From Phycisphaerae bacterium (GTDB lineage: Bacteria; Planctomycetota; Phycisphaerae; JAJVII01), in contig JAJVII010000020.1 of NCBI GenBank assembly GCA_022072085.1, forward strand, positions 1-64,000: a DNA stretch of 64,000 bases, written 5' to 3'. A program made the translations under genes and the position numbers. This document shows positions 1-64,000 of this stretch, piece by piece; positions within the stretch are counted from its first letter, which is position 1, and every line of letters starts with the position of its first letter. The notes beneath the pieces were generated by a model that was given only the letters and a program-made list of their open reading frames with translations, was not told the DNA's origin and searched no databases.

Positions 1-280
1 CGCCGCGGGCCGCCAGGGCGTCGACCACCGGCGTGATCGCCTTCTTGTTGCCGTAGCAGCCGAAGTCGGTGATGCGCTGGTCGTCGGTGAGAATGAAGAC
101 GATGTTCGGCCGAGCCCCGTCCGGCTGGGTCGTCGGCGCGGGGGCGTCGTCGGCAGCCAGGGCCAGGGCGGAGCCGAAGAGGCCTGATGCGGCCAGGGCC
201 CCGACGGCGGCTGAACCGCTCCTGGCCAGAAACTGCCTTCGGGACAGCCGCCCCTGATCTTCCGCGGGTTGTCCAACCAT
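1..280 (-). CDS. Sulfatase, N-terminal part (cut by window edge)
   Basis: The minus strand encodes the first 93 residues of a sulfatase that continues beyond base 1. Residues 13-18 (SRRQFL) followed by a hydrophobic stretch to about residue 43 form a twin-arginine export signal. RPNIVFILTDDQ (residues 57-68) is the first metal-binding strand of the alkaline phosphatase/sulfatase fold, with the Asp pair at 66-67. The CxPxR formylglycine motif would lie outside the window, so activity cannot be judged. The ATG at 280 is preceded by GGAGG. Export and a role in polysaccharide or sulfate-ester use are family inferences. Confidence 0.9.
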   Translation of the reverse strand, partial: MVGQPAEDQGRLSRRQFLARSGSAAVGALAASGLFGSALALAADDAPAPTTQPDGARPNIVFILTDDQRITDFGCYGNKKAITPVVDALAARG

Positions 281-329
281 TGCCTGAAAGCCTCCATGCA
301 GCGGCCGATCCGGTCTCCGGACATAGACT

Positions 330-361
330 GGCCCGTTGCCCCCCCAGGGAGGCAACGGGCC
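330..361 (-). terminator. 11-bp perfect hairpin between PEP-CTERM gene and sulfatase
   Basis: GGCCCGTTGCC (330-340) pairs perfectly with GGCAACGGGCC (351-361) across a 10-base loop. It lies just after the stop codon of the minus-strand PEP-CTERM gene. There is no clear T run, so it may be a weak terminator or a processing site. Confidence 0.5.
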
Positions 362-383
362 GATTATACACCAGGGGTGATTG

Positions 384-1289
384 TCAACTGACGGCCTTGC
401 GGCGACGCAGCGCTCCGCCGGTCGCCATCAACCCGCCCAACGCCAGCAGCGCCAGCGTGGCAGGCTCAGGAATCTGTGTCGCCCCCACCGTTGAAACCTG
501 AAAATTCACGTCACTGACGCGGCTGTTGAAATTGCCTGTTTGGGTATTGACTACCTGGTAGCCCAGCGCCTGCACGTTGTCGAAGGTGCGGGTCGTGAAG
601 GTGGCGCCGATGTCGTCGAAGAAGTTGTTGCTGTTGGCTGGGTTGTACACGGCCCACGTCTCGGTCGTCGGATCGGCAATGGTGAACGTGCCGAGACCGG
701 AAGCCGTCGAGTTGCTGATGTAATAGTCGGTGCCGTTCTGGACGACCATCCGAAACGTCCCAGGGCCAGTGGTATAGCCGCCGTCCACGATAGTGATGCT
801 CAGAGCGGTGTCCCCGGTGAGATAGACATTGCTGAGCGCATTAGCGCCGTTCAGGAAGTCCGCCTTCTTCCACATTAGAACGCCACCCGACTCGCCGCCG
901 CCGCCAGTGACGACCCGCAATTGGATTGCTTCACTGTCTCCGCCGCCACCGGCTCCGAGTATGCTCGCATTCGGAGTCGCAAGTGGCGAGGTATTGTTAT
1001 ACTTTATCAGACTGTAACCGCCGTAGAAGACGGAGCTGGTGCCTGAGTAGGAGGAGGGGCTCAATACGGCGTCCATACTAAACGGAACGTAATAGCGGAA
1101 ATCGAGTGCGGGATTCGCGTCATAGTTCCCGGTACTCTCTGAAACCCTGTTGGTGCCGTCAAAACCTTTGCTGCTAGTACCAGTGAAATAATCTCCGCCC
1201 CAGTCCACGGCTACCAGCATGTCCGCCTGGGCCGGCAGGCAGATCGCCAGGATCAGGAGTACGACCGGAATGGATGCCACGTTCCTCAT
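384..1289 (-). CDS. PEP-CTERM sorting domain protein, function unknown
   Basis: An exported protein of 301 residues. The start is the ATG at 1289, preceded by GGGAG, and it opens a typical signal peptide (MRNVASIPVVLLILAICLP, then AQA). The C-terminus carries the PEP-CTERM tail: the tripeptide PEP, a hydrophobic helix and an RRRK cluster. In the known family this tail is recognised by an exosortase and fixes the protein to the envelope; no exosortase gene lies in this window. The middle is Gly/Ser/Thr-rich and matches no fold I recognise. Longer in-frame starts exist upstream but would bury the signal peptide. Confidence 0.85.
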   Translation of the reverse strand: MRNVASIPVVLLILAICLPAQADMLVAVDWGGDYFTGTSSKGFDGTNRVSESTGNYDANPALDFRYYVPFSMDAVLSPSSYSGTSSVFYGGYSLIKYNNTSPLATPNASILGAGGGGDSEAIQLRVVTGGGGESGGVLMWKKADFLNGANALSNVYLTGDTALSITIVDGGYTTGPGTFRMVVQNGTDYYISNSTASGLGTFTIADPTTETWAVYNPANSNNFFDDIGATFTTRTFDNVQALGYQVVNTQTGNFNSRVSDVNFQVSTVGATQIPEPATLALLALGGLMATGGALRRRKAVS

Positions 1290-1516
1290 CTTGATCTCCC
1301 TTGAAGATGTCCTCTCTCTCCAATCCAACACATCCCGCCGCATAGGATAACTTTCTGGAGAACAGAGCAAGCAAACGGCGTGCCAAGGCCCCAAGGACCC
1401 TGTAGAAGTAAGTTTTAGAAAAAGTAAATCATGTAATGACAATGACTTCAGGCATATTTAACAACTCTTATATTTAACGGAAAGACATCCGCACGTCTTG
1501 CGGTGTGTTGACTCGC

Positions 1517-1551
1517 TTGACTTTGGTCATATTAATGTCATACTATAATAT
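1517..1551 (+). promoter_or_regulatory. AT-rich promoter/operator region before the GntR-LacI regulator
   Basis: A perfect TATAAT lies at 1544-1549, 29 bases before the ATG at 1579. No -35 box has ideal spacing: TTGACT at 1517 is 21 bases away and TTTGGT at 1522 is 16. ATATTA (1529-1534) and TAATAT (1546-1551) form an inverted repeat over the -10 box, a plausible autoregulatory operator. The block is strikingly AT-rich compared with its surroundings. Confidence 0.45.
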
Positions 1552-1578
1552 CTCTAACACATTGTCTGGACTTGATCT

Positions 1579-2781
1579 ATGAGCGATGAAACAGGCAGCG
1601 CATCACCCGGCGGGCGGAAGACCCGCATGGTGGTCCATGGGCTTCTCGGACTGCTGGATGCGACCGATGCAGGGGAAATCCTGCCGCCAGCCGATGAATT
1701 GGCCAGGCAATACGGGGTCTCCATGGCAACGCTCAGGTCCGCATTGGCGACGCTGCGGCGCGACGGCCTGATCGAAACTCGCCATGGCGTCGGCTCGTTC
1801 GTCGCCAAGAGACGGCCCGGCCGGGGCTACGGCGCGACCGGACTGCTGTTCTTTGGCCCCATCCGCGGACTGATGAGCATGGACTTCGCCCAGCAGGTGC
1901 TCCGCGGCATGCTGGAGGAGGCCGACGCCTGCGGGCGGCGAGTTCACATGATGCCGGTCGGCAAGCGGTATCCCGCGGCCGTCCGCCTTGCCGACATCCA
2001 GGAATTCAACCTTGAGGAGATCGACTCGATAGTCTCGCTGGAGGTCTTCAACCGCCAGTTGCAGTCAGCGTTGGCCAGCCGAATGCCGACCGTATCCATC
2101 GACTTCGACTGCCGCGAACGCGGGGTGAGCAGTTGCTCCCTGGATCACGCTGCATCGATTCGGCAGTTGGTCGAGCCGCTCTGGCTGCTGGGCCATCGGC
2201 GGATCGGACTGGTCGGGCCGGTCAGCCACCCGACGGATCCTGCGCATGCCACCCGGCGCGACGCGCTGTTGGCCGAGCTGCGGGCGCGCGGCGTGACGCC
2301 GCAGCAGAGCTGGCTGATCCATTCGAGGGGCCAGCAGGAGGCCTCGCTGGCGGCGGAGGTGTTTGCCCAGATGCCCAGGCATAGCCGCCCGACGGCCCTG
2401 ATTTCCGTCATCGGGGCGCCCAGTTGGTCTCTGATGACCAATCTGTTGAGCCACGGGTTGCGAATCCCCCAGGACGTCAGCGTCGTGGCGATCTCCGTCG
2501 ACCAGTCATCCTGGGTTTCGTGGGTCAGAGATGCGCAGGCGGAGCAGGGCCCGTCCGAAGGTCCGCCGACGGCCTCCACGCCTGATCCGCTGGACGAGAG
2601 CTACGCCCCGCTGCGATCCCTGGTCGTCGCCGGGCTCGCCTTGCCGTTCAGTCAGATGGGGCGATGGGCCATGCAGGAGGCCCATCGCCGGTCGCGCGAG
2701 CCGGACAGTCCGCCGATGCACCAGACATTCATGGGTCGATTCCTGTCCGGCAACACGATAGCCCCTCCTTACAGCGGCTGA
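1579..2781 (+). CDS. GntR-type DNA-binding, LacI-like ligand-binding transcriptional regulator
   Basis: A 400-residue regulator. A GntR winged helix-turn-helix covers about residues 30-75 (LARQYGVSMATLRSALATL, then a wing with ETRHGVGSFV). Residues from about 85 resemble the LacI/periplasmic-binding-protein sensor domain, including LGHRRIGLVGP near residue 210. This hybrid layout is known from AraR-type sugar regulators. The effector cannot be read from sequence. The region around residues 310-345 is rich in Pro, Ser and acidic residues and may be a loop. The gene is divergent from the PEP-CTERM gene and convergent with a second regulator of the same type. Confidence 0.85.
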   Translation: MSDETGSASPGGRKTRMVVHGLLGLLDATDAGEILPPADELARQYGVSMATLRSALATLRRDGLIETRHGVGSFVAKRRPGRGYGATGLLFFGPIRGLMSMDFAQQVLRGMLEEADACGRRVHMMPVGKRYPAAVRLADIQEFNLEEIDSIVSLEVFNRQLQSALASRMPTVSIDFDCRERGVSSCSLDHAASIRQLVEPLWLLGHRRIGLVGPVSHPTDPAHATRRDALLAELRARGVTPQQSWLIHSRGQQEASLAAEVFAQMPRHSRPTALISVIGAPSWSLMTNLLSHGLRIPQDVSVVAISVDQSSWVSWVRDAQAEQGPSEGPPTASTPDPLDESYAPLRSLVVAGLALPFSQMGRWAMQEAHRRSREPDSPPMHQTFMGRFLSGNTIAPPYSG

Positions 2782-2984
2782 CCACCGAAGGCATGGACGA
2801 CTTCCCGCTTCCGGGCGGCCGCAGCTTCGTGAAATGTTGCGCATGAGTGCCTTGCGTTCCTGGCGCATCTGGGGGGGGATCCCCGGTAGGGTCAAGAGCT
2901 GCAATATCTCCGTCGGGAACTGCAAGAGAACGCGGGTGGGACTTGTCAGGCATTGGACATGATCGTCTCTGTTGCTCCGCGGCA

Positions 2985-4073
2985 TCACGCCGGCGGAGGG
3001 GCGACCGACCCCCGGTCGATCCAGTTGCTGCCCAACAGGAGCCCGGCAGGCTCGCTCTGCTCGGGCGGATGGAGCAGGAGGTCCATGGCCATGCGGCCCA
3101 TTCGCTCTGGCAAGCCCTCGTCGTAGCAGCTGAGGCGGGCGAGGTTTTCCGGTTCCAGGTGCGGGTGGGCCCCGGCGCTGACCACGCTCATCTGGCCGGG
3201 CACGCTCAGCCCGGCGATATTGCAGGCCGACAGCGCCTCGCACCCGATCCGCTGGTCCACGCCGACGATCGCCGTGAATCGGGAGTTGCCGTCTCGGCTG
3301 AGCACCTTGGCCAGGCGTTCTCGCGTTGAGCCGGGTTGGCCGGTGTCCATGAGCACCAGCGCCTCGTCGACCGCCACCCCGTGCCGCTGGTGGGCCAGCC
3401 GCCATCCGCGGACCCGCAACTGATTCAGGCGGCTGCGCGTCGTGTCCAGCGACACGCAGGCCACGCGGCGGTGACCCAGCAGCAGAACGGTCTCGGTGGC
3501 CCGGTAGACCGCGCTCTGCACGTCGCGGGCGACGAAGTTTGCCTGCACGCTCTGGGGATAGTCGTCGACCACGACCAGCGGCACGCCGCGCGCCCGCCAG
3601 GCCAGCAGCGCCGCGTCCGACGGGAGCAGGTTGAGCAGGACCCAGCCGGTCTCCAGCGGATTGTCGCGGACCAGTTGGTCGATCAGGTCCGGGTCGCGCG
3701 GGTTCTGTTCCAGTTGCATCGTCTTCATCGGCAGGCGCCCGAACGCGCAGCCCTGGCTGATGCCCAGGAGCACGGCCTGCTGGAACAAGTGGATCTTCCT
3801 GGGCTGGGCCAGCACGAGCACGCGTCGGATTCGCGGGCCGGCGGGGATCGCCTTCACGACCATGCCGCCCCGATGGCGCACGTTGAGCAACCCTTCGGAC
3901 GCCAGTTGCCTGCATGCCTGGCGGACCATGTATTCGCTGACCCCGAAGTGCCGCGCCAATTCCGACCGCCGCGGGATTCGCGATCCGGGGATGTGCCCCC
4001 TCAGCCGGTGGCGCAACATGGCCGTGAATTGCTCGACGGTCAATCCGCTCTTGCCGGCCTTGGATTCCCTCAT
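2985..4073 (-). CDS. GntR-LacI hybrid transcriptional regulator
   Basis: A 362-residue regulator of the same architecture as the one at 1579 but clearly different in sequence. A GntR winged helix lies at about residues 10-70 (ELARHFGVSEYMVRQACRQL). A LacI-like sensor follows, with LLGHRRVACVSLD near residue 205 and IVGVDQRIG near 275. It probably binds a sugar or similar small ligand and represses nearby catabolic genes; this is inference. The ATG at 4073 has no Shine-Dalgarno sequence and lies only 8 bases after a TATAAT box, suggesting a nearly leaderless message. Confidence 0.85.
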   Translation of the reverse strand: MRESKAGKSGLTVEQFTAMLRHRLRGHIPGSRIPRRSELARHFGVSEYMVRQACRQLASEGLLNVRHRGGMVVKAIPAGPRIRRVLVLAQPRKIHLFQQAVLLGISQGCAFGRLPMKTMQLEQNPRDPDLIDQLVRDNPLETGWVLLNLLPSDAALLAWRARGVPLVVVDDYPQSVQANFVARDVQSAVYRATETVLLLGHRRVACVSLDTTRSRLNQLRVRGWRLAHQRHGVAVDEALVLMDTGQPGSTRERLAKVLSRDGNSRFTAIVGVDQRIGCEALSACNIAGLSVPGQMSVVSAGAHPHLEPENLARLSCYDEGLPERMGRMAMDLLLHPPEQSEPAGLLLGSNWIDRGSVAPPPA

Positions 4074-4081
4074 ACGCGACG

Positions 4082-4110
4082 ATTATAGTGGCCGCCCGTG
4101 CACTTGCCAG
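4082..4110 (-). promoter_or_regulatory. Promoter giving a near-leaderless transcript
   Basis: On the minus strand CTGGCA (4110-4105) and a perfect TATAAT (4087-4082) are 17 bases apart. The start codon begins at 4073, so transcription would start within a few bases of the ATG. Confidence 0.55.
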
Positions 4111-4161
4111 CTTCGCGAGACAGGCCCGCTAGAATGTCAAGCGAGGAGGCGCTGCTTGCCC

Positions 4162-4845
4162 ATGACGTTCTGGTCGCTCTCATCCCGGCCGCAGAAGTCC
4201 GCGCTCACCGCGCTTCACCTTGCGGGAATCGTCCTGGCCGCCTGGCTGATGTTCGGCGGGGGGATCAGCGTCGTCGGCCGGTGGTTCGGCGCGGACTGGT
4301 CGGCCGGCGATCTGTTGCGGCGCGGGTTGCTGATGGCCTGTGCAGCCGTCTACTTCGTCCGCCTGGCGGCCACGGGCTGGGTGTTCCTGCGCCGTCCGAT
4401 GCCGGTGGCCGAGGTCGCCTCGGTCGCCCCGTTCGTCGTTGTCATCAACGTCGTCTACGCGACGGTCGGCGGCGGCAACGCCGCGCCAGTCGGCGCCTGG
4501 ACGGTGCTGGGCGTGACCGTCTACCTGCTCGGCTCGTTCCTGAACACCTTCTCGGAACTCCAGCGGCATCGGTTCAAGCTCCAGCCGGCCAACGCGGGAC
4601 GGCTCTACACCCGCGGGCTGTTCTCGCTGGCGATGCACGTCAACTTCTTCGGCGACGTCGTTCTGTTCACCGGCTTCTCGATGGTCGCCGGGGACGCGTG
4701 GACGCTGCTGATTCCAGTCGCCATGGCCGCCGGGTTCGTCTTCTTCCACATTCCGCGTCTGGACCGCCATCTGGCCGCGAAGTACGGCCAGGACTTCGAC
4801 GCCTGGAGCGCCCGGACGCGCAAGCTGATCCCCTGGATCTACTGA
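4162..4845 (+). CDS. Multi-pass membrane protein, isoprenylcysteine methyltransferase/DUF1295-like
   Basis: A 227-residue membrane protein with four or five hydrophobic segments, then a polar C-terminal stretch with HIPRLDRHLAAKYGQDFDAW. This ending, with paired Arg and acidic residues before a closing W-x-Y, is typical of the ICMT/DUF1295 membrane methyltransferase and reductase superfamily. A GAGGAGG ribosome site lies at 4143-4149. It is 12 bases before the ATG at 4162 and 6 before an in-frame TTG at 4156, so the true start may be the TTG. The substrate is unknown. The gene is convergent with the adenylate cyclase. Confidence 0.65.
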   Translation: MTFWSLSSRPQKSALTALHLAGIVLAAWLMFGGGISVVGRWFGADWSAGDLLRRGLLMACAAVYFVRLAATGWVFLRRPMPVAEVASVAPFVVVINVVYATVGGGNAAPVGAWTVLGVTVYLLGSFLNTFSELQRHRFKLQPANAGRLYTRGLFSLAMHVNFFGDVVLFTGFSMVAGDAWTLLIPVAMAAGFVFFHIPRLDRHLAAKYGQDFDAWSARTRKLIPWIY

Positions 4846-4893
4846 TCTGGGCCGGGGCCGCGCGGGCTGCGAGCCGCCCGTGATGTCGGAGAC

Positions 4894-6102
4894 TTACGGC
4901 CCCTGGACGCGCCCCGCCGCCGCCGTTGGCAGGCCATAGACGGTGACCTGGCCGCTTCGGCCGGGCAGGGCGAGCGGCCCGTGGCAGACGGCATCGCGTT
5001 TGTCGTGCAGGCCCTGCCAGGTGGACTCGCTGATGAGAATCTTCGTGTCGTATTGCTTGGTGAGCTTCTCCAGCCGGGCAGCCACGTTCACCCCGTCGCC
5101 GATCACCGTGTAGTCCATCCGCTGCTCGGTGCCGACGTTGCCAGCGATGACCGTCGCGGTGTTGATGCCGATGCCGATCTGGAGCGACGGTCGGCCCGCC
5201 CCGACCAGCCGGGCGTTCAGGTCCGCCAGTTGCCCCATGATCTGCACCGCCGCGGACACGGCCCGGTCGGCGTCGTCGGGGTTGGTCAGCGGCGCGCCGA
5301 ACAACGCCATCAGCGCGTCGCCCATGAACTTGTCAAGCGTGCCGCGGTAGCGGAAGATGGCCTCGGTGGCCACGCGAAAGTAGTCGTTCAGCAGGCCGAT
5401 GACGTCCTCGGGGGCGCGGCTCTCGGCCAGCGGCGTGAAATTGCGAATGTCGGCGAACAGGATCGTCACCGACTGCCGCCGCCCGCCCAGCCGCAGCAGG
5501 TTGGGGTTGCGGGCCGCCTCGGCGACCAGCTCCGGCGGCATGAAGCGGGCCAGCCGCGCGTTTCGGCTGATGGCAGCGACCATCGCCCGCATCCGCCGGG
5601 CGACGTAATAGCCGGTCCCGCCGACCACCACGTAGATCGACAGGATGCCGATGAAGTTGCCCAGCGGCAGATTGCGGCGGATCAGGAACACGCCCACCAG
5701 CATGCCCAGCCCCAGCCAGCCGGCGTAGGCCGTCGCCCGCCGACTCACTCGCAGGGCCGCGCTGATGACCAGCCCGCTGCAGAACAGCGTCAGAAACGCG
5801 TACCCCGTGATCGCCTCCTGCGGGCCGCGCGGGACGAATTGCAGCAGCAGGACCGCCGCCGCGTCGGCTGAGATGGCCGCGAACTTGAACCACACCCGCC
5901 CAGCCAGCGGCCAGGCGGCGACGAACAGAACCACGATGTACGCCAGCAGGCAGAGGTCAGTCCCCAGCGGCGGGCGGTTGAGCGTTCGGCCGAAGAAGTC
6001 CGGCACGATGCCCACGATGAACAGCAGGCGGATGCAGGCCAGCACCCGTTCGTTGCGCGTCTGCTCGCGGTGGATCGTCGGGTCGAGGATCGCGTCGCTC
6101 AT
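4894..6102 (-). CDS. Membrane-bound class III adenylate cyclase
   Basis: A 402-residue protein with about six hydrophobic segments over residues 20-168 and a C-terminal class III cyclase domain. Metal ligands are Asp218 (ILFADIRNFT) and Asp262 (KFMGDALMALFG). Lys258, Asn339 and Arg343 (GDGVNVAARLE) match substrate and transition-state residues. The second purine-specifying position appears to be Thr332 rather than Asp, as in class IIIb cyclases. The ATG at 6102 overlaps the stop of the glycosyltransferase gene by four bases (ATGA), so the two are probably translationally coupled. ATP to cAMP is the expected reaction. Confidence 0.88.
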   Translation of the reverse strand: MSDAILDPTIHREQTRNERVLACIRLLFIVGIVPDFFGRTLNRPPLGTDLCLLAYIVVLFVAAWPLAGRVWFKFAAISADAAAVLLLQFVPRGPQEAITGYAFLTLFCSGLVISAALRVSRRATAYAGWLGLGMLVGVFLIRRNLPLGNFIGILSIYVVVGGTGYYVARRMRAMVAAISRNARLARFMPPELVAEAARNPNLLRLGGRRQSVTILFADIRNFTPLAESRAPEDVIGLLNDYFRVATEAIFRYRGTLDKFMGDALMALFGAPLTNPDDADRAVSAAVQIMGQLADLNARLVGAGRPSLQIGIGINTATVIAGNVGTEQRMDYTVIGDGVNVAARLEKLTKQYDTKILISESTWQGLHDKRDAVCHGPLALPGRSGQVTVYGLPTAAAGRVQGP

Positions 6103-7745
6103 GTGCCCGCGCCTCCCGGCCGGGTCGTGCCGAGATCCGGGGCGCGGCGATAGATCCGCAAGCTGCCGAATCGGATCGCCGGCGTATAGTCCCGTGCGAG
6201 CACCTCGTGCACCGGGACCAGCAGGGCGACGTCCCCGGGCGCCCAGTTCCAGTCCCGGATGTCCGTCCCGGCCACCAGGTCCCAGTTGCCGCCGTCCCCC
6301 GTTGACGCGTAGCAGACCAGCCAGTCCGGCGGACGGGAGCGGAGGTCGGCGATCCATTCGTCAACCATCTCCCTTCCGCCGGGCAGGTCGGGGTAGATCG
6401 TCACCATCACGTGCTTTGTGCCGCTGGGCCGGTCCAGCCTCGGCAGCAACTGCGTCTGGCGCCCCCAGCCCAGCACCATGACCGTCGCGTCGGGGGCGGC
6501 GTGCGCATCGAGCCAGTCCCCGACGCGATCGACGTTGAACTGCGACCGGCTCTGCCGGGCCCATCGGGCGCTGTTGAAGTTGCCCAGGAAATGCCGCCCG
6601 ATCAGCGCGGCGAACAGCAGGACGATCGCCCCGCCGAGCAGTCGCAGTTGCAGTTGCCGGGCGGGCCTGCCCTGGCCGCCCGGACCCGAGAAGAACGCCG
6701 CCAGCGGCGCCGACAGCATCGCCAGCGGCGCCAGCGCCAGGTAGTAGTGATGATAGTAGAGCCGCATCCCCGGCACCGCCGACGCGACACCCGCGACCAG
6801 CCAGACGACGGCTGCGACGCGGATCGTGCCGCCGGGCCCCGGGGCGGCTGCCTGCGGCGGCTGGTCCTGGCGGCCGCGGATCAGCACGGCCGTCAGCCCG
6901 GCGGCCGCCAGCAGGTGCCAGGGCCAGGTCGTCTGGGCTATCTCCACCAGCCGGCGCCCCACGTGGGCCCACGCGCCCCAGTTGGTGTCGCCGCTCGTCG
7001 CGTGGGCGACGTTGAACAGCAGGCAGTCCGCGACCATCGCGTGCAGGATGCCGTGGGCGGCTGCCCATGCGGCGTTGGCCGCCGGCATCGCGAGGAACCC
7101 GGCCAGCCAGGCCGCGACCGCCCGCACCCGCAGCCGGCCCCGCCGCCGCAGCGACGGCAGCATCGCCAGCAGCACCGCGCCGACGATCAGCCCCGGCGGA
7201 CGGAGCGTCGCGACGGCGCCCAGGCCCACGCCGCTGAGCAGCGCCCACGCGACCGACCGCCGACCGGTGCAGCAGTAGCGGATCATCGCCCAGGCCGAGA
7301 GGATCGCGAACGGCGCCGCCCAGGTCTCGGTGAAGTTCCCCGTGCCCAGCGTGTTGAACGGCGTCGCCAGCGTGACGTAGCCGACCCCGGCCAGGCCGCC
7401 CGGGAGGTCGCCCCACGCCCGGCGGGCGATGCCGAAGATCATCCACCCGCCCGCGGCGACGGCTACAGACTGCATCGCCCACAGGGCGATCGCCTGTCTG
7501 CCGGTCGCAGCGGCCAGGGCGTTGATCCAGTAAATCGTCGGCAGCTTGTTGTCCCACAGGTCGCGGTAGGGCAGGTCGCCGTGGAGCATGCGGCCGCCCA
7601 TCCACATGAAGACGCAACTGTCGTACTCGTTGGGGTAGATCAGCATCGCCCCCCACGCCAGCAGGCCCGCCAATGCGAGCATCAGCACGCCCCACATCGC
7701 GGGCGTGAAGTGCGGCCGATCCAGTCTTGCCCCGGCGATCTCCAT
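6099..7745 (-). CDS. GT-C fold membrane glycosyltransferase (ArnT/PMT-like)
   Basis: A 548-residue polytopic protein. After the first membrane helix a loop carries NEYDSCVFMWMGGRM and then LPYRDLWDNKLPTIYW, which fits the acidic catalytic loop of GT-C enzymes using lipid-phosphate sugars. Numerous hydrophobic segments follow to about residue 395. A soluble C-terminal part contains VMVLGWGRQTQLLPRLDRP. It probably transfers a sugar from a polyprenyl donor in the envelope; donor and acceptor are unknown. Its last codon overlaps the start of the adenylate cyclase gene. Confidence 0.8.
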   Translation of the reverse strand: MEIAGARLDRPHFTPAMWGVLMLALAGLLAWGAMLIYPNEYDSCVFMWMGGRMLHGDLPYRDLWDNKLPTIYWINALAAATGRQAIALWAMQSVAVAAGGWMIFGIARRAWGDLPGGLAGVGYVTLATPFNTLGTGNFTETWAAPFAILSAWAMIRYCCTGRRSVAWALLSGVGLGAVATLRPPGLIVGAVLLAMLPSLRRRGRLRVRAVAAWLAGFLAMPAANAAWAAAHGILHAMVADCLLFNVAHATSGDTNWGAWAHVGRRLVEIAQTTWPWHLLAAAGLTAVLIRGRQDQPPQAAAPGPGGTIRVAAVVWLVAGVASAVPGMRLYYHHYYLALAPLAMLSAPLAAFFSGPGGQGRPARQLQLRLLGGAIVLLFAALIGRHFLGNFNSARWARQSRSQFNVDRVGDWLDAHAAPDATVMVLGWGRQTQLLPRLDRPSGTKHVMVTIYPDLPGGREMVDEWIADLRSRPPDWLVCYASTGDGGNWDLVAGTDIRDWNWAPGDVALLVPVHEVLARDYTPAIRFGSLRIYRRAPDLGTTRPGGAGT

Positions 7746-7798
7746 GCGGCGAGGTTACCACGAACGCGGGCGGGCGGCCAGACGACGTGCCCGCCGGG

Positions 7799-8632
7799 TC
7801 AGCCCGATGTCCCCGGCCGCTCTTCGAGCGCGGCGGTGATGCGGGCGAGCCCGCGCTGCCGGGCGTGGTCCAGGGCGGACCGGCCCGCGGCGTCCACGGC
7901 GCGGATGTCGGCGCCGGCGCCCAGCAGCAGACGCGTCACTTCGGCGCAGTCGTTCTTCTGAGTCGCGTTCATGATCAGCGGGGTCATGCCGAAGAAGTCG
8001 GACCTGGCCAGCCGGTTGCGGGCGTCAACCTTCGCTCCGCGCCGCAGCAATAGCGCGACGGCCTCCGGCTCGTGCTCCGCGGCCCAGTGCAGCGGCGTGC
8101 CGCCGTAACAGTTGATCTCCTGGGCGTCGATGTCGGCGCCGGCGTCCAGCAGCAGCTCGATGATCTCGACATGCCCGTTGTGGCAGGGCCAGTGCAGCGG
8201 CGTGTCGCCGATCCAGCCGCGCTGGTGGACCGACAACGGGTCGGCCTGAACGTGGCGGCGGACGATTTCGGTCCAGCCCTCGCGGGCGGCCAGGTTGATC
8301 GTCACGCCCAGGCCGTTGGTGCCGTCGGCCTTGTCGGGGATCTCGTTGAGGAAGTAAGCGACGACCGCCTTGTGCCCGTTCCACGCGGCCTGGATGACCG
8401 GCGGATAGGTGTTCATCGGGTTGGTGTAGACCTCCGCGCCGCGCTGGACGAGCAGGCGGCAGGCGGCCAGCCGCCCCCGCGACGCGGCGAACTGGAGCGC
8501 CGTCCAGTGGTAGAGCTTCGGGTCCGCGTGGCGGGCGTGGACCAGGGCGGGGTCGGCGTCGAGCAGTCGGCCGATCGCGTCGGCGTCGTCGGCTTCGATC
8601 GCGGCGAAGATCGTCTGCGTGTGCGGTTCCAT
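7799..8632 (-). CDS. Ankyrin-repeat protein
   Basis: A 277-residue protein without signal peptide or membrane segment, so probably cytoplasmic. It is built from six to seven ankyrin repeats. Clear units are TALQFAASRGRLAACRLLV (about residue 44), TPLHWPCHNGHVEIIELLL (about 144), TPLHWAAEHEPEAVALLLR (about 178) and SALDHARQRGLARI near the end. Ankyrin proteins bind other proteins, and nothing here names the partner. It lies 51 bases after the ThiF-like gene on the same strand and may be the last gene of the sulfur-carrier cluster. Confidence 0.85.
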   Translation of the reverse strand: MEPHTQTIFAAIEADDADAIGRLLDADPALVHARHADPKLYHWTALQFAASRGRLAACRLLVQRGAEVYTNPMNTYPPVIQAAWNGHKAVVAYFLNEIPDKADGTNGLGVTINLAAREGWTEIVRRHVQADPLSVHQRGWIGDTPLHWPCHNGHVEIIELLLDAGADIDAQEINCYGGTPLHWAAEHEPEAVALLLRRGAKVDARNRLARSDFFGMTPLIMNATQKNDCAEVTRLLLGAGADIRAVDAAGRSALDHARQRGLARITAALEERPGTSG

Positions 8633-8683
8633 GTGCTCACTCGACGGTTGGAGGCTGCGGCGGCGCCAGACGGCCCGCCCCGG

Positions 8684-9742
8684 TCAACTACCGACGTAGC
8701 GGGAGTAGAGCCCGCGGGCGACGGCCGGGTCGTGCGTGCCGGCGATGATCGCCCGGCCGTCCGCAAAGACAGTCACGGCGTGTCCGTCGATGGTGAACTT
8801 GAGCATGAAGTTGTTGAAGGTCGCGTCAGCGACGCTGCGGACGCGGGCGGCGACTGCGGCGAAGTCGAGCCGCACGCCCGCCGCCGGGGCGGCCACCTGC
8901 ACGGCGTTTCTCCCGCAGAGCGTCACCGCGCCGCCGCCGAGTCGGCCGCCCAGGAACTCGTAGTTTCCGCGGCCGCAGCAGGGGCAGTCGGCCCGCGGGC
9001 CGCCGACGTCGAGTTGCACGATGCGCCCGGCCCACGCGTCGATGTGGGTAAGCTTGCCGGCCAGCGCGTCGGCGTGGCCGGTGAGAATCTTGATCGCGTC
9101 CAGCGACTGGAGGTCGGCGACCATGCCGACCACCGGCCCGAGCACGCCGGCGGTGTCGCAGGTCGGGTTGGCCTCGGGCGGCGGGCGGTCCTCGAACAGG
9201 CAGCGGATGCAGGGCGTCTTGTGCGGGAGAATCGCCATCTCCAGGCCTGTCGCGCCGACCGCGGCGCCGTAGATCCACGGTCGGCCGGTCTTGACGGCCA
9301 GGTCGTTGATGAGGTAGCGCGTCTCGAAATTGTCCGTGCCGTCCAGGAGGATGTCGGCGTCGCGGGCGAGTGCCTTGATGTTGCGGTGGTTGACGTCCGC
9401 GATGACGGCGTCAACGGTGACGGCCGAGTTGATGCAGGCGAGCTTTCGGCGGGCGGCCTCGGCCTTGGGCAGGCCCTCGGCGATGTCCTGCTCGTCGAAC
9501 AGCGTCTGCCGCTGGAGGTTGTTGGGCTCGATGAAGTCGCGGTCCACGACGGTCAGATGGCCGAGCCCGGCGCGGACCAGGGCGTTGGCCTGCACCGTCC
9601 CCAGCGCCCCCACGCCGACCAGCAGGGCCCGAGCCGACGCCAGCCGACGCTGGCCCTCGACGCCGACCGGCTCGAAGAGCATCTGGCGGCTGTAGCGGTC
9701 CAACTCGGTCGGCCAGCGCGGGGCTTGGGGTTTCTCGCTCAA
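8684..9742 (-). CDS. ThiF/MoeB-family sulfur-carrier adenylyltransferase
   Basis: A 352-residue E1-like enzyme that would adenylate the C-terminal Gly-Gly of a ubiquitin-like sulfur carrier. It shows the nucleotide loop GVGALGTVQANAL (residues 43-55), the Arg of NLQRQ, the Cys in NPTCDTAGVLGP, and zinc ligands CIRC and CPCC. The C-terminal 80 residues are not a rhodanese domain but a small beta-rich domain seen in many ThiF-like proteins (TVFADGRAIIAGTHDP). The start is a TTG at 9742 with AGGAG six bases upstream. It follows the DUF1634 gene by 20 bases. Its likely partner is the carrier at 11192-11467. Confidence 0.9.
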   Translation of the reverse strand: MSEKPQAPRWPTELDRYSRQMLFEPVGVEGQRRLASARALLVGVGALGTVQANALVRAGLGHLTVVDRDFIEPNNLQRQTLFDEQDIAEGLPKAEAARRKLACINSAVTVDAVIADVNHRNIKALARDADILLDGTDNFETRYLINDLAVKTGRPWIYGAAVGATGLEMAILPHKTPCIRCLFEDRPPPEANPTCDTAGVLGPVVGMVADLQSLDAIKILTGHADALAGKLTHIDAWAGRIVQLDVGGPRADCPCCGRGNYEFLGGRLGGGAVTLCGRNAVQVAAPAAGVRLDFAAVAARVRSVADATFNNFMLKFTIDGHAVTVFADGRAIIAGTHDPAVARGLYSRYVGS

Positions 9743-9762
9743 GGTCGCTCCTCGTGCGGGCG

Positions 9763-10173
9763 TCAGGCGATCGCCGGTGAGAACAGGCTGAACAGCAGCA
9801 GGCCCAGGACGACCAGCGTGATCACCACGTAGAGCCAGTCGCGCTCCAGCACAAATGCTACCACGGAAAAGGCCACCCGCACCACCGGCGTTGCCACCAG
9901 CAGCAGCAGGCCGAGCTGAATGATCCCGCGGCCTCGGCCGGCCAGCACGTCCTCGAAGATGCCGACGGACGACCTGAGGTCGCTGGGCTCGCCCTGGAAT
10001 ACATGATAGTGCGGCTGCTCGCCGCCGTGGCGGACCAGGTAGATCGACGCCCCGATGATTACGACCAGCGCCGCCAGCAGCACGCCGCCGCGCAGCAGCA
10101 GCCCCATGAACTGCTCCACCTGGAAGTCCGTCACCTTGCTCTTGTGTTCATGCTCGCTCATGTCGAATTCCAC
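9763..10173 (-). CDS. DUF1634 membrane protein
   Basis: A 136-residue protein with three hydrophobic segments (about residues 25-47, 83-105 and 112-133), matching DUF1634. That family is commonly encoded next to TauE/SafE permeases, as here, but has no proven activity. The first in-frame start is a GTG at 10173. An ATG at 10161 would give a protein beginning MSEHEHKSK; neither has a strong ribosome site. A 13-bp hairpin lies in its leader, between it and the permease gene. Confidence 0.8.
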   Translation of the reverse strand: MEFDMSEHEHKSKVTDFQVEQFMGLLLRGGVLLAALVVIIGASIYLVRHGGEQPHYHVFQGEPSDLRSSVGIFEDVLAGRGRGIIQLGLLLLVATPVVRVAFSVVAFVLERDWLYVVITLVVLGLLLFSLFSPAIA

Positions 10174-10181
10174 GTGAGGCC

Positions 10182-10269
10182 CCTGAAAGCCCCCTGGGGG
10201 AGGGGGCTTTCAGGTACGGTTTTCGCCCCGGAGCCGACGAAAAGCGAGCCAGACCCCGGGGGCTTTCAG
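10182..10269 (-). repeat. Hairpin with three copies of a TGAAAGCCCCC word between permease and DUF1634 genes
   Basis: CCTGAAAGCCCCC (10182-10194) pairs perfectly with GGGGGCTTTCAGG (10202-10214) over a 7-base loop. A third copy, GGGGGCTTTCAG, stands at 10258-10269, right after the permease stop codon. Because copies one and three are inverted relative to each other, two alternative stem-loops are possible. This would suit attenuation or segmental mRNA stability inside the operon. Confidence 0.7.
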
Positions 10270-10280
10270 AGTCGCGATGT

Positions 10281-11123
10281 TCACCCGGCCAGGTGGCGGG
10301 CGATGCCGTTGTAGACCATCTCGATCCCCAGCGCGACGAGGACGACTGCGAAGACCCAGCGGAGCACCTTCACGTGGGCCCGGGCCAGCAACCGCGTCGC
10401 CAGCAGCGATCCGCAGAGCACGCCCAGCATGACCGGCATGGCCAGGCCCGGGTCGATGTAGCCGCGGCCGAGGTAGATGCCTGCGCTGGCGGCGGCCGTC
10501 ACGCCGATCATGAAGTTGCTGGTCGTCGTCGAGACCTTGAAGGGGATGCGCATCGCGTGGTCCATTGCCAGCACTTTGAACGCGCCGCTGCCGATGCCCA
10601 GCAGGCCCGAGAGGGCCCCGGCCAGCCCCATCAGCCCGAAGCCCGCGGGGATGTTCGTCACGCCGTAGTCGATCGGGCCGTCGGGTCCGGGGTAGCTGCC
10701 GCCCATGCGGAGCCAGCGGGCCAGCCGACCCGGCGGGCCGGTCACCGGGCGGTCCTCCGGGTGTTTGAAAGACGCCCATGCCGAGTAGAGCAGCACCGCG
10801 CCGAACACGATCGCGATGACGGAGGTGGAGAGGATCATCGCCAGCAGCGCCCCGGCCAGCGCCCCCAGCGTGGTCGCCACCTCCAGGAACATGCCGACGC
10901 GGATGTTGGTGAAGCCTTCGCGGACGTAAGCGGCGGCCGCCCCGCTGCTGGTCGCGATGACCGAGACCAGCGACGCGCCGATGGCGTAGCGGACGTCCAC
11001 GCCGAACGCGAGGGTCAGCAACGGGACGATGATGACCCCGCCGCCCATGCCGGTCAGGGCGCCGATGAACCCGGCACAGAGCGCCCCGCCGCCCAGCAGG
11101 AGCGTGAAAAGGGAAATGTGCAT
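10281..11123 (-). CDS. TauE/SafE-family membrane permease (sulfite/sulfonate exporter-like)
   Basis: A 280-residue polytopic protein with the two-half arrangement of TauE/SafE permeases. The first half has GALTGMGGGVIIVPLLTLAF (about residues 21-40) and the second has GLLGIGSGAFKVLAMDHAM. The family moves sulfur-containing or C2 anions. Its place between a sulfur-carrier gene and DUF1634/ThiF genes favours a sulfur substrate, by inference. The ATG at 11123 has AAGGA upstream. A longer frame reaching 11516 is an extension through the carrier gene and was not accepted. Confidence 0.85.
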   Translation of the reverse strand: MHISLFTLLLGGGALCAGFIGALTGMGGGVIIVPLLTLAFGVDVRYAIGASLVSVIATSSGAAAAYVREGFTNIRVGMFLEVATTLGALAGALLAMILSTSVIAIVFGAVLLYSAWASFKHPEDRPVTGPPGRLARWLRMGGSYPGPDGPIDYGVTNIPAGFGLMGLAGALSGLLGIGSGAFKVLAMDHAMRIPFKVSTTTSNFMIGVTAAASAGIYLGRGYIDPGLAMPVMLGVLCGSLLATRLLARAHVKVLRWVFAVVLVALGIEMVYNGIARHLAG

Positions 11124-11191
11124 GCGGAGATCCTTGCCGCTGGTCCGGCGTGCGATGGAGGGTCGCGGCCCGTGGGGCGCGCCCGCGCAGG

Positions 11192-11467
11192 TCACCCGCC
11201 CGAAATCGCCTGAACGATCAGAATCTCGCCGCCGTCGGGGACGGGCGTCGCCAGGCCTTCGCCCTTGCCGATGTCGCGTCCGTTCACGAAGACGTGCACG
11301 AACGGCTGGAGCCGCCCGGGGTCCCGGAACAGGCCCTCCTGCAACTGGGGGCGCTCGCGGGTCAGGTCGCCCAGGAGGGCGGCCACGTCGTCGCCCTCGG
11401 CCCGCAGGGCGTGGGCCCCGCCGGTGAACCGCCGCAGGGGCGAGGGGATAATCACAGTTGCTGCCAT
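11192..11467 (-). CDS. MoaD/ThiS-type ubiquitin-like sulfur carrier
   Basis: A 91-residue beta-grasp protein ending in the diagnostic Gly-Gly (DGGEILIVQAISGG). FVHVFVNGRDI (residues 56-66) is the typical central strand. After adenylation by an E1-like enzyme the terminal glycine accepts sulfur as a thiocarboxylate, for molybdopterin, thiamine or cysteine synthesis. No MoaE, ThiG or cysteine synthase lies nearby, so the end product is open; CysO-like cysteine synthesis is one option. The ATG at 11467 is preceded by GGAGAG. It heads the minus-strand cluster ending at 8684 or 7799. Confidence 0.85.
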   Translation of the reverse strand: MAATVIIPSPLRRFTGGAHALRAEGDDVAALLGDLTRERPQLQEGLFRDPGRLQPFVHVFVNGRDIGKGEGLATPVPDGGEILIVQAISGG

Positions 11468-11510
11468 CGTGTCTCTCCGTGCGTCGCTGCGCGCCGCCGA
11501 CCCAGCCGCT

Positions 11511-11538
11511 TTGCAAAGCGACCGGCGGCCGCTATCAT
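11511..11538 (+). promoter_or_regulatory. Possible promoter of gpmI
   Basis: TTGCAA (11511-11516) and TATCAT (11533-11538) are 16 bases apart in the gap between the divergent sulfur-carrier and gpmI genes. The untranslated leader would be about 90 bases. Confidence 0.4.
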
Positions 11539-11635
11539 AGCCTTTCTGACATCATAGGGTTCCGGGCGGGTCGTTGGAAGCCCGTCCAGCCCTCTGGAAC
11601 GGCCCGGTTCATGACCTCAGGAGCGACGCCCAAAC

Positions 11636-13213
11636 GTGAACGCGAAGTCCAACTCGAAGCGAAAGCGACCCTTCATCCTGATCGTGCGTGACGGCTGGGG
11701 CCACAATCCCGACCCGAAGATGGACGCCTACAACGCGATCGTGCAGGCCCGCACGCCGGTCACCCACGAACTGCTGGCCAGCTATCCCTGCGTGCAGGTC
11801 CACACCTCCGGCGAAGCGGTCGGCCTGCCCGACGGCACGATGGGCAACAGCGAGGTCGGCCACCAGAACCTCGGCGCCGGACGCGTGGTCGATCAGGAGT
11901 CGGTCCGCATCACCAAGTCGATCCGCACGGGCCAGTTCGAGTCCAACGAGGTCGCCAACCAGGCCATCGCCCGGGCCGCCGCGACCGGCGGCAAGCTGCA
12001 CCTGATGGGCCTGGCCAGCGACATCGGCGTCCACTCGCTGCTGAACCACCTCTACGGCATCCTGGCGCTGGCCAGGAAGAAGGGCTTCACGCGCGTCTTC
12101 ATCCACGCCTTCACCGACGGCCGCGACAGCCCGCCGCACAGCGGCAAGGGCTACGTCGAGCAGATCGCCGCCAAGGCCCGGGAGATCGGCGCCGGCCGCA
12201 TTGCCACCGTCTGCGGGCGCTACTTCGCGATGGACCGAGACAACCGCTGGGACCGCACGGAGAAGGCCTACCGCATGCTGCGGTTCGGCCAGGGCGTTCG
12301 CACCGCGACCGATCCCGTCGTCGCCGTCGCCGACAGCTACGCCCGCGAGAAGAGCGACGAGTTCATCGAACCGACGGTCATCACCGGCGACGACGGCAAG
12401 CCGCTGGCGACGGCCGAGAACGGCGACTCGGTGATCTTCTTCAATTTCCGCGGCGACCGCCCGCGGCAGATCACCAAGGCGTTCGTGCTGGACGAGTTCA
12501 AGAATTTTGATCGCGGCGACAAGCTCGACCTCTACTACGCGACGATGAGCGAGTACGAACAGGGCCTGCCGGTTCACGTCATCTTCCCGCGTCCGCCCAA
12601 GATGCGGAATATATTCGGGGCCTACGTCTCCAGCCTGGGGCTGCGGCAGTTCCGCTGCGCCGAGACGGAGAAATACGCCCACGTGACCTTCTTCTTCAAC
12701 GATTATCGCGAGGAGCCCTTCGACGGCGAGGACCGCCAACTCGTGGCGTCGCCGAAGGTGGCCACCTACGACCTCCAGCCGGAGATGAGCGCCCCGGGCG
12801 TGACCGACGAGGTCGTGCGGCGGATCGAGTCGCAGCAGTACGATGCCATCATACTTAACTATGCCAACGGGGACATGGTCGGGCACACCGGCGTGATGGC
12901 GGCGGCGGTCAAGGCGGTCGAGACCGTCGACGCCGGCGTCGGGCGGGTGCTCGCGGCGATCCGCAAGGTCGGCGGCGTGGCGATGGTCACCGCCGACCAC
13001 GGCAACGCCGAGCAGATGTTCGACCCGACGACGAACGGGCCGCACACCGCCCACACCACCTTCGACGTGGACCTGATCCTGGTCGACGACCGGTTCAGGG
13101 GCCGCAAACTGCGCGAAGGGGCGACGCTGGCCGACGTGATCCCGACCGGGCTGGAGCTGATGGAACTGGCGCAGCCGGCCGAGATGAGCGGACGTTCGCT
13201 GCTGGGTCAGTAG
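11636..13213 (+). CDS. gpmI: 2,3-bisphosphoglycerate-independent phosphoglycerate mutase
   Basis: A 525-residue glycolytic enzyme interconverting 3- and 2-phosphoglycerate with two Mn ions. The phosphorylated Ser is Ser72 in GTMGNSEVGHQN. The N-terminal metal motif is RDGWG (residues 18-22), and the C-terminal metal site is VTADHGNAEQM. The length is normal for the family. The start is a GTG at 11636 with AGGAG upstream. It is followed after 19 bases by a lipoprotein gene, so the two may be co-transcribed. Confidence 0.96.
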   Translation: MNAKSNSKRKRPFILIVRDGWGHNPDPKMDAYNAIVQARTPVTHELLASYPCVQVHTSGEAVGLPDGTMGNSEVGHQNLGAGRVVDQESVRITKSIRTGQFESNEVANQAIARAAATGGKLHLMGLASDIGVHSLLNHLYGILALARKKGFTRVFIHAFTDGRDSPPHSGKGYVEQIAAKAREIGAGRIATVCGRYFAMDRDNRWDRTEKAYRMLRFGQGVRTATDPVVAVADSYAREKSDEFIEPTVITGDDGKPLATAENGDSVIFFNFRGDRPRQITKAFVLDEFKNFDRGDKLDLYYATMSEYEQGLPVHVIFPRPPKMRNIFGAYVSSLGLRQFRCAETEKYAHVTFFFNDYREEPFDGEDRQLVASPKVATYDLQPEMSAPGVTDEVVRRIESQQYDAIILNYANGDMVGHTGVMAAAVKAVETVDAGVGRVLAAIRKVGGVAMVTADHGNAEQMFDPTTNGPHTAHTTFDVDLILVDDRFRGRKLREGATLADVIPTGLELMELAQPAEMSGRSLLGQ

Positions 13214-13232
13214 CGCCGGACGGAGGACGAGG

Positions 13233-13595
13233 ATGAAGACGCGACTGGCGATGCTGGTGGTGATGGCGGCGGGGATGATGCTCGGCGGCTGCACGTACGA
13301 TCAGTGGGACCGGATGGAGCGGTGGAACAAGAAGGCCCCCGGCTACAACGACGTGCCGCTGCGGCGGTTCGGCAACTACGACAACCGCGACAAGGCCGAG
13401 ACGCTCAGCAATGAGAACTTGCGGACCTGGATGAAACTGTGGTTCGACTATCGCGACGCCTACCAGGACAACTGGTTCAAGCGCGGGGACTACGATGAGG
13501 AAGTCAAGGCCCTCAAACGCCGGATGGATGTGCTCAAGACGGTCATCGAGGACAGCGCGATGCAGTTGACGGCTGACGGAACGCCTCTCAGTTAG
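13233..13595 (+). CDS. Small lipoprotein of unknown function
   Basis: A 120-residue protein with a lipoprotein signal peptide (hydrophobic MLVVMAAGMMLGGC, Cys at residue 20). The mature part is short, charged and rich in aromatic residues (YDQWDRMERWNKK), with no recognised domain. It has GGAGGA just before the ATG. It lies 19 bases after gpmI and 12 before the GH172 gene, so it is probably in the same operon, although no functional link is evident. Confidence 0.75.
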   Translation: MKTRLAMLVVMAAGMMLGGCTYDQWDRMERWNKKAPGYNDVPLRRFGNYDNRDKAETLSNENLRTWMKLWFDYRDAYQDNWFKRGDYDEEVKALKRRMDVLKTVIEDSAMQLTADGTPLS

Positions 13596-13607
13596 GAACC
13601 GTGCAAC

Positions 13608-14711
13608 ATGGCGGAATTCAACGGGCTGGGCATGCACCTGGGCAACCTCTCGCGGCTGAGCCGGGCCAAGACCCGCTCCATATCGGCTGAGAACCCCACC
13701 GGCGAAAAGGGCAGGGGCGGCATGGCCACCGAGGGCGCCGGCGCCGAGGCGTCCAGGGATCTCGGCCGGACCTGGAAGGTCGCCCCCTGCATCCGGGTGG
13801 CGGCCGGGCAGACGCTCACGCTGGCCGACATTCAGGGCCCCGGCGCGATCCAGCAGATCTGGCTCACGCTGACTGGCGCCTGGCGGAACTGGATCCTGCG
13901 GTTCTACTGGGACGGCGAGGCGACCCCAAGCATCGAGTGCCCCGCGGGCGACTTCTTCTGCTGCGGGTGGGGGCGCTACGCCCAGGTGTCGGCGCTGCCG
14001 GTGAACGTGAACCCGGGCAGCGCGTTCAACTGCTTCTGGGAGATGCCGTTCCGCCGGTCGGCCCGCGTCACCATCGAGAACCGCGATACGGTCAACGAGC
14101 GGCAGACCGTCTACTACCAGATCAACTACACGCTGACCGACGTGCCGGCGGATGCGGCCTACCTGCACGCCCAGTGGCGGCGGAGCAATCCGCTGCCTTA
14201 CAAGCAGGTCCACACGCTGCTGGACGGCGTGAAGGGCTGGGGGCAGTACGTGGGGACCTACATGGCCTGGGGCGTGAACAACGACGGCTGGTGGGGCGAA
14301 GGCGAGATCAAGTTCTACCTCGACGGCGACGGCGAGTTCCCGACCATCTGCGGCACGGGCACCGAGGACTACTTCGGCGGCAGTTACGACTTCGAGCACC
14401 CCCGCCGCGGCGCCCCGGGCGGCCCGCAATACTGCGAGTTCACCACGCCCTTCCTCGGCCTGCCGCAGGTGATCCGGCCGGACGGCTGCTACCGGGCCAA
14501 CACGCGATTCGGCCTCTATCGTTTCCACGTCATGGACCCGATCCGCTTCGAGCAGGATCTGCGGGTGACGATCCAGGCACTGGGCTGGCGCAGCGGCGGG
14601 CGATATCTGCCGCTCCAGGACGACATCAGCTCGACGGCGTTCTGGTACCAGACCGAGCCGCACGCCCCGTTCCCGGCCCTGGGCGGCGTGGACGACCTGG
14701 AGATCATCTGA
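13608..14711 (+). CDS. DUF2961 / glycoside hydrolase family 172 protein
   Basis: A 367-residue protein matching DUF2961, whose members include GH172 enzymes acting on fructo- or arabinofuranosides. The hallmark is CGTGTEDYFGGSYDF beginning at Cys248, with the conserved acidic residue Glu253. RSISAENPTGEKGRGG (residues 23-38) and the beta-sandwich segment QIWLTLTGAW are also typical. There is no signal peptide, so it may act inside the cell on imported oligosaccharides. It is followed after 22 bases by an aldo/keto reductase, suggesting a small sugar-processing unit. Confidence 0.88.
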   Translation: MAEFNGLGMHLGNLSRLSRAKTRSISAENPTGEKGRGGMATEGAGAEASRDLGRTWKVAPCIRVAAGQTLTLADIQGPGAIQQIWLTLTGAWRNWILRFYWDGEATPSIECPAGDFFCCGWGRYAQVSALPVNVNPGSAFNCFWEMPFRRSARVTIENRDTVNERQTVYYQINYTLTDVPADAAYLHAQWRRSNPLPYKQVHTLLDGVKGWGQYVGTYMAWGVNNDGWWGEGEIKFYLDGDGEFPTICGTGTEDYFGGSYDFEHPRRGAPGGPQYCEFTTPFLGLPQVIRPDGCYRANTRFGLYRFHVMDPIRFEQDLRVTIQALGWRSGGRYLPLQDDISSTAFWYQTEPHAPFPALGGVDDLEII

Positions 14712-14733
14712 ACTGTAACGAAAGGACGTTTCG

Positions 14734-15714
14734 GTGAAATATCGCAAACTTGGCACGAGCGACGTTGAGGTCTCGGAAATCTCCCTTGGCTGCTGGACGC
14801 TCGGCGGGCAGAACTTCCACCCCGACAACGCCACGCCCATCGGCTGGGCCGACGTTGACGAGGCCGAGGCCGTCGCTGCCGTTCACTACGCCCTCGACCG
14901 CGGCGTGACCCACTTCGACAACGCCGACGTCTACGGCAACGGCCGGGCGGAGCGCATGCTCGCCCGGGCCCTGGGCGGCCGGCTCAACGACGTGGTCATC
15001 GCGACCAAGGTCGGCCACTTCAAGGGGACCGCCGACAACGCCTACCTCCCGCTGCACATCCGCCACCAGTGCGAGCAGTCGCTGGAGAACCTGAAGCGCG
15101 ACGTGATCGACCTCTACTATTTCCACCACGGCGACTTCGGGCCCTCCGACGCCCTGCTGGACGACGCGGTGGCCGAGATGAACCGCCTCCGCGACCAGGG
15201 CAAGATCCGCCTGGTCGGGCTCAGCGCCTACTCGCACGACGATTTCACAAGGCTGGTTCCGAAGGTTCAGCCTACGGTCCTCCAGGCCCGCAACAATGCC
15301 CTGGAGCCCACGTTCATCGTCCCCGGCTCGCCCACGCGGAAGCTGCTGGACGAGCGGAAGATGTCGATGGTCTGCTTCGGCCCGCTGGGCCAGGGCATCC
15401 TGCTGGACAAGTTCGACCCCGACAAGCCGCCGACCTTCGCTGCCGGCGACAACCGCAACAACAAGGCCCAGCGATTCACCGGCGACGCCCTGCGGGCGCT
15501 CAAGCCCAGGCTGGCCAGGCTGAAGGAACGCTTCGGCGGCACGACGGCCGACCTGGCCCGCGTCGCCCTCCAATATCTGCTGGGCTGCCCCGCGGTCGCC
15601 TGCGTGATCCCCGGCTTCCGCAACATTCGGCAGGTCGAGTGCAACCTGGCCGGCGCGGACCAGCCGCTGTCGGCGTCGGACCTGGAATTCGTCCGTGAAA
15701 CGCTGGGCAACTGA
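14734..15714 (+). CDS. Aldo/keto reductase
   Basis: A 326-residue NADPH-dependent oxidoreductase of the TIM-barrel aldo/keto reductase superfamily. The start MKYRKLGTSDVEVSEISLGC is typical. Catalytic residues appear as Asp/Tyr in FDNADVYGNG, Lys in IATKVGHF and His in YYFHHGDF. IPGFRNIRQVECNLAG near the C-terminus is the cofactor-binding end. The start is a GTG at 14734 with AAAGGA seven bases upstream. It probably acts on a sugar or aldehyde and shares an operon with the GH172 gene. Confidence 0.93.
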   Translation: MKYRKLGTSDVEVSEISLGCWTLGGQNFHPDNATPIGWADVDEAEAVAAVHYALDRGVTHFDNADVYGNGRAERMLARALGGRLNDVVIATKVGHFKGTADNAYLPLHIRHQCEQSLENLKRDVIDLYYFHHGDFGPSDALLDDAVAEMNRLRDQGKIRLVGLSAYSHDDFTRLVPKVQPTVLQARNNALEPTFIVPGSPTRKLLDERKMSMVCFGPLGQGILLDKFDPDKPPTFAAGDNRNNKAQRFTGDALRALKPRLARLKERFGGTTADLARVALQYLLGCPAVACVIPGFRNIRQVECNLAGADQPLSASDLEFVRETLGN

Positions 15715-15739
15715 GCGGCGGCGGGCTCCCTTTTCGCCC

Positions 15740-15768
15740 CACCGCGCCGCGCCCGGCGTGTCTATAAT
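15740..15768 (+). promoter_or_regulatory. Possible promoter of thioredoxin-like gene
   Basis: A perfect TATAAT at 15763-15768 lies about 85 bases before the ATG at 15854. The matching -35 region (around 15740) is poor. Confidence 0.3.
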
Positions 15769-15853
15769 GGCGGTGTTGACGCTCCGAATCCGAGTTCAAG
15801 CCGCGCCGCCGGAACATCTCCGCGGCCCGATGGCTGCACACGAAAGGAAACCC

Positions 15854-17089
15854 ATGCTCAACCGGAACGCTTTGTTGTCGCTGACGGTCGTCGTGACGCT
15901 GGCCGCCGCGCTGGCTGTCGCGTCCAGGCCTGCGCTGGCCGAGGACGCCCCCGCTGCCGAGGCCCACTGGCTGACCAGCGTGGACGAGGCCTTCGCCGAG
16001 TCGGCCAAGACCGGCAAGCCCGTGATGGCCGACATCACCGGCAGCGACTGGTGCATCTGGTGCCAGCGGCTTAACGCAGAGGTCTTCAGAACCGACGAGT
16101 TCAAGAAGTGGGCCGGCGAGCACGTCGTCCTGCTGGAGCTTGACTTCCCGAAGAACACGCCACAGCCGGCGGAGCTCAAGGCCCAGAACGCCGCATTCAA
16201 GGCCAAGTACGCCCCCGACGCGGGCTATCCGACGCTGCTGTTCATGACTCCGCAGCGCGACGTCATCGGCGCCGGCGGCTATGTCGAAGGCGGACCAAAG
16301 CCCTGGATCGCCGCTGCCGAGGGCGTCATCGCCCAGTGGCCGAAGCTGAAGCCCCACGCCACGCTGGCCGACGGGCAGGCCGCCGCCGCCAAGACGCACA
16401 AGCCCCTGCTGGTGCTCTACACCCGCGGCGACAAGGGCCAGGCCCAGGCGGCCCCGATGTTCAACGACATGGGCCTGATCCGCTATCTGAATTTCCGCGT
16501 GACGACGGTGCAGATCAAGGCCGACAAGGAGCTGTCCAAGGACGAGGCGGCCGCCCTGGCCAAGCTCGAAATGGACGGCAAACTGCCGGCCGGCGACTTC
16601 CAACTCCTGGCCCTGGACGGTGCGGGCAAGGCGGTCTACACAGCCGACAAGCTGCCGGCTGACCTCAAGGCCGAGCTGGAGAAGGCCCTGCCGCCGATTC
16701 CCTACAACGGGGCGTGGACCGACGACTACGAGACGGCCAGCCTGATCTCCGGCGAGCACAAGCTGCCGATGCTGCTGGCCTTCACCATCAGCGATCTGCC
16801 GAGCAAGCTGCCGGCCGGCGCCAAGCTGATGACCGACTTCTTCCCCTCCGAGGAGTTCAAGACGTTCGCCAAGGACAAGCTGGTGCTGGTCTGCCTGGAC
16901 TTCCCGCGGACCACCGAGGTCGATGGCGCGGTGATGATGAAGCGCGTCAAGGTCGCCCGCCAGTTCATGCCGCGCGAGGTGCCGACGATCGTCCTGCTCG
17001 ACCCGTCGGGCAAGGAACTCGGCCGCGTGGTCTACAAGAGCGAGGCCCCCAAGGATTTCGTCGAGACCCTCCAGAAGTTGCTGAAGTGA
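15854..17089 (+). CDS. Secreted multi-domain thioredoxin-like protein
   Basis: A 411-residue exported protein with a signal peptide to about residue 32. The first domain is thioredoxin-like with a redox pair in GSDWCIWCQRL (CxxC near residues 70-73). Two further segments (about 160-280 and 290-411) have thioredoxin-like strands, such as REVPTIVLLDPSGKELG, but lack the Cys pair. Only the first domain can therefore do disulfide chemistry; the others may bind partners. The start at 15854 is chosen because the signal peptide begins there, after GAAAGGA. A strong hairpin follows the stop. Confidence 0.82.
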   Translation: MLNRNALLSLTVVVTLAAALAVASRPALAEDAPAAEAHWLTSVDEAFAESAKTGKPVMADITGSDWCIWCQRLNAEVFRTDEFKKWAGEHVVLLELDFPKNTPQPAELKAQNAAFKAKYAPDAGYPTLLFMTPQRDVIGAGGYVEGGPKPWIAAAEGVIAQWPKLKPHATLADGQAAAAKTHKPLLVLYTRGDKGQAQAAPMFNDMGLIRYLNFRVTTVQIKADKELSKDEAAALAKLEMDGKLPAGDFQLLALDGAGKAVYTADKLPADLKAELEKALPPIPYNGAWTDDYETASLISGEHKLPMLLAFTISDLPSKLPAGAKLMTDFFPSEEFKTFAKDKLVLVCLDFPRTTEVDGAVMMKRVKVARQFMPREVPTIVLLDPSGKELGRVVYKSEAPKDFVETLQKLLK

Positions 17090-17111
17090 CCGGTTGCGAG
17101 TGATCTCCCCC

Positions 17112-17142
17112 CGAGGCAGGCCCCGTCGGCCTGCCTCGTTTC
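17112..17142 (+). terminator. Terminator between convergent genes
   Basis: CGAGGCAGGCC (17112-17122) pairs with GGCCTGCCTCG (17128-17138) over a 5-base loop, followed by TTTC. It can end the thioredoxin-like gene and may also serve the convergent ankyrin lipoprotein gene. Confidence 0.8.
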
Positions 17143-18265
17143 AAGTACGGTTAGGCACCGGGATCAGTTCATCCGCCGGCTGCGTGGTCGGGATGGGCAT
17201 CGGATGAGCGCGGAGGATGCGGACACAATCCTCGTAGCCCAGTTGTTCGGCCAATTCCAGGGGTCGAAGTTCCTGATCGTCACGGGCCCGCGGGTCGGCC
17301 CCGCGGTCCAGCAACAACTGAACGAGTTGGGGAGCGCTCGCCCGCACCGCCGCATGCAGGGGCGTCATCCCGCCGTTGGCCAGGTTGACGTTTGCTTCGT
17401 GAGCGAGGAGCATCCGGACCATCGACTCGTCCTTGTTGGCGACAGCCATGATGAGCGGAGACCCTCCGCAAGAGCAGGTCACGTTGACTTGGGCCCCGTG
17501 CTGGATCAAGGTTTCCGCAATCTCCTTACGTCCCTGTCCAACAGCCGCAAAGAGGGGTCGCCAGCCGTTGAAGAAGTTCGGCAGGTCCGGGTCGGTTCCA
17601 TGTCTGACGAGGTAGCTGACCTGCACAGCATTGCCGTCGCCAATGGCATCGAGCAGCGCTTTGCTGTGGTCCGGCGGCAATTCGGCCAGCCGATCTTGGA
17701 TCCAGCCGATCACTCGCGCCCTCGCCTTTGCATCATCCGGACGATCGCCGTCGTAAGGACTAATCCTGATATCGGCTCGGGCCCATACAAGGTTCTGTCG
17801 CTCGTGTGCCGGGACGATCCTTCGGAGACGGAGCGTCTCAGGCGGAGGAGAACTGCCGTCTAGGAACTCGGCATCATTCCACGGAGCAATGTTGAAACCG
17901 CCTGGCATCGCGTGCCCTCTTACGAAGGCATACATGTACGTGCCGTATGGGTTTTCTGTAGTAAGGAAGATGATTGGGGCGCCCATTGCGCTGTAGGAAC
18001 TAGCCCGCAATTGGGTTTGCGAGGGAACCTTGACCACTCCGTTCTTGATCTCGAATGCCCGAATCATGGGGTCATTGGCATGATAGTAGGAGATCATGTA
18101 AAGCAAGCCGTTGGCGACGGGCTTGCCCGCATCGTCCTCCACCCGATAGGTGTGACCGTAACCGTCGACGGGCCGGGGCAGAGCCAATTTCTCAGGTATA
18201 ACGCAGCCGGATGCCGCCAGTATTGCCGGGAGGACTATTGGGGCCAGCATGCGGCGGGGGGCCAT
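17141..18265 (-). CDS. Ankyrin-repeat lipoprotein
   Basis: A 374-residue lipoprotein: a hydrophobic signal peptide ends in LAASGC (Cys21). Residues about 30-200 form an unassigned extracytoplasmic domain. The C-terminal half has four to five ankyrin repeats, for example GWRPLFAAVGQGRKEIAETL, SPLIMAVANKDESMVRMLL and TPLHAAVRASAPQLVQLLL. The ribosome site AGGAG lies 8 bases before the ATG. Its codon use and GC look slightly lower than its neighbours by eye. The partner of the repeats is unknown. Confidence 0.85.
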   Translation of the reverse strand: MAPRRMLAPIVLPAILAASGCVIPEKLALPRPVDGYGHTYRVEDDAGKPVANGLLYMISYYHANDPMIRAFEIKNGVVKVPSQTQLRASSYSAMGAPIIFLTTENPYGTYMYAFVRGHAMPGGFNIAPWNDAEFLDGSSPPPETLRLRRIVPAHERQNLVWARADIRISPYDGDRPDDAKARARVIGWIQDRLAELPPDHSKALLDAIGDGNAVQVSYLVRHGTDPDLPNFFNGWRPLFAAVGQGRKEIAETLIQHGAQVNVTCSCGGSPLIMAVANKDESMVRMLLAHEANVNLANGGMTPLHAAVRASAPQLVQLLLDRGADPRARDDQELRPLELAEQLGYEDCVRILRAHPMPIPTTQPADELIPVPNRT

Positions 18266-18393
18266 GAGGGGTCTCCTCGTTTGACCTATCCATTCTACTG
18301 GAGGAGAGCAGCGTTAGGGTCGATTTCCGGCCGTGCATCTGGACTGAACGCGGCCCATTGCGGAGGCGCGAGTACCTCGCAGGGGTCGCTGCG

Positions 18394-18876
18394 TCAGTCT
18401 GCCGTCACTGTGTCGCCGGGGCGGAGGGTGCCGGGGGTGAGGATTTCGGCACGCAGGCCGCCGCGGTTGAGCAGGGCGGCCTCGGCGCCGGCCTTGCCGA
18501 TCAGCTTCTCCATGTGGCCGCAGGGGTGGCACAGCCGGATGCCGCGCAGCCGCACCGGGCCAACGGTGAACTCGCGCCCGACCAGGTCGTTCAGCGGCAC
18601 GCCCCGCGTGAGCAGGTTCCGCCGCGTGTCGGCGTGGGTCAGCGCGACGCCCGCGGCGGCCGCCGCCTCCAGCGCCTCGACAGCCACCAGGGTCACCTCG
18701 CGGCCGGGGTCGTGGCTGCCCGTCTTCTTGTCCACGTCGTCGAACGTGCCCCGAGCGCTGAAGTAGCGGTCGCCCTCCAGTCCGCGGCCGGGCACGGCCT
18801 GCACGGACTTCAGCTCGACGGTCGGACCGGCCTTGTCAGTGGCGATGAGGACGGCGAGAACTCTTCCCTGGGTCAT
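18394..18876 (-). CDS. MOSC domain protein
   Basis: A 160-residue stand-alone MOSC (molybdenum cofactor sulfurase C-terminal) domain. GRGLEGDRYF, NLLTRGVPLNDLVG and the Cys-containing LCHPCGHM are characteristic. Such domains bind or deliver sulfur or molybdenum cofactor and occur in YiiM/YuaD-like detoxifying reductases. The ATG at 18876 has GGAG seven bases before it. A longer frame to 19008 runs into a repeat element and was rejected. The partner enzyme is not in this window. Confidence 0.85.
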   Translation of the reverse strand: MTQGRVLAVLIATDKAGPTVELKSVQAVPGRGLEGDRYFSARGTFDDVDKKTGSHDPGREVTLVAVEALEAAAAAGVALTHADTRRNLLTRGVPLNDLVGREFTVGPVRLRGIRLCHPCGHMEKLIGKAGAEAALLNRGGLRAEILTPGTLRPGDTVTAD

Positions 18877-18980
18877 TGGGGGGCTCCGAATGGGACGCAA
18901 TGAACGAAACGTGCAACGTCCGATGTTGAGAAGTCTGACTGTTCCTGTGGGCATATTCCCGCCGCCGCACTCCCTTACGG

Positions 18981-19152
18981 TCGCGGCTACTGAATCCTGT
19001 AGAAGCAATCTTCACCACAGAGAACACAGAGAGCACAGAGTCGGGAGTATCAAGAAATTCTTGATTTCAGGCATTTCTTGACGCTTCTGACCTCCTCTGT
19101 GATCTCGGTGTCCTCTGTGGTGAATAGAGATTTCTCTTGCAGGTCTCAATAA
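18981..19152 (+). repeat. 172-bp CACAGAG palindromic repeat, copy 1
   Basis: This block recurs at 57117-57288 in the same orientation with only 3 mismatches in 172 bases. Its arms TTCACCACAGAGAACAC and GTGTCCTCTGTGGTGAA pair with one mismatch. A central palindrome ATCAAGAA-A-TTCTTGAT lies between. It fills most of the 354-base gap between the MOSC and esterase genes and is much richer in AT than the genes. It carries no coding signal. Confidence 0.9.
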
Positions 19153-19230
19153 GCGTCTAGCGAGCGCGTCCGTTGCGTCTGGAGTCGAGCGGTTCCGGAT
19201 TCAACTTCAAGCTCGCAACCGGTGGGCCGG

Positions 19231-21057
19231 TCAGTTTCCGCCCTCGGCGGCCGGGAAGACGCGGATCACCACGCGGTCGCGATAGGCGTTGCCCGCGGCG
19301 TCATAGAGTGTCACTTCGATCGGGAAGCGCCCCGGCCGCTGGAAGGTCAGCACCGCGAAATGCGACGTGCTGAACAGGATGTCGTCCAGCCGCCAGCGGA
19401 AGCGGGTGACCTGCGAGCCGATGTTGCGGACTTCGGCGCGGAACTCAACGGTCAGCGGGGCCGTCCCCTGGGTGACCGAGGGGACGATCCGCACGCCGGT
19501 TCGGTTGGGGGCGACCGGGACGACCTGCGGCGGGGTCGTGGCGATGGGCGTCGGCTGCGGCGTCATGCCGGTGTCAGGCGCCAGTCCGCCGGCCGGGTTG
19601 GCGTCGGTGGCGACCGGGCGTGTCGGGCCGGTCGGCGTGGGCAGCGACGGCCCGATGGCCGGCGTGTCGGTGATCACCGGCCTGGGACCCTCGCCGGTGA
19701 CGCCGCTCGGCGGGGTCGCGTGGGCGACGTCGCCGACGCCTCCGACGGTCGGCCTGGGCCCGATGGCGCCCGGACCGGTCCCGGCGACGTTGGTCGGACC
19801 CGGCCCGATGGGAATCGGCACGGGGGTGATGTCAGCCGTGCTCGGCCCGCCGGTCGGGGGCGCGTCGGTCACGTTGTTCGGACGCGGCGAGGTGTTCCAG
19901 CCGCTGCTGGCGACCGCGGTCGGCCCGGGCGTCGGGGTCGGCGTGGGCGTGGGGGTCTGCTCGGGTCCGGGCGTGCGCGTCGGGCCGATCTTGTTCCAGA
20001 CGTACTTCGGCGGCGTGCTGTCCACGCTGGCCACCGCCGGTCCCGGCGGCTGCGGCGTCGTATCGTTGCCGCCGGTCGTAATCAGCGGTGGCTGGCCGGC
20101 GGGCGCCGGCGTGGGCGTCGGCGTGGGCGTCACGTCGGTCGGCGACGGCGACGGTCCGACGCCGGTCAGGCGCGGGCCTGTGGCGACGGGCGTGCCGACC
20201 GGTCCGATCGGCTGGCCCAGCCAGGGGTCGGACAGAGCGTTCTGCTTGGCAAAGGTCACGCCGCGGTCGGCCAGCGTGTAGACGTTTGTGCCGCGTATGT
20301 AGCCGAGGAAGAACTTCTCCGCCAGCTCGGGGTGCCGCTCGTGTCCGCCGGGGGCGGTGTCCATCTGCACGAAGCGGTAGCCGTGCTGGTAATACCACTG
20401 GATGGCGGTGTTGGAGTCCTTGACGACGACGCCGACGTCGCTTTCGCCATGGTAGATGTAGATGGGCGTCTCGCGGGCCGCCTGGTTGACCGTGTCGGGC
20501 ATGATGTCGGCGCTGAAGTTGGAGCCCTGCGGCACGACCACGCTGAACAACTCCGGATGCCGGGCGCCGCAGTAGTGGATCAGGAACCCGCCGGACGACC
20601 AGCCGGTGAGCATGACCTTTGTCGGGTCAGCGTTGTAGCGGCGGCAGACGTCCTCGATCGAGGCGACGATCTGCCGCTCGTCACTGTAGATGCTGTCGTC
20701 GATGCGCCGGAAGGGGAACTGGTTGAGCATGTCCGGGCTCTTGAGCTGCGGCGCGATCGCGACCCAGTTGTGCTCGTCGCAGATCTTCTTCCAGGTCATC
20801 AACTGCGGATAGGCGTTGTCGAACGGCTTCATGCCGTGGATCGAAACGATCAGCGGGTAGCGGACGCCCGACCGCGGGTTGAAGTTCTTGGGCAGGTAGA
20901 GGTAGTAGTTCCGCTCGGTGATCGGCTCGGTCACGTCCAGGCTCTTGCCCTGGACGTTCTGGCTCTGGGGCACATAGCATCCGCCCCCGGTGACCGCAAA
21001 GAACACCAGGTAGACCGCCGTCACGAGCTGTAGCACCAGCCTGGCCGGTGTGGACAT
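19231..21057 (-). CDS. Lipid-anchored alpha/beta-hydrolase with Pro/Thr linker and PKD-like domain
   Basis: A 608-residue exported protein. The N-terminal hydrophobic segment ends at GGGC (Cys27), a weak lipobox. Residues about 45-260 form an esterase/PHB-depolymerase-like hydrolase with nucleophile Ser154 (GWSSGG), Asp207 (HGESD) and His239 (PGGHERH). Residues about 270-515 are a long low-complexity Pro/Thr/Gly linker with (PT)n runs. The last 90 residues resemble a PKD/Ig-like fold (SVTQGTAPLTVEFRAEV). It probably cleaves an ester at the cell surface, such as acetyl or feruloyl groups on polysaccharides; this is inferred. Confidence 0.85.
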   Translation of the reverse strand: MSTPARLVLQLVTAVYLVFFAVTGGGCYVPQSQNVQGKSLDVTEPITERNYYLYLPKNFNPRSGVRYPLIVSIHGMKPFDNAYPQLMTWKKICDEHNWVAIAPQLKSPDMLNQFPFRRIDDSIYSDERQIVASIEDVCRRYNADPTKVMLTGWSSGGFLIHYCGARHPELFSVVVPQGSNFSADIMPDTVNQAARETPIYIYHGESDVGVVVKDSNTAIQWYYQHGYRFVQMDTAPGGHERHPELAEKFFLGYIRGTNVYTLADRGVTFAKQNALSDPWLGQPIGPVGTPVATGPRLTGVGPSPSPTDVTPTPTPTPAPAGQPPLITTGGNDTTPQPPGPAVASVDSTPPKYVWNKIGPTRTPGPEQTPTPTPTPTPGPTAVASSGWNTSPRPNNVTDAPPTGGPSTADITPVPIPIGPGPTNVAGTGPGAIGPRPTVGGVGDVAHATPPSGVTGEGPRPVITDTPAIGPSLPTPTGPTRPVATDANPAGGLAPDTGMTPQPTPIATTPPQVVPVAPNRTGVRIVPSVTQGTAPLTVEFRAEVRNIGSQVTRFRWRLDDILFSTSHFAVLTFQRPGRFPIEVTLYDAAGNAYRDRVVIRVFPAAEGGN

Positions 21058-21348
21058 CGGGCCTGATCCTTACATGTCTAGTCTGTCCAACAAGCACTAT
21101 CCATTTTATCCATCGGCCGGTCAACCGGCGAGCATAAAGCAATCTCCCAGGGGCCGGCATTCATCGGCCGCGAGCGGCGGAAGATGGCCACGCGTTCCAG
21201 CGCGGGCGGCGCCGCGGACATGCGCCTTGACAGGTCGCGCATGCGCATTAGGATGAATGCTCTGCCGGCGCAGACGCCCGCGACGGGGCCGTGCAGGCCT
21301 TCGGCCGCGGCGGGGATGACCCGGGCTTTCCGTTCGTCGAGGCAAACC

Positions 21349-22572
21349 ATGCGATCCATTCCAACGGCAATGCGACTGTCCCTCGTTGCGGCGATTACGC
21401 TGGTCGGCCTGTTCTCGGCCGGCTGCCTCGATACGGCGCCGCTGGACTCCGGGCCGCAGGCCGCGGCGGTCATGCATCAGCCCGGCCCGCTGCTCAAGGG
21501 CGACATGATCCCCGAGGCCGACCTCAAGGCGCTGGGCCTGCGCCCCTACTGGAACATCTCGCTCCAGATGCTGCCGGGCGACGCCGTTCGGCTGGTCCGG
21601 CTGTTCGACAGCCAGCTCATCGTGCTGACCTGGAAGAACATGGTCTACAGCGTGGACTCGGCCAGCGGGCAGTACAAGCCGCTGGCGCAGGTGGACCTGC
21701 CCGACCGGGCGGGGCTGCACGCGCCGGTCTTCGACGGGGCCCGCTACTTCTTCGCGGGCAAGAACGAGATCATCGGGCTCAACGCCCGCACGCTGACTGA
21801 CGACGTGAAGATCAATCTGGAGATGCCGGCCTCGTGCGCGGCGGCCAGCGACAAGAAGTTCGTCTACAGCGGCGCCCTGGACGGACGCGTGTTCGCGTAC
21901 AACATCGACAGCCAGGTGCTGCACTGGCAGAGCAAGGTGGCGTCGGCAGTCACCGGTCTGGCTGTGCTCGACGGCAACATCGTCGTCTGCCGCAGCAACG
22001 TGGTGGCCGGCCGGGGCGAACTGGTGGCCTTCAAGCCGGGCCAGAAGTACTGGTCCGAGGTCTGGCAGCGCCCGGTCTACACCGAGGGCCCGGTGAGCGC
22101 CCCGATCGTCGTCTCCGAGAGCGACCACTCCGTCTTCGCCGCCAGCGAAGACCGCAGCGTCTACAAGTTCAACGGCGTGGACGGCTGGGTGGACTGGCGC
22201 TGCCGCACGCCCGGCAAGCTGCTGGAGCCGCCGACCCTGCTGGCCAACGCCCTGGTCCAGCGGATCACCGGCTCGGGCACCTGGCTGATCGACCGGGCGA
22301 GCGGCCAGCCGATCTGGAAGGACGCCGCGACCCTGCACTACCTCGGGCAGGCCGACAATCGGATGTACTTCTTCGACGGCAAGGAACTGCTGTGCAAGGA
22401 GGCGGCCAGCGGCAGGACGCTGGGCAAGGCGCCGGTGCAGTGCGCCAACTCGGTCATGGTCGCCCCCAACCCCGACCAGTCGCGGCTCTACCTGATCACG
22501 ACCGCCGGCCAGATCACCTGCGCCAACGACATCCAGCAGCCCTACCTCACGGTGGAGTCGCTGAAGCACTGA
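21349..22572 (+). CDS. PQQ-like beta-propeller lipoprotein
   Basis: A 407-residue lipoprotein with a signal peptide ending in LFSAGC. The rest has the repeated strand pattern of PQQ-type propellers, for example VYSVDSASGQYKPL, VFAYNIDSQVLHWQSK and LIDRASGQPIWKD. The enzymatic PQQ or metal ligands are not evident, so a binding or scaffold role like BamB is more likely than dehydrogenase activity. The ATG at 21349 is preceded by GAGG six bases away; a second in-frame ATG lies at 21370. A long palindromic repeat starts about 30 bases after its stop. Confidence 0.8.
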   Translation: MRSIPTAMRLSLVAAITLVGLFSAGCLDTAPLDSGPQAAAVMHQPGPLLKGDMIPEADLKALGLRPYWNISLQMLPGDAVRLVRLFDSQLIVLTWKNMVYSVDSASGQYKPLAQVDLPDRAGLHAPVFDGARYFFAGKNEIIGLNARTLTDDVKINLEMPASCAAASDKKFVYSGALDGRVFAYNIDSQVLHWQSKVASAVTGLAVLDGNIVVCRSNVVAGRGELVAFKPGQKYWSEVWQRPVYTEGPVSAPIVVSESDHSVFAASEDRSVYKFNGVDGWVDWRCRTPGKLLEPPTLLANALVQRITGSGTWLIDRASGQPIWKDAATLHYLGQADNRMYFFDGKELLCKEAASGRTLGKAPVQCANSVMVAPNPDQSRLYLITTAGQITCANDIQQPYLTVESLKH

Positions 22573-22600
22573 CCGAAGGCAGCCTCGGAACGTGAGAATC

Positions 22601-22858
22601 GAAGAAGGCATCCGCAGATTACGCCGATTACGCAGATTTTATTGAAGAGGAGAAGAGCGAACCGCGAATCGACGCGAATGGGAAGTCAGGAGTTAGAAGT
22701 CAGAATTCAGAAGTCCGAATTCTCACTCCTTCCCATTCGAGTCCATTCGCGTGAATTCGCGGTTCCCCGATCTTCTCTTCTTAAGAATCTGCGTAATCGG
22801 CGTAATCTGCGGATGAGTTCTCTTCTCCGTGTCTCCTCAGTGAATCTCTCTTGCTCGG
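22601..22858 (+). repeat. Nested palindromic mosaic repeat, copy A (before purH)
   Basis: The gap between the propeller lipoprotein and purH is filled by concentric inverted repeats. The outer arms, 22610-22638 and 22786-22814, are perfect 29-bp complements built of the word ATCCGCAGATTACGC. The next layer is GAAGAGGAGAAGA against TCTTCTCTTC. The inner arms, 22659-22684 and 22730-22765, use CGCGAATGG and AATTCGCGGTTC. The core has repeated words such as AGAAGTCAGAATTC. The right edge runs almost into the purH ribosome site. Confidence 0.92.
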
Positions 22859-22876
22859 GAAGGAACCCGCACGCCC

Positions 22877-24568
22877 ATGACCGCATCGCACATCGCCCCG
22901 CTGGCTGAACCCGACGTCGATCTCCTGCCTGTCCGCCGGGCCCTGCTGTCGGTCTCCGACAAGACCGGGTTGGCCGAATTCGCCGCCGCGCTCGCCCGCC
23001 ACGGCGCGACGCTCATCAGCACAGGCGGCACCGCCAAGGCCATCGCCGCCGGCGGCCTGCCCGTCACGCCCATCGAGAGCGTCACCGGGTTCCCCGAGTG
23101 CCTGGACGGCCGCGTCAAGACGCTGCACCCCAAGGTCCACGGCGGGCTGCTCGGCCGACCGGACCTGGCGGCCCACCGCCGGTCGATGGACGAACTGGGC
23201 ATCCAGACCATCGACCTGGTCTGCGTCAACCTCTACCCCTTCACTCAGACGATCTCCAGGCCCGGCGTGAGCCCGGCTGAGGCCATCGAAAACATCGACA
23301 TCGGCGGGCCCAGCATGGTCCGGTCCGCCGCCAAGAACCACGCCTTCGTCGCGATCGTCACCGACCCCTCGCAATATGCCGAGCTGACGGCTGAACTGGA
23401 CGCCACCGGCGGCAAGCTGTCGATGGCCACCCGCCGCAAGCTCGCCGGCGCCGCCTACGCCCTGACCGCCTCCTACGACGCCGCGATCGCCGCCTACTTC
23501 CGCGACGTCCTACTCCGGCCTGCCCCGGGCGCCGACGCCTGTCCCGCACGCCTCACCGTCGAACTCGACCGCGTCGCCGCCCTGCGCTACGGCGAGAACC
23601 CCCACCAGGCGGCCGCCCTCTATCGCAGCGGCACGGGCATCGCCGCCCTGGGCGGGGTGGCCAACGCGAAACACCTGATCGGCAGCAAAGAAATCAGCTT
23701 CAACAACTACGTCGATGCCGACGCCGCCTGCGAGCTGGTCCGCGAGTTCGCCGACCCGGCCGCCGTCGTCATCAAGCACACCAACCCGGCCGGCGCCGCC
23801 GTCGGCGCCGACCTGGTCGAGGCCTACCGCCGCGCCTATCTTGGCGACGCCAACGCCGCGATGGGCGGCATCATCGCGTTCAACCGCCCGGTCGACGCCG
23901 CGCTGGCCGACGCCGTGATGAACAGCTACGCCCGCTGGGGCAAGGCCGCCGGGGCCGGCGGATTCTTCGCCGAGGTCGTCATCGCTCCGTCCTTCGACGA
24001 CGACGCGGTCGAGTTGATCCGCACTGCCAAGAAGTGGGGCGCCGAGACGCGACTGCTTGCGACCGGCCCGCTGGCGCCCTACGCCGGGCGCGAGCTTCAG
24101 TTCAAGTCGGTCACCGGCGGCGTGCTGGTCATGCAGCGCGACTATCTCGGCCTGGACGAAGCGCAGTGGAAGGTCGTCAGCAAGGCCCAGCCCGCCCCGC
24201 AGCAACTGGACGACCTTCGCTTCGCCTGGCTGCTCTGCAAGCACGTCAAGAGCAATGCGATCGTGCTGGCCCGCGGGAGGACGCTGCTGGGCGCCGGCGC
24301 CGGGCAGATGAGCCGCGTGACTTCGTCGCGGCTGGCCGGCGAACTGGCCCGGGCGTCGGCTGCCAGCGGCGGCGACCTGTCCGGCTGCGTGCTCGCCAGC
24401 GATGCGTTCTTCCCGTTCCGCGACGGCGTGGACGCCGCGGTGGCCGTCGGCGTGACGGCGATGATCGAGCCCGGCGGCAGCAAGAAGGACGACGAGGTGA
24501 TCGCGGCGGCCGACGAGCACGGCATCCCGATGATCTTCACCGGCACGCGCCACTTCCGCCACGGGTAG
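22877..24568 (+). CDS. purH: Bifunctional AICAR transformylase / IMP cyclohydrolase
   Basis: A 563-residue cytoplasmic enzyme for the last two steps of IMP synthesis. The N-terminal MGS-like cyclohydrolase domain shows ISTGGTAKAI and GRVKTLHPKVHGGLL. The C-terminal transformylase domain has FNNYVDADAACELV and the Lys-His pair in VVIKHTNPAGAA. The length is slightly over the usual 520-530 because of an N-terminal extension of about 18 residues and a few loops. The ribosome site AAGGA lies 12 bases before the ATG. Both flanks are nested-palindrome repeats. Confidence 0.97.
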   Translation: MTASHIAPLAEPDVDLLPVRRALLSVSDKTGLAEFAAALARHGATLISTGGTAKAIAAGGLPVTPIESVTGFPECLDGRVKTLHPKVHGGLLGRPDLAAHRRSMDELGIQTIDLVCVNLYPFTQTISRPGVSPAEAIENIDIGGPSMVRSAAKNHAFVAIVTDPSQYAELTAELDATGGKLSMATRRKLAGAAYALTASYDAAIAAYFRDVLLRPAPGADACPARLTVELDRVAALRYGENPHQAAALYRSGTGIAALGGVANAKHLIGSKEISFNNYVDADAACELVREFADPAAVVIKHTNPAGAAVGADLVEAYRRAYLGDANAAMGGIIAFNRPVDAALADAVMNSYARWGKAAGAGGFFAEVVIAPSFDDDAVELIRTAKKWGAETRLLATGPLAPYAGRELQFKSVTGGVLVMQRDYLGLDEAQWKVVSKAQPAPQQLDDLRFAWLLCKHVKSNAIVLARGRTLLGAGAGQMSRVTSSRLAGELARASAASGGDLSGCVLASDAFFPFRDGVDAAVAVGVTAMIEPGGSKKDDEVIAAADEHGIPMIFTGTRHFRHG

Positions 24569-24575
24569 GAAGAAG

Positions 24576-24872
24576 AGGGGCATCCGCAGATTACGCCGAT
24601 TACGCAGATTTCAGGAAAGAGAAGAGGCGAATTGCGAACCGCGAATGGACGCGAATCGACGCGAATGGGAAATCAGAATTCAGGAGTCGGAAGTCAGGAA
24701 TCAGAAGTCAGAATTCGGAACTCTCTCTTCTCCATTCGAGTCCATTCGCGTGAATTCTCGGTTCCCTTCTTTCCTCTTTCCGTCTCCTCGCACAAATCTG
24801 TGTAATCTGCGTAATCTGCGGATGATTTCCCCTCCCTTTTCTTCTCTGTGCCTCCGTGTCTCTGTGGTTAAT
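24576..24872 (+). repeat. Nested palindromic mosaic repeat, copy B (between purH and NUDIX gene)
   Basis: This has the same plan as copy A. The outer arms 24582-24611 and 24794-24823 match at 28 of 30 positions. The inner arms lie at about 24636-24669 and 24731-24764, with three CGCGAAT units on the left. The core repeats AAGTCAG/AATTC words. Outside the right outer arm, 24840-24870 is a CTCTGTG half-element of the same word family as the 172-bp repeats at 19.0 and 57.2 kb. Confidence 0.92.
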
Positions 24873-24880
24873 ATCTTCGT

Positions 24881-25330
24881 ATGCCCGATCGACGCGGCGA
24901 CATCGCGACCGAGACGTCGGCTGGCGTGGTCGTCTTCCATGACGGGCCGGGCGGGCGGCGGTGGCTGGCGCTGCGCAGCCGCAAGGGCCACTGGGACTTT
25001 CCCAAGGGCCACGTCGCCCCCGGCGAGACGCCCCGCGACGCCGCTATGCGCGAAATGGCAGAGGAGGCCGGGCTCACCGGCCAGCAGGTCGAACTGCTGC
25101 CGGGATTCCACCGCCAGTTGAGATACTTCGTCAGCCGACCGGGCAAGCTGGCGATTCGCAAGACGGTCCACTACTTCCTCGGCTGCTCGCGGACCGGTAG
25201 CGTGCGGATCAGCGACGAGCACACCGAGTCGGCCTGGCTGCCGCTGGACGAGGCGCTGGCCCGGTTTCAGTTCGAGGACGCCCGCGACCTGCTGCGGGCC
25301 GCGGATGAATTCGCCCGCGGGAAGGGATGA
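24881..25330 (+). CDS. NUDIX hydrolase
   Basis: A 149-residue hydrolase with a complete NUDIX box (GHVAPGETPRDAAMREMAEE, starting near residue 48), including the metal-binding REMAEE. The sequence around it (RKGHWDFPKGHVAPGE) resembles bacterial diadenosine polyphosphate hydrolases. It would cleave nucleoside diphosphate-linked compounds, perhaps Ap4A. The stop overlaps the ribosome-site region of the next gene, and only one base separates the two reading frames, so the NUDIX and cobalamin genes form an operon. Confidence 0.9.
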   Translation: MPDRRGDIATETSAGVVVFHDGPGGRRWLALRSRKGHWDFPKGHVAPGETPRDAAMREMAEEAGLTGQQVELLPGFHRQLRYFVSRPGKLAIRKTVHYFLGCSRTGSVRISDEHTESAWLPLDEALARFQFEDARDLLRAADEFARGKG

Positions 25331-25331
25331 G

Positions 25332-25889
25332 ATGAAACTCTACACGCGCACCGGCGACGACGGCACGACAGGCCTGTTCGGCGGCCAGCGGGTCGCCAAG
25401 AACGCCCCGCGCATCGAGGCGTACGGCACGGTCGACGAGCTGAACAGCGTCGTCGGCCTGGCCCGCTCCGCGTGCGGCGACGCCCGGATGGGCGAGATGC
25501 TCACCGCGATCCAGAACGAGCTGTTCGTCGTCGGCGGCGACCTGGCGACCCCCGGCGACACCGAGGCCCGGGGCCAGATCGTACCGATCCTGACGGCCGA
25601 GTCGACCGCCCGGCTGGAGGGCTGGATTGACGAACTCTGCGAGCCGCTGCCGCCGATGAAGCATTTCATCCTGCCAGGCGGCTGCGAGCTGGCGTCGCGG
25701 CTGCACGTCGCCCGCACGCTCTGCCGCCGCGCCGAACGGGTGATCCTGACGCTGGGCATGTGCGAGCCGATCAACGAGAACATCATCCCCTGGGTGAACC
25801 GCCTGGGCGACCTCCTGTTCGCCGCCGCCCGCCGAGCCAACCAGCTCGCCGGCGTCGAGGACGTCCCCTGGCAGCCGAGGAAGAAGTGA
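25332..25889 (+). CDS. pduO: PduO-type ATP:cob(I)alamin adenosyltransferase
   Basis: A 185-residue enzyme that transfers the adenosyl group of ATP to cob(I)alamin to make coenzyme B12. YTRTGDDGTTGLFGG (residues 4-18) is the ATP-binding start. FILPGGCELASRLHVAR and CRRAERV are the other family signatures. The ATG at 25332 follows GGAAGGGATGA, directly after the NUDIX stop. A user enzyme such as methylmalonyl-CoA mutase is not visible in this window. Confidence 0.93.
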   Translation: MKLYTRTGDDGTTGLFGGQRVAKNAPRIEAYGTVDELNSVVGLARSACGDARMGEMLTAIQNELFVVGGDLATPGDTEARGQIVPILTAESTARLEGWIDELCEPLPPMKHFILPGGCELASRLHVARTLCRRAERVILTLGMCEPINENIIPWVNRLGDLLFAAARRANQLAGVEDVPWQPRKK

Positions 25890-25890
25890 A

Positions 25891-26179
25891 TCACCACAGA
25901 GACGCAGAGGCACAGAGAAGAGACGACAGGAGAGAGCATCCGCAGATTGCGCAGATTGCGCAGATTTGTGGGAGGAGGAGAAGAGAGGAAGGGAAGGAAC
26001 CGCGAATTCACGCGAATGGACTCGAATGGGAGAGAGCGATTTCTGATTCTTGATTTCAGATTTGGGATTCCCCATTCGCGTCGATTCGCGTTCATTCGCG
26101 GTTCTCTGGTCTTCTCTTCTTGCCAATCTGCGAAATCTGCGGATGAGTCCTCTTCTCCGCGTCTCCGCGGCGAGTCTTT
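25891..26179 (+). repeat. Nested palindromic mosaic repeat, copy C (before radA)
   Basis: The third concentric repeat. Outside lies TCACCACAGAGACGCAGAGG (25891-25910), the CACAGAG module. Then come 25938-25966 (ATCCGCAGATTGCGC) against 26125-26144, GAACCGCGAATTC (25997-26030) against 26070-26104, and a core with TTGATTTCAGATTTGGGATT. Individual words have diverged from copies A and B, but the order of layers is the same. The right edge runs into the radA ribosome site. Confidence 0.9.
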
Positions 26180-26189
26180 GGGAGCAGTC

Positions 26190-27659
26190 ATGGCCAAGCG
26201 CCGGCGACAGTTCATCTGCCAGCAGTGCGGGGCGGTCCATTCGACGTGGATGGGCAAGTGCCCGGACTGCGGGCAGTGGGATTCGCTCGTCGAGCAGGCC
26301 GTCGTCGCCGACGATCCGCATCGGCCCGAGGCCCTGGCCGGCATCGGCGCCTACGGCTCGCTGCCGGGCGAGGGGCTGACGGCCGCCGACGCGTCGTTCG
26401 GATCGGGCGAGCCGTCGGCGCTGCCGGCCATCACGCCCGCGTCCGAGCCTGTGCCCATCACCGACCAGCTCGACGTGCAGGTTCGCCGGTTGGCCAGCGG
26501 CGTCGGCGAGTTCGACCGCATCCTCGGCGGCGGTGTCGTGCCGGGCTCGGCGGTCCTGCTGGGCGGCGACCCGGGCATCGGCAAGAGCACGCTGCTGCTC
26601 CAGGCCGCCGATCGGCTGGCCGTTGCCGGCCACGACGTGCTCTACGTCACCAGCGAGGAGTCGGTGCGGCAGACGCAGATCCGCGCACGGCGGCTGGGCA
26701 TCGCCAGCCCGGCGCTCAAGGTGCTTGCGGCCACCAACCTGGACCTGATCGCCAGCCAACTCGTCAAACTCCGCCCGGCAGCCGTCGTCATCGACTCGAT
26801 CCAGATGGTTTACAAGCCGTCGCTGCCGGCGGCGCCGGGGACGGTGTCGCAGCTCCGCCAGTGCGGGCTGGAACTGGTCTACCTGGCCAAGGCCACCGGC
26901 TGTGCGGTCGTCTTTGTCGGCCACGTCACCAAGGCCGGAACCATCGCCGGCCCGCGGCTGCTGGAGCACATCGTCGACACGGTGCTCTACTTCGAGGGCG
27001 ACCGGCACCAGACCTATCGCATGATCCGTGCCGTCAAGAACCGCTACGGCTCGACCAACGAGATCGGCCTGTTCCGCATGACCGACGGCGGGCTGGAGGA
27101 AGTGACCAACCCCAGCGAGCTGTTTCTCGCGGACGCGGCCGACCGCTCGGCCGGCGGCGTGGTGACGGCCGCCGTCGAGGGCAGCCGCGTGATCCTCGTC
27201 GAGGTGCAGGCGCTGACGACGACGGCTGGCTTCGGCGCCCCCAAACGCAAGGTCAGCGGCGCCGACGCGTCGCGCGTCGCGATGATCATCGCCGTGCTGG
27301 AGAAGCGGGCCGGCCTGCACCTGGCGGACCAGGACGTGTTCGTCAACATCGTCGGCGGAGTCAAGGTTGTCGAGCCGTCGGCCGACCTGGCGATCGCGCT
27401 GGCGATCGGCGGGGCCTACGCCGAGCGGGTCGCCCCGCCGCGCTGCATCGCCCTGGGCGAGGTCGGCCTGGGCGGCGAACTGCGCAGCGTCGGGCAGTTC
27501 GACCTGCGGCTGGCAGAAGCCGAGAAGCTCGGTTTCGCCCACGCGATCCTGCCGACCCGCAGCGCCGATGCCGCCAAGCACAGCAAACTGACGCTGCACC
27601 CCTGCAAGCGACTGGACCAGGCCCTGGAGTGTCTGGACAGACCCGGTCCCGGGCAGTGA
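26190..27659 (+). CDS. radA: DNA repair protein RadA
   Basis: A 489-residue RecA-like helicase that helps branch migration in recombinational repair. The N-terminal zinc finger has CQQC (10-13) and CPDC (24-27). Walker A is GGDPGIGKSTLL near residue 124. The RadA-specific motif is KNRYGSTNEIG. The C-terminal third is the Lon-protease-like domain. The ATG at 26190 follows GGGAG. The last 27 codons are duplicated at 28324-28413. There is a gap of 58 bases to the next gene. Confidence 0.97.
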   Translation: MAKRRRQFICQQCGAVHSTWMGKCPDCGQWDSLVEQAVVADDPHRPEALAGIGAYGSLPGEGLTAADASFGSGEPSALPAITPASEPVPITDQLDVQVRRLASGVGEFDRILGGGVVPGSAVLLGGDPGIGKSTLLLQAADRLAVAGHDVLYVTSEESVRQTQIRARRLGIASPALKVLAATNLDLIASQLVKLRPAAVVIDSIQMVYKPSLPAAPGTVSQLRQCGLELVYLAKATGCAVVFVGHVTKAGTIAGPRLLEHIVDTVLYFEGDRHQTYRMIRAVKNRYGSTNEIGLFRMTDGGLEEVTNPSELFLADAADRSAGGVVTAAVEGSRVILVEVQALTTTAGFGAPKRKVSGADASRVAMIIAVLEKRAGLHLADQDVFVNIVGGVKVVEPSADLAIALAIGGAYAERVAPPRCIALGEVGLGGELRSVGQFDLRLAEAEKLGFAHAILPTRSADAAKHSKLTLHPCKRLDQALECLDRPGPGQ

Positions 27660-27717
27660 ACACGAAAAGGGAAGAAGCGACGACGGACCATTTCGACTCG
27701 CAATCAGGAGATGCACC

Positions 27718-28194
27718 ATGACCACGCCCGAATCTACCCCGCAGCCCCAACCCGCAGCAGATGCCGACGCCGCCCGAGCCGGGCGCGGACGCCTCTGGCT
27801 CCTGGTCGGCGGCGGGGCGGTCATTGCGGCCGCCGTCGTCCTGCTGATCTGGTCGCCCTGGTCGGGCCCGGAGGTCCCGGGCCGCCTGGCCCATGCCGTC
27901 GACCTGGTGACCGGCGAACTGACGCCGGAAGACCCGGAGCGGGACCTCATGCTCCTGGTGGAACTGGACCGCGACGTCAAGATGGAAGACACCTGCGTGA
28001 TGGCCGACAAGCTGCGATGCGAGTGTCGCAATGCGGTCATGACCATCGGGTCGGCCAAGGAGGGCGTCACGAAGACGCGGCTGATCTTCGCGGTCCCCAA
28101 GTCGCACGGCAATCTCGTGCTTCACGTGCCCGACGGCAGGCCGATGAGGGTGAAGGTGGAGGGCAAGGTCGCTGACCGCCTGCGCGGGTATTGA
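27718..28194 (+). CDS. Membrane-anchored protein of unknown function
   Basis: A 158-residue protein with an Ala/Pro-rich N-terminus, one transmembrane helix (about residues 26-45, LLVGGGAVIAAAVVLLIW) and an extracytoplasmic domain of about 110 residues. The domain contains two close cysteines (RCEC). I do not recognise the family. GGAG precedes the ATG. The gene sits between radA and a diverged copy of radA's end, so it may have been brought in by a duplication event. Confidence 0.65.
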   Translation: MTTPESTPQPQPAADADAARAGRGRLWLLVGGGAVIAAAVVLLIWSPWSGPEVPGRLAHAVDLVTGELTPEDPERDLMLLVELDRDVKMEDTCVMADKLRCECRNAVMTIGSAKEGVTKTRLIFAVPKSHGNLVLHVPDGRPMRVKVEGKVADRLRGY

Positions 28195-28227
28195 TGCCCG
28201 TCTGCCCGGGCAGGGGCCGATGCCGGC

Positions 28228-28320
28228 CACAGAATGCGTTTGGCCGGGGGCCAAGGGGTCTGGCAGGCGATCGGCCGGGTTGCCCCTATCCATCATCTCC
28301 GGCACCCCCCGACCCGGCCG
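28228..28320 (+). repeat. Direct repeat, copy 1, downstream side of PEP-CTERM gene
   Basis: A 50-base block (28228-28277) starting CACAGAATGCGTTTGGCC is identical to 30052-30101. Weaker matches continue through TGCCCCTATCC and GACCCGGCCG to about 28320. It contains the hairpin TTGGCC-GGG-GGCCAA. With its twin it brackets the PEP-CTERM gene at 28492-29673. It has no coding signal. Confidence 0.88.
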
Positions 28321-28323
28321 GCG

Positions 28324-28413
28324 ATGGCGCGAGAGCACAGCAAGTTGACGTTGCACCCCTGCAAGCGACTGGACCAGGCCCTGGAGTGCCTGGACAGGCC
28401 CGGCTCACAGTGA
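28324..28413 (+). pseudogene. Duplicated 3' tail of radA
   Basis: An open frame of 29 codons from the ATG at 28324 reads as the C-terminus of RadA (HSKLTLHPCKRLDQALECLD, then RPGSQ), against RPGPGQ in the intact gene at 27577-27659. The first residues (MAREHSK) are diverged from ADAAKHSK. Synonymous differences dominate, so the copy is not brand new. It lacks any ribosome site and is too short to function. It is evidence of a past local duplication or recombination. Confidence 0.85.
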
Positions 28414-28430
28414 CACGCCCGAAGCGAAAA

Positions 28431-28454
28431 GGCCCCGGTCGTCCGACCGGGGCC
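28431..28454 (-). terminator. Terminator of PEP-CTERM gene
   Basis: GGCCCCGGTC (28431-28440) pairs with GACCGGGGCC (28445-28454) over GTCC. On the minus strand it is followed by TTTTCGC. It lies 37 bases after the stop of the PEP-CTERM gene. Confidence 0.8.
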
Positions 28455-28491
28455 CTTGAGTTGGAACAGGACTGTTGCGACTGACCGGTTC

Positions 28492-29673
28492 TCAGCGCCC
28501 GGTCTGCCGGCGCCGGCGGTGCGCGCCCAACAGGCCCAGGCCGCCCAGAGCCAGGAGGCCCAGAGTGGCCGGCTCGGGCACGGGGGTCGTGAAGATGAAG
28601 ACATTGTGCCCGGCGCTGACGTAAACCACAGATGCGTCGTCGTTGACGGCCAGGCCGTTGGCAGCAACGTCGACGCTATTGGCGCTGTCACGAAGCAGGC
28701 CCGTCAGGTTGAGATACAGGTTCGTGCTGTCCGGATCCAGGTCGATCTGCGTCCAGTCGTTGGTCGACACATCGTTGATCGTAACGGCCGACAGGTAGGC
28801 GCTGGTCCCGCTGCCGGTCAGAATGAACAGCTTGCTCTGGTCGGCCGTGGCGGCCAGTGCAATGGCGGTGTCGCTGGCGGAGGGGACCAGTCCCTGGATC
28901 TGGACGGTACTCAGGAAGTTGGAGTTGGTGTTGGTGACCGCCGATCGCGTTCCAATGGTCGTGGCGCCCGGGGCTGTGGTGTAGGTGGCCGACGTGGTGA
29001 TCTTGCGCACCACGTTGCTGGAGCCGGTGTTGTTGATAGTCAGGAACGTGTAGTTTCCGCCGACTGTTCCGACATAGGCCAGCCCCGCGTGGAATTGTCC
29101 GGTGGTCAGCGACCCGACGCTGAGCAGTTGAGCCGACTGCACCGGGCTGCCGGTGGTCCCGTCGGTCAGGACGTCAGCGCCGGTCTGGGAGATCGCCGCG
29201 TTGAACTCGACGATGGGCGCCGTGTTGCCGTTGCCGGCCTTGCCGAACATGGCCACGCCGGGCACGTAGGCGAAACCGCCGTAGCCCCAGTTGCTGACGA
29301 TTGTGTCCTTGGTATTGCCGGTCACACTGCCGGCGTAGAAATCGGTCACGTTGGGAGTCGATACGTAATGGCGAAGGCGGCCGGTGTAGGAGTTGACCCC
29401 GGCGTTGCCCAGGTCGCCCATCACCGACACGTCGATCAGGAATATCTGCGGTGTCGAACCCGGGCCCCCCCAATACCAGTCAAGGTGATCGGTGCTGAAG
29501 TTGTAGCCGATCTGCCCGGGCGTCCCGCCCGAGGTGGAGGGCGTCCGCAGCACCTGGGCCACGCCGCCGACCTCCAGCCGCTGGTAGAGCGGGGCGGCTG
29601 ACGCCGTCGAGACGCCGATCAGATTGAATAGCGCGACCGTTGCGGCCGCGACTGCCAACGAGCGAATTGTCAT
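28492..29673 (-). CDS. PEP-CTERM protein, possibly beta-propeller
   Basis: A 393-residue exported protein. AAGGAG lies six bases before the ATG at 29673, which opens a signal peptide (MTIRSLAVAAATVALFNLIG, cleavage near ASA). The C-terminus has VPEPATLGLLALGG and an RRRR cluster, the PEP-CTERM tail. The body is rich in Ser, Thr and Gly beta-strands with repeating units such as LNLTGLLRDSANSVDVAANG and AVNDDASVVYVSAGHNVFIF, suggesting a propeller. Its function is unknown. It is followed by a good terminator and bracketed by a direct repeat. Confidence 0.85.
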   Translation of the reverse strand: MTIRSLAVAAATVALFNLIGVSTASAAPLYQRLEVGGVAQVLRTPSTSGGTPGQIGYNFSTDHLDWYWGGPGSTPQIFLIDVSVMGDLGNAGVNSYTGRLRHYVSTPNVTDFYAGSVTGNTKDTIVSNWGYGGFAYVPGVAMFGKAGNGNTAPIVEFNAAISQTGADVLTDGTTGSPVQSAQLLSVGSLTTGQFHAGLAYVGTVGGNYTFLTINNTGSSNVVRKITTSATYTTAPGATTIGTRSAVTNTNSNFLSTVQIQGLVPSASDTAIALAATADQSKLFILTGSGTSAYLSAVTINDVSTNDWTQIDLDPDSTNLYLNLTGLLRDSANSVDVAANGLAVNDDASVVYVSAGHNVFIFTTPVPEPATLGLLALGGLGLLGAHRRRRQTGR

Positions 29674-30338
29674 GCTGGACTCCTTCAAGCTGGTCCGGGC
29701 GAACTGGCGCCTTCAAACACGCGGACTCTCCCCTTCACTCTTCCGCTCCAGAAAGAGTAGCAAACGGCGTACCACATCAGGCGCCGAGGATAGGGGGAGT
29801 GGTGCGAAATCTGCAAGTGCTGAATTTGCATTTAGTTATGCTTTCAGGCTAGATGGAAAAATTAAGAGGGCCAATTGTTTCCGTCGCTGATCTTGTTGCA
29901 TTTTCGCAACATCTCTTAGCGCAATGTTCATTCCTGGCAACATGGCCTGCTGCCTCTGTCCACCCGTCGAGTGCCCTTGTCCGGGCCCGAGTGAACCGCC
30001 TTGCGCCCCCACCTCCGGGCGGGCTTCCCCGGCCATGGGGCCGACCCCCCTCACAGAATGCGTTTGGCCGGGGGCCAAGGGGTCTGGCAGGCGATCGGCC
30101 GACCTGCCCCTATCCGGCTACCCCCTGACCCGGCCGCGTGCGGCCAATCGCGTTGGCCGACCTCGGCTGCCGCGGATGCAGGGAGTTACAGGCCAATACA
30201 GACTGGTATGCAGTTGCGAGGGGCGGGGCGGGGCAATAGAGTGAACGGCTGGCCGGCCGCCGTCGGCGGATTTCATTTCCATCAGCAAGGGGTGGCCGGC
30301 GGCGGCGCGGCGACGGGACCGTCGGCTCCTGTATCGGC
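29674..30338. other. 665-base intergenic region between divergent genes
   Basis: About 29730-29940 is AT-rich and probably holds the minus-strand promoter of the PEP-CTERM gene, though no clear boxes were found. A small hairpin TGTTGC/GCAACA lies at 29894-29911. The direct repeat occupies 30052-30139. The last 180 bases are GC-rich and carry no recognised signal for the histidine kinase gene. Confidence 0.6.
30052..30139 (+). repeat. Direct repeat, copy 2, upstream side of PEP-CTERM gene
   Basis: The first 50 bases are identical to 28228-28277. The similarity continues with small changes to about 30139 (TGCCCCTATCC, then TGACCCGGCCG). Both copies have the same orientation, 1.8 kb apart. Confidence 0.88.
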
Positions 30339-31583
30339 ATGCCCATGGCACGCAAGACGCGCAAGACTCGAAAGCCCGGCGGCGACGCCCGCCGCCATCC
30401 GCCTGGCCGCCCGGCCGTCGGCGAAGGGGCGGGCCACCTTCGGCTGATGCACGACGTGGCGCTGATCGCCAACGAGGCGACGTCGGCGCCGGTGGCGCTG
30501 GCGGCGGCGATCCGGCGGGTGTGCGAGGAATTCGACTGGCCGGTCGGGCACGTGTTCAACGTCCGCTGGCAGGACGGCCGGGCGGCAATCGAGGACGCGG
30601 GGATCTGGCGGCTGGCCGACGCGAAGCGATACGCGGCGCTGGTAGGGGCGACGCGCGGGGCAAAATTCAGGCCGGGCGTGGGGCTGGTCGGCCGGGCGGT
30701 GAAGGCGGGCCGGCTCCAGTGGATCGCGGACGTGCGGGCCGACCGGCGGTTCGTTCGCGGGCGCGGGGCCGGCGGGGCCAGGCGGCTGGGGGTGCGGATG
30801 GCGCTGGCGGTGCCTGTCAGTTTCCGCGACCGGGTCGAGGCCGTGCTGGAGTTCTTCGCTGCGCAGACGCTGGAGCCCGACGAGCAGATGATCGAACTGA
30901 TGGCCAGCGTCGGGACGTCGCTGGGGCGGGTGATCGAGCGGCAGCGGCTGGGCCAGGAGTTGATCGACGCGGTGTGGAGCCGGCAGCGCTACCTCGGCCA
31001 GGAACTGCACGACAACCTCGGGCAGATGGTGACCGGCGTGAGCATGATGGCCCGCAGCCTGCACAGCAAGCTTCAACAGCGGGGCCTGGCCGAGGCCGAG
31101 GATGCCGAGATGATTGCCGGCACGCTTCAGAAGGTGCGCCAGGAAGTGCGGCGGATGGCCCGCGGCATGCTGCCCGTGCTGATCGACGCGCACGGGCTGA
31201 TGAGCGCGCTGGAGGAGCTGTGCGCGACGGCCGAGGGCCTCTACGGCATCGCGTGCGACTTCCACTGCGAGCAGCCGGTGGCGGTGGAGGACAACAACAC
31301 GGCGACGCATCTCTACCGCATCGCCCAGGAGGCCATCAGCAACGCCGTGAATCACGGCCGCGCCGGACACGTCGCCGTGTCGCTGGAAACGGTCGGCGGG
31401 CAACTTCGGCTGCGCGTTCAGGACGACGGGTCGGGCCTGCCCGCGGAGCTCGACGCCGGCGGGCCTGGCATGGGGTTGCGCATCATGCAATACCGCGCGG
31501 AGGTCATCGGCGGCGACTTCCGCATCGACGCGTCGCCGCACGGCGGCGCGGTGGTCACCTGCACGCTCAGGGAGGAACGCTGA
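30339..31583 (+). CDS. GAF-domain sensor histidine kinase (NarL-type)
   Basis: A 414-residue soluble kinase. Residues about 40-200 form a GAF sensor domain. A HisKA_3 dimerisation helix follows with the phospho-acceptor His224 (YLGQELHDNLGQ). The ATPase domain has AQEAISNAVNHG and DDGSGLPAE. No membrane helix is seen, so it senses something in the cytoplasm. The next gene, one base after the stop, is its response regulator. The first 35 residues are basic and may be over-predicted; ATGs stand at 30339 and 30345. Confidence 0.92.
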   Translation: MPMARKTRKTRKPGGDARRHPPGRPAVGEGAGHLRLMHDVALIANEATSAPVALAAAIRRVCEEFDWPVGHVFNVRWQDGRAAIEDAGIWRLADAKRYAALVGATRGAKFRPGVGLVGRAVKAGRLQWIADVRADRRFVRGRGAGGARRLGVRMALAVPVSFRDRVEAVLEFFAAQTLEPDEQMIELMASVGTSLGRVIERQRLGQELIDAVWSRQRYLGQELHDNLGQMVTGVSMMARSLHSKLQQRGLAEAEDAEMIAGTLQKVRQEVRRMARGMLPVLIDAHGLMSALEELCATAEGLYGIACDFHCEQPVAVEDNNTATHLYRIAQEAISNAVNHGRAGHVAVSLETVGGQLRLRVQDDGSGLPAELDAGGPGMGLRIMQYRAEVIGGDFRIDASPHGGAVVTCTLREER

Positions 31584-31584
31584 G

Positions 31585-32313
31585 ATGGCAACCCGGCGAA
31601 CCAGGCCGACCGCCCGCAAACGGCAGGAAGACCCTGCGCCCGGGCCCGCGGCCCGCGTCGTCCGCGTGATGATCGTGGACGACCATCCCGTCGTGCGGCA
31701 CGGGCTGGCCAGGCTGATCGAGGACGAGCCGGACCTGCGCGTCTGCGGGCTGGCGGCGTCGGCGACCGAGGCGATGGGGCTGCTTCGCAAGGAGCGGCCG
31801 GACCTGGTCGTCGTTGACATCAGCCTGGACGACATCAACGGCATCGAACTGATCAAGCAGATCAAGGCGATGGACCCGACGATCCGCATGCTGGTCTCCT
31901 CGATGCACGACGAGTCGCTCTACGCCGAGCGGGCCCTGCACGCCGGCGCCCGCGGCTACGTCAGCAAGCACGAGGCGACCGAGACGATCATCCAGGCGAT
32001 CCGCTGCGTCATGGGCGGCGGGGTCTACCTTTCCCGCAGCATGACTGAGCAGGTGCTCCAGCACGTCGTCGCGGGCGAACCGGCGCAGGTCGCCTCGCCC
32101 GTCGAAGCGCTGACCGACCGCGAACTGGAGGTGCTGGAGATGATCGGCCGCGGGCTCACGACGCGCGAGGTGGCCGACCGGCTCTGCCTGAGCCCCAAGA
32201 CCATCGAAACCTACCGGGCCAACATCAAGCGGAAGCTCAACCTCTCCAACAGCACGCGCCTGCTCCAGTACGCCATCCACTGGACCCAGTCGCGCGACGG
32301 CGAGCGGGCGTGA
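31585..32313 (+). CDS. NarL/LuxR-type response regulator
   Basis: A 242-residue two-component regulator with a basic N-terminal extension of about 25 residues. The receiver domain has the acidic pair in IVDDHP and the phospho-acceptor Asp78 (LVVVDISLDD). A LuxR-type helix-turn-helix occupies about residues 175-240 (LTDRELEVLEMIGRGLTTRE). It is the cognate partner of the preceding kinase by position. Its targets are unknown. Confidence 0.94.
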   Translation: MATRRTRPTARKRQEDPAPGPAARVVRVMIVDDHPVVRHGLARLIEDEPDLRVCGLAASATEAMGLLRKERPDLVVVDISLDDINGIELIKQIKAMDPTIRMLVSSMHDESLYAERALHAGARGYVSKHEATETIIQAIRCVMGGGVYLSRSMTEQVLQHVVAGEPAQVASPVEALTDRELEVLEMIGRGLTTREVADRLCLSPKTIETYRANIKRKLNLSNSTRLLQYAIHWTQSRDGERA

Positions 32314-32512
32314 GCCTGACGTTGCGGCGTCCGCCGCCCCTGGGCGGCCTAAGCGAAACCCCTAGATGTCTTCACGGACGCCCCCCGATGGCAGGCCGCC
32401 TCACCGGCTGCTCTAATGACCGATGCCGACGAACGGCCTTCCGCCGCCACGCCGCCGGACGGCCGCATGCACACCGCTGACTCGGTTCAGAACAGCCCGG
32501 GGAGGAGGAACC

Positions 32513-32887
32513 ATGGTCACGGTCAACGGAAACCGCGCGCAATTCGAGTTCGTCTGCCCTCAGGCCCGAAACGTCTTCGTCGCCGGTGATTTCAACCAGT
32601 GGCGGACAGACACCGTCCCCATGCGGCACGTCGCCCCGCACCTCTGGCGGGCGCTGCTGGTGCTGCCGCCGGGGGAGTATCACTTCCGCTACTTCGCCGA
32701 CGGGCGGTGGTACACTGACTACGCCGCCTTCGGCGTCGAGCCCGGCCCCCTGGGCGTGGACAGCGTGCTGTGGATCCCCGTCCCGACAAGCACGCCGCGG
32801 ACCCGGGCGGCGGCTGATCAGAGCCAGTCGTCCCCGCCCCGTCCGTCAGGCCGAAGACCCGCCCGCCACCGCCCCGCGGCCACATAG
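32513..32887 (+). CDS. Small CBM48/AMPK-like glycogen-binding domain protein
   Basis: A 124-residue protein. Residues about 1-85 are an isolated CBM48-type starch/glycogen-binding domain, with VFVAGDFNQW (about 19-28), LPPGEYHFRYFADGRWYTD and the usual aromatic residues. The C-terminal 40 residues are low-complexity and rich in Pro, Arg and Ser. The ATG at 32513 follows a strong GGAGGAGGAA. There is no catalytic domain. It may bind alpha-glucans or sense stored glycogen, but this is inference. Confidence 0.8.
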   Translation: MVTVNGNRAQFEFVCPQARNVFVAGDFNQWRTDTVPMRHVAPHLWRALLVLPPGEYHFRYFADGRWYTDYAAFGVEPGPLGVDSVLWIPVPTSTPRTRAAADQSQSSPPRPSGRRPARHRPAAT

Positions 32888-33013
32888 ACGCCCCATCCAA
32901 GTCGGCGGTCCGGTCCGCGCCCGCTGGCTGACCGCTCCGATTTCGGCTATTCTTCTCGTCGCCCGTCCGGGCAGCGGCCCGGGCCATAGCACACCTTGAC
33001 CAGGAGACACGCG

Positions 33014-34483
33014 GTGAGAGCCATCATGGTCATGTTCGACTCGCTCAACCGCCACATGCTGCCGGCCTACGGTTGCGAGTGGACGAAGCTGCCCAACTTC
33101 CGCCGCCTGGCCGAGCGGACGGCCACGTTTGAGCGGAGCTACGTCGGATCGATGCCCTGCATGCCCGCGCGGCGCGAGCTGCACACCGGGAGATACAACT
33201 TCCTGCACCGCAGTTGGGGCCCGCTCGAGCCGTTCGACGACTCCATGCCCGAGTTGCTCCATCAGGCGGGCGTCTATACCCACCTGGCGACCGATCACTA
33301 CCATTACTGGGAGGACGGCGGGGCGACCTATCACTCGCGCTACGGCAGCTTCGAGATCGGCCGCGGGCAGGAGAACGATTTCTGGAAGGGTGAAGTCCGC
33401 GAGCCGGAGAAGCCCGACCTGATCGGCCAGTTCCGCCGCGCCCACATGGTCAACCGCAAGTACATGCGCGCCGAGGGCGACTGGCCGCAGTCGGTGACGT
33501 TCCGGTCCGGCCTGGAGTTCATGCGGACCAACGCTGCGGAAGACAACTGGTTCCTGCACATCGAGACGTTCGACCCGCACGAGCCGTTCCACGCCCACCC
33601 GGACTACCTGGCGCTCTACCCGCACGAGTACGACGGGCCTGAGTTCACCTGGCCGTCCTACAGCCGCGTCACCGAGACGCCCGAGCAGGTCGAGCACTGC
33701 CGGATGAACTACGCCGCCCTGATGAGCATGTGCGACGCGCGGCTGGGCGAGGTGCTGGACCTGATGGACGAGTTGAATCTGTGGGGCGACACGATGCTCA
33801 TCGTGAACACCGACCACGGGTTCATGCTCAGCGAGCACGACTTCTGGGCCAAGTGCCACATGCCCTTCTACGAGGAGGTGGCCCACACGCCGCTGTTCAT
33901 CTGGGATCCGCGCTGCCCCGCCTGCGCCGGGCAGCGGCGCGGGGCGCTGGTGCAGACCATCGACCTGCCGGCGACGCTGCTGGAGTATTTCGGGGTCGAT
34001 CGGCCGGCGTCGATGCAGGGCTGCCCGCTTCGCGATACCGTTGCCACGGATGCCCCGGTCCGCGAGGGGGCGCTGTTCGGCATCCATGGCGGGCACGTCA
34101 ACGTGACCGACGGCCGCTACGTCTACATGCGGGCCCCCGCGTCGCGCGACAACAAGCCGCTGTTCAACTACACCTTCATGCCGACTCACATGCGCGGCTT
34201 TTTCAGGGCCGAGGAACTGGCCGCCGTCGAACTGGCCGACCCGTTCAGCTTCACCCGGGGCCTGCGGACGATGCGGACGCCGGCCAGCCCGTGGCGCGAC
34301 TATCACCAGTATGGCACGCTGCTGTTCGACCTCCAGACCGACCCGCGACAGGATCGGCCGATCCGCGACGCGGCGGTCGAGGCGCGGATGATCGATCTGA
34401 TGACCGGCCTGATGGCGGCCAACGACGCCCCGCTGGAGCAGTATCAGCGGCTGGGCGTGGCGGTCCCGGCGGCGGCGCGGTAG
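33014..34483 (+). CDS. Cytoplasmic-type sulfatase
   Basis: A 489-residue sulfatase. The formylglycine motif CxPxR is present as CMPAR (Cys49-Arg53), with metal ligands in MFDSLNRH and NTDHGFMLSEHD. The enzyme would hydrolyse sulfate esters after maturation of Cys49. No signal peptide is visible, unlike the sulfatase at the window start, so it probably acts on imported oligosaccharides. The start is a GTG at 33014 with AGGAGA seven bases upstream; a TTG at 32996 is less likely. It could instead be a phosphonate or phosphodiester hydrolase of the same superfamily. Confidence 0.88.
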   Translation: MRAIMVMFDSLNRHMLPAYGCEWTKLPNFRRLAERTATFERSYVGSMPCMPARRELHTGRYNFLHRSWGPLEPFDDSMPELLHQAGVYTHLATDHYHYWEDGGATYHSRYGSFEIGRGQENDFWKGEVREPEKPDLIGQFRRAHMVNRKYMRAEGDWPQSVTFRSGLEFMRTNAAEDNWFLHIETFDPHEPFHAHPDYLALYPHEYDGPEFTWPSYSRVTETPEQVEHCRMNYAALMSMCDARLGEVLDLMDELNLWGDTMLIVNTDHGFMLSEHDFWAKCHMPFYEEVAHTPLFIWDPRCPACAGQRRGALVQTIDLPATLLEYFGVDRPASMQGCPLRDTVATDAPVREGALFGIHGGHVNVTDGRYVYMRAPASRDNKPLFNYTFMPTHMRGFFRAEELAAVELADPFSFTRGLRTMRTPASPWRDYHQYGTLLFDLQTDPRQDRPIRDAAVEARMIDLMTGLMAANDAPLEQYQRLGVAVPAAAR

Positions 34484-34561
34484 GCGACGTGGCGTCTTGC
34501 CCGGGCGGAAGGCGGAACCGCTGGGGGCGGGCGGGGTTAGTTTCCACATGAGCCTTCGGCT

Positions 34562-34582
34562 GGGCGCAGAGTCCCTGCGCCC
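34562..34582 (+). terminator. Hairpin after sulfatase gene
   Basis: GGGCGCAG (34562-34569) pairs with CTGCGCCC (34575-34582) over five bases, about 80 bases after the sulfatase stop. There is no T run, so the terminator call is tentative. Confidence 0.4.
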
Positions 34583-34675
34583 GGGCTCGCGGACAGCGCC
34601 TCAGTCCCGTCTTCGGCGCGCCGGTGTCGCGGCTGCACCCGCGGCCGCGAGCGCAGCATGCAAGGAGGAGCGCCC

Positions 34676-37600
34676 TTGGTCCAGACCCCCGTAACGCCCG
34701 GCCGACGCGGCCGGGCCTGGTTCCTGGTCGCGGCGGCGGCGATGTTGATCTCGGCTGATGCGGCCGTCGCCCAGCCCGCGGATGCGCCGGCTCCGGCCAA
34801 GCCGTCCCGCGATCCGTACAAGGATCTCTACCGGGGCTACAAGCCCGACTTCATCGACATGATCGCCGGCAGGAGCCGCGAATACTCCGGCATCTTCCGC
34901 GGCTGGCAGCGCGACGAGAAGGAGATGAAGCTCTCGACCGAGCCGAATTTCTACACGCTCAACTACATCCAGGAAGACACCCGCGCCGCGGCGCTGGTCG
35001 AGGCGGGTCTGGCCCGCGAGTCGGCCGGGCAATATCGCGAGGCCCTGAAGATCTACCAGCAGATCATCGAGAAGTATCCCAGCGAGATGTATCGCGTCTC
35101 GGACTACGGCGTCTTCGTGCCGGTCGCCCAGTACTGCCAGCGGCGGATTCTGAGCTTTCCGCCCAAGGAACTGGCCTACTACCGGACGATGTATGACGCC
35201 CCGGCAGCCGAAGCGTTCCTCCAGGCCCGGCGGCAGTATTCGCTGCTGGGGCTCTCGGACGTGGCCGGCCAGATGCTGGCGACCAGCTTCGGCGGGCGGG
35301 CGCTGATCGCTTTGGGCGACGCGGCGCTGGACAGCGGACACTACCTGGCGGCGCTGGAATACTTCACGACCGTGCGCGACTACTTCGCGGGGGACAGGGA
35401 ACTCCGCACGGCTGAGCTGGCGCTGAAGATCGCGTACTGCCGCAAGATGCTTGGCGAGTCGCCCGAGACAGGCATGCCCGCGGCGGCGTCGCCGGGCGAC
35501 CTGGACGCGGCCCAACTGGCCAAGTTCCGCGAGGTCGTCAATAGCGCCCGATACGTGCCGCCGCCGTTCCACGAGCAACTGGCCAACGCACCGGGCAACA
35601 TCAGCGCCGACGACTACACGCTGATGCCCCCGCCCGCGGACCCCCAGGGGCTTACGCCGGCGACATGGAAGTTCCCGCTGCCCGGGTCGCGGCGCGATTT
35701 CTGTGTCTACAGCCAGCCGGTCGTCACGCCCAACAGCGTGATCTACCGCCACAAGAACATCGTCTACTGCCGCTCGATCCTCAACGGCGAGCTGCGCTGG
35801 ACCAACGATCTGGGCGGACGGGCGGTCTGGCAGAACTGGAACGAACGCCAGTATCCGCTGGAGGACGTGCTGGTACAGGACGGCCGCGTCTTCACCGTCG
35901 TCAGCAAGGCCGGTCCGAGCCTGGTCGCGCTGGACGAGGTGACCGGCCAACTGAAGTGGGCCTACGGTCCGATGGTCGCCAGCAACGAGGAAGAGGCGAA
36001 CATGCGCTTCGAGGCGGCGCCGGCTGGCGGCCCGCGGACCATCTTCGCCGGCTATGTGCTGGACAACATCCAGGGCGAGACGCACACCGACAGCGAATAT
36101 GGCGTGATCGCCTTCGACAGCGCGACCGGGCGCATCCACTGGCGGACGCCGATCTGCCGGCTGGCCCCGGGCAAATTCGCCGGGGGGTTCGCCGAGCACC
36201 GCCGCAACCGCATCCGCAGCTTCACCAGCCCGCCGCTCTATCACCAGGGGACGATCTACTACTGCACCAACGCCGGGGCGATTGCCGCGATGGACGCGCT
36301 GTCGGGGCAGGTGAAGTGGCTGATGCGTTACCCCTATTGGCCCGGCGTGCACGACGCGACGCGCGAGTTCGGCGAACTGCGGGGCATCCATGGCGGCGTG
36401 GAGACGGTCCGCCCGCATCGGCCTATGTTCTGGCTGGACCAGTCGCCGCTGCTCGTCGGCGAGCGGCTCTACCTGACCCCGGTGGACACGACGCTGATGC
36501 TCTGCCTGGACCGCCGCACGGGCAAGGTGGGCTGGAGCCGGCCGAAGATGGGCGAGGGCTTCACCTGGTTCCTCGGTCCGCTGGACAGCGGCGAGCTGGT
36601 CGTGGTGACCAACGGTCGGAACCGCTTCATCTTCGGCGGCGGCAACGGCGGCCCGCCGGTGGTGCTGCTGGACCCCAAGACCGGCGAAACACTCTGGAAG
36701 GCGCCCAACCTGGTTAAGGAAGACGACCAGCCGGTGATGAAGCTTTACTTCTTCGGGTCGCGGGCCGCCTGGTTCAGCATGAACGACCGCTGGTTCGAGA
36801 ACGCTGCTCGGCCGTTCCTCACGCGCGACGGCAAGCTCTACATTTCCAACTGGACCGACGCGAGCATCTGGTGGCGGCCCGGCTGCTACGTCTTCCACCT
36901 GACCGGGCTGGACCTCAAGACGCACAAGATCGACTTCATGCGCCGCTATTACACCGGCACGCTGCTGGCCCACGCCGAATGGTCCATCAACAGCGAGGGG
37001 CCCGAGGAACTCAAGAGCTACGAAGAGGTGCCCAACAAGGACGACGACATCAAGAACCGCATCAACATCCTCAAGGCCGTCGTCGCCGACCACGTGCCGG
37101 AGAACGAGCACGGGCCGTTCATGCCGTTCAGCCGCGTCACGTTCCAGCGCTACGGCGTGCCGTTCGAGCTGCGCATGGACGCTCGCTCGGTCCAGATGGT
37201 CTACGACCGCGCAGCCGTGGACAAGGCCATCGCCGGCCGACCCGACCCGCAGGCAGACTTCGCCCGCGCCGAACTGGCCGTCACAGACAGCCGACTGGAC
37301 GACGCCGCCAGGCTGCTGAACAAGTGCCTGGCCACCATCAGCAGCGAGGACCTCGATTTCCGCGCCGCGATCAACCAGCAGCTCTACCGCGTTCACGAAC
37401 TGCTGGCCCGCCGCGCGATCCGCGCCGGCCGACCCGCCGACGAACTGGCCAACTGCCTGGGCATGAGCCGCACCGCCAGCACGCTGGCTGAGGAGATACA
37501 GACGCTGTTCGCCGTCGCCGACGCCTGCCGGCGGCGGGGCGATCTGGCGGCGTCGGCCCAGGCTCTGCGGACCATCGTGGCGACCTACGGGCAGCACGAG

Positions 37601-39427
37601 TTCCCCGTTTCGCCGGTGGCCGTCGCCGACGCAGCCGAGGTGACCGCCGCCGCCCGGGCGGTCATCGACCAATACCAGAAGTTCCTCCTGAACCCCTATT
37701 TCGAGCCGGAGGTGACTCGCGGCCTCCAGCTCAATGCCCGCAGCCTGCCGCTCTACTTCAGCACGGTCAGCCCGCTGCCCCGGACGCTGACGGTGCGGGC
37801 GAGCGAGTTGGCGTCGCTTCAGTTGATGCGGATGGTCAGCCAGGACGCGAGCTTCGCCGCGACGCTCGACCAGGCGGCTGCGAAGGACCTGGCCGCCGCG
37901 ACCGATCCGCAGGAGCGGTTGCAGATCATCGGGCAGTTCCCCGCGACCCCCGCGTCGCAGAAGGCCTTGGACACGCTGTTCGCGCGGGCCGGCGGGATGA
38001 AGGGCTCCGACGCCCGGCAGGAGATGTGGAAGCTGGCCGACGCTGCCCGCGTCGCCGGGCTGAGGGTGCCCGACGGGTTCGTCCCGAAGGTGGCCGCCCC
38101 GGCACAGTCCGGCGACGGCGAGACGGTGGCGCTGCCCCAGAAGTCGCGCGAGCACGACTTCGCCGACGAGGAAGGGGCCGCCCGGCTGGTGCTCGAACGC
38201 CGCGGCGAGCGGAACGTGCAGCCGCAGTTGATGTTCATCGGCTCGCGCATCCGCCGGCGGCTGGACAACAAGTTCGACGTCACGGCCATGGACCTGGCCA
38301 CCGGCAAGATCGCGTGGGACACCGGCGAGTTCCGCCTCAAGGGCACGGGCGCCGAACCGGGGTTCTTCGAGGCGTTCGTTCACGCCGGACCGGCCGGGGC
38401 GATGGTCATCGTGCATGGGCTCTATGACGTGTTCGCGCTCGACCTGGGCAGCGGCAAGGAGATCTGGAGCTACCGCGTGCCGTTCGACTTCGAGATCCGC
38501 CACGCCCTGCTGACCGGCGACCTGCTGGTGCTCTGGGGCAAGACCGAGACGCTGGCGCTGTTCGTTGACACCGACAGCAAGGCCGGCGAGGTCGCCTGGC
38601 AGCGGAACGAGCAGGGCGACCTCTACGTCGACCCCTGGGCCGACGGCGACCGCCTGGTCGCGGTCCGCAAGCTGCCCTACAGCGTCACCGTCCGCTACCG
38701 CGCGACGGGCCAGTTGATCGGCCGACTGGGCCTGCCCGACCTTTCGCAGCACGCCGCCCACCCGCTGATCGAGGATGGCCCCGAGGGCCTCCCGGCGGCC
38801 CACGAGGACGGGCGGCTGGTCGTCTCGGACGGATGGTATTACATCATGATCGACACGACCCGCCTGAAGGTGCTCTGGAAGCGGCTGATCGACAACAACG
38901 ACCTGACCCGCGAGCCTGCGATGCGCTTCTCGCTGGGCGGGGGATACTTCTCGGTGCTGAAAGAAGACTACGACCAGAAGATGATCTACATGCTGTCGGC
39001 CGACACCGGCCAGGTGCTGTGGAAGACCGATCCGAAGGACGCCCGCTCGCCCCAGCCGATGCACCACGTCCTGATCGTCGGCGGCGCCTGCTACGGGATT
39101 CAGCCTCACGCGGGGCAGGGGTTCTACCTCGTCGGGCGCGACTGCAAGACGGGCAAGCTGCTGTTCTCGACCGAGACCTCCGGCTACGACGGCCGCCCGC
39201 AGGTGGAACTGGTCAGCCGACTCTACGGCGGATTCGCCGTCGTGCGGGTCGTGGACCGGCAGCGCGTGGAGGTGAAGGTGTTCGACACGTCGGCAGCCGG
39301 GCGCGGCAAGGACGTCTGCACGGTCGGCGCCAAGGGCGTGCCTCCGTTCGGCGTGCACGGGCGGGTGTCGGCCACCGTCCAGAGCGGACGGGCCGTGCTG
39401 CTGAGCAAAGACAAGCTCCAGATGTGA
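34676..39427 (+). CDS. Giant exported TPR and PQQ-like propeller protein
   Basis: A 1583-residue protein with a signal peptide (FLVAAAAMLISADAAVAQ). A TPR-like region lies at about residues 85-260 (AGQYREALKIYQQIIEKYP). A first set of PQQ-type propeller blades spans about 320-780. A helical segment with more repeats covers about 860-1150, and a second set of blades about 1180-1583 (for example MDLATGKIAWDTGEF). The TTG at 34676 is preferred because a perfect AAGGAGG lies seven bases before it; the upstream ATG at 34658 would place that site inside the gene. It is probably an envelope scaffold or binding protein. A terminator follows. Confidence 0.85.
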   Translation: MVQTPVTPGRRGRAWFLVAAAAMLISADAAVAQPADAPAPAKPSRDPYKDLYRGYKPDFIDMIAGRSREYSGIFRGWQRDEKEMKLSTEPNFYTLNYIQEDTRAAALVEAGLARESAGQYREALKIYQQIIEKYPSEMYRVSDYGVFVPVAQYCQRRILSFPPKELAYYRTMYDAPAAEAFLQARRQYSLLGLSDVAGQMLATSFGGRALIALGDAALDSGHYLAALEYFTTVRDYFAGDRELRTAELALKIAYCRKMLGESPETGMPAAASPGDLDAAQLAKFREVVNSARYVPPPFHEQLANAPGNISADDYTLMPPPADPQGLTPATWKFPLPGSRRDFCVYSQPVVTPNSVIYRHKNIVYCRSILNGELRWTNDLGGRAVWQNWNERQYPLEDVLVQDGRVFTVVSKAGPSLVALDEVTGQLKWAYGPMVASNEEEANMRFEAAPAGGPRTIFAGYVLDNIQGETHTDSEYGVIAFDSATGRIHWRTPICRLAPGKFAGGFAEHRRNRIRSFTSPPLYHQGTIYYCTNAGAIAAMDALSGQVKWLMRYPYWPGVHDATREFGELRGIHGGVETVRPHRPMFWLDQSPLLVGERLYLTPVDTTLMLCLDRRTGKVGWSRPKMGEGFTWFLGPLDSGELVVVTNGRNRFIFGGGNGGPPVVLLDPKTGETLWKAPNLVKEDDQPVMKLYFFGSRAAWFSMNDRWFENAARPFLTRDGKLYISNWTDASIWWRPGCYVFHLTGLDLKTHKIDFMRRYYTGTLLAHAEWSINSEGPEELKSYEEVPNKDDDIKNRINILKAVVADHVPENEHGPFMPFSRVTFQRYGVPFELRMDARSVQMVYDRAAVDKAIAGRPDPQADFARAELAVTDSRLDDAARLLNKCLATISSEDLDFRAAINQQLYRVHELLARRAIRAGRPADELANCLGMSRTASTLAEEIQTLFAVADACRRRGDLAASAQALRTIVATYGQHEFPVSPVAVADAAEVTAAARAVIDQYQKFLLNPYFEPEVTRGLQLNARSLPLYFSTVSPLPRTLTVRASELASLQLMRMVSQDASFAATLDQAAAKDLAAATDPQERLQIIGQFPATPASQKALDTLFARAGGMKGSDARQEMWKLADAARVAGLRVPDGFVPKVAAPAQSGDGETVALPQKSREHDFADEEGAARLVLERRGERNVQPQLMFIGSRIRRRLDNKFDVTAMDLATGKIAWDTGEFRLKGTGAEPGFFEAFVHAGPAGAMVIVHGLYDVFALDLGSGKEIWSYRVPFDFEIRHALLTGDLLVLWGKTETLALFVDTDSKAGEVAWQRNEQGDLYVDPWADGDRLVAVRKLPYSVTVRYRATGQLIGRLGLPDLSQHAAHPLIEDGPEGLPAAHEDGRLVVSDGWYYIMIDTTRLKVLWKRLIDNNDLTREPAMRFSLGGGYFSVLKEDYDQKMIYMLSADTGQVLWKTDPKDARSPQPMHHVLIVGGACYGIQPHAGQGFYLVGRDCKTGKLLFSTETSGYDGRPQVELVSRLYGGFAVVRVVDRQRVEVKVFDTSAAGRGKDVCTVGAKGVPPFGVHGRVSATVQSGRAVLLSKDKLQM

Positions 39428-39439
39428 CCGGGAAAGCGA

Positions 39440-39471
39440 AAACCTGCGCGGGCTGCGGCCCGTGCAGGTTT
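39440..39471 (+). terminator. Terminator of giant propeller gene
   Basis: AAACCTGCGCGGGC (39440-39453) pairs with GCCCGTGCAGGTTT (39458-39471) with one G-T pair over a 4-base loop. Its A and T ends make it usable in both directions between the two convergent genes. Confidence 0.8.
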
Positions 39472-39505
39472 CTCATGTACCGGTGGCGGCGACGGCCCCC
39501 GGCGG

Positions 39506-40336
39506 TCAGTTGTTCTGCGTCCTGTACTGGTCGTTCTGGCGGATGATCATCCCGGTGTTGACGTCCAGCATGATGTCTTCGCTGCCGCCGTCCAGTCCCA
39601 TCAGGGCCTGATCGATGTCACCGCCGCGGGCGTTGCCCCTGAACGTGACGTAGTCGATCAGCATCGGCTGGGTCGTGACCGTCGGCCCGGTGATGCTCGA
39701 GTTGACGCCCTGGAACGCGTAGGTGATGTCCGTCGCCTTGCCGAACGACCCGGCGGTCGAGCTGTGCCACGCAGTGTGGCCGCCGGCCCCGCTGTAGAAA
39801 ATGCACTGGCCCAGGATCACTTTGCCCGTCGGCGCGAATAGCACGACGGGGTAGACGAACCAGCCGTCGCAGTTGTTGTTTACGGCCAGCCATTCCGGGT
39901 TCGCTTTCCAGACCGGCGGCCAGGTATAGTAGTAGCCGAAGTTGCCGACGTCGCGCACGGACACGCGGTAGGCGCCTTCCAGTTGCGGCACCGCCTCGCC
40001 AGTCACCGAGGCCATCTCGTAAATCGGAACGTTCATGTAACTGTCGACCGTCAGCACCGTGTCGTTGTTGCGGGCGTAGCACATGACCATGTGGCCGTCG
40101 GCCTGGAATCGCAGGCCGGCCACCGTCGAGTTACGGATCGCGTAGTATCGCGTCCCCATCAGCGACGCCCGGATGAGGTTCTCCGCCTGGGCCCCCTGGC
40201 TGCTGTGCAGCAGGCCTGTCACCGCGGGGACCGTCAGCGTCAGCAGCACCGCGATGATGGCCGCCACGACCATGAGTTCCACCAGGGTAAATCCGCGCCG
40301 CCGGTCTGTTCGTCTGCCATTCATGACATGTATCAT
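39506..40336 (-). CDS. Type II secretion pseudopilin-like protein
   Basis: A 276-residue protein with a prepilin leader and cleavage motif RRRGFTLVELMVVAAIIAVL, in which Gly-Phe marks the peptidase site and Glu is at position 5. The rest is a long extracytoplasmic domain with many aromatic residues and no recognised fold. Planctomycetes carry many such single pseudopilins. The ATG at 40336 has GGAGGA eight bases upstream. It is 75 bases downstream of the heparinase-like gene on the same strand, but no assembly genes are nearby. Confidence 0.85.
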   Translation of the reverse strand: MIHVMNGRRTDRRRGFTLVELMVVAAIIAVLLTLTVPAVTGLLHSSQGAQAENLIRASLMGTRYYAIRNSTVAGLRFQADGHMVMCYARNNDTVLTVDSYMNVPIYEMASVTGEAVPQLEGAYRVSVRDVGNFGYYYTWPPVWKANPEWLAVNNNCDGWFVYPVVLFAPTGKVILGQCIFYSGAGGHTAWHSSTAGSFGKATDITYAFQGVNSSITGPTVTTQPMLIDYVTFRGNARGGDIDQALMGLDGGSEDIMLDVNTGMIIRQNDQYRTQNN

Positions 40337-40411
40337 CCGGGCCGTCCTCCGAAGGCATTCTAGTCGTCCGTCCGGTCAGCCGGTAGTATGTTTTCTCCCC
40401 GCCCGGCGGCG

Positions 40412-42784
40412 TCATCGCGGGCGATGCAACGCCGCCCGCGGGTTGCCGTCCCGCAGCCACAGGGCGATGGCCGGCCGGTCGGTCCCGGCCGCGGCGATCG
40501 TGCTGCCGGCGACGGCGATCCGCAACTCGTCGACGACTCCGCCGCGGGCGACCCGGGCGCCGAAACAGCTCTCGGCGGCCAGCGGCTGCACGTCGATCGG
40601 CTCGGGGCTCTGTTCGCGGTTGGGGATCAACAGCATCGCCGAGCGAGCCGCCGATAGCGGCGGAACCGTGGCCGCCCGCAGATGGTACTGAGTCGGCAGG
40701 TCGGTGAAGCCGGGGTCGTCATTAGGCGGGTCGAAGCCCTCGCTGGCATACAGCCGCATGTCCAGCGGGCAGAGAAATCGGACGTCCAGCGTTGCCCGTC
40801 CGTGCCGGACCTGCGCGGCCCGAACGGCGTGGTCAACGGCCATCGGCTCCAGGGCGTGCAGGTGGAACTCATAAGTCGTCGGCACGGGCGCCGCCAGGTC
40901 GTCGACGACCAGGAAGTAGCGGTAGTCCACGAACAGCACGTGGCGGTGAAACAGGCTGACGCGCTGGCCGTAGCTGCCGCTCGCGTCGCCGCAGACTATC
41001 GCGTGGTCCGGCTTGCGGGCAAAGGCGGCGATGCGTCCGCCGGCGTTGTCGCAGCGGACCCACTGGCCGACGCCGCTGACGGTCACACCGTTGTGGGCCT
41101 TGGTCTGTCGGACCCAGTTGTGGTGGTGCGGGTTGGAGTAGCCGGTGTAATAGCCCGTGCGGATCAGCAGCGGCTCGCCGAACGCCCAGAGCATCAGGCA
41201 GTTCTGGTCGCCGTGGCTGTGGCTGATCGGCCCGTAGGGCGAACTCTTGAACGCCAGGGCGATGTCGTTCGCGGCGTCAGTCGGATCGCTGCGCATCGCG
41301 ACGTAGCCGACATCGTGAAAGACCTCGGCCCTGGGCAGCTTCTTCCGTCGCGATCCGCCGGCTGCGTCCGGCAGTGTCAGCAGCGGCGACAGGTCCAGGG
41401 GGGTGAAGGCGAGGTTCGCGTTGCCCGTCGAGACGCCGTGGCCGCCGGGCCGGTTGCGGCCGCGCTCGATGCAGCGGACGGAGTAATCGACCACGGCCGG
41501 GTCTCCCTGGACCAGGCCCAGGTGTCCGGCGATGACGGCCGCGTTGCCCAGCGGCACGCCGCCGCCCGGGCCGCGGGTATCTCCTCCGTCGCCGAAGGGC
41601 GTCTGCGGGGAATACTCCGGGCAGGCCATCGCCCACCACCGCGCGTGATTGCGATAGAAGGGCTTGCGGTAAAGATCCAGCCCCAGTGCGGTCTTCACGC
41701 TGTAGACGAATTGCAGGTTCCATCGCATGTAGGCCGAGCAGTAGCTGAAACCCTCGCCCCAGCCGCCTTCGTGCAGGCCCCAGGCCGGATACATCGCCAC
41801 CATCAGCTCCAGCACGTAGCCCAGCCACTGGGCGGCTCGTTGGTCATGGCCCATCAGCGAGATGCCCGCCTGCCCCAGGAAGCCCAGCATTCGTCCGCTG
41901 TGGCTGTCGAACCGGTCGATGCCATAGTTGCGGTTCTCCAGCAGCCAGCGATAGGTGTTCTCCGACCGGCGACCGAGGTGTCTGACGATGCGGGCCAGCC
42001 GCTCGCCTTCGATCGCGTCGGCGACCCAGTCGAACGCGAGGATTGCTCCGTCCATGACGGCCATGTGCGGCTCGTCGTTGTGCGAGATGCTCGTCGAGCC
42101 GTCGGGGTCCCACGCGGCCAGTGAATCCAGTCGCGCCGCGACGGCATCGGCGTACTGCCGCCGGCCGCTGACCAGGTATGCGAACGCCAGCCGCGCCGAA
42201 ACGGTGCAGAAGCTCCGCGTGTCCTGCATCGCCTTGCGCCAGGGGACATGGACGACGTTGTAATCGTGGCTGCGCTCGTCGGGGAGGAAGGGCGGCTCGG
42301 CTAGTTCAGGGTCGAGCTTCAGCAGCTCGTCGGCGTCTTGTAGCACCCCGGCCACCCGGTCGGCCTTCTCGCCCGCCCATTGCAGCCGCAGTGCGTCTGG
42401 TCCCCCCGGCGGCGTCATGGCCCGCGGGTTGGGTCCCAGCCGGGCGGCCAGTTCCGTCGCCGAGCCCAGCCGGGCGTCGGCCGCGTCCGGCAGGATCGTG
42501 AACGCGAAGACCTGGCTCCACTTTTCGCCCGCGCCCCAGCGCCAGAACCATCGTCCGACGGCCAGCGGCTGATCGAGCAGGTGCAGCGTGCGTCGCCCCG
42601 CGACCCGGACCTCGACGTCCACTGCGCAGTCGGCAAACGCGCGATGGCGGGCGACCTGGAGGCGATAGCGATCCACGCCATCCAACGGCTTCCAGATGAA
42701 GCCCGGCGGGTTGAGCCCGAGCTGCTCGTTGTGGCGGGGGCGGCGAACGTCTACCAGCGGATTGGCATGGCGCATCGAGCGCAT
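40412..42784 (-). CDS. Heparinase II/III-like polysaccharide lyase
   Basis: A 790-residue protein with the (alpha/alpha)-toroid plus beta-sandwich plan of heparinase II/III and alginate lyases. The N-terminal 100 residues look like a DUF4962-type domain. Helical segments with SISHNDEPHM and LHEGGWGEGFSYC form the toroid. The C-terminal part has ISHSHGDQNCLMLWAF, then YYTGYSNPHHHNW, with candidate Tyr and His catalytic residues. No signal peptide is seen. It would cleave a uronic-acid polysaccharide by beta-elimination; the exact substrate is unknown. The start has GGAGG upstream. Confidence 0.83.
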   Translation of the reverse strand: MRSMRHANPLVDVRRPRHNEQLGLNPPGFIWKPLDGVDRYRLQVARHRAFADCAVDVEVRVAGRRTLHLLDQPLAVGRWFWRWGAGEKWSQVFAFTILPDAADARLGSATELAARLGPNPRAMTPPGGPDALRLQWAGEKADRVAGVLQDADELLKLDPELAEPPFLPDERSHDYNVVHVPWRKAMQDTRSFCTVSARLAFAYLVSGRRQYADAVAARLDSLAAWDPDGSTSISHNDEPHMAVMDGAILAFDWVADAIEGERLARIVRHLGRRSENTYRWLLENRNYGIDRFDSHSGRMLGFLGQAGISLMGHDQRAAQWLGYVLELMVAMYPAWGLHEGGWGEGFSYCSAYMRWNLQFVYSVKTALGLDLYRKPFYRNHARWWAMACPEYSPQTPFGDGGDTRGPGGGVPLGNAAVIAGHLGLVQGDPAVVDYSVRCIERGRNRPGGHGVSTGNANLAFTPLDLSPLLTLPDAAGGSRRKKLPRAEVFHDVGYVAMRSDPTDAANDIALAFKSSPYGPISHSHGDQNCLMLWAFGEPLLIRTGYYTGYSNPHHHNWVRQTKAHNGVTVSGVGQWVRCDNAGGRIAAFARKPDHAIVCGDASGSYGQRVSLFHRHVLFVDYRYFLVVDDLAAPVPTTYEFHLHALEPMAVDHAVRAAQVRHGRATLDVRFLCPLDMRLYASEGFDPPNDDPGFTDLPTQYHLRAATVPPLSAARSAMLLIPNREQSPEPIDVQPLAAESCFGARVARGGVVDELRIAVAGSTIAAAGTDRPAIALWLRDGNPRAALHRPR

Positions 42785-42810
42785 GAGCTACCTCCGGCCG
42801 GCGTGGATTC

Positions 42811-43020
42811 TTAGAGAGGAAGCACCTCTTCGATCACGACATGCAGGCGGACCGCCCTGGGGCGATGCTCCTCGTCGAAGTGTTCGCGCACGGCCTGGAG
42901 CACCTTGACGCGCAGCTCGTCCATGGTGCCTGCCTGGACGAAGATCGATTGGCCGAGCGATCGGGCGGTGAATTGGCCTTCGCTCGACCCCTCGACCAGC
43001 AGCACGATTTCGTTCCTCAT
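42811..43020 (-). CDS. HicB-like small protein, no HicA partner
   Basis: A 69-residue protein of the short HicB-like family often mislabelled 2-oxoisovalerate dehydrogenase. It shows IVLLVEGSSEGQFTARSLGQ, then FVQAGTMDELRVKVLQAVREHFD. Such proteins are commonly encoded just before a HicA mRNA-interferase toxin. Here the next gene is the lyase, 26 bases on, and no HicA-like frame is present, so it is an orphan or has another role. The ATG at 43020 is chosen because the family starts there; AGGGA precedes it. Confidence 0.75.
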   Translation of the reverse strand: MRNEIVLLVEGSSEGQFTARSLGQSIFVQAGTMDELRVKVLQAVREHFDEEHRPRAVRLHVVIEEVLPL

Positions 43021-43155
43021 GGCTGTCCCTGCGGCCCCGCTGCGTTGCGCGGCATTATAAGCCGGGCAATGGGCGCCCGCCATGACTTTGCCGGGCGATT
43101 GTCTGCGGGCGGGGAGGATGCCGCCTGCCGGGGTGCCGGGCGGATTCAAACCCCC

Positions 43156-43182
43156 TTGTCAGGCCGGCGGCCATCGTATAAT
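43156..43182 (+). promoter_or_regulatory. tRNA promoter
   Basis: TTGTCA (43156-43161) and a perfect TATAAT (43177-43182) are 15 bases apart, or 16 if CTTGTC is used. They lie 15 bases before the tRNA, as expected for a strong housekeeping promoter. Confidence 0.7.
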
Positions 43183-43197
43183 CTATTCGGCTCACTT

Positions 43198-43271
43198 GGC
43201 GGCGTAGCTCAGTTGGTTAGAGCGAGGGATTCATAAGCCCTAGGTCACTGGTTCGAATCCAGTCGCCGCCA
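43198..43271 (+). tRNA. tRNA with CAT anticodon (Met, or Ile2)
   Basis: A 74-base cloverleaf can be drawn by hand. The acceptor stem is GGCGGCG/CGCCGCC and the D arm is GCTC/GAGC. The anticodon loop TTCATAA has anticodon CAT, the T arm is ACTGG-TTCGAAT-CCAGT and the discriminator is A. CCA is not encoded. It resembles elongator tRNA-Met most, but a lysidine-modified tRNA-Ile(CAT) cannot be excluded. It is not an initiator, since the acceptor end is fully paired. The last anticodon-stem pair, A-G, is a mismatch. Confidence 0.93.
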
Positions 43272-43347
43272 TTGAAGACGGGCAGTAAGCCCCCCCCCGG
43301 GACGATGCTCCCCCCGACATCCGGATCGCTCGCTGCTGACGCGGCGG

Positions 43348-46300
43348 CTACTCGCCCAGGCAGAGGAGCGTGCCGTCGCGCAGGGCCAGGTACAGGCGGC
43401 CGCCCGAGACGGCCATCGCGTCGTACGAGGGCGCGGCGTCCAGCTTGATCGGCGGCTGAAGCGCCTTGCCGTCAGCGGCCGATTTGACCCACACAAAGCT
43501 GCCGTCGTATCGGCCGTTGGCCCAGCCGTTGAAGACCCCCCCGGCGAAGTAGGCGGCGTTGCCGGTGACGGTCATCGCCCAGACGCGGGCCCACTCGATG
43601 TGCGGCTCCAGGTTCGTCTGCCAGGCCAGTTCCTCCTTCTTGAACCGGTCCGGGTGCTTGGGGCCGGCCGTCGCAGGTGGCTTGGGCGTCTCGGCCTTGT
43701 CGCGGCTGACCGCCCAGCCCGGGACGACGACGAGCTTACGGTTCCAGGCCATCATCCCCTCGCACACTCGGCCGAGCATGAAGCCCCGCCCGCTCTTGGA
43801 AAAGCCGGTGGTCCAGGAGCCGTCGAGCATGCCCGCGCTTCCTATGAACTTCTGCGCCGGCGGCAGGTCCTTGCCGGTCTTGGGGTCCATCCGCATCCAG
43901 TGCCATGCCAACTCGCCGTCGCGCATCACCAACACGTCGCTGAGAAACCGCAGCTTGTCGCCAAACTGGCGGGTCCAGACGGTCTGCCCCGTCAGCGGCT
44001 TGAACGCGACCAGGGCGATCCCGCCCAGGGCCATCGTCGTTCGGCCGGCCGTTGCGTAGGCCAACCCGTCGTGCACGAGCACCGTGCCGGTCGCCGGCCA
44101 GGGCGACTCGACCGCCCCGTGGGCGATCATGCGGCGTTCCAGCGGGGCGATCCGCACGCGGTAGGCCAACTGCCCGTCCGCGGCCCGCAGCGCGTAGACC
44201 CATCCGTCGTGGCAGCCGACCAGCAGCAGGCCCTGGTAGCAGGTGGGCGGGGTGTCGATGCGGCTGGCCAACAGAACCTTCCAGGCCGACTGGCCGGTGG
44301 CTGCGTCCAGCGCCATCACCTGGCCGTTGTCCAGCGCGGCGACGAAGACCTTGCCCCCGGCGACGATGGGCGCGGTCAGCGGCTGGGGGGCGCCGATGCG
44401 GGCGTTCCAGGCTTCGCCGAACGTGCCCTTGCCGGGCGCGGCGCACTGGACCCGCCAGAGTTCCTTCAGTTTGGCGGGCATGTCGGCTGACGTGCCGCCG
44501 CTGCGCTCCGTGTCGTGGCGATAGGTCGGCCAGTCGTCGCCGCCGTCGGTTGCCGGGGCGGACTGGTCAAAGGCCGGGCCCTTCTCGACCGGGCGGGCCT
44601 TGTCGAAATCCTCGGCGGTGGGCAGCGGATCGAACGGACCGACGGCCAGGAACCCGCCGACCTGGGCCGAGTAGCAGTTGCAGTTGTTCTGCGCGGTGTA
44701 GAACATGCCGTTGGCCGGCAGCATGCCCAGGATGCAGGTTCCGCGGGCGCCCTGGTAGCTCAGTTTCTCGGGCTTGCTGCCCGGGCTGTCGGGCAGCTTG
44801 ACGTACACGCCGCCGCGCGACGCCGTGACGTACTGGTCGCCCACGACGATCGGCGCGACGCAGCCGCCGACGACGTTGGTCCCCGCGTAGGTCGGGCCGA
44901 TGCCATCGCCCGGGACTTTCTGGCCGGTCTTGAGGTCGTAGCGCCCGTCCACGCACCAGAGTTGCCCGTCGACCAGGGCCCGCGCGGTCGTGCCCGGCAG
45001 CTTGTGGAGCACGCTGCCGTCACTGGCTGAGAGCACTGTGACTTCGCGCTTGGCTTTGGCCCGGCTGAGCGAGAGGACCACGCAGCCCGGGCCGGCGAAG
45101 TTGAGGGCGACGTCCGGGTCCTCGCCAAAGGTCGTCTGCCCGACGCTCCACTTCTTCTGCCCCGTCGCCAGGTCGATCGCGGTCAGCTCGCGCCGGGTCG
45201 GCGGGTTGGCGTCCTGGGTCAGCACGTAGAGCAGGCCGTCGCCGGCGACCATCGTCAGCGGCGTCAGCGGCAGGTTCCACTTCGGTTTGCCGGTGGCCGG
45301 GTCGAAAGCCTCGACGCTCCCTTCGCCGGCCGGCCACCAGACCGTGCGGATGGCGTCGTTCTCGAAGCCGTCCTTGACGTTGGAGAAACCGAGCTTCTCC
45401 CAGCAGCCGGCGACCAGGCAGCCGTCGGCCAACAGCATGCGGCGGACCTGGTATTTCGTCGGGCAGGCGACCAGCACATCGCCGGTGGCGGCATCGAGGA
45501 TGGCGACGTCGCTCTTGCGGGCGACATAGACCCGCTTGTCGGTCGCGACCAGCGGCCAGATGTTGCGCCAGTCCAGTTCCACCTTGCCCCAGGTCCCTTC
45601 GCAGTTCACCTTCCACAGCGGCAGGCCGCTCCACGCGTCGCGGGCCAGCAGCCACGCGTCGGGCCGCCCGGTGGCGAGGTTGGCCACGTCGTCGATGCTG
45701 ATGCTGAAGCATCGCCCGCCGGCCAGCACGATGGCCCGGCAGGAGGCGTTGGAGGCGAAGCCGCCGCGACCGAACGGCACGCCGTCGATCCAGCGCAGAT
45801 CGATCGGAAAGGCGATCGTCCGCTCGCCGCTGGCCATGTTGCCGTCGGGGCCGTGCTGCTGCTGCGCCCACTCGTCCATCCCAGCCGGCCGGGGTTTGAC
45901 CGTCGCCTTCCACTTCCCGTCGGCCTGGACGCACAGGACGCCGCCGGGCGCGAGCACGCGCTGGATTTCCTGTGGCGTGATGCCGGCTGCCTCGACCGCG
46001 GCCATGTCCTGCACGATCACCGCGCGGGCGAGATCGGGCAGGTAGGGCAGGGCCGGGCCGGCGGGTTGCCGTTCGAGCTTCTCGGCCATCGCCCGGCCGG
46101 CCATGTCGGCTGACTGGATCGCTTCGCGGGCGCGGGCCAGCGCCGCGTCGTCCAGCGCCAGGCCGTTGACGAGCATCTGTCCGCCGGCGGCCAACTCCGC
46201 CGTCAGTGCGGGCGAGTCGGCCTGTCCGCAGCCGAGATGGATCCAGAGCCCGAAGTGATCGGGGCAGGCGGCCAGAATGTCCCGGACCTGCCCGGACGGG

Positions 46301-46431
46301 TCCGCCGCCGCCGGCCTGGCCGGGGCGAAGCACGCGACGGCCGCTGCGATCAGCGTCAGCGCGATCCCTGGAACTCGAAAGCGATAATTGAGAGCCGGAC
46401 GATGTGAGATCAACCTGCCGCCAGTTCGCAT
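43348..46431 (-). CDS. Exported fusion of a methyltransferase-like domain and a PQQ-type propeller
   Basis: A 1027-residue protein with an N-terminal signal sequence cleaved near AAADPSG (about residue 45). Residues about 50-170 look like a Rossmann methyltransferase: GLWIHLGCGQADSPALTAEL matches motif I and APGGVLCV a later strand. From residue 200 on there are many PQQ-like blades, for example ILDAATGDVLVACP, AIDLATGQKKWSVG and ALDAATGQSAWKV. An exported methyltransferase would lack S-adenosylmethionine, so the domain may be structural. GGAGG precedes the ATG. It is convergent with the tRNA. Confidence 0.82.
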   Translation of the reverse strand: MRTGGRLISHRPALNYRFRVPGIALTLIAAAVACFAPARPAAADPSGQVRDILAACPDHFGLWIHLGCGQADSPALTAELAAGGQMLVNGLALDDAALARAREAIQSADMAGRAMAEKLERQPAGPALPYLPDLARAVIVQDMAAVEAAGITPQEIQRVLAPGGVLCVQADGKWKATVKPRPAGMDEWAQQQHGPDGNMASGERTIAFPIDLRWIDGVPFGRGGFASNASCRAIVLAGGRCFSISIDDVANLATGRPDAWLLARDAWSGLPLWKVNCEGTWGKVELDWRNIWPLVATDKRVYVARKSDVAILDAATGDVLVACPTKYQVRRMLLADGCLVAGCWEKLGFSNVKDGFENDAIRTVWWPAGEGSVEAFDPATGKPKWNLPLTPLTMVAGDGLLYVLTQDANPPTRRELTAIDLATGQKKWSVGQTTFGEDPDVALNFAGPGCVVLSLSRAKAKREVTVLSASDGSVLHKLPGTTARALVDGQLWCVDGRYDLKTGQKVPGDGIGPTYAGTNVVGGCVAPIVVGDQYVTASRGGVYVKLPDSPGSKPEKLSYQGARGTCILGMLPANGMFYTAQNNCNCYSAQVGGFLAVGPFDPLPTAEDFDKARPVEKGPAFDQSAPATDGGDDWPTYRHDTERSGGTSADMPAKLKELWRVQCAAPGKGTFGEAWNARIGAPQPLTAPIVAGGKVFVAALDNGQVMALDAATGQSAWKVLLASRIDTPPTCYQGLLLVGCHDGWVYALRAADGQLAYRVRIAPLERRMIAHGAVESPWPATGTVLVHDGLAYATAGRTTMALGGIALVAFKPLTGQTVWTRQFGDKLRFLSDVLVMRDGELAWHWMRMDPKTGKDLPPAQKFIGSAGMLDGSWTTGFSKSGRGFMLGRVCEGMMAWNRKLVVVPGWAVSRDKAETPKPPATAGPKHPDRFKKEELAWQTNLEPHIEWARVWAMTVTGNAAYFAGGVFNGWANGRYDGSFVWVKSAADGKALQPPIKLDAAPSYDAMAVSGGRLYLALRDGTLLCLGE

Positions 46432-46470
46432 GAGTCGCCTCCGAACGCGTCGTGAATATTCACCTCCCCC

Positions 46471-46659
46471 ATGCTATTGGCGATCCGATGGCCCCGTCAA
46501 GGCTGGAGGCGATGGGCAGAGCCGATCACGGTGCAGTTGAACGCCGACAACCGGCACGTCGAACTCGTCTACGCCCCGGCCCCCGAGCCGGCGACGCTGG
46601 GCCTGCTCATCCTGGGCGACCTGACGATGGCCGGCGCGGCTGCCCGCCGCCGGGGCTGA
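46471..46659 (+). pseudogene. Remnant of a PEP-CTERM protein gene
   Basis: The last 40 codons of this 62-codon frame read as the end of a PEP-CTERM protein: VELVYAPAPEPATLGLLILG, a hydrophobic stretch and a final AARRRG. Everything that should precede it (signal peptide and body) is missing; the frame simply opens at an ATG without ribosome site. It sits in the gap between the propeller fusion gene and the membrane protein gene. It is most easily explained as the stump of a deleted gene. Confidence 0.75.
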
Positions 46660-46712
46660 GCATGTAGGACGAGATCATCCTGACTCGCAGCCGCCCGATT
46701 GCCGATAAGCAA

Positions 46713-47390
46713 ATGATGCAGCCCCCGCCGCGCATCCCGCCGATCCGACCGACCCATTCCAGGCCGACGCCCGCCCCGGTCCCGCCCGCGCCGGCGACGA
46801 TCGGGCCGCTCTCGGCTGAGCAGATCGCCGAACTCTCCCAGGCCAATCAGCGCCGGGCCAGGCTGCTGCGGGCCGCCAAGCTGGCTTCGCTCAACGGCTG
46901 GGTCTCGGGCGTGTTCGCCGCCTGTTCGCTGCTTGCCACCGCCGTCAGCCCCTTGTTCGGCGGCACGGTCCTGGACGGCCTGCTTATCACCGTCGGACTG
47001 GCGGTCGTCTCGTGGAACGAGTTCCGCGGCCGCCGGATGCTGCTGGACCTGGACCTCCGCGGCCCGCGCCGGCTGGGCTGCAACCAGGTGCTCTTCATGG
47101 CCGTGCTGATTGGGTATTTCGCCTGGCAACTCGTCGCCGCGCTGACCGGCCCGAGCCCGTATGACTCGGTCATCAACGGCTACCCGGAGGTGGCCGACCA
47201 GGTGACCGCGATCACGGACCTGCTCCGGCACGCGACGATCCTTGCTTACGCCCTGCTGATCGGCCTCAGCGCGATCTTCCAGGGCCTCAACGCGTGGTAT
47301 TACTTCTCCCGCCGCCGCCCGATGGCCGAGTACCTCTCCCAGACCCCGGACTGGATCGTCGCCGTCCAGCGGGCCAACGCGGGCCAGTAG
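46713..47390 (+). CDS. Membrane protein of unknown function
   Basis: A 225-residue protein. A Pro-rich N-terminus (about 35 residues) is followed by an amphipathic helix (AEQIAELSQANQRRARLL) and about four membrane segments: LNGWVSGVFAACSLLATAV, LLITVGLAVVSW, VLFMAVLIGYFAWQLVAAL and ATILAYALLIGLSAIFQ. I do not recognise the family. There is no strong ribosome site at the ATG. It is not obviously linked to the signalling operon 250 bases further on. Confidence 0.75.
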   Translation: MMQPPPRIPPIRPTHSRPTPAPVPPAPATIGPLSAEQIAELSQANQRRARLLRAAKLASLNGWVSGVFAACSLLATAVSPLFGGTVLDGLLITVGLAVVSWNEFRGRRMLLDLDLRGPRRLGCNQVLFMAVLIGYFAWQLVAALTGPSPYDSVINGYPEVADQVTAITDLLRHATILAYALLIGLSAIFQGLNAWYYFSRRRPMAEYLSQTPDWIVAVQRANAGQ

Positions 47391-47640
47391 CCCATCCCCA
47401 ACGCCTCAATTTGCGACACAATTGCCGAATTACCTGCCTGCAACCCGTTGCTATTAAGTGTTGTTAGCAAATTGGTTGCGTGAACGTCCCCGGCTGGGCG
47501 AGCAGGTTTCAGGGTCTTGTCTAACATTTCTGTCAGATTTGCGAATATTCCTAAAGAGTCCCCCCGGCACCGTCGAGATGCTGTCTGGAACGATTCAGAA
47601 ACTTGGAGCCTGGGCCTCGCCGCCCACCGGGGGTATTGTG

Positions 47641-48813
47641 ATGGACTGGGGCAAATTCCACGTGTTGATCGTCGACGACGAGCCGTCGGTCGCGTCGCTC
47701 ATCCGCGAGACGCTGCGGCTCCAGGGGTTCCAGTGCCGGGTCGCGTCCGACGCCGAATCGGCCCGGCGGATGCTCGTCGAGGCGGACTTCCGCATCGACG
47801 TGCTCATCACCGACATCCGCATGCCCGGCGGCGGGGGCATGGAACTGCTGGCCCACGTCAAGCGGTCGGCCCCGGGCTGCAAGGTCATCCTGGTCACCGG
47901 CAACTCCACGCGGCAGTACGTTTCCCAGGCCCTGCAACTGGGGGCCTACGACTATCTCGAAAAGCCCTTCGGCCCGGCCCGGCTGGTCGAGATCGTGACC
48001 CGCGCCGTCAGCGGCCAGCCGGACAGCCCGCTGCTGGTGGACCGGGCGGCCGAGGCGCTGGAGCTGACCTCGATGGCCCGCGACGCCCTGCTTGAAAGCG
48101 TGCGGGCGCTGGTGCTGGCGGTCGAGGCCAAGGACCCCTACACGCGGCGTCACAGCGAGCAGGTCGCCCACTACGCGGTGAACCTGGCTCGCGCCCTGAA
48201 CCTCACGCCGTCGGCCGTCGAGCAGATTCGCGTCGCCGCCCTGCTGCACGACGTGGGCAAGATCGCCGTGCCCGATCATGTCCTGACCAAGCCCAGCCGA
48301 CTCACCGACCAGGAGTTCGGATTCATCCGCAACCACCCGGTCGTCGGGGCCCAGATTCTCGGCAGCATCACGTTTCTCCGCGACGAGGCCGTCATCGTCC
48401 GCCACCACCACGAGCGCTGGGACGGCGGGGGCTACCCCGACGGCCTGACCGGCGAGGAGACGCCGTTCGCCGCGCGGATCATCTGCGTGGCCGACTGCAT
48501 GGACGCGATGCTCATGGCCCGCGTCTACAAGAGCGGCTATTCGGCGCCCCAGATGCTCGGCGAACTGGCCGCCGGGGCCGGCAGCCAGTTCGATCCGCGC
48601 CTCGCGTCGGTCGCGACGCAGTGGTGCCGGCAGAATCCCGACCAGGTGATCCTGTCCCAGGGCGACGCCCCGGTTCCGGGGCGCGCGAGCCGTCCGAATC
48701 CGACGTTTGCCCGCCCGCTGACGCCGATGGGCGCCATCGCGGCGGTCGAGCCCGGCCGGCTCGGCGGCACGGTGTGGCTGAATCCGACAAGGGGACTCGA
48801 AAATGCCGGATAA
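47641..48813 (+). CDS. Response regulator with HD-GYP phosphodiesterase output
   Basis: A 390-residue protein. The receiver domain (about residues 5-125) has the phospho-acceptor Asp58 (LITDIRMPGGGG). The HD-GYP domain has His203-Asp204 (LLHDVGKIAVPDH), HHHERWDGGGYPDG with the GYP motif at 264-266, and the metal-binding HH pair. This should hydrolyse c-di-GMP in a phosphorylation-dependent way. A GTG at 47638 is an alternative start just before the ATG. Its end overlaps the next gene by 11 bases, so it is the first gene of a four-gene signalling operon. Confidence 0.92.
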   Translation: MDWGKFHVLIVDDEPSVASLIRETLRLQGFQCRVASDAESARRMLVEADFRIDVLITDIRMPGGGGMELLAHVKRSAPGCKVILVTGNSTRQYVSQALQLGAYDYLEKPFGPARLVEIVTRAVSGQPDSPLLVDRAAEALELTSMARDALLESVRALVLAVEAKDPYTRRHSEQVAHYAVNLARALNLTPSAVEQIRVAALLHDVGKIAVPDHVLTKPSRLTDQEFGFIRNHPVVGAQILGSITFLRDEAVIVRHHHERWDGGGYPDGLTGEETPFAARIICVADCMDAMLMARVYKSGYSAPQMLGELAAGAGSQFDPRLASVATQWCRQNPDQVILSQGDAPVPGRASRPNPTFARPLTPMGAIAAVEPGRLGGTVWLNPTRGLENAG

Positions 48814-51763
48814 GACTGTTTCGACCTCCGGTTCATCGGGCAAGCGGACCGGCGGGCCGCGGCGCCGCGCGTTGCGGTTTCCCCGCCCTTCCCGGTGCTG
48901 CGTGGCGCCCATGGTGATCCTCGTCGTAGGGGTGGGCATCTCGCTGTCCGTGTTCGGGAAGATACGCGACGGCGAAGAGCAGCGACTGTCCGATCATCTC
49001 GGCCGCGAAGCCCACGAGCGCATCGAGGCGATTGTCGCCGACGCCGAGAACGACCTGGTCAGCCTGCGCGGACTGGTGGCCTTCTTCAGCAGCTCTCAGA
49101 AGGTCGAACCGGAGGAGTTTCGCGAGTTCGTCAAGCCGTTCCTGGATTGGCGGCCGGACATCCAGGCGATGCTCTGGATACCTCGGGAGCGGACCCCCGA
49201 CGGGCACGACGCCTTCGTGCCCCGTTACGTCGAGCCGGGGGACGCCGCAGAGCGGTTGCCCCGCACGGACCTGTCAGCCGACCCGGTAGCCTGGGCCGCG
49301 ATGCAAAGGGCCTGCGACACGGGGTGTCCGATCATGACGGCGCCGCTGGGCGTGCGCGTTCTCGGGTCCGAGGCCCAGATGCTTACCATGGCTCCCGTCT
49401 ATGCAGCCGCCGCCGATCACGACACCGCCGAGTCGCGCCGCCGGAACCTCGCCGGTTTCGTCGCCCGGGCCTTCAGCATTGACGAATGCGTCAGACAGTC
49501 ACTGGCGATGCTGGCGCCGTCGGGGATAGACGTTCATCTGTTCGATCTTACCGATGGTGGCGCGCCCGTCCGGCTATGGGAAGAGGCATCGCCGAGCGAC
49601 CCGACCGGGAGGGACCACACGCAGTTGAAGGCTGAGGCAATCGCGGCCGAGACGGTCGAGGTCGCCGGGCGGCAGTGGGAGGTGCTCTGCGTTCCCAATG
49701 ACGAAAAGCCCGCGGTCGCCACGTCGTGGCATCCGTGGGCGATCCTGGCGGCAATGCTGCTGGCGACCGTAACGCTGGCGGCCTACCTGGGGGCGTCGCG
49801 GCGCTCCGCCGTGAAGACCCAGCGTCTGGCGGCCAGGCTTTCGGCGATGATCTCGGACATGGAGGAGGGGGTCGTTTTCGCCGACGCCGACGGGGTCGTC
49901 ACCGATGTCAAGGGGTACTTCTGCCGATTCGTGGGCCGCCCGCCCGACGGCGTCATCGGGTGGAAGATCACGGACTTCCATTCCGGCCCGATCCAGCAGC
50001 GGATTGCCGACCAGTTGGAGGCGTTCCGTCGCAACATCGGCTCTCCGCCGCTGATCCTTCAGCGCGCCATCGGGCAGGCCGAGGTCATCCTCCGGGTCCA
50101 GCCGGTCTACCGTCGCGGCCGCTACGACGGCGTGCTCCTGAACGTCGTCGACGTCACCGAACTGGTGACGGCGCGGCGGCAGGCGGAGTCGGCCAACGCT
50201 GCCAAGGGATCGTTCGTGGCCAACGTCAGCCACGAGATTCGGACCCCGATGACGGCGATCCTCGGTTACGCGGACCTGGTGGCCGAGTCGATCGAGTGCT
50301 GCGACCGCTGTCCGGACCACGTGACATGCCGCATCCGCGCCGACAACGTCCAGAACATGCGCATCGTCCAGCGCAACGGCAACCACCTGCTGTCGCTGAT
50401 CAATGACCTGCTGGACCTTTCCAAGATCGAGGCCGGCAAACTGTCGGTCAGCCTGGAGCCCTGCTCGATCGTGACCGTGCTGGCCGACGTCGCCAGCATG
50501 ATGCGTCCGCGGGCCGAGCAGCAGGGCACGTCGCTGTCGCTTCAGTTCGACGGACCGCTGCCGGCGACGATCCGAACCGACCCGTCCCGGCTGCGCCAGG
50601 TGCTGGTCAACGTCGTGGGCAACGCCGTGAAATTTACCGCCGGGGGGAAGGTCGCCGTCCGCACGCGCATGGAGTCCGAAGGCGAGCGGGCCGGCTGCAT
50701 CCGGATAGAAATCCGCGACAGCGGCATCGGCATGACCGACGAGCAGGTGGCGGGCCTGTTCAGGCCCTTCACCCAGGCCGATGCGACCACCTCGCGGCGG
50801 TTCGGCGGCACGGGCCTGGGACTGGCGATCTCCCAGCGGCTGATGGACCTGCTGGGCGGGCGCATCGACGTGCAGAGCGACCCGGGCCGGGGCAGCACCT
50901 TCGTCCTCATCCTGCCGGCCGGCGATCTGACCGGCGTGCCCATGCTCCATCGCCAGGGCGAGGCGTTGCAGTGCGACCGGTCGCGGCCGCCTGCGGTCGG
51001 CGCCTCCTGCCCGGCGCTGCACGGGCTGCGCGTCCTGCTGGCCGAGGACGGCCTGGACAACAAGCGTCTGGTCAGCCTGCTGCTGACGCGCGCCGGCGCC
51101 GAGGTCGAGACGGCCGCCAACGGACGCGAGGCCGTCCGGATGGCCACCCACTCGCCTTACGATGTCATTCTGATGGACATGCAGATGCCCGAGGTCGACG
51201 GCTGCCAGGCGACTCGGATGCTCCGACGCGGCGGGTACAGCGGTCCGATCCTGGCCCTGACGGCCAACGCCATGTCCTCCGACCGCGAGCAATGCCTGGC
51301 TGCCGGCTGCGACGACCACCTGGCCAAGCCGATCCACCAGACCGACCTGATCGCCGCCGTCGCCCGCTGGGGCCGCCCGGCGGAGACTTACGAGGAGTCG
51401 CGGGCCGACGCCTGCGCCGTTCCGGCTGCGGCGCCGGCGACGCTGATTTCGGAAATGTCCGGCGACCCGGCGCTGGCGGTGGTGCTGGCTGAGTTCGTCG
51501 GCGGGCTGGGGGCCGGCGTCGAAGCGATGCGGACGGCGTTGGAGGGCGGCTGCCACGGCGAGGTGAAGCGCCTGGCGCACCAGTTGAAGGGGGCAGGGGG
51601 CAGCTACGGGTATCCGATGCTGACCGAATGCGCCCGTGCGCTCGAGCAGGCGGCTGCGGCCGGCGACCTCGAGGGGGAGCGCATGGCGATGGCCAGGCTG
51701 GAGGCGTTGTGCCAGGCGGCCATCCGGGGGCACTCCAATCCCACATCTGTGAGGCAGTCATGA
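48803..51763 (+). CDS. Hybrid sensor histidine kinase with CHASE, PAS, receiver and Hpt domains
   Basis: A 986-residue membrane kinase. A helix at about 36-53 and another near 312-333 enclose a CHASE-type extracytoplasmic sensor. A PAS-like domain (about 345-455) follows. The HisKA phospho-acceptor is His477 (NVSHEIRTPMTAILGY). The ATPase domain includes DSGIGM and GGTGLGLAIS. A receiver has Asp792 (VILMDMQMPEVDG), and a C-terminal Hpt domain has His926 (LAHQLKGAGGSYGY). All steps of a phosphorelay are thus in one chain, with the neighbouring receivers as likely targets. Its stop overlaps the next start (ATGA). Confidence 0.93.
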   Translation: MPDKTVSTSGSSGKRTGGPRRRALRFPRPSRCCVAPMVILVVGVGISLSVFGKIRDGEEQRLSDHLGREAHERIEAIVADAENDLVSLRGLVAFFSSSQKVEPEEFREFVKPFLDWRPDIQAMLWIPRERTPDGHDAFVPRYVEPGDAAERLPRTDLSADPVAWAAMQRACDTGCPIMTAPLGVRVLGSEAQMLTMAPVYAAAADHDTAESRRRNLAGFVARAFSIDECVRQSLAMLAPSGIDVHLFDLTDGGAPVRLWEEASPSDPTGRDHTQLKAEAIAAETVEVAGRQWEVLCVPNDEKPAVATSWHPWAILAAMLLATVTLAAYLGASRRSAVKTQRLAARLSAMISDMEEGVVFADADGVVTDVKGYFCRFVGRPPDGVIGWKITDFHSGPIQQRIADQLEAFRRNIGSPPLILQRAIGQAEVILRVQPVYRRGRYDGVLLNVVDVTELVTARRQAESANAAKGSFVANVSHEIRTPMTAILGYADLVAESIECCDRCPDHVTCRIRADNVQNMRIVQRNGNHLLSLINDLLDLSKIEAGKLSVSLEPCSIVTVLADVASMMRPRAEQQGTSLSLQFDGPLPATIRTDPSRLRQVLVNVVGNAVKFTAGGKVAVRTRMESEGERAGCIRIEIRDSGIGMTDEQVAGLFRPFTQADATTSRRFGGTGLGLAISQRLMDLLGGRIDVQSDPGRGSTFVLILPAGDLTGVPMLHRQGEALQCDRSRPPAVGASCPALHGLRVLLAEDGLDNKRLVSLLLTRAGAEVETAANGREAVRMATHSPYDVILMDMQMPEVDGCQATRMLRRGGYSGPILALTANAMSSDREQCLAAGCDDHLAKPIHQTDLIAAVARWGRPAETYEESRADACAVPAAAPATLISEMSGDPALAVVLAEFVGGLGAGVEAMRTALEGGCHGEVKRLAHQLKGAGGSYGYPMLTECARALEQAAAAGDLEGERMAMARLEALCQAAIRGHSNPTSVRQS

Positions 51764-52656
51764 TGAAGGTGCTGGTGGTCGATGACAGTCCGGCGGCGAT
51801 CCAGATCGCCCGCGTCCGCCTGGAGAGTGAAGGGGTCGAGGTGATCAGCGCGTCCGGCGGACGGGCCGGGCTGACGCTGGCTCGGTCGCAGTCGCCGGAC
51901 CTGATCCTGCTGGACGTGGACATGCCCGACATGTCGGGCTTTGACGTCTGCCGGGAGCTGAAGGAGGACGCCTCGCTCAACCTGGTGCCGGTGATCTTCC
52001 TGTCCGGCTCCAGCGACGCGGACGATCGCGTCACCGGGCTGGACCTGGGGGCGGTGGACTTCATCTCCAAGCCGTTCGACGCGTTCGAACTGCGGGCCCG
52101 CGTGCGGGCGGCGCTGCGGACCAAGCGGCTTCAGGACATGCTGCTGGAACGCGCGAAGATCGACCCGCTGACGGGCCTGGCCAACCGCCGGGCGGTGATC
52201 GAGCGGCTGGAGCAGGAATGGGCCCGCATCCAGCGGCAGGGCGGGACGCTCTCGTTCGTGATGGCCGACGTCGACAATTTCAAGTGCGTCAACGACCGGC
52301 ACGGGCACGGCGCAGGCGACCGCCTGCTGATGGAGATCGCCCGCGTGCTGCTGGCCCAGTGCCGCAAGTGCGACCTGCCCGCGCGCTACGGCGGGGAGGA
52401 ATTCAGCCTCGTCGTGCCGGGGGAGGCGACTCCCGGGGCGGTCGCGATGGCCGAGCGCTGCCGCGGCGGCATCCAGGAAATCCGACTCCAGGTCGGCGCC
52501 GGGACGCTGCGCGTAACGGCCAGCTTCGGCGTGGCCGACTCGTCGAGCTGCGATTCGGCGGCGGCGCTGATCGAACAGGCCGACGAAGCGCTCTATCAGG
52601 CCAAGCACGACGGCCGCAACCGCGTCGTCGCGCCCGTCATGGGGGAGGTGCAGTGA
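51760..52656 (+). CDS. Response regulator with GGDEF diguanylate cyclase output
   Basis: A 298-residue protein. The receiver domain has LVVDDSP and LILLDVDMPDMSG. The cyclase domain has an intact active site GGEEF (residues 211-215) and an inhibitory I-site RKCD (RxxD) five residues before it. It should make c-di-GMP with product inhibition, under phosphorelay control. ATGs at 51760 and 51763 are both possible; GAGG is 5 or 8 bases upstream. The last base of its stop codon is the first base of the next ATG. Confidence 0.94.
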   Translation: MMKVLVVDDSPAAIQIARVRLESEGVEVISASGGRAGLTLARSQSPDLILLDVDMPDMSGFDVCRELKEDASLNLVPVIFLSGSSDADDRVTGLDLGAVDFISKPFDAFELRARVRAALRTKRLQDMLLERAKIDPLTGLANRRAVIERLEQEWARIQRQGGTLSFVMADVDNFKCVNDRHGHGAGDRLLMEIARVLLAQCRKCDLPARYGGEEFSLVVPGEATPGAVAMAERCRGGIQEIRLQVGAGTLRVTASFGVADSSSCDSAAALIEQADEALYQAKHDGRNRVVAPVMGEVQ

Positions 52657-54257
52657 TGCGCTGGGGACGCAATGGTTCACGCCGTCGCAGCCGTGAGCGG
52701 GCGTTGCGGCCGTGGCACTACACCTTCGCGGTCGTGGTGCTCGTGCTGGGCCTGGGGCTGTCGCTGTCGATCTTCACCGAGCTGCGCGGACGCCAGCGCA
52801 AGCAGACGCGGGAGGAGTTCACCCGCGTCGCCCGCGACTGCCAGGCGGCGCTGCGCTGGAACCTGTCGGCCGACATCGCGGCGGCCGAGGCGTTCCACGC
52901 ATTCCATCGGGCGGCCGGCGGGCTGGACGAGGAGAAATTCCGCTCGTTCGCGACGCTGCTGCTGCGGCAGTATCCGTCGGTGGCGGCGTTCGAGTGGGTG
53001 CCGCGGGTGCGGGCGTCCGATCGCGATCGCTGGGAGGGTCGCGACGGCGCGAACCTCACGATTTCGGAACTGACGGCTGCCAGGCTGGTCGTCCGGGCCA
53101 AGGATCGCGACGACTACTACCCGGTCAGCGTCGTTGCGACGGCGCCGGCCCGCGGCAAGAGCGAGTCGGCGTCGCCCGTGCTGGGGCTTGACCTGGCCAG
53201 CGACCCGGCCCGCGCCGAGGCGATGCGGCTGGCCTGCGACCTCGGACGGGCGACCGGGGCGGCCCGTCCCGTCAAGCTGATGGAGATCGGGCAGCAGTCG
53301 GCCTGGGTGATCGTCGATCCGATCTTCAGCGGGCCCAAGGCGTCGGCGACGGTCGAGCAGCGGCGGGCCAACCTTGAAGGCTACGTGCTCGTGGCGATCC
53401 AGCTCGACCTGGTCGCCCGCGAGGCCTGGGAGCAGCTCAAGGCCCAGGGCATCAGCCTGTACATCTTCGACGGGCCGGCGCCGTCGGCTGACGGCGTAGT
53501 CTTCTCCTACGCCCCGGGCGGCGGCGACCTCAAGGCCGCCCTGTCCGACGACAGCCGGCTGCGCCTGGTCGGCACGCAGGAGTTGGCCGGCCGCGTCTGG
53601 ACCATCGTCAGCGTCGCGACCCCCGCGTTCCTGGAAGCCAGGCAGAGCTGGTCGCCCTGGGTGGGCCTGCTGATCGGGCTGACATTCACCGGCCTGCTGA
53701 TCGGCTACGTGCTGGGCATCACGGTCTACAGCATGCGGATCCGCCGCCTGACCGCGCGGCTGGCTCGCACCAACGCCGACCTGGAGGACGAGCTGGAGCG
53801 TCACCGCCAGACGATGCGCGAGCTGCACCTGTGGGAGCAGGAGTTCCGGGCGCTGGCTGACCATTCGCCGGACATCGTTGCGCGGTTCGACGAGGAGATG
53901 CGGCTGCTCTACGTGAACTCGCGGATCGAGGAGAAGACCGCCCACCGCCGGGCGGCGTTCGTCGGGCGCACCTACCGCGAGATCGGCATGCCCGAGCCGA
54001 TGGTCGGCCAATGGGAGCGGGCGATCCGCCAGGTCTTCAAGACCGGCCGCGAGGCCGCAGTGCGGATCGAGCTGCCCGGGCCCGAAGGACTGACCGGATA
54101 CGACTGCCTGCTGCTGCCGGAGTTCGCCGATGAGGGCTTCGTCCAGTCGGTGCTGGCGGTGAACCGGGCGATGCGCGACCGGCGTCAGAGCGACGGCCGA
54201 CCCTCGCCCGGCGGCAACGGCCAGGCCGTCGCGGTCAGCGCCTCGCCGCCGCGATAG
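52656..54257 (+). CDS. CHASE-PAS membrane sensor without an output domain
   Basis: A 533-residue protein with a helix at about 18-40, a CHASE-like sensor (about 70-310), a second helix near residues 335-358, a coiled coil (LARTNADLEDELERHRQTM) and a PAS domain (FRALADHSPDIVARFDEE). It ends after the PAS domain with a Pro/Ser-rich tail, with no kinase or cyclase. Its sensor resembles that of the hybrid kinase two genes upstream in layout. It may pass a signal by binding a partner, or be a truncated kinase. The start is a TGATG overlap with the cyclase gene. Confidence 0.85.
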   Translation: MRWGRNGSRRRSRERALRPWHYTFAVVVLVLGLGLSLSIFTELRGRQRKQTREEFTRVARDCQAALRWNLSADIAAAEAFHAFHRAAGGLDEEKFRSFATLLLRQYPSVAAFEWVPRVRASDRDRWEGRDGANLTISELTAARLVVRAKDRDDYYPVSVVATAPARGKSESASPVLGLDLASDPARAEAMRLACDLGRATGAARPVKLMEIGQQSAWVIVDPIFSGPKASATVEQRRANLEGYVLVAIQLDLVAREAWEQLKAQGISLYIFDGPAPSADGVVFSYAPGGGDLKAALSDDSRLRLVGTQELAGRVWTIVSVATPAFLEARQSWSPWVGLLIGLTFTGLLIGYVLGITVYSMRIRRLTARLARTNADLEDELERHRQTMRELHLWEQEFRALADHSPDIVARFDEEMRLLYVNSRIEEKTAHRRAAFVGRTYREIGMPEPMVGQWERAIRQVFKTGREAAVRIELPGPEGLTGYDCLLLPEFADEGFVQSVLAVNRAMRDRRQSDGRPSPGGNGQAVAVSASPPR

Positions 54258-54267
54258 CGCCGAGCGC

Positions 54268-56682
54268 TCACTTCGCAGGCCACTTCCAGTCCCGGATTTC
54301 GGGCATGTCCTGCCCGTATCGCCGAATGTACTGCTTGTGGTCCACCAGCCGATCGCTGATTTCCTGCTTGAGGTATGCGGCCCGGGCGCCGAGCTGCGGC
54401 AGCCGGTCCACCACGTCCTGGGCCAGGTGGAACCGGTCCAGGTCGTTGAGCACGGCCATGTCGAACGGCGTCGTGATCGTCCCCTCCTCCTTGTATCCGC
54501 GCACGTGCAGGTTGCGGTGGTTGGTCCGGCGGTAGGTCAGCCGGTGGATCAGCCAGGGGTACCCGTGGAATGCGAAGATGATCGGCTTGTCGCGCGTGAA
54601 CAGGGCGTCGAAGTCGCGGTCGTTCAGCCCGTGCGGGTGCTCGCTTTCGGGCTGGAGCTTGAAGAGGTCCACGACGTTGACGACGCGAATCTTCAGCTCG
54701 GGCAGGTGGCGGCGGAGCAGATCGACCGCGGCCAGCGTCTCCAGCGTCGGCACGTCGCCGGCGGCCGCCATGACCACGTCCGGTTCGCCGCCGCGATCGT
54801 TGCACGCCCACGGCCAGATGCCGATGCCCCCGGTGCAGTGCCGCACCGCCTGGTCCATCGTCAGCCACTGCGGCGCCGCGTGCTTGCCGGCCACCACGAC
54901 GTTGACGTAATGGCGGCTGCGCAGGCAGTGGTCCATCACCGACAGCAGGCAGTTGGCGTCCGGCGGCAGGTAGACCCGCACAATCGACGCCTTCTTGTTC
55001 ACCACGTGGTCGATGAACCCGGGATCCTGGTGGGTGAACCCGTTGTGGTCCTGCCGCCAGACGTGCGACGCCAGCAGGTAGTTCAGCGACGCGATCTTCC
55101 GCCGCCACGGCAGGCCGAGCGTCACCTTCAGCCACTTGGCATGCTGATTGAACATCGAATCGACGATGTGGATGAAGGCCTCGTAGCTGTTGAGCAGCCC
55201 GTGCCGCCCGGTCAGCAGGTAGCCCTCCAGCCAGCCCTGGCACTGGTGCTCGCTGAGCACCTCCATGACGCGGCCGCGGGCAGCCAGGAACTCGTCGCCG
55301 TCGCGCAGTTCCGCGTCCCACTGGCGGCTGGTCGCCTCGAAGACCGCCCCCAGCCGGTTGGAGAGCGTCTCGTCGGGCCCGAACAGCCGGAAGTTGCGCT
55401 GATCGTCGTTCAGCTTCACCACGTCACGCAGCAGTCCGCCCAGCACGCGCGTGTCCTCGGCCGACGCGGCGCCGGGCGCGGGCACGGCCACCGCGTATTC
55501 GCGGAAGTCGGGCATCCGCAGGTCGCGCAGCAGCAGGCCGCCGTTGGCGTGCGGGTTGGCGCCCATGCGCTGGTCGCCCGTCGGGGCCAGGGCCGCCAGC
55601 TCCGGCAGCAGGCGGCCGCCCGCGTCGAACAGCTCTTCGGGCCGATAGCTCCGCAGCCACTCTTCGAGCTGGCGCAGGTGCTCGGGGTTGCGTGCCGGGT
55701 TCGACAGCGGGACCTGGTGGGCGCGGAAAGTCCCCTCGACGGGCAGCCCGTCGCTAACGGCAGGCCCGGTCCAGCCCTTGGGCGTTTCCAGCACAATCAT
55801 CGGCCAGGCTGGCCGGCGGCCGCCGCCGGCGCGGCGGGCGGCCCGCTGGAATCGGCGGATCATCGCGATCGACTTGTCCATCGCCGCAGCCATCGCCTGG
55901 TGCATCGGCCCGGGCCTGCTGCCTGAGACGAACAACGGCGTCCAGCCGCAGCCGCGCATGAAATGTTCCAGTTCGCGGCGCGGGATGCGGGCCAGCACCG
56001 TCGGGTTGGCGATCTTGTAGCCGTTCAGGTGCAGGATCGGCAGCACCGCGCCGTCGGCGGCGGCGTTGAGGAACTTGTTGGAGTGCCACGCGGTGGCCAG
56101 CGGGCCGGTCTCGGCTTCGCCGTCGCCGACGACGCAGGCGACGATCAGGTCGGGGTTGTCCAGCACCGCGCCGAACGCGTGGCTGAGCGAGTAGCCCAGT
56201 TCGCCGCCCTCGTGGATTGAGCCCGGCGTCTCGGGGGCGACGTGGCTGGGGATGCCGCCGGGGAAAGAGAACTGCGTGAAGAGCTTCTGCAGGCCGGCTT
56301 CGTCGCGTGTGATCTGCGGATAGACTTCGCTGTAGGTCCCCTCCAGGTAGGTGTGGGCGACCAGCGCCGGCCCGCCGTGGCCGGGACCCGAGATGTAAAT
56401 CATGTTCAAGTCGTCGCGGCGGATCACGCGGTTCAGGTGCGTGTAGACGAAGTTCTGGCCCGGCGTCGTGCCCCAGTGGCCCAGCAGCCGCGGCTTGACG
56501 TGCTCGGCCTTGAGCGGCTGGCGGAGCAGGGGGTTGTCGTAGAGGTAGATCTGCCCGACCGAGAGATAGTTGCTCGCCCGCCAGTAGGCGTCCAGCCCGT
56601 TCCGCTCCGCGGACGAGAGCGGCTGGTTCGGGCGGCGTGATTCCGTCTTGCGTTTGCGGCTGGTCGATGCGCTGCGGGCCAT
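54268..56682 (-). CDS. xfp: Xylulose-5-phosphate/fructose-6-phosphate phosphoketolase
   Basis: An 804-residue thiamine diphosphate enzyme that splits xylulose-5-P or fructose-6-P into acetyl phosphate and an aldose phosphate. Family marks are [49 protein letters not shown], the TPP loop with [10 protein letters not shown], and [19 protein letters not shown]. The length is normal. The ATG at 56682 is preferred over a TTG at 56715 because AGGGAG lies just before it. No acetate kinase or phosphotransacetylase is adjacent. Confidence 0.97.
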
Positions 56683-56949
56683 CCGTTGCTCCCTCTGTTC
56701 GTCCGTGACGGTCAAGGCGCGACGCGTCGGTCGTGCAGCCGTCGGCTGCCGGCCCGCGCCCCTGCTCGCGCGATTATACCCCTGTGGTCGCGGCGGTCCA
56801 CGCCCGGCCTTCGCTCCGGCGTGATTGGGCGGTCCGACGCAGACGGCCGTCGACTTTCAGATCGACGGCCGCCGCGGCGCTGGCGAAGCGGATGTGACTG
56901 CATGAACAGTAGCCCGCCCACGCGTGGGGCGTGTGGGCGTTGCGTGAAT

Positions 56950-56973
56950 TTGAAGTTGAAGTTGAAATTGAAA
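56950..56973 (+). repeat. Four tandem TTGAAR hexamers
   Basis: TTGAAG-TTGAAG-TTGAAA-TTGAAA is followed by the degenerate CTTGAGTTGG. The block is an AT-rich island in GC-rich sequence and a likely slippage product. Confidence 0.85.
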
Positions 56974-57116
56974 CTTGAGTTGGCGGGCCCGTGGCGCAAC
57001 CCGTGCCTGGACGCGAACACAAATGAGGCCGTCGCTCGGGGAGAACTTCTCCGCTCCCCGGGCGACGGCTAGAGCAGTCCAGCTTCTTCTGTGCTCGCGA
57101 CGCGCTCGCCAGAGGC

Positions 57117-57288
57117 TCGCGGCTACTGAATCCTGTAGAAGCAATCTTCACCACAGAGAACACAGAGAGCACAGAGTCGGGAGTATCAAGAAATTCTTGA
57201 TTTCAGGCATTTCTGGACGCTTCTGACCTCCTCTGTGATCTCGGTGTCCTCTGTGGTGAATAAAGATTTCTTTTGCAGGTCTCAATAA
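57117..57288 (+). repeat. 172-bp CACAGAG palindromic repeat, copy 2
   Basis: It matches 18981-19152 at 169 of 172 positions, same orientation and length. It includes the arms TTCACCACAGAGAACAC and GTGTCCTCTGTGGTGAA and the central ATCAAGAA-A-TTCTTGAT palindrome. The sequence before it differs between copies except for the last bases TCGCGGCTAC. It lies between the phosphoketolase and phosphoribosyltransferase-like genes. Confidence 0.92.
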
Positions 57289-57332
57289 ACGAGCTTCTTG
57301 GTCGGACCGTTCACGCGACTTGCTGGACTGCT

Positions 57333-58070
57333 CTATTCCTCTGCCGGGCCGGACCCCGGCGTCCCGCCCCAGGCGGATTGAAGCAGGGCGCGGACCTCGT
57401 CGTCGTCCACCCTGCGGAAATTCCGAAACCAGGCCGATGCCCCGCGGTACGGCTCGGGCCGAACGGGGCATATCACCTCGTCGACATGGTCGGCCAGGTC
57501 GCGCACGACCTGGGCCTGTCCCACCGGAGCGGCCACCACGATCTGCGCCGGCTGGTGTCCGCGGAGCGCGTCAGCGGCGACGCGCATCGCCCAGCCGGAC
57601 TCCAGGCTCTCGGTGACCAGCACTGCGCAGCGCCGAGCCAGCGGAGGGCAGGGCCGCCGCCCGCGGTAGGCCCGTTCCCAGTGCTGCAACTCAGCCAACT
57701 CCTGCCGGCAGATGCGCTCGACGGTCTGCTCGGGGATGCCGAGTTGCCGGATCAGGTTCTCGTCGCGGACGACCGTGCCGCCGATGCCCACGGCCCCGAC
57801 GACGAGAGTCCCCTCATCCTCCGGGTCGGGCACGATCAGGCGGCGGACGAGCATCACGTCCAGCGGCGCGCCGAGCAGGCCGGCCACCTGCATCGCAACC
57901 GGCACGCCGCCGCGCGGCACGCCCAGCACGACAACGTCGCTGCGGCCGCGATAGTGATCCAACTCCAGCCCCAGCGCTCGGCCGGCGTCAATTCTGTCCT
58001 GATACGCTTCCCGCACACGAACGCTTTCGAAATGATCGGGACCGCGCCCGGCCGCTCGCGCCGCTCGCAC
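57333..58070 (-). CDS. COG1926-like phosphoribosyltransferase with altered PRPP loop
   Basis: A 245-residue protein matching the predicted phosphoribosyltransferase family along its length: YQDRIDAGRALG, VVVLGVPRGGVPVAMQVAGL, LGAPLDVMLVRRL and the final RVDDDEVRALL. The PRPP-binding loop, normally VDDGIATGAT, here reads VTESLESGWA (residues 152-161). Both acidic residues and the TGAT turn are lost, so PRPP binding is doubtful. The frame begins with a GTG at 58070; a GTG at residue 19 is an alternative start closer to the family norm. Confidence 0.8.
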   Translation of the reverse strand: MRAARAAGRGPDHFESVRVREAYQDRIDAGRALGLELDHYRGRSDVVVLGVPRGGVPVAMQVAGLLGAPLDVMLVRRLIVPDPEDEGTLVVGAVGIGGTVVRDENLIRQLGIPEQTVERICRQELAELQHWERAYRGRRPCPPLARRCAVLVTESLESGWAMRVAADALRGHQPAQIVVAAPVGQAQVVRDLADHVDEVICPVRPEPYRGASAWFRNFRRVDDDEVRALLQSAWGGTPGSGPAEE

Positions 58071-58390
58071 GCGATGCGGCTTCCCGTACGTCAGCTTCCA
58101 ACTGATTCATAGGCCCGCGCCGACGGCGAGGCAATCGGGGGAATCACCAATCCCTGCTAGGGGAAAATACTAGAGGGGCGTCAGGACTGAAGCGACGAAG
58201 TCGGACACACGCTCGCTCGCAGCGGCCAGACGTCTACCCGCGACCCGACGGGGAGCGCGGCGGCCGTGGCGGGGCGAACCGCTTCTGGCCGTTGCGGCCT
58301 GCCCAGGCCGGCGATACCATCGGAGCACGCACGCCGGCGTCTGCGCGGCCGCCGGTCCCTTCCCGTGCGACGAGCCACAGGAGTCACGCG
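58071..58390. other. 320-base intergenic region between divergent genes
   Basis: The only AT-rich part is around 58138-58172 (with GGGGAAAATACTAGAGG). No clear -35/-10 pair, hairpin terminator or repeat from the other families was found. AGGAG just before 58391 is the ribosome site of the next gene. Confidence 0.5.
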
Positions 58391-61027
58391 ATGAAATCGA
58401 TTCTTCCGGCGATGGCGGCGATTCTGGCTGGGTTGGTTCTGACAGGTCCGGCGGGCGTCGCCCGGGCCGACGACGCGTCGAACGGCAACTACAAGTTCGT
58501 CGCGGGCCCGACGGCCGTCCGCACGGGCGACTCGGCCACCATCAGCTTCACGCTCTCGGCGGCTGCCGACGTGCAGGTTACTGTCCTGGACGGGCAGGGC
58601 AACGTCGTGCGGCGCCTGGCAGCCGGACTGCTGGGGCCCAACGCTCCCGCGCCGCTGGCCCGCGATTCGCTGGCCCAGTCGTTGACCTGGGACGGGACGG
58701 ACGACATGGGCCGAAAGGTTCTGGGCGCCGATCCGAAGGCGACGTTCACCGTCCGCGTCGACGCCGGCCTGCGGGCGACCTACGCCGGGACGGCCATGGG
58801 CAGCGAGGCCCAGCCCAACGACCTGACCAACGTGATCGGTCTGGCGGCCGGCGGCGATGGGCAGGTCTACGTGCTGAGCGAGCGCTGGAAGCGGGCCTGG
58901 TGGACGCACACCGCGATCCACGTCTACGGGCGCGACGGCAAGTATGTCAGGACGATCAAGCCGTTCCCGGCCGACCTGGCGGCTGACAAGCTGGCCAAGC
59001 TCACGCCGCTGACCGACGAGGCCGGCCACGCCGTGCCGGTCATCCAGCGCGTGCTGGCGATCGACTACTATCCGGCGGAGGACTGCCCTCAGCAGATGGC
59101 CGTCTCGCCCGACGGCAACATCCACCTGCTCACCCAGCCGCTCTCCTACGTCGGCGACCGCGACGAGCAGGAGTTCAAGATGATCGCCAGCCTTGCGCCC
59201 GACGGCAGCGTCGCCTGTGACAGCTACGTCGGCGCCCACCTGGCCAGCCGAACGATCGACGTCGGCGACGCGTACCTGGCCTGCTCCGGCGATGGCAAGT
59301 CGGTGTTTGCGACCGGCATGGACATCACCGTCCGCAAGGACTTCGACCCTGACTCGCCGCGGCCGAAGCGCGTGAATGTGCCGGCGGTGCTGCGGATCGA
59401 CCTGCCGGCCCGTTCGACCTGCAAGCCGCTGTTCGGCGACCCGGACAAGTCCGGCAGCGACGACGCCCACCTCAGCGATCCGCGGGGGCTGGCGGCCGAC
59501 GGCAAGGGGCAGCTCTACGTCGCCGACTGCGGCAACGACCGCATCGTCGTGCTGGACGAATCGAGCGGCCGGTTCGTGCGGGCGATGCCGGTGAAGGCTC
59601 CGACGTGGCTGGGCTACAGCCAGGCCGCCCATGCGCTCTACGTTGCCACCGGCGGGGACGTCGTGAAATACAAGGTCGCCAACGGCGCGCTGGCCGAGCA
59701 GGCCCGGCTGAAGCTGCCCGAACTGGACGCGCGCAACAAGTCGGCCAAGTGGTCGTTCGCGCTGGACGGGCAGGCCGACGGGGCGACGCTGTGGGTCGGG
59801 CTCAGCCGCGGCGGCGACGCGTTGAGTTACTGCCGCGAGGCGGACAATAAGTTCGGCGCACTGACCAAGGCCGACTACAACCCGGCCCGGCACTTCTGGA
59901 GCCTGGCGTGCGGCTTTGACGGCAAGACCGTGGCCTGCAAGGCCGGCGACCGGACGCTGCGTATCCTCGACGAGACAACGGGGCAGACGCGCGATCTGAA
60001 GCTGGCCGACTCCGGCGGGCAGACCTATCGCCTCGGGCCGGACAACCAGATCTACGGCATGGACCACTGGCGCTGGGGCATCCGGCGGTGGGACGCCCAG
60101 GGCAAGCCACTGCCCTTCCCGCAGGGCATCCAGGAAGGCGAGGGCAAAGGCCGCACCGAGTCGGTCGCCTCGGGCACGACCAACTGGGAGCGCGACTTCG
60201 ACGTCGATCGCGAGGGCAACGTCTACGTCAAGCAGCGCGGCAAGATCTATCACGGGCGGATGCGCGTGGACAAGTACGACAGCAGCGGCAAATTCGTCGG
60301 CACGGTTGTCTGGGTCGTCACCGACGGCGCCCAGGGCCCGCGCATCAACCGCGACGGCGACCTCTACTTCGCCGAGGCGGTCAAGCCGCCGGGCGTGCCG
60401 TTCCCCGACTTCTTCAAGGGCAAGCTGCCGCCGACGCGCGTGGACCTCAAGACCAACGTCGAGGGGCAGTACCGCTGGATGTACGGCAGCGTGGTCAAGT
60501 TCGGACCGGCGGGCGGGGCCTTCTGGTTCCCCATTGCCGACCCGCGCAGCGACGCCTACCCCTTCGACGGCGAGCCGACGCTGCCGGCCGACCAGCCGCG
60601 GATGAAGGTGGACACCGTCAGCGGCGACCGGGTGATCGTCCGGCCCGGCGAAATCCAGGGCGCCCGATGGATGCACTTCGGCGTCTCCTACATCCTGGAC
60701 ATGCAGCCGGGCGCCAACCGCCGATGCCACTGCACGGCGACGGGCTTCGACCTGGACCGCTACGGCCGCGTCTACTACACCGACCAGGGCATGTTCCGCG
60801 TGGTCGTGCTGGACGCCGCCGGCAACGAGCTGCTGAAGGTGGGGCGCTACGGCAACCAGGACAGCTTCGGCAAGGAGGGCACGCCGGACGTCGCGTTCAA
60901 CTGGTTCATCGGGCTGGCCGCGTCGGACCGCTACATCTACGTCGGCGACGGGGCGAACCATCGGCTGGTGCGGCTGGCGATCGGCCACGCCGTGACGGGG
61001 TCGTGCGAGCTGAAGTCCGGCGGCTGA
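58391..61027 (+). CDS. Exported NHL-type beta-propeller with FlgD-like Ig domain
   Basis: An 878-residue protein with a signal peptide to about residue 26 (ILAGLVLTGPAGVARA). Residues about 30-125 resemble the FlgD-type Ig-like domain (ISFTLSAAADVQVTVLDGQG, then LTWDGTDDMGR). NHL-like propeller units follow, such as DPRGLAADGKGQLYVADCGN and DVDREGNVYVKQRGK. The ATG at 58391 has AGGAG seven bases upstream. It is probably a surface or periplasmic binding protein. Several similar propeller proteins occur in the window but share little sequence with it. Confidence 0.82.
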   Translation: MKSILPAMAAILAGLVLTGPAGVARADDASNGNYKFVAGPTAVRTGDSATISFTLSAAADVQVTVLDGQGNVVRRLAAGLLGPNAPAPLARDSLAQSLTWDGTDDMGRKVLGADPKATFTVRVDAGLRATYAGTAMGSEAQPNDLTNVIGLAAGGDGQVYVLSERWKRAWWTHTAIHVYGRDGKYVRTIKPFPADLAADKLAKLTPLTDEAGHAVPVIQRVLAIDYYPAEDCPQQMAVSPDGNIHLLTQPLSYVGDRDEQEFKMIASLAPDGSVACDSYVGAHLASRTIDVGDAYLACSGDGKSVFATGMDITVRKDFDPDSPRPKRVNVPAVLRIDLPARSTCKPLFGDPDKSGSDDAHLSDPRGLAADGKGQLYVADCGNDRIVVLDESSGRFVRAMPVKAPTWLGYSQAAHALYVATGGDVVKYKVANGALAEQARLKLPELDARNKSAKWSFALDGQADGATLWVGLSRGGDALSYCREADNKFGALTKADYNPARHFWSLACGFDGKTVACKAGDRTLRILDETTGQTRDLKLADSGGQTYRLGPDNQIYGMDHWRWGIRRWDAQGKPLPFPQGIQEGEGKGRTESVASGTTNWERDFDVDREGNVYVKQRGKIYHGRMRVDKYDSSGKFVGTVVWVVTDGAQGPRINRDGDLYFAEAVKPPGVPFPDFFKGKLPPTRVDLKTNVEGQYRWMYGSVVKFGPAGGAFWFPIADPRSDAYPFDGEPTLPADQPRMKVDTVSGDRVIVRPGEIQGARWMHFGVSYILDMQPGANRRCHCTATGFDLDRYGRVYYTDQGMFRVVVLDAAGNELLKVGRYGNQDSFGKEGTPDVAFNWFIGLAASDRYIYVGDGANHRLVRLAIGHAVTGSCELKSGG

Positions 61028-61150
61028 AGGCCGAGGGCGACGGTTACGTTGCGCCTACGCCGGCTCGCCTTGACCGCGGGCCGGGCCGGGCTAACATTCA
61101 GACTGCAAGACAATCCCCACAAGCCGCCCGCGAGGGCAAAGGAAGCGACG

Positions 61151-61666
61151 ATGGCTGAGCGAACCGGCGTGATCAAGTTCAAAGGCAACCCGCTGACGCT
61201 GCTGGGCACGGACGTCAAGGCCGGCGACGACGCCCCCGACATCGAACTGGTGGCCAACGACCTGTCGAAGGTGAAGCTGGGCTCGTACAAGGGCAAGAAG
61301 GTCGTGCTGGTCACCGTGCCGTCGCTGGACACGCCGACCTGCAACATCGAGGCCCAGCGGTTCAACAAGGAGGCGGCCGGCCTGGGCGGCAACGTGGCCG
61401 TGGTCGTCATCAGCCGCGATCTCCCCTTCGCCCAGAAGCGCTGGTGCGGCGCCAACGCCGCGACCAGCATCGTCACGCTCTCGGACTTCCGCGACGCGTC
61501 ATTCGGCAAGGCTTACGGCGTGCTCATCAAGGAACTGGACCTGCTGGCCCGGGCGATCTTCGTGGTCGACGCCAACGGCGACGTGCAGTACCGCCAGATC
61601 GTCGGGGAAGTCAGCCAGGAGCCGAACTACGACGAGGCCCTGGCGGCGCTAAAGAAGCTGAAGTGA
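61151..61666 (+). CDS. tpx: Thiol peroxidase
   Basis: A 171-residue atypical 2-Cys peroxiredoxin reducing lipid and other hydroperoxides with thioredoxin. The peroxidatic Cys64 lies in PSLDTPTCNIE and the resolving Cys99 in RWCGA. The length equals that of E. coli Tpx. The ATG at 61151 follows AAAGGA. It stands alone, with a terminator after it. Confidence 0.95.
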   Translation: MAERTGVIKFKGNPLTLLGTDVKAGDDAPDIELVANDLSKVKLGSYKGKKVVLVTVPSLDTPTCNIEAQRFNKEAAGLGGNVAVVVISRDLPFAQKRWCGANAATSIVTLSDFRDASFGKAYGVLIKELDLLARAIFVVDANGDVQYRQIVGEVSQEPNYDEALAALKKLK

Positions 61667-61687
61667 GTTGAACCGCACCAATCGCCA

Positions 61688-61714
61688 CGCCCGTCCGCAG
61701 TCCGCGGGCGGGCG
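61688..61714 (+). terminator. Terminator after tpx
   Basis: CGCCCGTCCGC (61688-61698) pairs with GCGGGCGGGCG (61704-61714), with one G-T pair and a 5-base loop, followed by TTCTG. It lies between convergent genes. Confidence 0.7.
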
Positions 61715-61732
61715 TTCTGCTGCGCTGAGGGG

Positions 61733-62077
61733 TCAGTCGAAGATTACCGTGCGATTGCCGCTGACGAAGACGCGGTCCTGGAGCACCAGCCTCAGGCCCC
61801 TCGCCAGCACGATCTTTTCCACGTCGCGGCCGGCCTGGGCCATCTCGCCCGGCCCGTGGGTGTGGTCGATCGGGATCACCCCCTGGGCGATGATCGGCCC
61901 CTGGTCGAGGTCCGCGGTGACGAAGTGGGCCGTCGCCCCGACGATCTTGACGCCGCGGTCGTAGGCCTGCTGATACGGGCCCGCGCCGGCGAACGCCGGC
62001 AGGAACGAGTGGTGGATGTTCACGATGCGCCGGGGGAAGCGATCGACGATGGCGTTCGCCGGATGCGGCGTTCTCAT
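61733..62077 (-). CDS. C-terminal domain of formyltetrahydrofolate deformylase (PurU-like), truncated
   Basis: A 114-residue protein equal to the last 40 percent of PurU, which normally has about 280 residues. It keeps the catalytic set: Asn20 and His22 in VNIHHSFLPAF, and Asp58 in DLDQGPIIAQ. The ending (ARGLRLVLQDRVFVSGNRTV) is also family-like. The ACT domain and the nucleotide-fold half that holds the folate are absent. The ATG at 62077 overlaps the stop of the NrnA-like gene (ATGA), so it is set up for translation. It may be a dying fragment or a repurposed domain. Confidence 0.8.
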   Translation of the reverse strand: MRTPHPANAIVDRFPRRIVNIHHSFLPAFAGAGPYQQAYDRGVKIVGATAHFVTADLDQGPIIAQGVIPIDHTHGPGEMAQAGRDVEKIVLARGLRLVLQDRVFVSGNRTVIFD

Positions 62078-63051
62078 GCAAGGGCGGCGGCGACGTGGGC
62101 CTCAGCCGCCGACACGACGGCAGCGACCACTTCGTCGAATCGGCCCAGGATGCGGGCGCCGGCCGACTGGCGGTGCCCTCCGCCGTTGAACCGCTTCGCG
62201 AGCGAGATGACCTCCGTGTCGCCCTTGCCGCGGAAGTTGATGCGGACGTTGCCGGGCTCGGCTTCGGAGAAGAGCATCGCCACCTGCACGCCGACGAGGT
62301 TGCGCGGGACGGCGACCTGGTTGTCGATGTCCGACGCCGCGCAGCCGCTGGCGACGAACTCGCCGTGGCTGACCGTGGACCAGGCCAGGCGGCCGGCGGC
62401 GGACAGCCTCGTGTTGTCGTAGACGGTCTTGAGCAGGCGGAACTCGGACATGGTCTGGCTGCGCACCAGCTTCTCGCCGAGCAGGGCGACGTCGGCGCCG
62501 GCGCCGACCAGGCGGGCCGCCCCGGCCAGCGCCCGCTCGCTCACGCCCGGCAGCGAAAAGCCCAGCGTGTCCTCGTAGATGCCCGCGTAGAGCAGCGTGG
62601 CGATGGGTGCGGTAATCGGCCAGCCCAGGGCCTCGAGCAGTTCCCCGACCAGTTCGCTGGTGCTGCCGGCCTCGGGGACGACCCAGTTGGCTGATCCGAA
62701 CTTCTCGTTGGTCTGGTGGTGGTCGATGTTCAGCAGCGGCGGCGGGTCGGAGAGCGTGGCCAGTTTCTCCGGGGCGTTGATGCGTTTGGCGGCGGCGGTG
62801 TCCAGGGCGACGATCCAGTCCGGCCGCGGCGAGTAGCCCCCGGCCCGCTCGACCTCGGCGGCGAACCCGGGCAGGAACGCCAGCCGCTGCGAGACGTCGC
62901 CGTCGGACAGGATCACCCGCGGCCGCTTGCCGACGTTGCGCATCGCCAGGGCCAGCCCCAGCAGCGAGCCGATGCAGTCGGCGTCAGGAACCTGGTGCCC
63001 GACCAGCAGCGGGGCGTCCATCGTGCGCAGTGCGTCCAGGGCGTCGTTCAT
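62074..63051 (-). CDS. DHH/DHHA1 phosphoesterase (NrnA-like)
   Basis: A 325-residue phosphodiesterase of the DHH superfamily. Metal motifs are GHQVPDADCIGS, IVALDT and NIDHHQTNEKFGS. The C-terminal DHHA1 domain ends with FNGGGHRQSAGARI. NrnA enzymes degrade nano-RNA and 3'-phosphoadenosine 5'-phosphate, and some also cleave pGpG, the product of c-di-GMP breakdown. It follows a small gene by three bases and overlaps the PurU-like domain by four, forming a three-gene operon. Confidence 0.92.
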   Translation of the reverse strand: MNDALDALRTMDAPLLVGHQVPDADCIGSLLGLALAMRNVGKRPRVILSDGDVSQRLAFLPGFAAEVERAGGYSPRPDWIVALDTAAAKRINAPEKLATLSDPPPLLNIDHHQTNEKFGSANWVVPEAGSTSELVGELLEALGWPITAPIATLLYAGIYEDTLGFSLPGVSERALAGAARLVGAGADVALLGEKLVRSQTMSEFRLLKTVYDNTRLSAAGRLAWSTVSHGEFVASGCAASDIDNQVAVPRNLVGVQVAMLFSEAEPGNVRINFRGKGDTEVISLAKRFNGGGHRQSAGARILGRFDEVVAAVVSAAEAHVAAALA

Positions 63052-63054
63052 CGT

Positions 63055-63333
63055 TCAGATCCCCGCCCCCCCGCCGAACCACTGCTCGGCGCCGGCGGTG
63101 TGCTCGCTGTCGGAAATGTAGAAGACCTGGAGCGAGTGCGGGTTGTATCCGACGCGCCGAAACGCGTGGCCGCCGAACTCGAACCGCGTGGGCCAGCCCG
63201 TGGGCAGGTCCTCCAGCGGCGCGGCGTCGTCGGGGGAGTAGGTGAAGGTGAGCAGTTCCGAGAGGATGCCCTCGGCCTCGAGTGCCGGCACGTGAACCTT
63301 GCCAAGATGTCTGGGTTGTCCGGAGTCTGTCAT
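63055..63333 (-). CDS. Small protein of unknown function
   Basis: A 92-residue protein, acidic and rich in aromatic residues, with FEFGGHAFRRVGYNPHSLQV in the middle and a Gly-rich end. There is no signal peptide or membrane helix. I do not recognise the family. GGGAG precedes the ATG at 63333. It ends three bases before the NrnA-like gene, so it is the first gene of that operon. Confidence 0.65.
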   Translation of the reverse strand: MTDSGQPRHLGKVHVPALEAEGILSELLTFTYSPDDAAPLEDLPTGWPTRFEFGGHAFRRVGYNPHSLQVFYISDSEHTAGAEQWFGGGAGI

Positions 63334-63436
63334 GGTCTGGATGCTCCCGGCGGGCGCGACAGGCGGCCCGGTGGCTGTATCCTATTCGCCAAGGCCGGCG
63401 CGGCAAGGGGGCGCTGCGGAATTTGCGCAGAACGAG

Positions 63437-63463
63437 GGCCCCGACGACGGCGTCGTCGGGGCC
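63437..63463 (-). terminator. Terminator of the PEP-CTERM gene at the window end
   Basis: GGCCCCGACGAC (63437-63448) pairs perfectly with GTCGTCGGGGCC (63452-63463) over three bases, about 40 bases after the stop of the PEP-CTERM gene. A T tract is missing. Confidence 0.7.
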
Positions 63464-63504
63464 TCTGCGCCTGGCAGTATGGCCGCATGTTTCCTGAAGT
63501 CGAA

Positions 63505-64000
63505 TCAACGCCCCTGCCGGCGGCGACGCGTGCCGCGAGCCAGCAGGCCCATGCCGCCCAGTCCGAGCAGCAGCATCGTGGCCGGCTCGGGCGCCGCGGC
63601 GAACTGGCTGTTGTGATCCAGGACCGCCCAGATGACGTTGTTGACGGTGTCCACGCCCCACGCGCCGAGGTCCATCGGCTGGCCGGCGTCGTCCCAGCTT
63701 CCCTGGTAGTTCTGCACGCCGACGTTCGTGCCGTTGTTGCCCAGGACGGCGTTCTCCCACATGGCGACGCCCTCGCCGCCGCCGTTGGGATTGAGCCAGT
63801 TGAGGTGAATACATCCGTTGGCGGCCTCGACCGCTTCGTCGAAGATCGCCCCGCCGTAGTCGTCATAGGACATCTGGAGCACGAAGACGTCGCCGGCGCC
63901 GACGCCCGAAATCTCCACGACATCGGTGCACAGTCCGAAGACGCCCTGGGAGATGAGCAGCGGGGGCTCGGTGGGCGAACCGCCCTCGGCGGTGAAGGTC
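63505..64000 (-). CDS. PEP-CTERM protein, C-terminal part (cut by window edge)
   Basis: The frame is open to base 64000, so the gene starts beyond the window; 164 codons and the stop are visible. The C-terminus has APEPATMLLLGLGGMG, then an RRRR cluster, the PEP-CTERM anchor. The visible body (LQMSYDDYGGAIFDEAVEAA, LNWLNPNGGGEGVAMWENAV) resembles the end of a secreted beta-rich domain seen in planctomycete PEP-CTERM proteins. An internal GTG at 63918 is not the start, since the frame continues before it. Confidence 0.85.
   Translation of the reverse strand, partial: TFTAEGGSPTEPPLLISQGVFGLCTDVVEISGVGAGDVFVLQMSYDDYGGAIFDEAVEAANGCIHLNWLNPNGGGEGVAMWENAVLGNNGTNVGVQNYQGSWDDAGQPMDLGAWGVDTVNNVIWAVLDHNSQFAAAPEPATMLLLGLGGMGLLARGTRRRRQGR

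Follow-up and report, generated by a model that had tools for sequence, protein, structure and literature searches.

The stretch of DNA analysed here (the window, 64,000 nucleotides of a Phycisphaerae bacterium) carries a complete radA/sms gene, encoding the DNA repair protein RadA, at 26190-27659 on the forward strand. Its 489-aa product matched the NCBIfam model TIGR00416 with an E value of 4e-163 and scored 543 bits against a cut-off of 403, which identified it as a RadA equivalog. Approximately 80-105 terminal bases of this gene were found to be duplicated in the same direction, with the second copy lying after a small orphan gene, named M here. The functional 3′ end of radA (copy A, 27552-27659, forward strand) is separated from M (27718-28194, forward strand) by a 58-base spacer with no notable structure; after M come a truncated copy of a dispersed repeat (28214-28320, forward strand) and copy B of the radA tail (28334-28413, forward strand), which runs in frame to a TGA.

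An earlier note on this DNA had placed a membrane-protein gene between the two tails, and M was confirmed at that position as an ORF of 158 aa whose ATG is closely preceded by an AGGAG. A single membrane helix is predicted at the N-terminus of the protein, and its outer part is probably beta-rich; in a single-sequence AF2 model, which was of low confidence (pLDDT 50), the helix spanned residues 27-44. No family for M was found in Pfam or NCBIfam. When homologues were sought in 397 genomes of the class and 392 of the phylum, only weak matches around the N-terminal membrane segment were obtained, and no match was found in phages, plasmids or viral contigs. Across all of these searches M was confined to this genome. 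Three cysteines of the protein lie close together (TCVMADKLRCEC).

The repeat search aligned 27577-27646 with 28334-28403 at 93% identity over 70 nt, which bears out the recurrence of the radA end at 28334-28413, in the same direction, that the earlier note had reported. Within the 64-kb window, blastn extended the match to 27552-27646 against 28309-28403 (87.5%, E 4e-25), and a gapped alignment of A and B reached an ACACG just beyond both stops, the similarity fading a few bases past the stop of copy A. In the whole 5.49-Mb genome, copy A was the sole other match of the B tail. A degraded full second radA was rejected as the source of B, since only the last ~105 bases of the gene have a second genomic copy. 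Copy A encodes HSKLTLHPCKRLDQALECLDRPGPGQ and copy B encodes HSKLTLHPCKRLDQALECLDRPGSQ, each followed by a stop, so that B does read in frame to its end as had been claimed. A translated mini-ORF starting within this region (ATG at 28324, 29 aa) was also considered and rejected, having no convincing ribosome-binding site; copy B has no evident function.

The differences between the two copies are unevenly spread. In the 69-nt coding core there are six substitutions, all of them transitions and all synonymous; the changes had been described beforehand as mainly synonymous, which even understates the case for the core, and the 25 bases upstream are strongly altered. After the core, A has CCCGGG where B has TCA, which amounts to a net in-frame indel of 3 bases just ahead of the stop of B. 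A 37-base identical core lies within the tail, and the differences cluster at both tail ends, weakly (p about 0.04). Had B been dead ever since it arose, a synonymous share of 0.41-0.57 would be expected, depending on the transition bias, and the observed 6/6 gives p of about 0.005-0.04, values calculated post hoc on six substitutions.

The direction of these changes was examined with G001, the closest and only same-family genome found (of a different genus, with a RadA 80% identical). Three third positions could be polarised with it (AAA/AAG, TGT/TGC and AGA/AGG), and at each of them B matches G001 and A does not. GC3 was 0.82 for tail A, 0.89 for tail B and 0.93 for the remaining radA, and tail A carries AGA and TGT codons, which are rare among its neighbours. 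On the synonymous-only core, the G001 polarity and the GC3 and codon usage, a small sample read post hoc, the sequence of B resembles a radA end that was functional until recently, not a decaying copy, and that of A resembles the end of another allele. The degradation, relative to A, of the 25 bases that form the left edge of B is odd in this respect and counts against a recently functional B. Mosaicism of radA was also sought with a sliding comparison against G001, but at 80% protein identity this comparison had no power.

The dispersed repeat, absent from the earlier note, directly adjoins the duplicated tail. It is about 145 bases long and is present in about 13 genomic copies, with CAG-rich GGCCAATACAG units at its end, and a degenerate GGGGTCGGACCCC-like palindrome often precedes the copies. 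The copy at 28214-28320, with its conserved core starting at 28228 (CACAGAATGCGTTTGGCC), retains the 5′ part only; a full-length copy with no gene tail attached lies at 30037-30180 on the forward strand. Full copies run from CCCCCTGACCCGGCCG into GCGGCCAATCGCGTTGGCC, and in the truncated copy CCCCCCGACCCGGCCG is followed by the radA tail. The 3′ half is kept in most of the 13 copies, and only at 28214-28320 is a gene tail found in its place; one further copy (C35:52345, locus L134) is also truncated, but the sequence that follows it is unrelated. A duplicated gene tail straddling the repeat was found at none of the 12 other copies (0/12), where other direct repeats were one-sided, and on this count the idea that the repeat serves to capture gene tails was rejected. 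The repeat was also rejected as a structured RNA, with no credible Rfam match and folding no better than that of its shuffles. The repeat was absent from G001 and the other class genomes scanned, and was found in this genome alone among 298 of the class. Separately, the genome contains three matches to Y1 (IS200/RAYT-type) transposases.

The junction zone between the repeat and copy B (28309-28333, forward strand) consists of CCGACCCG followed by ~17 bases of degraded radA similarity. The 8 bases of CCGACCCG are read both in radA (27552-27559) and at 28309-28316, and full repeat copies read a nearly matching TGACCCGG at the same position; the join therefore sits where the repeat and radA share ~8 bases of microhomology. 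Copy B begins exactly at the cut-off point of the repeat. The bases after CCGACCCG are still radA-like (GGCGATGGCGCGAGAGCACAGC against GCCGATGCCGCCA-AGCACAGC, with three mismatches and one indel), and the whole 25-base stretch before the core (28309-28333) differs from A by indels of +1, -2 and +1 or else by many substitutions. For an illegitimate junction a match of 3-10 bases was looked for, and one of 8 bases was found, at 27552 and 28309. A junction that falls inside an interrupted dispersed repeat, with 8 bases of microhomology, is characteristic of illegitimate joining.

The two tails also stand in different 3′ contexts, A being followed by the short spacer and M, and B by a hairpin and a convergent gene. 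The hairpin (28431-28454, forward strand) is strong and G+C-rich, with 10 bp and no T-run; the stretch 28414-28475 folds at -29.8 kcal/mol (z -2.8). It is probably a terminator between convergent genes; a terminator scan based on T-runs returned none. The convergent gene (28492-29688, reverse strand) encodes a PEP-CTERM-anchored protein (Pfam PF07589, TIGR02595). Neither a second M nor the other half of the repeat is present after B, the similarity ending a few bases beyond the stop. As a side observation, 28492-28579 and 63505-63592 are coding sequence for PEP-CTERM tails, and similar stretches occur at dozens of genomic places, which probably indicates a large set of PEP-CTERM proteins in this organism.

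The earlier note had offered a tandem duplication or an insertion that regenerated the end of the gene as the simplest history; the geometry fits both, and neither is proved. An in-genome tandem duplication, the main rival to recombination between two radA alleles, would have doubled a unit of ~757 bases (radA tail, M and the 5′ half of the repeat) via CCGACCCG, or a template switch would have copied the ~105-base tail, and the rest of the second unit would then have been deleted or have decayed. Such an event requires no second allele, and a repeat-to-radA junction at an 8-base match, in direct orientation with the upstream sequence, is exactly the junction that a microhomology-based tandem duplication or template switch is expected to leave. 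At radA, however, no second unit continues past the tail, the hairpin and the PEP-CTERM gene standing there instead, so that an additional deletion event would be needed to remove the second M and repeat half. Furthermore, a core divergence that is entirely synonymous is unexpected for a dead duplicate, as is the finding that B is at least as G001-like as A. We regard a tandem duplication as a serious but tentative alternative.

Related genomes and other radA loci were compared as well. G001 has neither M, nor B, nor the repeat; about 50 bases after its radA lies a convergent dehydrogenase-like gene, but the radA surroundings of the two genomes are unrelated on both sides, with no synteny. In the downstream sequence (up to 6 kb) of 76 other radA loci no comparable tail copy was found; this tail scan gave a single match, of 26 bases (L091), and recovered its positive control. 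The relatives searched included no genome of the same genus, and no genome with either of the supposed parental radA alleles was found.

Some integrative elements insert in the 3′ ends of genes and restore the gene. An element of this kind might have entered radA at its 3′ end, brought a replacement tail and displaced the old one, with its integrase lost later and M left behind. The radA 3′ end does occur as a direct repeat at both borders, with the gene end restored in frame and a displaced tail on the far side, and the differences at both tail ends around the 37-base identical core are what an attachment core would give, weak as their clustering is; the distal changes of A are moreover rare codons within an otherwise GC3-rich radA. 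On the other hand, M is the only gene between the tails and no recombinase accompanies it, and none of the nine tyrosine-recombinase matches of the genome lies on the 208-kb contig that carries radA (C2), which shows no match to a phage integrase family. Such a radA tail is absent from phage records, as M is from phages, plasmids and viral contigs, and the right end of the insert is a truncated repeat of the host itself. Unlike the known elements, the insert at radA has no integrase, measures only ~0.75 kb and has no second example in the 76 loci. A search of open-access papers, with matches judged by title, found none naming radA as an integration site. The integrating-element option is thus left weak, and we consider it unlikely. 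In a narrower version, M and the half repeat would together form a non-autonomous cassette of minimal size, inserted with a replacement tail into the radA 3′ end by a recombinase acting in trans from elsewhere in the genome; this version appears highly improbable.

The junction could in principle also have arisen in the assembly, if a strain-mixed assembly had spliced two variants of the radA locus at the dispersed repeat. The assembly comprises 72 contigs, with an estimated contamination of 1.68%, its nearest relatives are metagenome-assembled, and the join falls within a multicopy repeat. Only 8 bases, however, are common at the join, far under the usual overlaps of assemblers, and a repeat joined to a mid-radA tail is expected in no intact strain, so that a simple repeat-collapse error does not produce it. 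An artefact of this sort seems quite improbable to us.

The explanation that we prefer, at roughly even confidence, is that B is a one-off recombination scar, left by illegitimate joining between two radA alleles. The resident allele of the ancestor would have been a radA that ended at B, with the hairpin and then the convergent PEP-CTERM gene directly after it, and a second, slightly diverged allele would have been followed by M and then by the dispersed repeat. DNA of the second allele would have been taken up, or unequally paired, and would have undergone homologous recombination inside radA; its far end, lying in mid-repeat, would have been joined illegitimately at CCGACCCG to the resident radA, ~105 bases before the stop. 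The product would be a radA with the donor tail A, then M, half a repeat and the orphaned tail B of the resident with its old hairpin.

A single event of allele recombination would explain the main features, namely the repeat cut at an 8-base match, the differing 3′ contexts, the 6/6 synonymous changes, and the G001 polarity and GC3. What the DNA shows directly is the duplicated tail, the repeat cut short, the microhomology, the purely synonymous divergence of the core and the differing contexts; the existence of two alleles and the sequence of steps are our inference. The six synonymous changes and the polarity at three sites, a small sample from one genome, favour the origin of the insert from a donor allele. 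Recombination in which homology anchors one side and the other is completed at matches of 3-10 bases is known as homology-facilitated illegitimate recombination and has been described for Acinetobacter, Pseudomonas stutzeri and Streptococcus pneumoniae (PMC6382021). The radA locus resembles it in that one side is consistent with homologous pairing inside the gene and the other is closed at an 8-base match, and in that foreign sequence and a remnant of the resident gene end are left; it differs from those examples in being reconstructed from a single genome. If the allele mixing took place, the locus would preserve a clear record of a gene gain, to which the former end of radA still testifies: an orphan gene would have entered the transcription unit of a housekeeping gene. 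This would be a modest but specific example of how small orphan genes come to lie behind conserved ones. The scar itself belongs to ordinary genome dynamics and leaves the known mechanisms unchanged.

Other repeats were observed in the window. A 175-base repeat occurs at 18981-19155 and 57117-57291, the two copies being 98% identical and weakly matching their own reverse complement; it has 81 matches in the genome, about 20 of which are full-length copies at 95-99%, and it appears to be a palindromic MITE-like element that has spread recently. Finally, the intergenic regions between purH, nudix, pduO and radA (22607-22842, 24579-24870 and 25893-26177) were found to contain sequences that resemble one another, partly in inverted orientation, with GCGAATTCGCG and CGCAGATT motifs.
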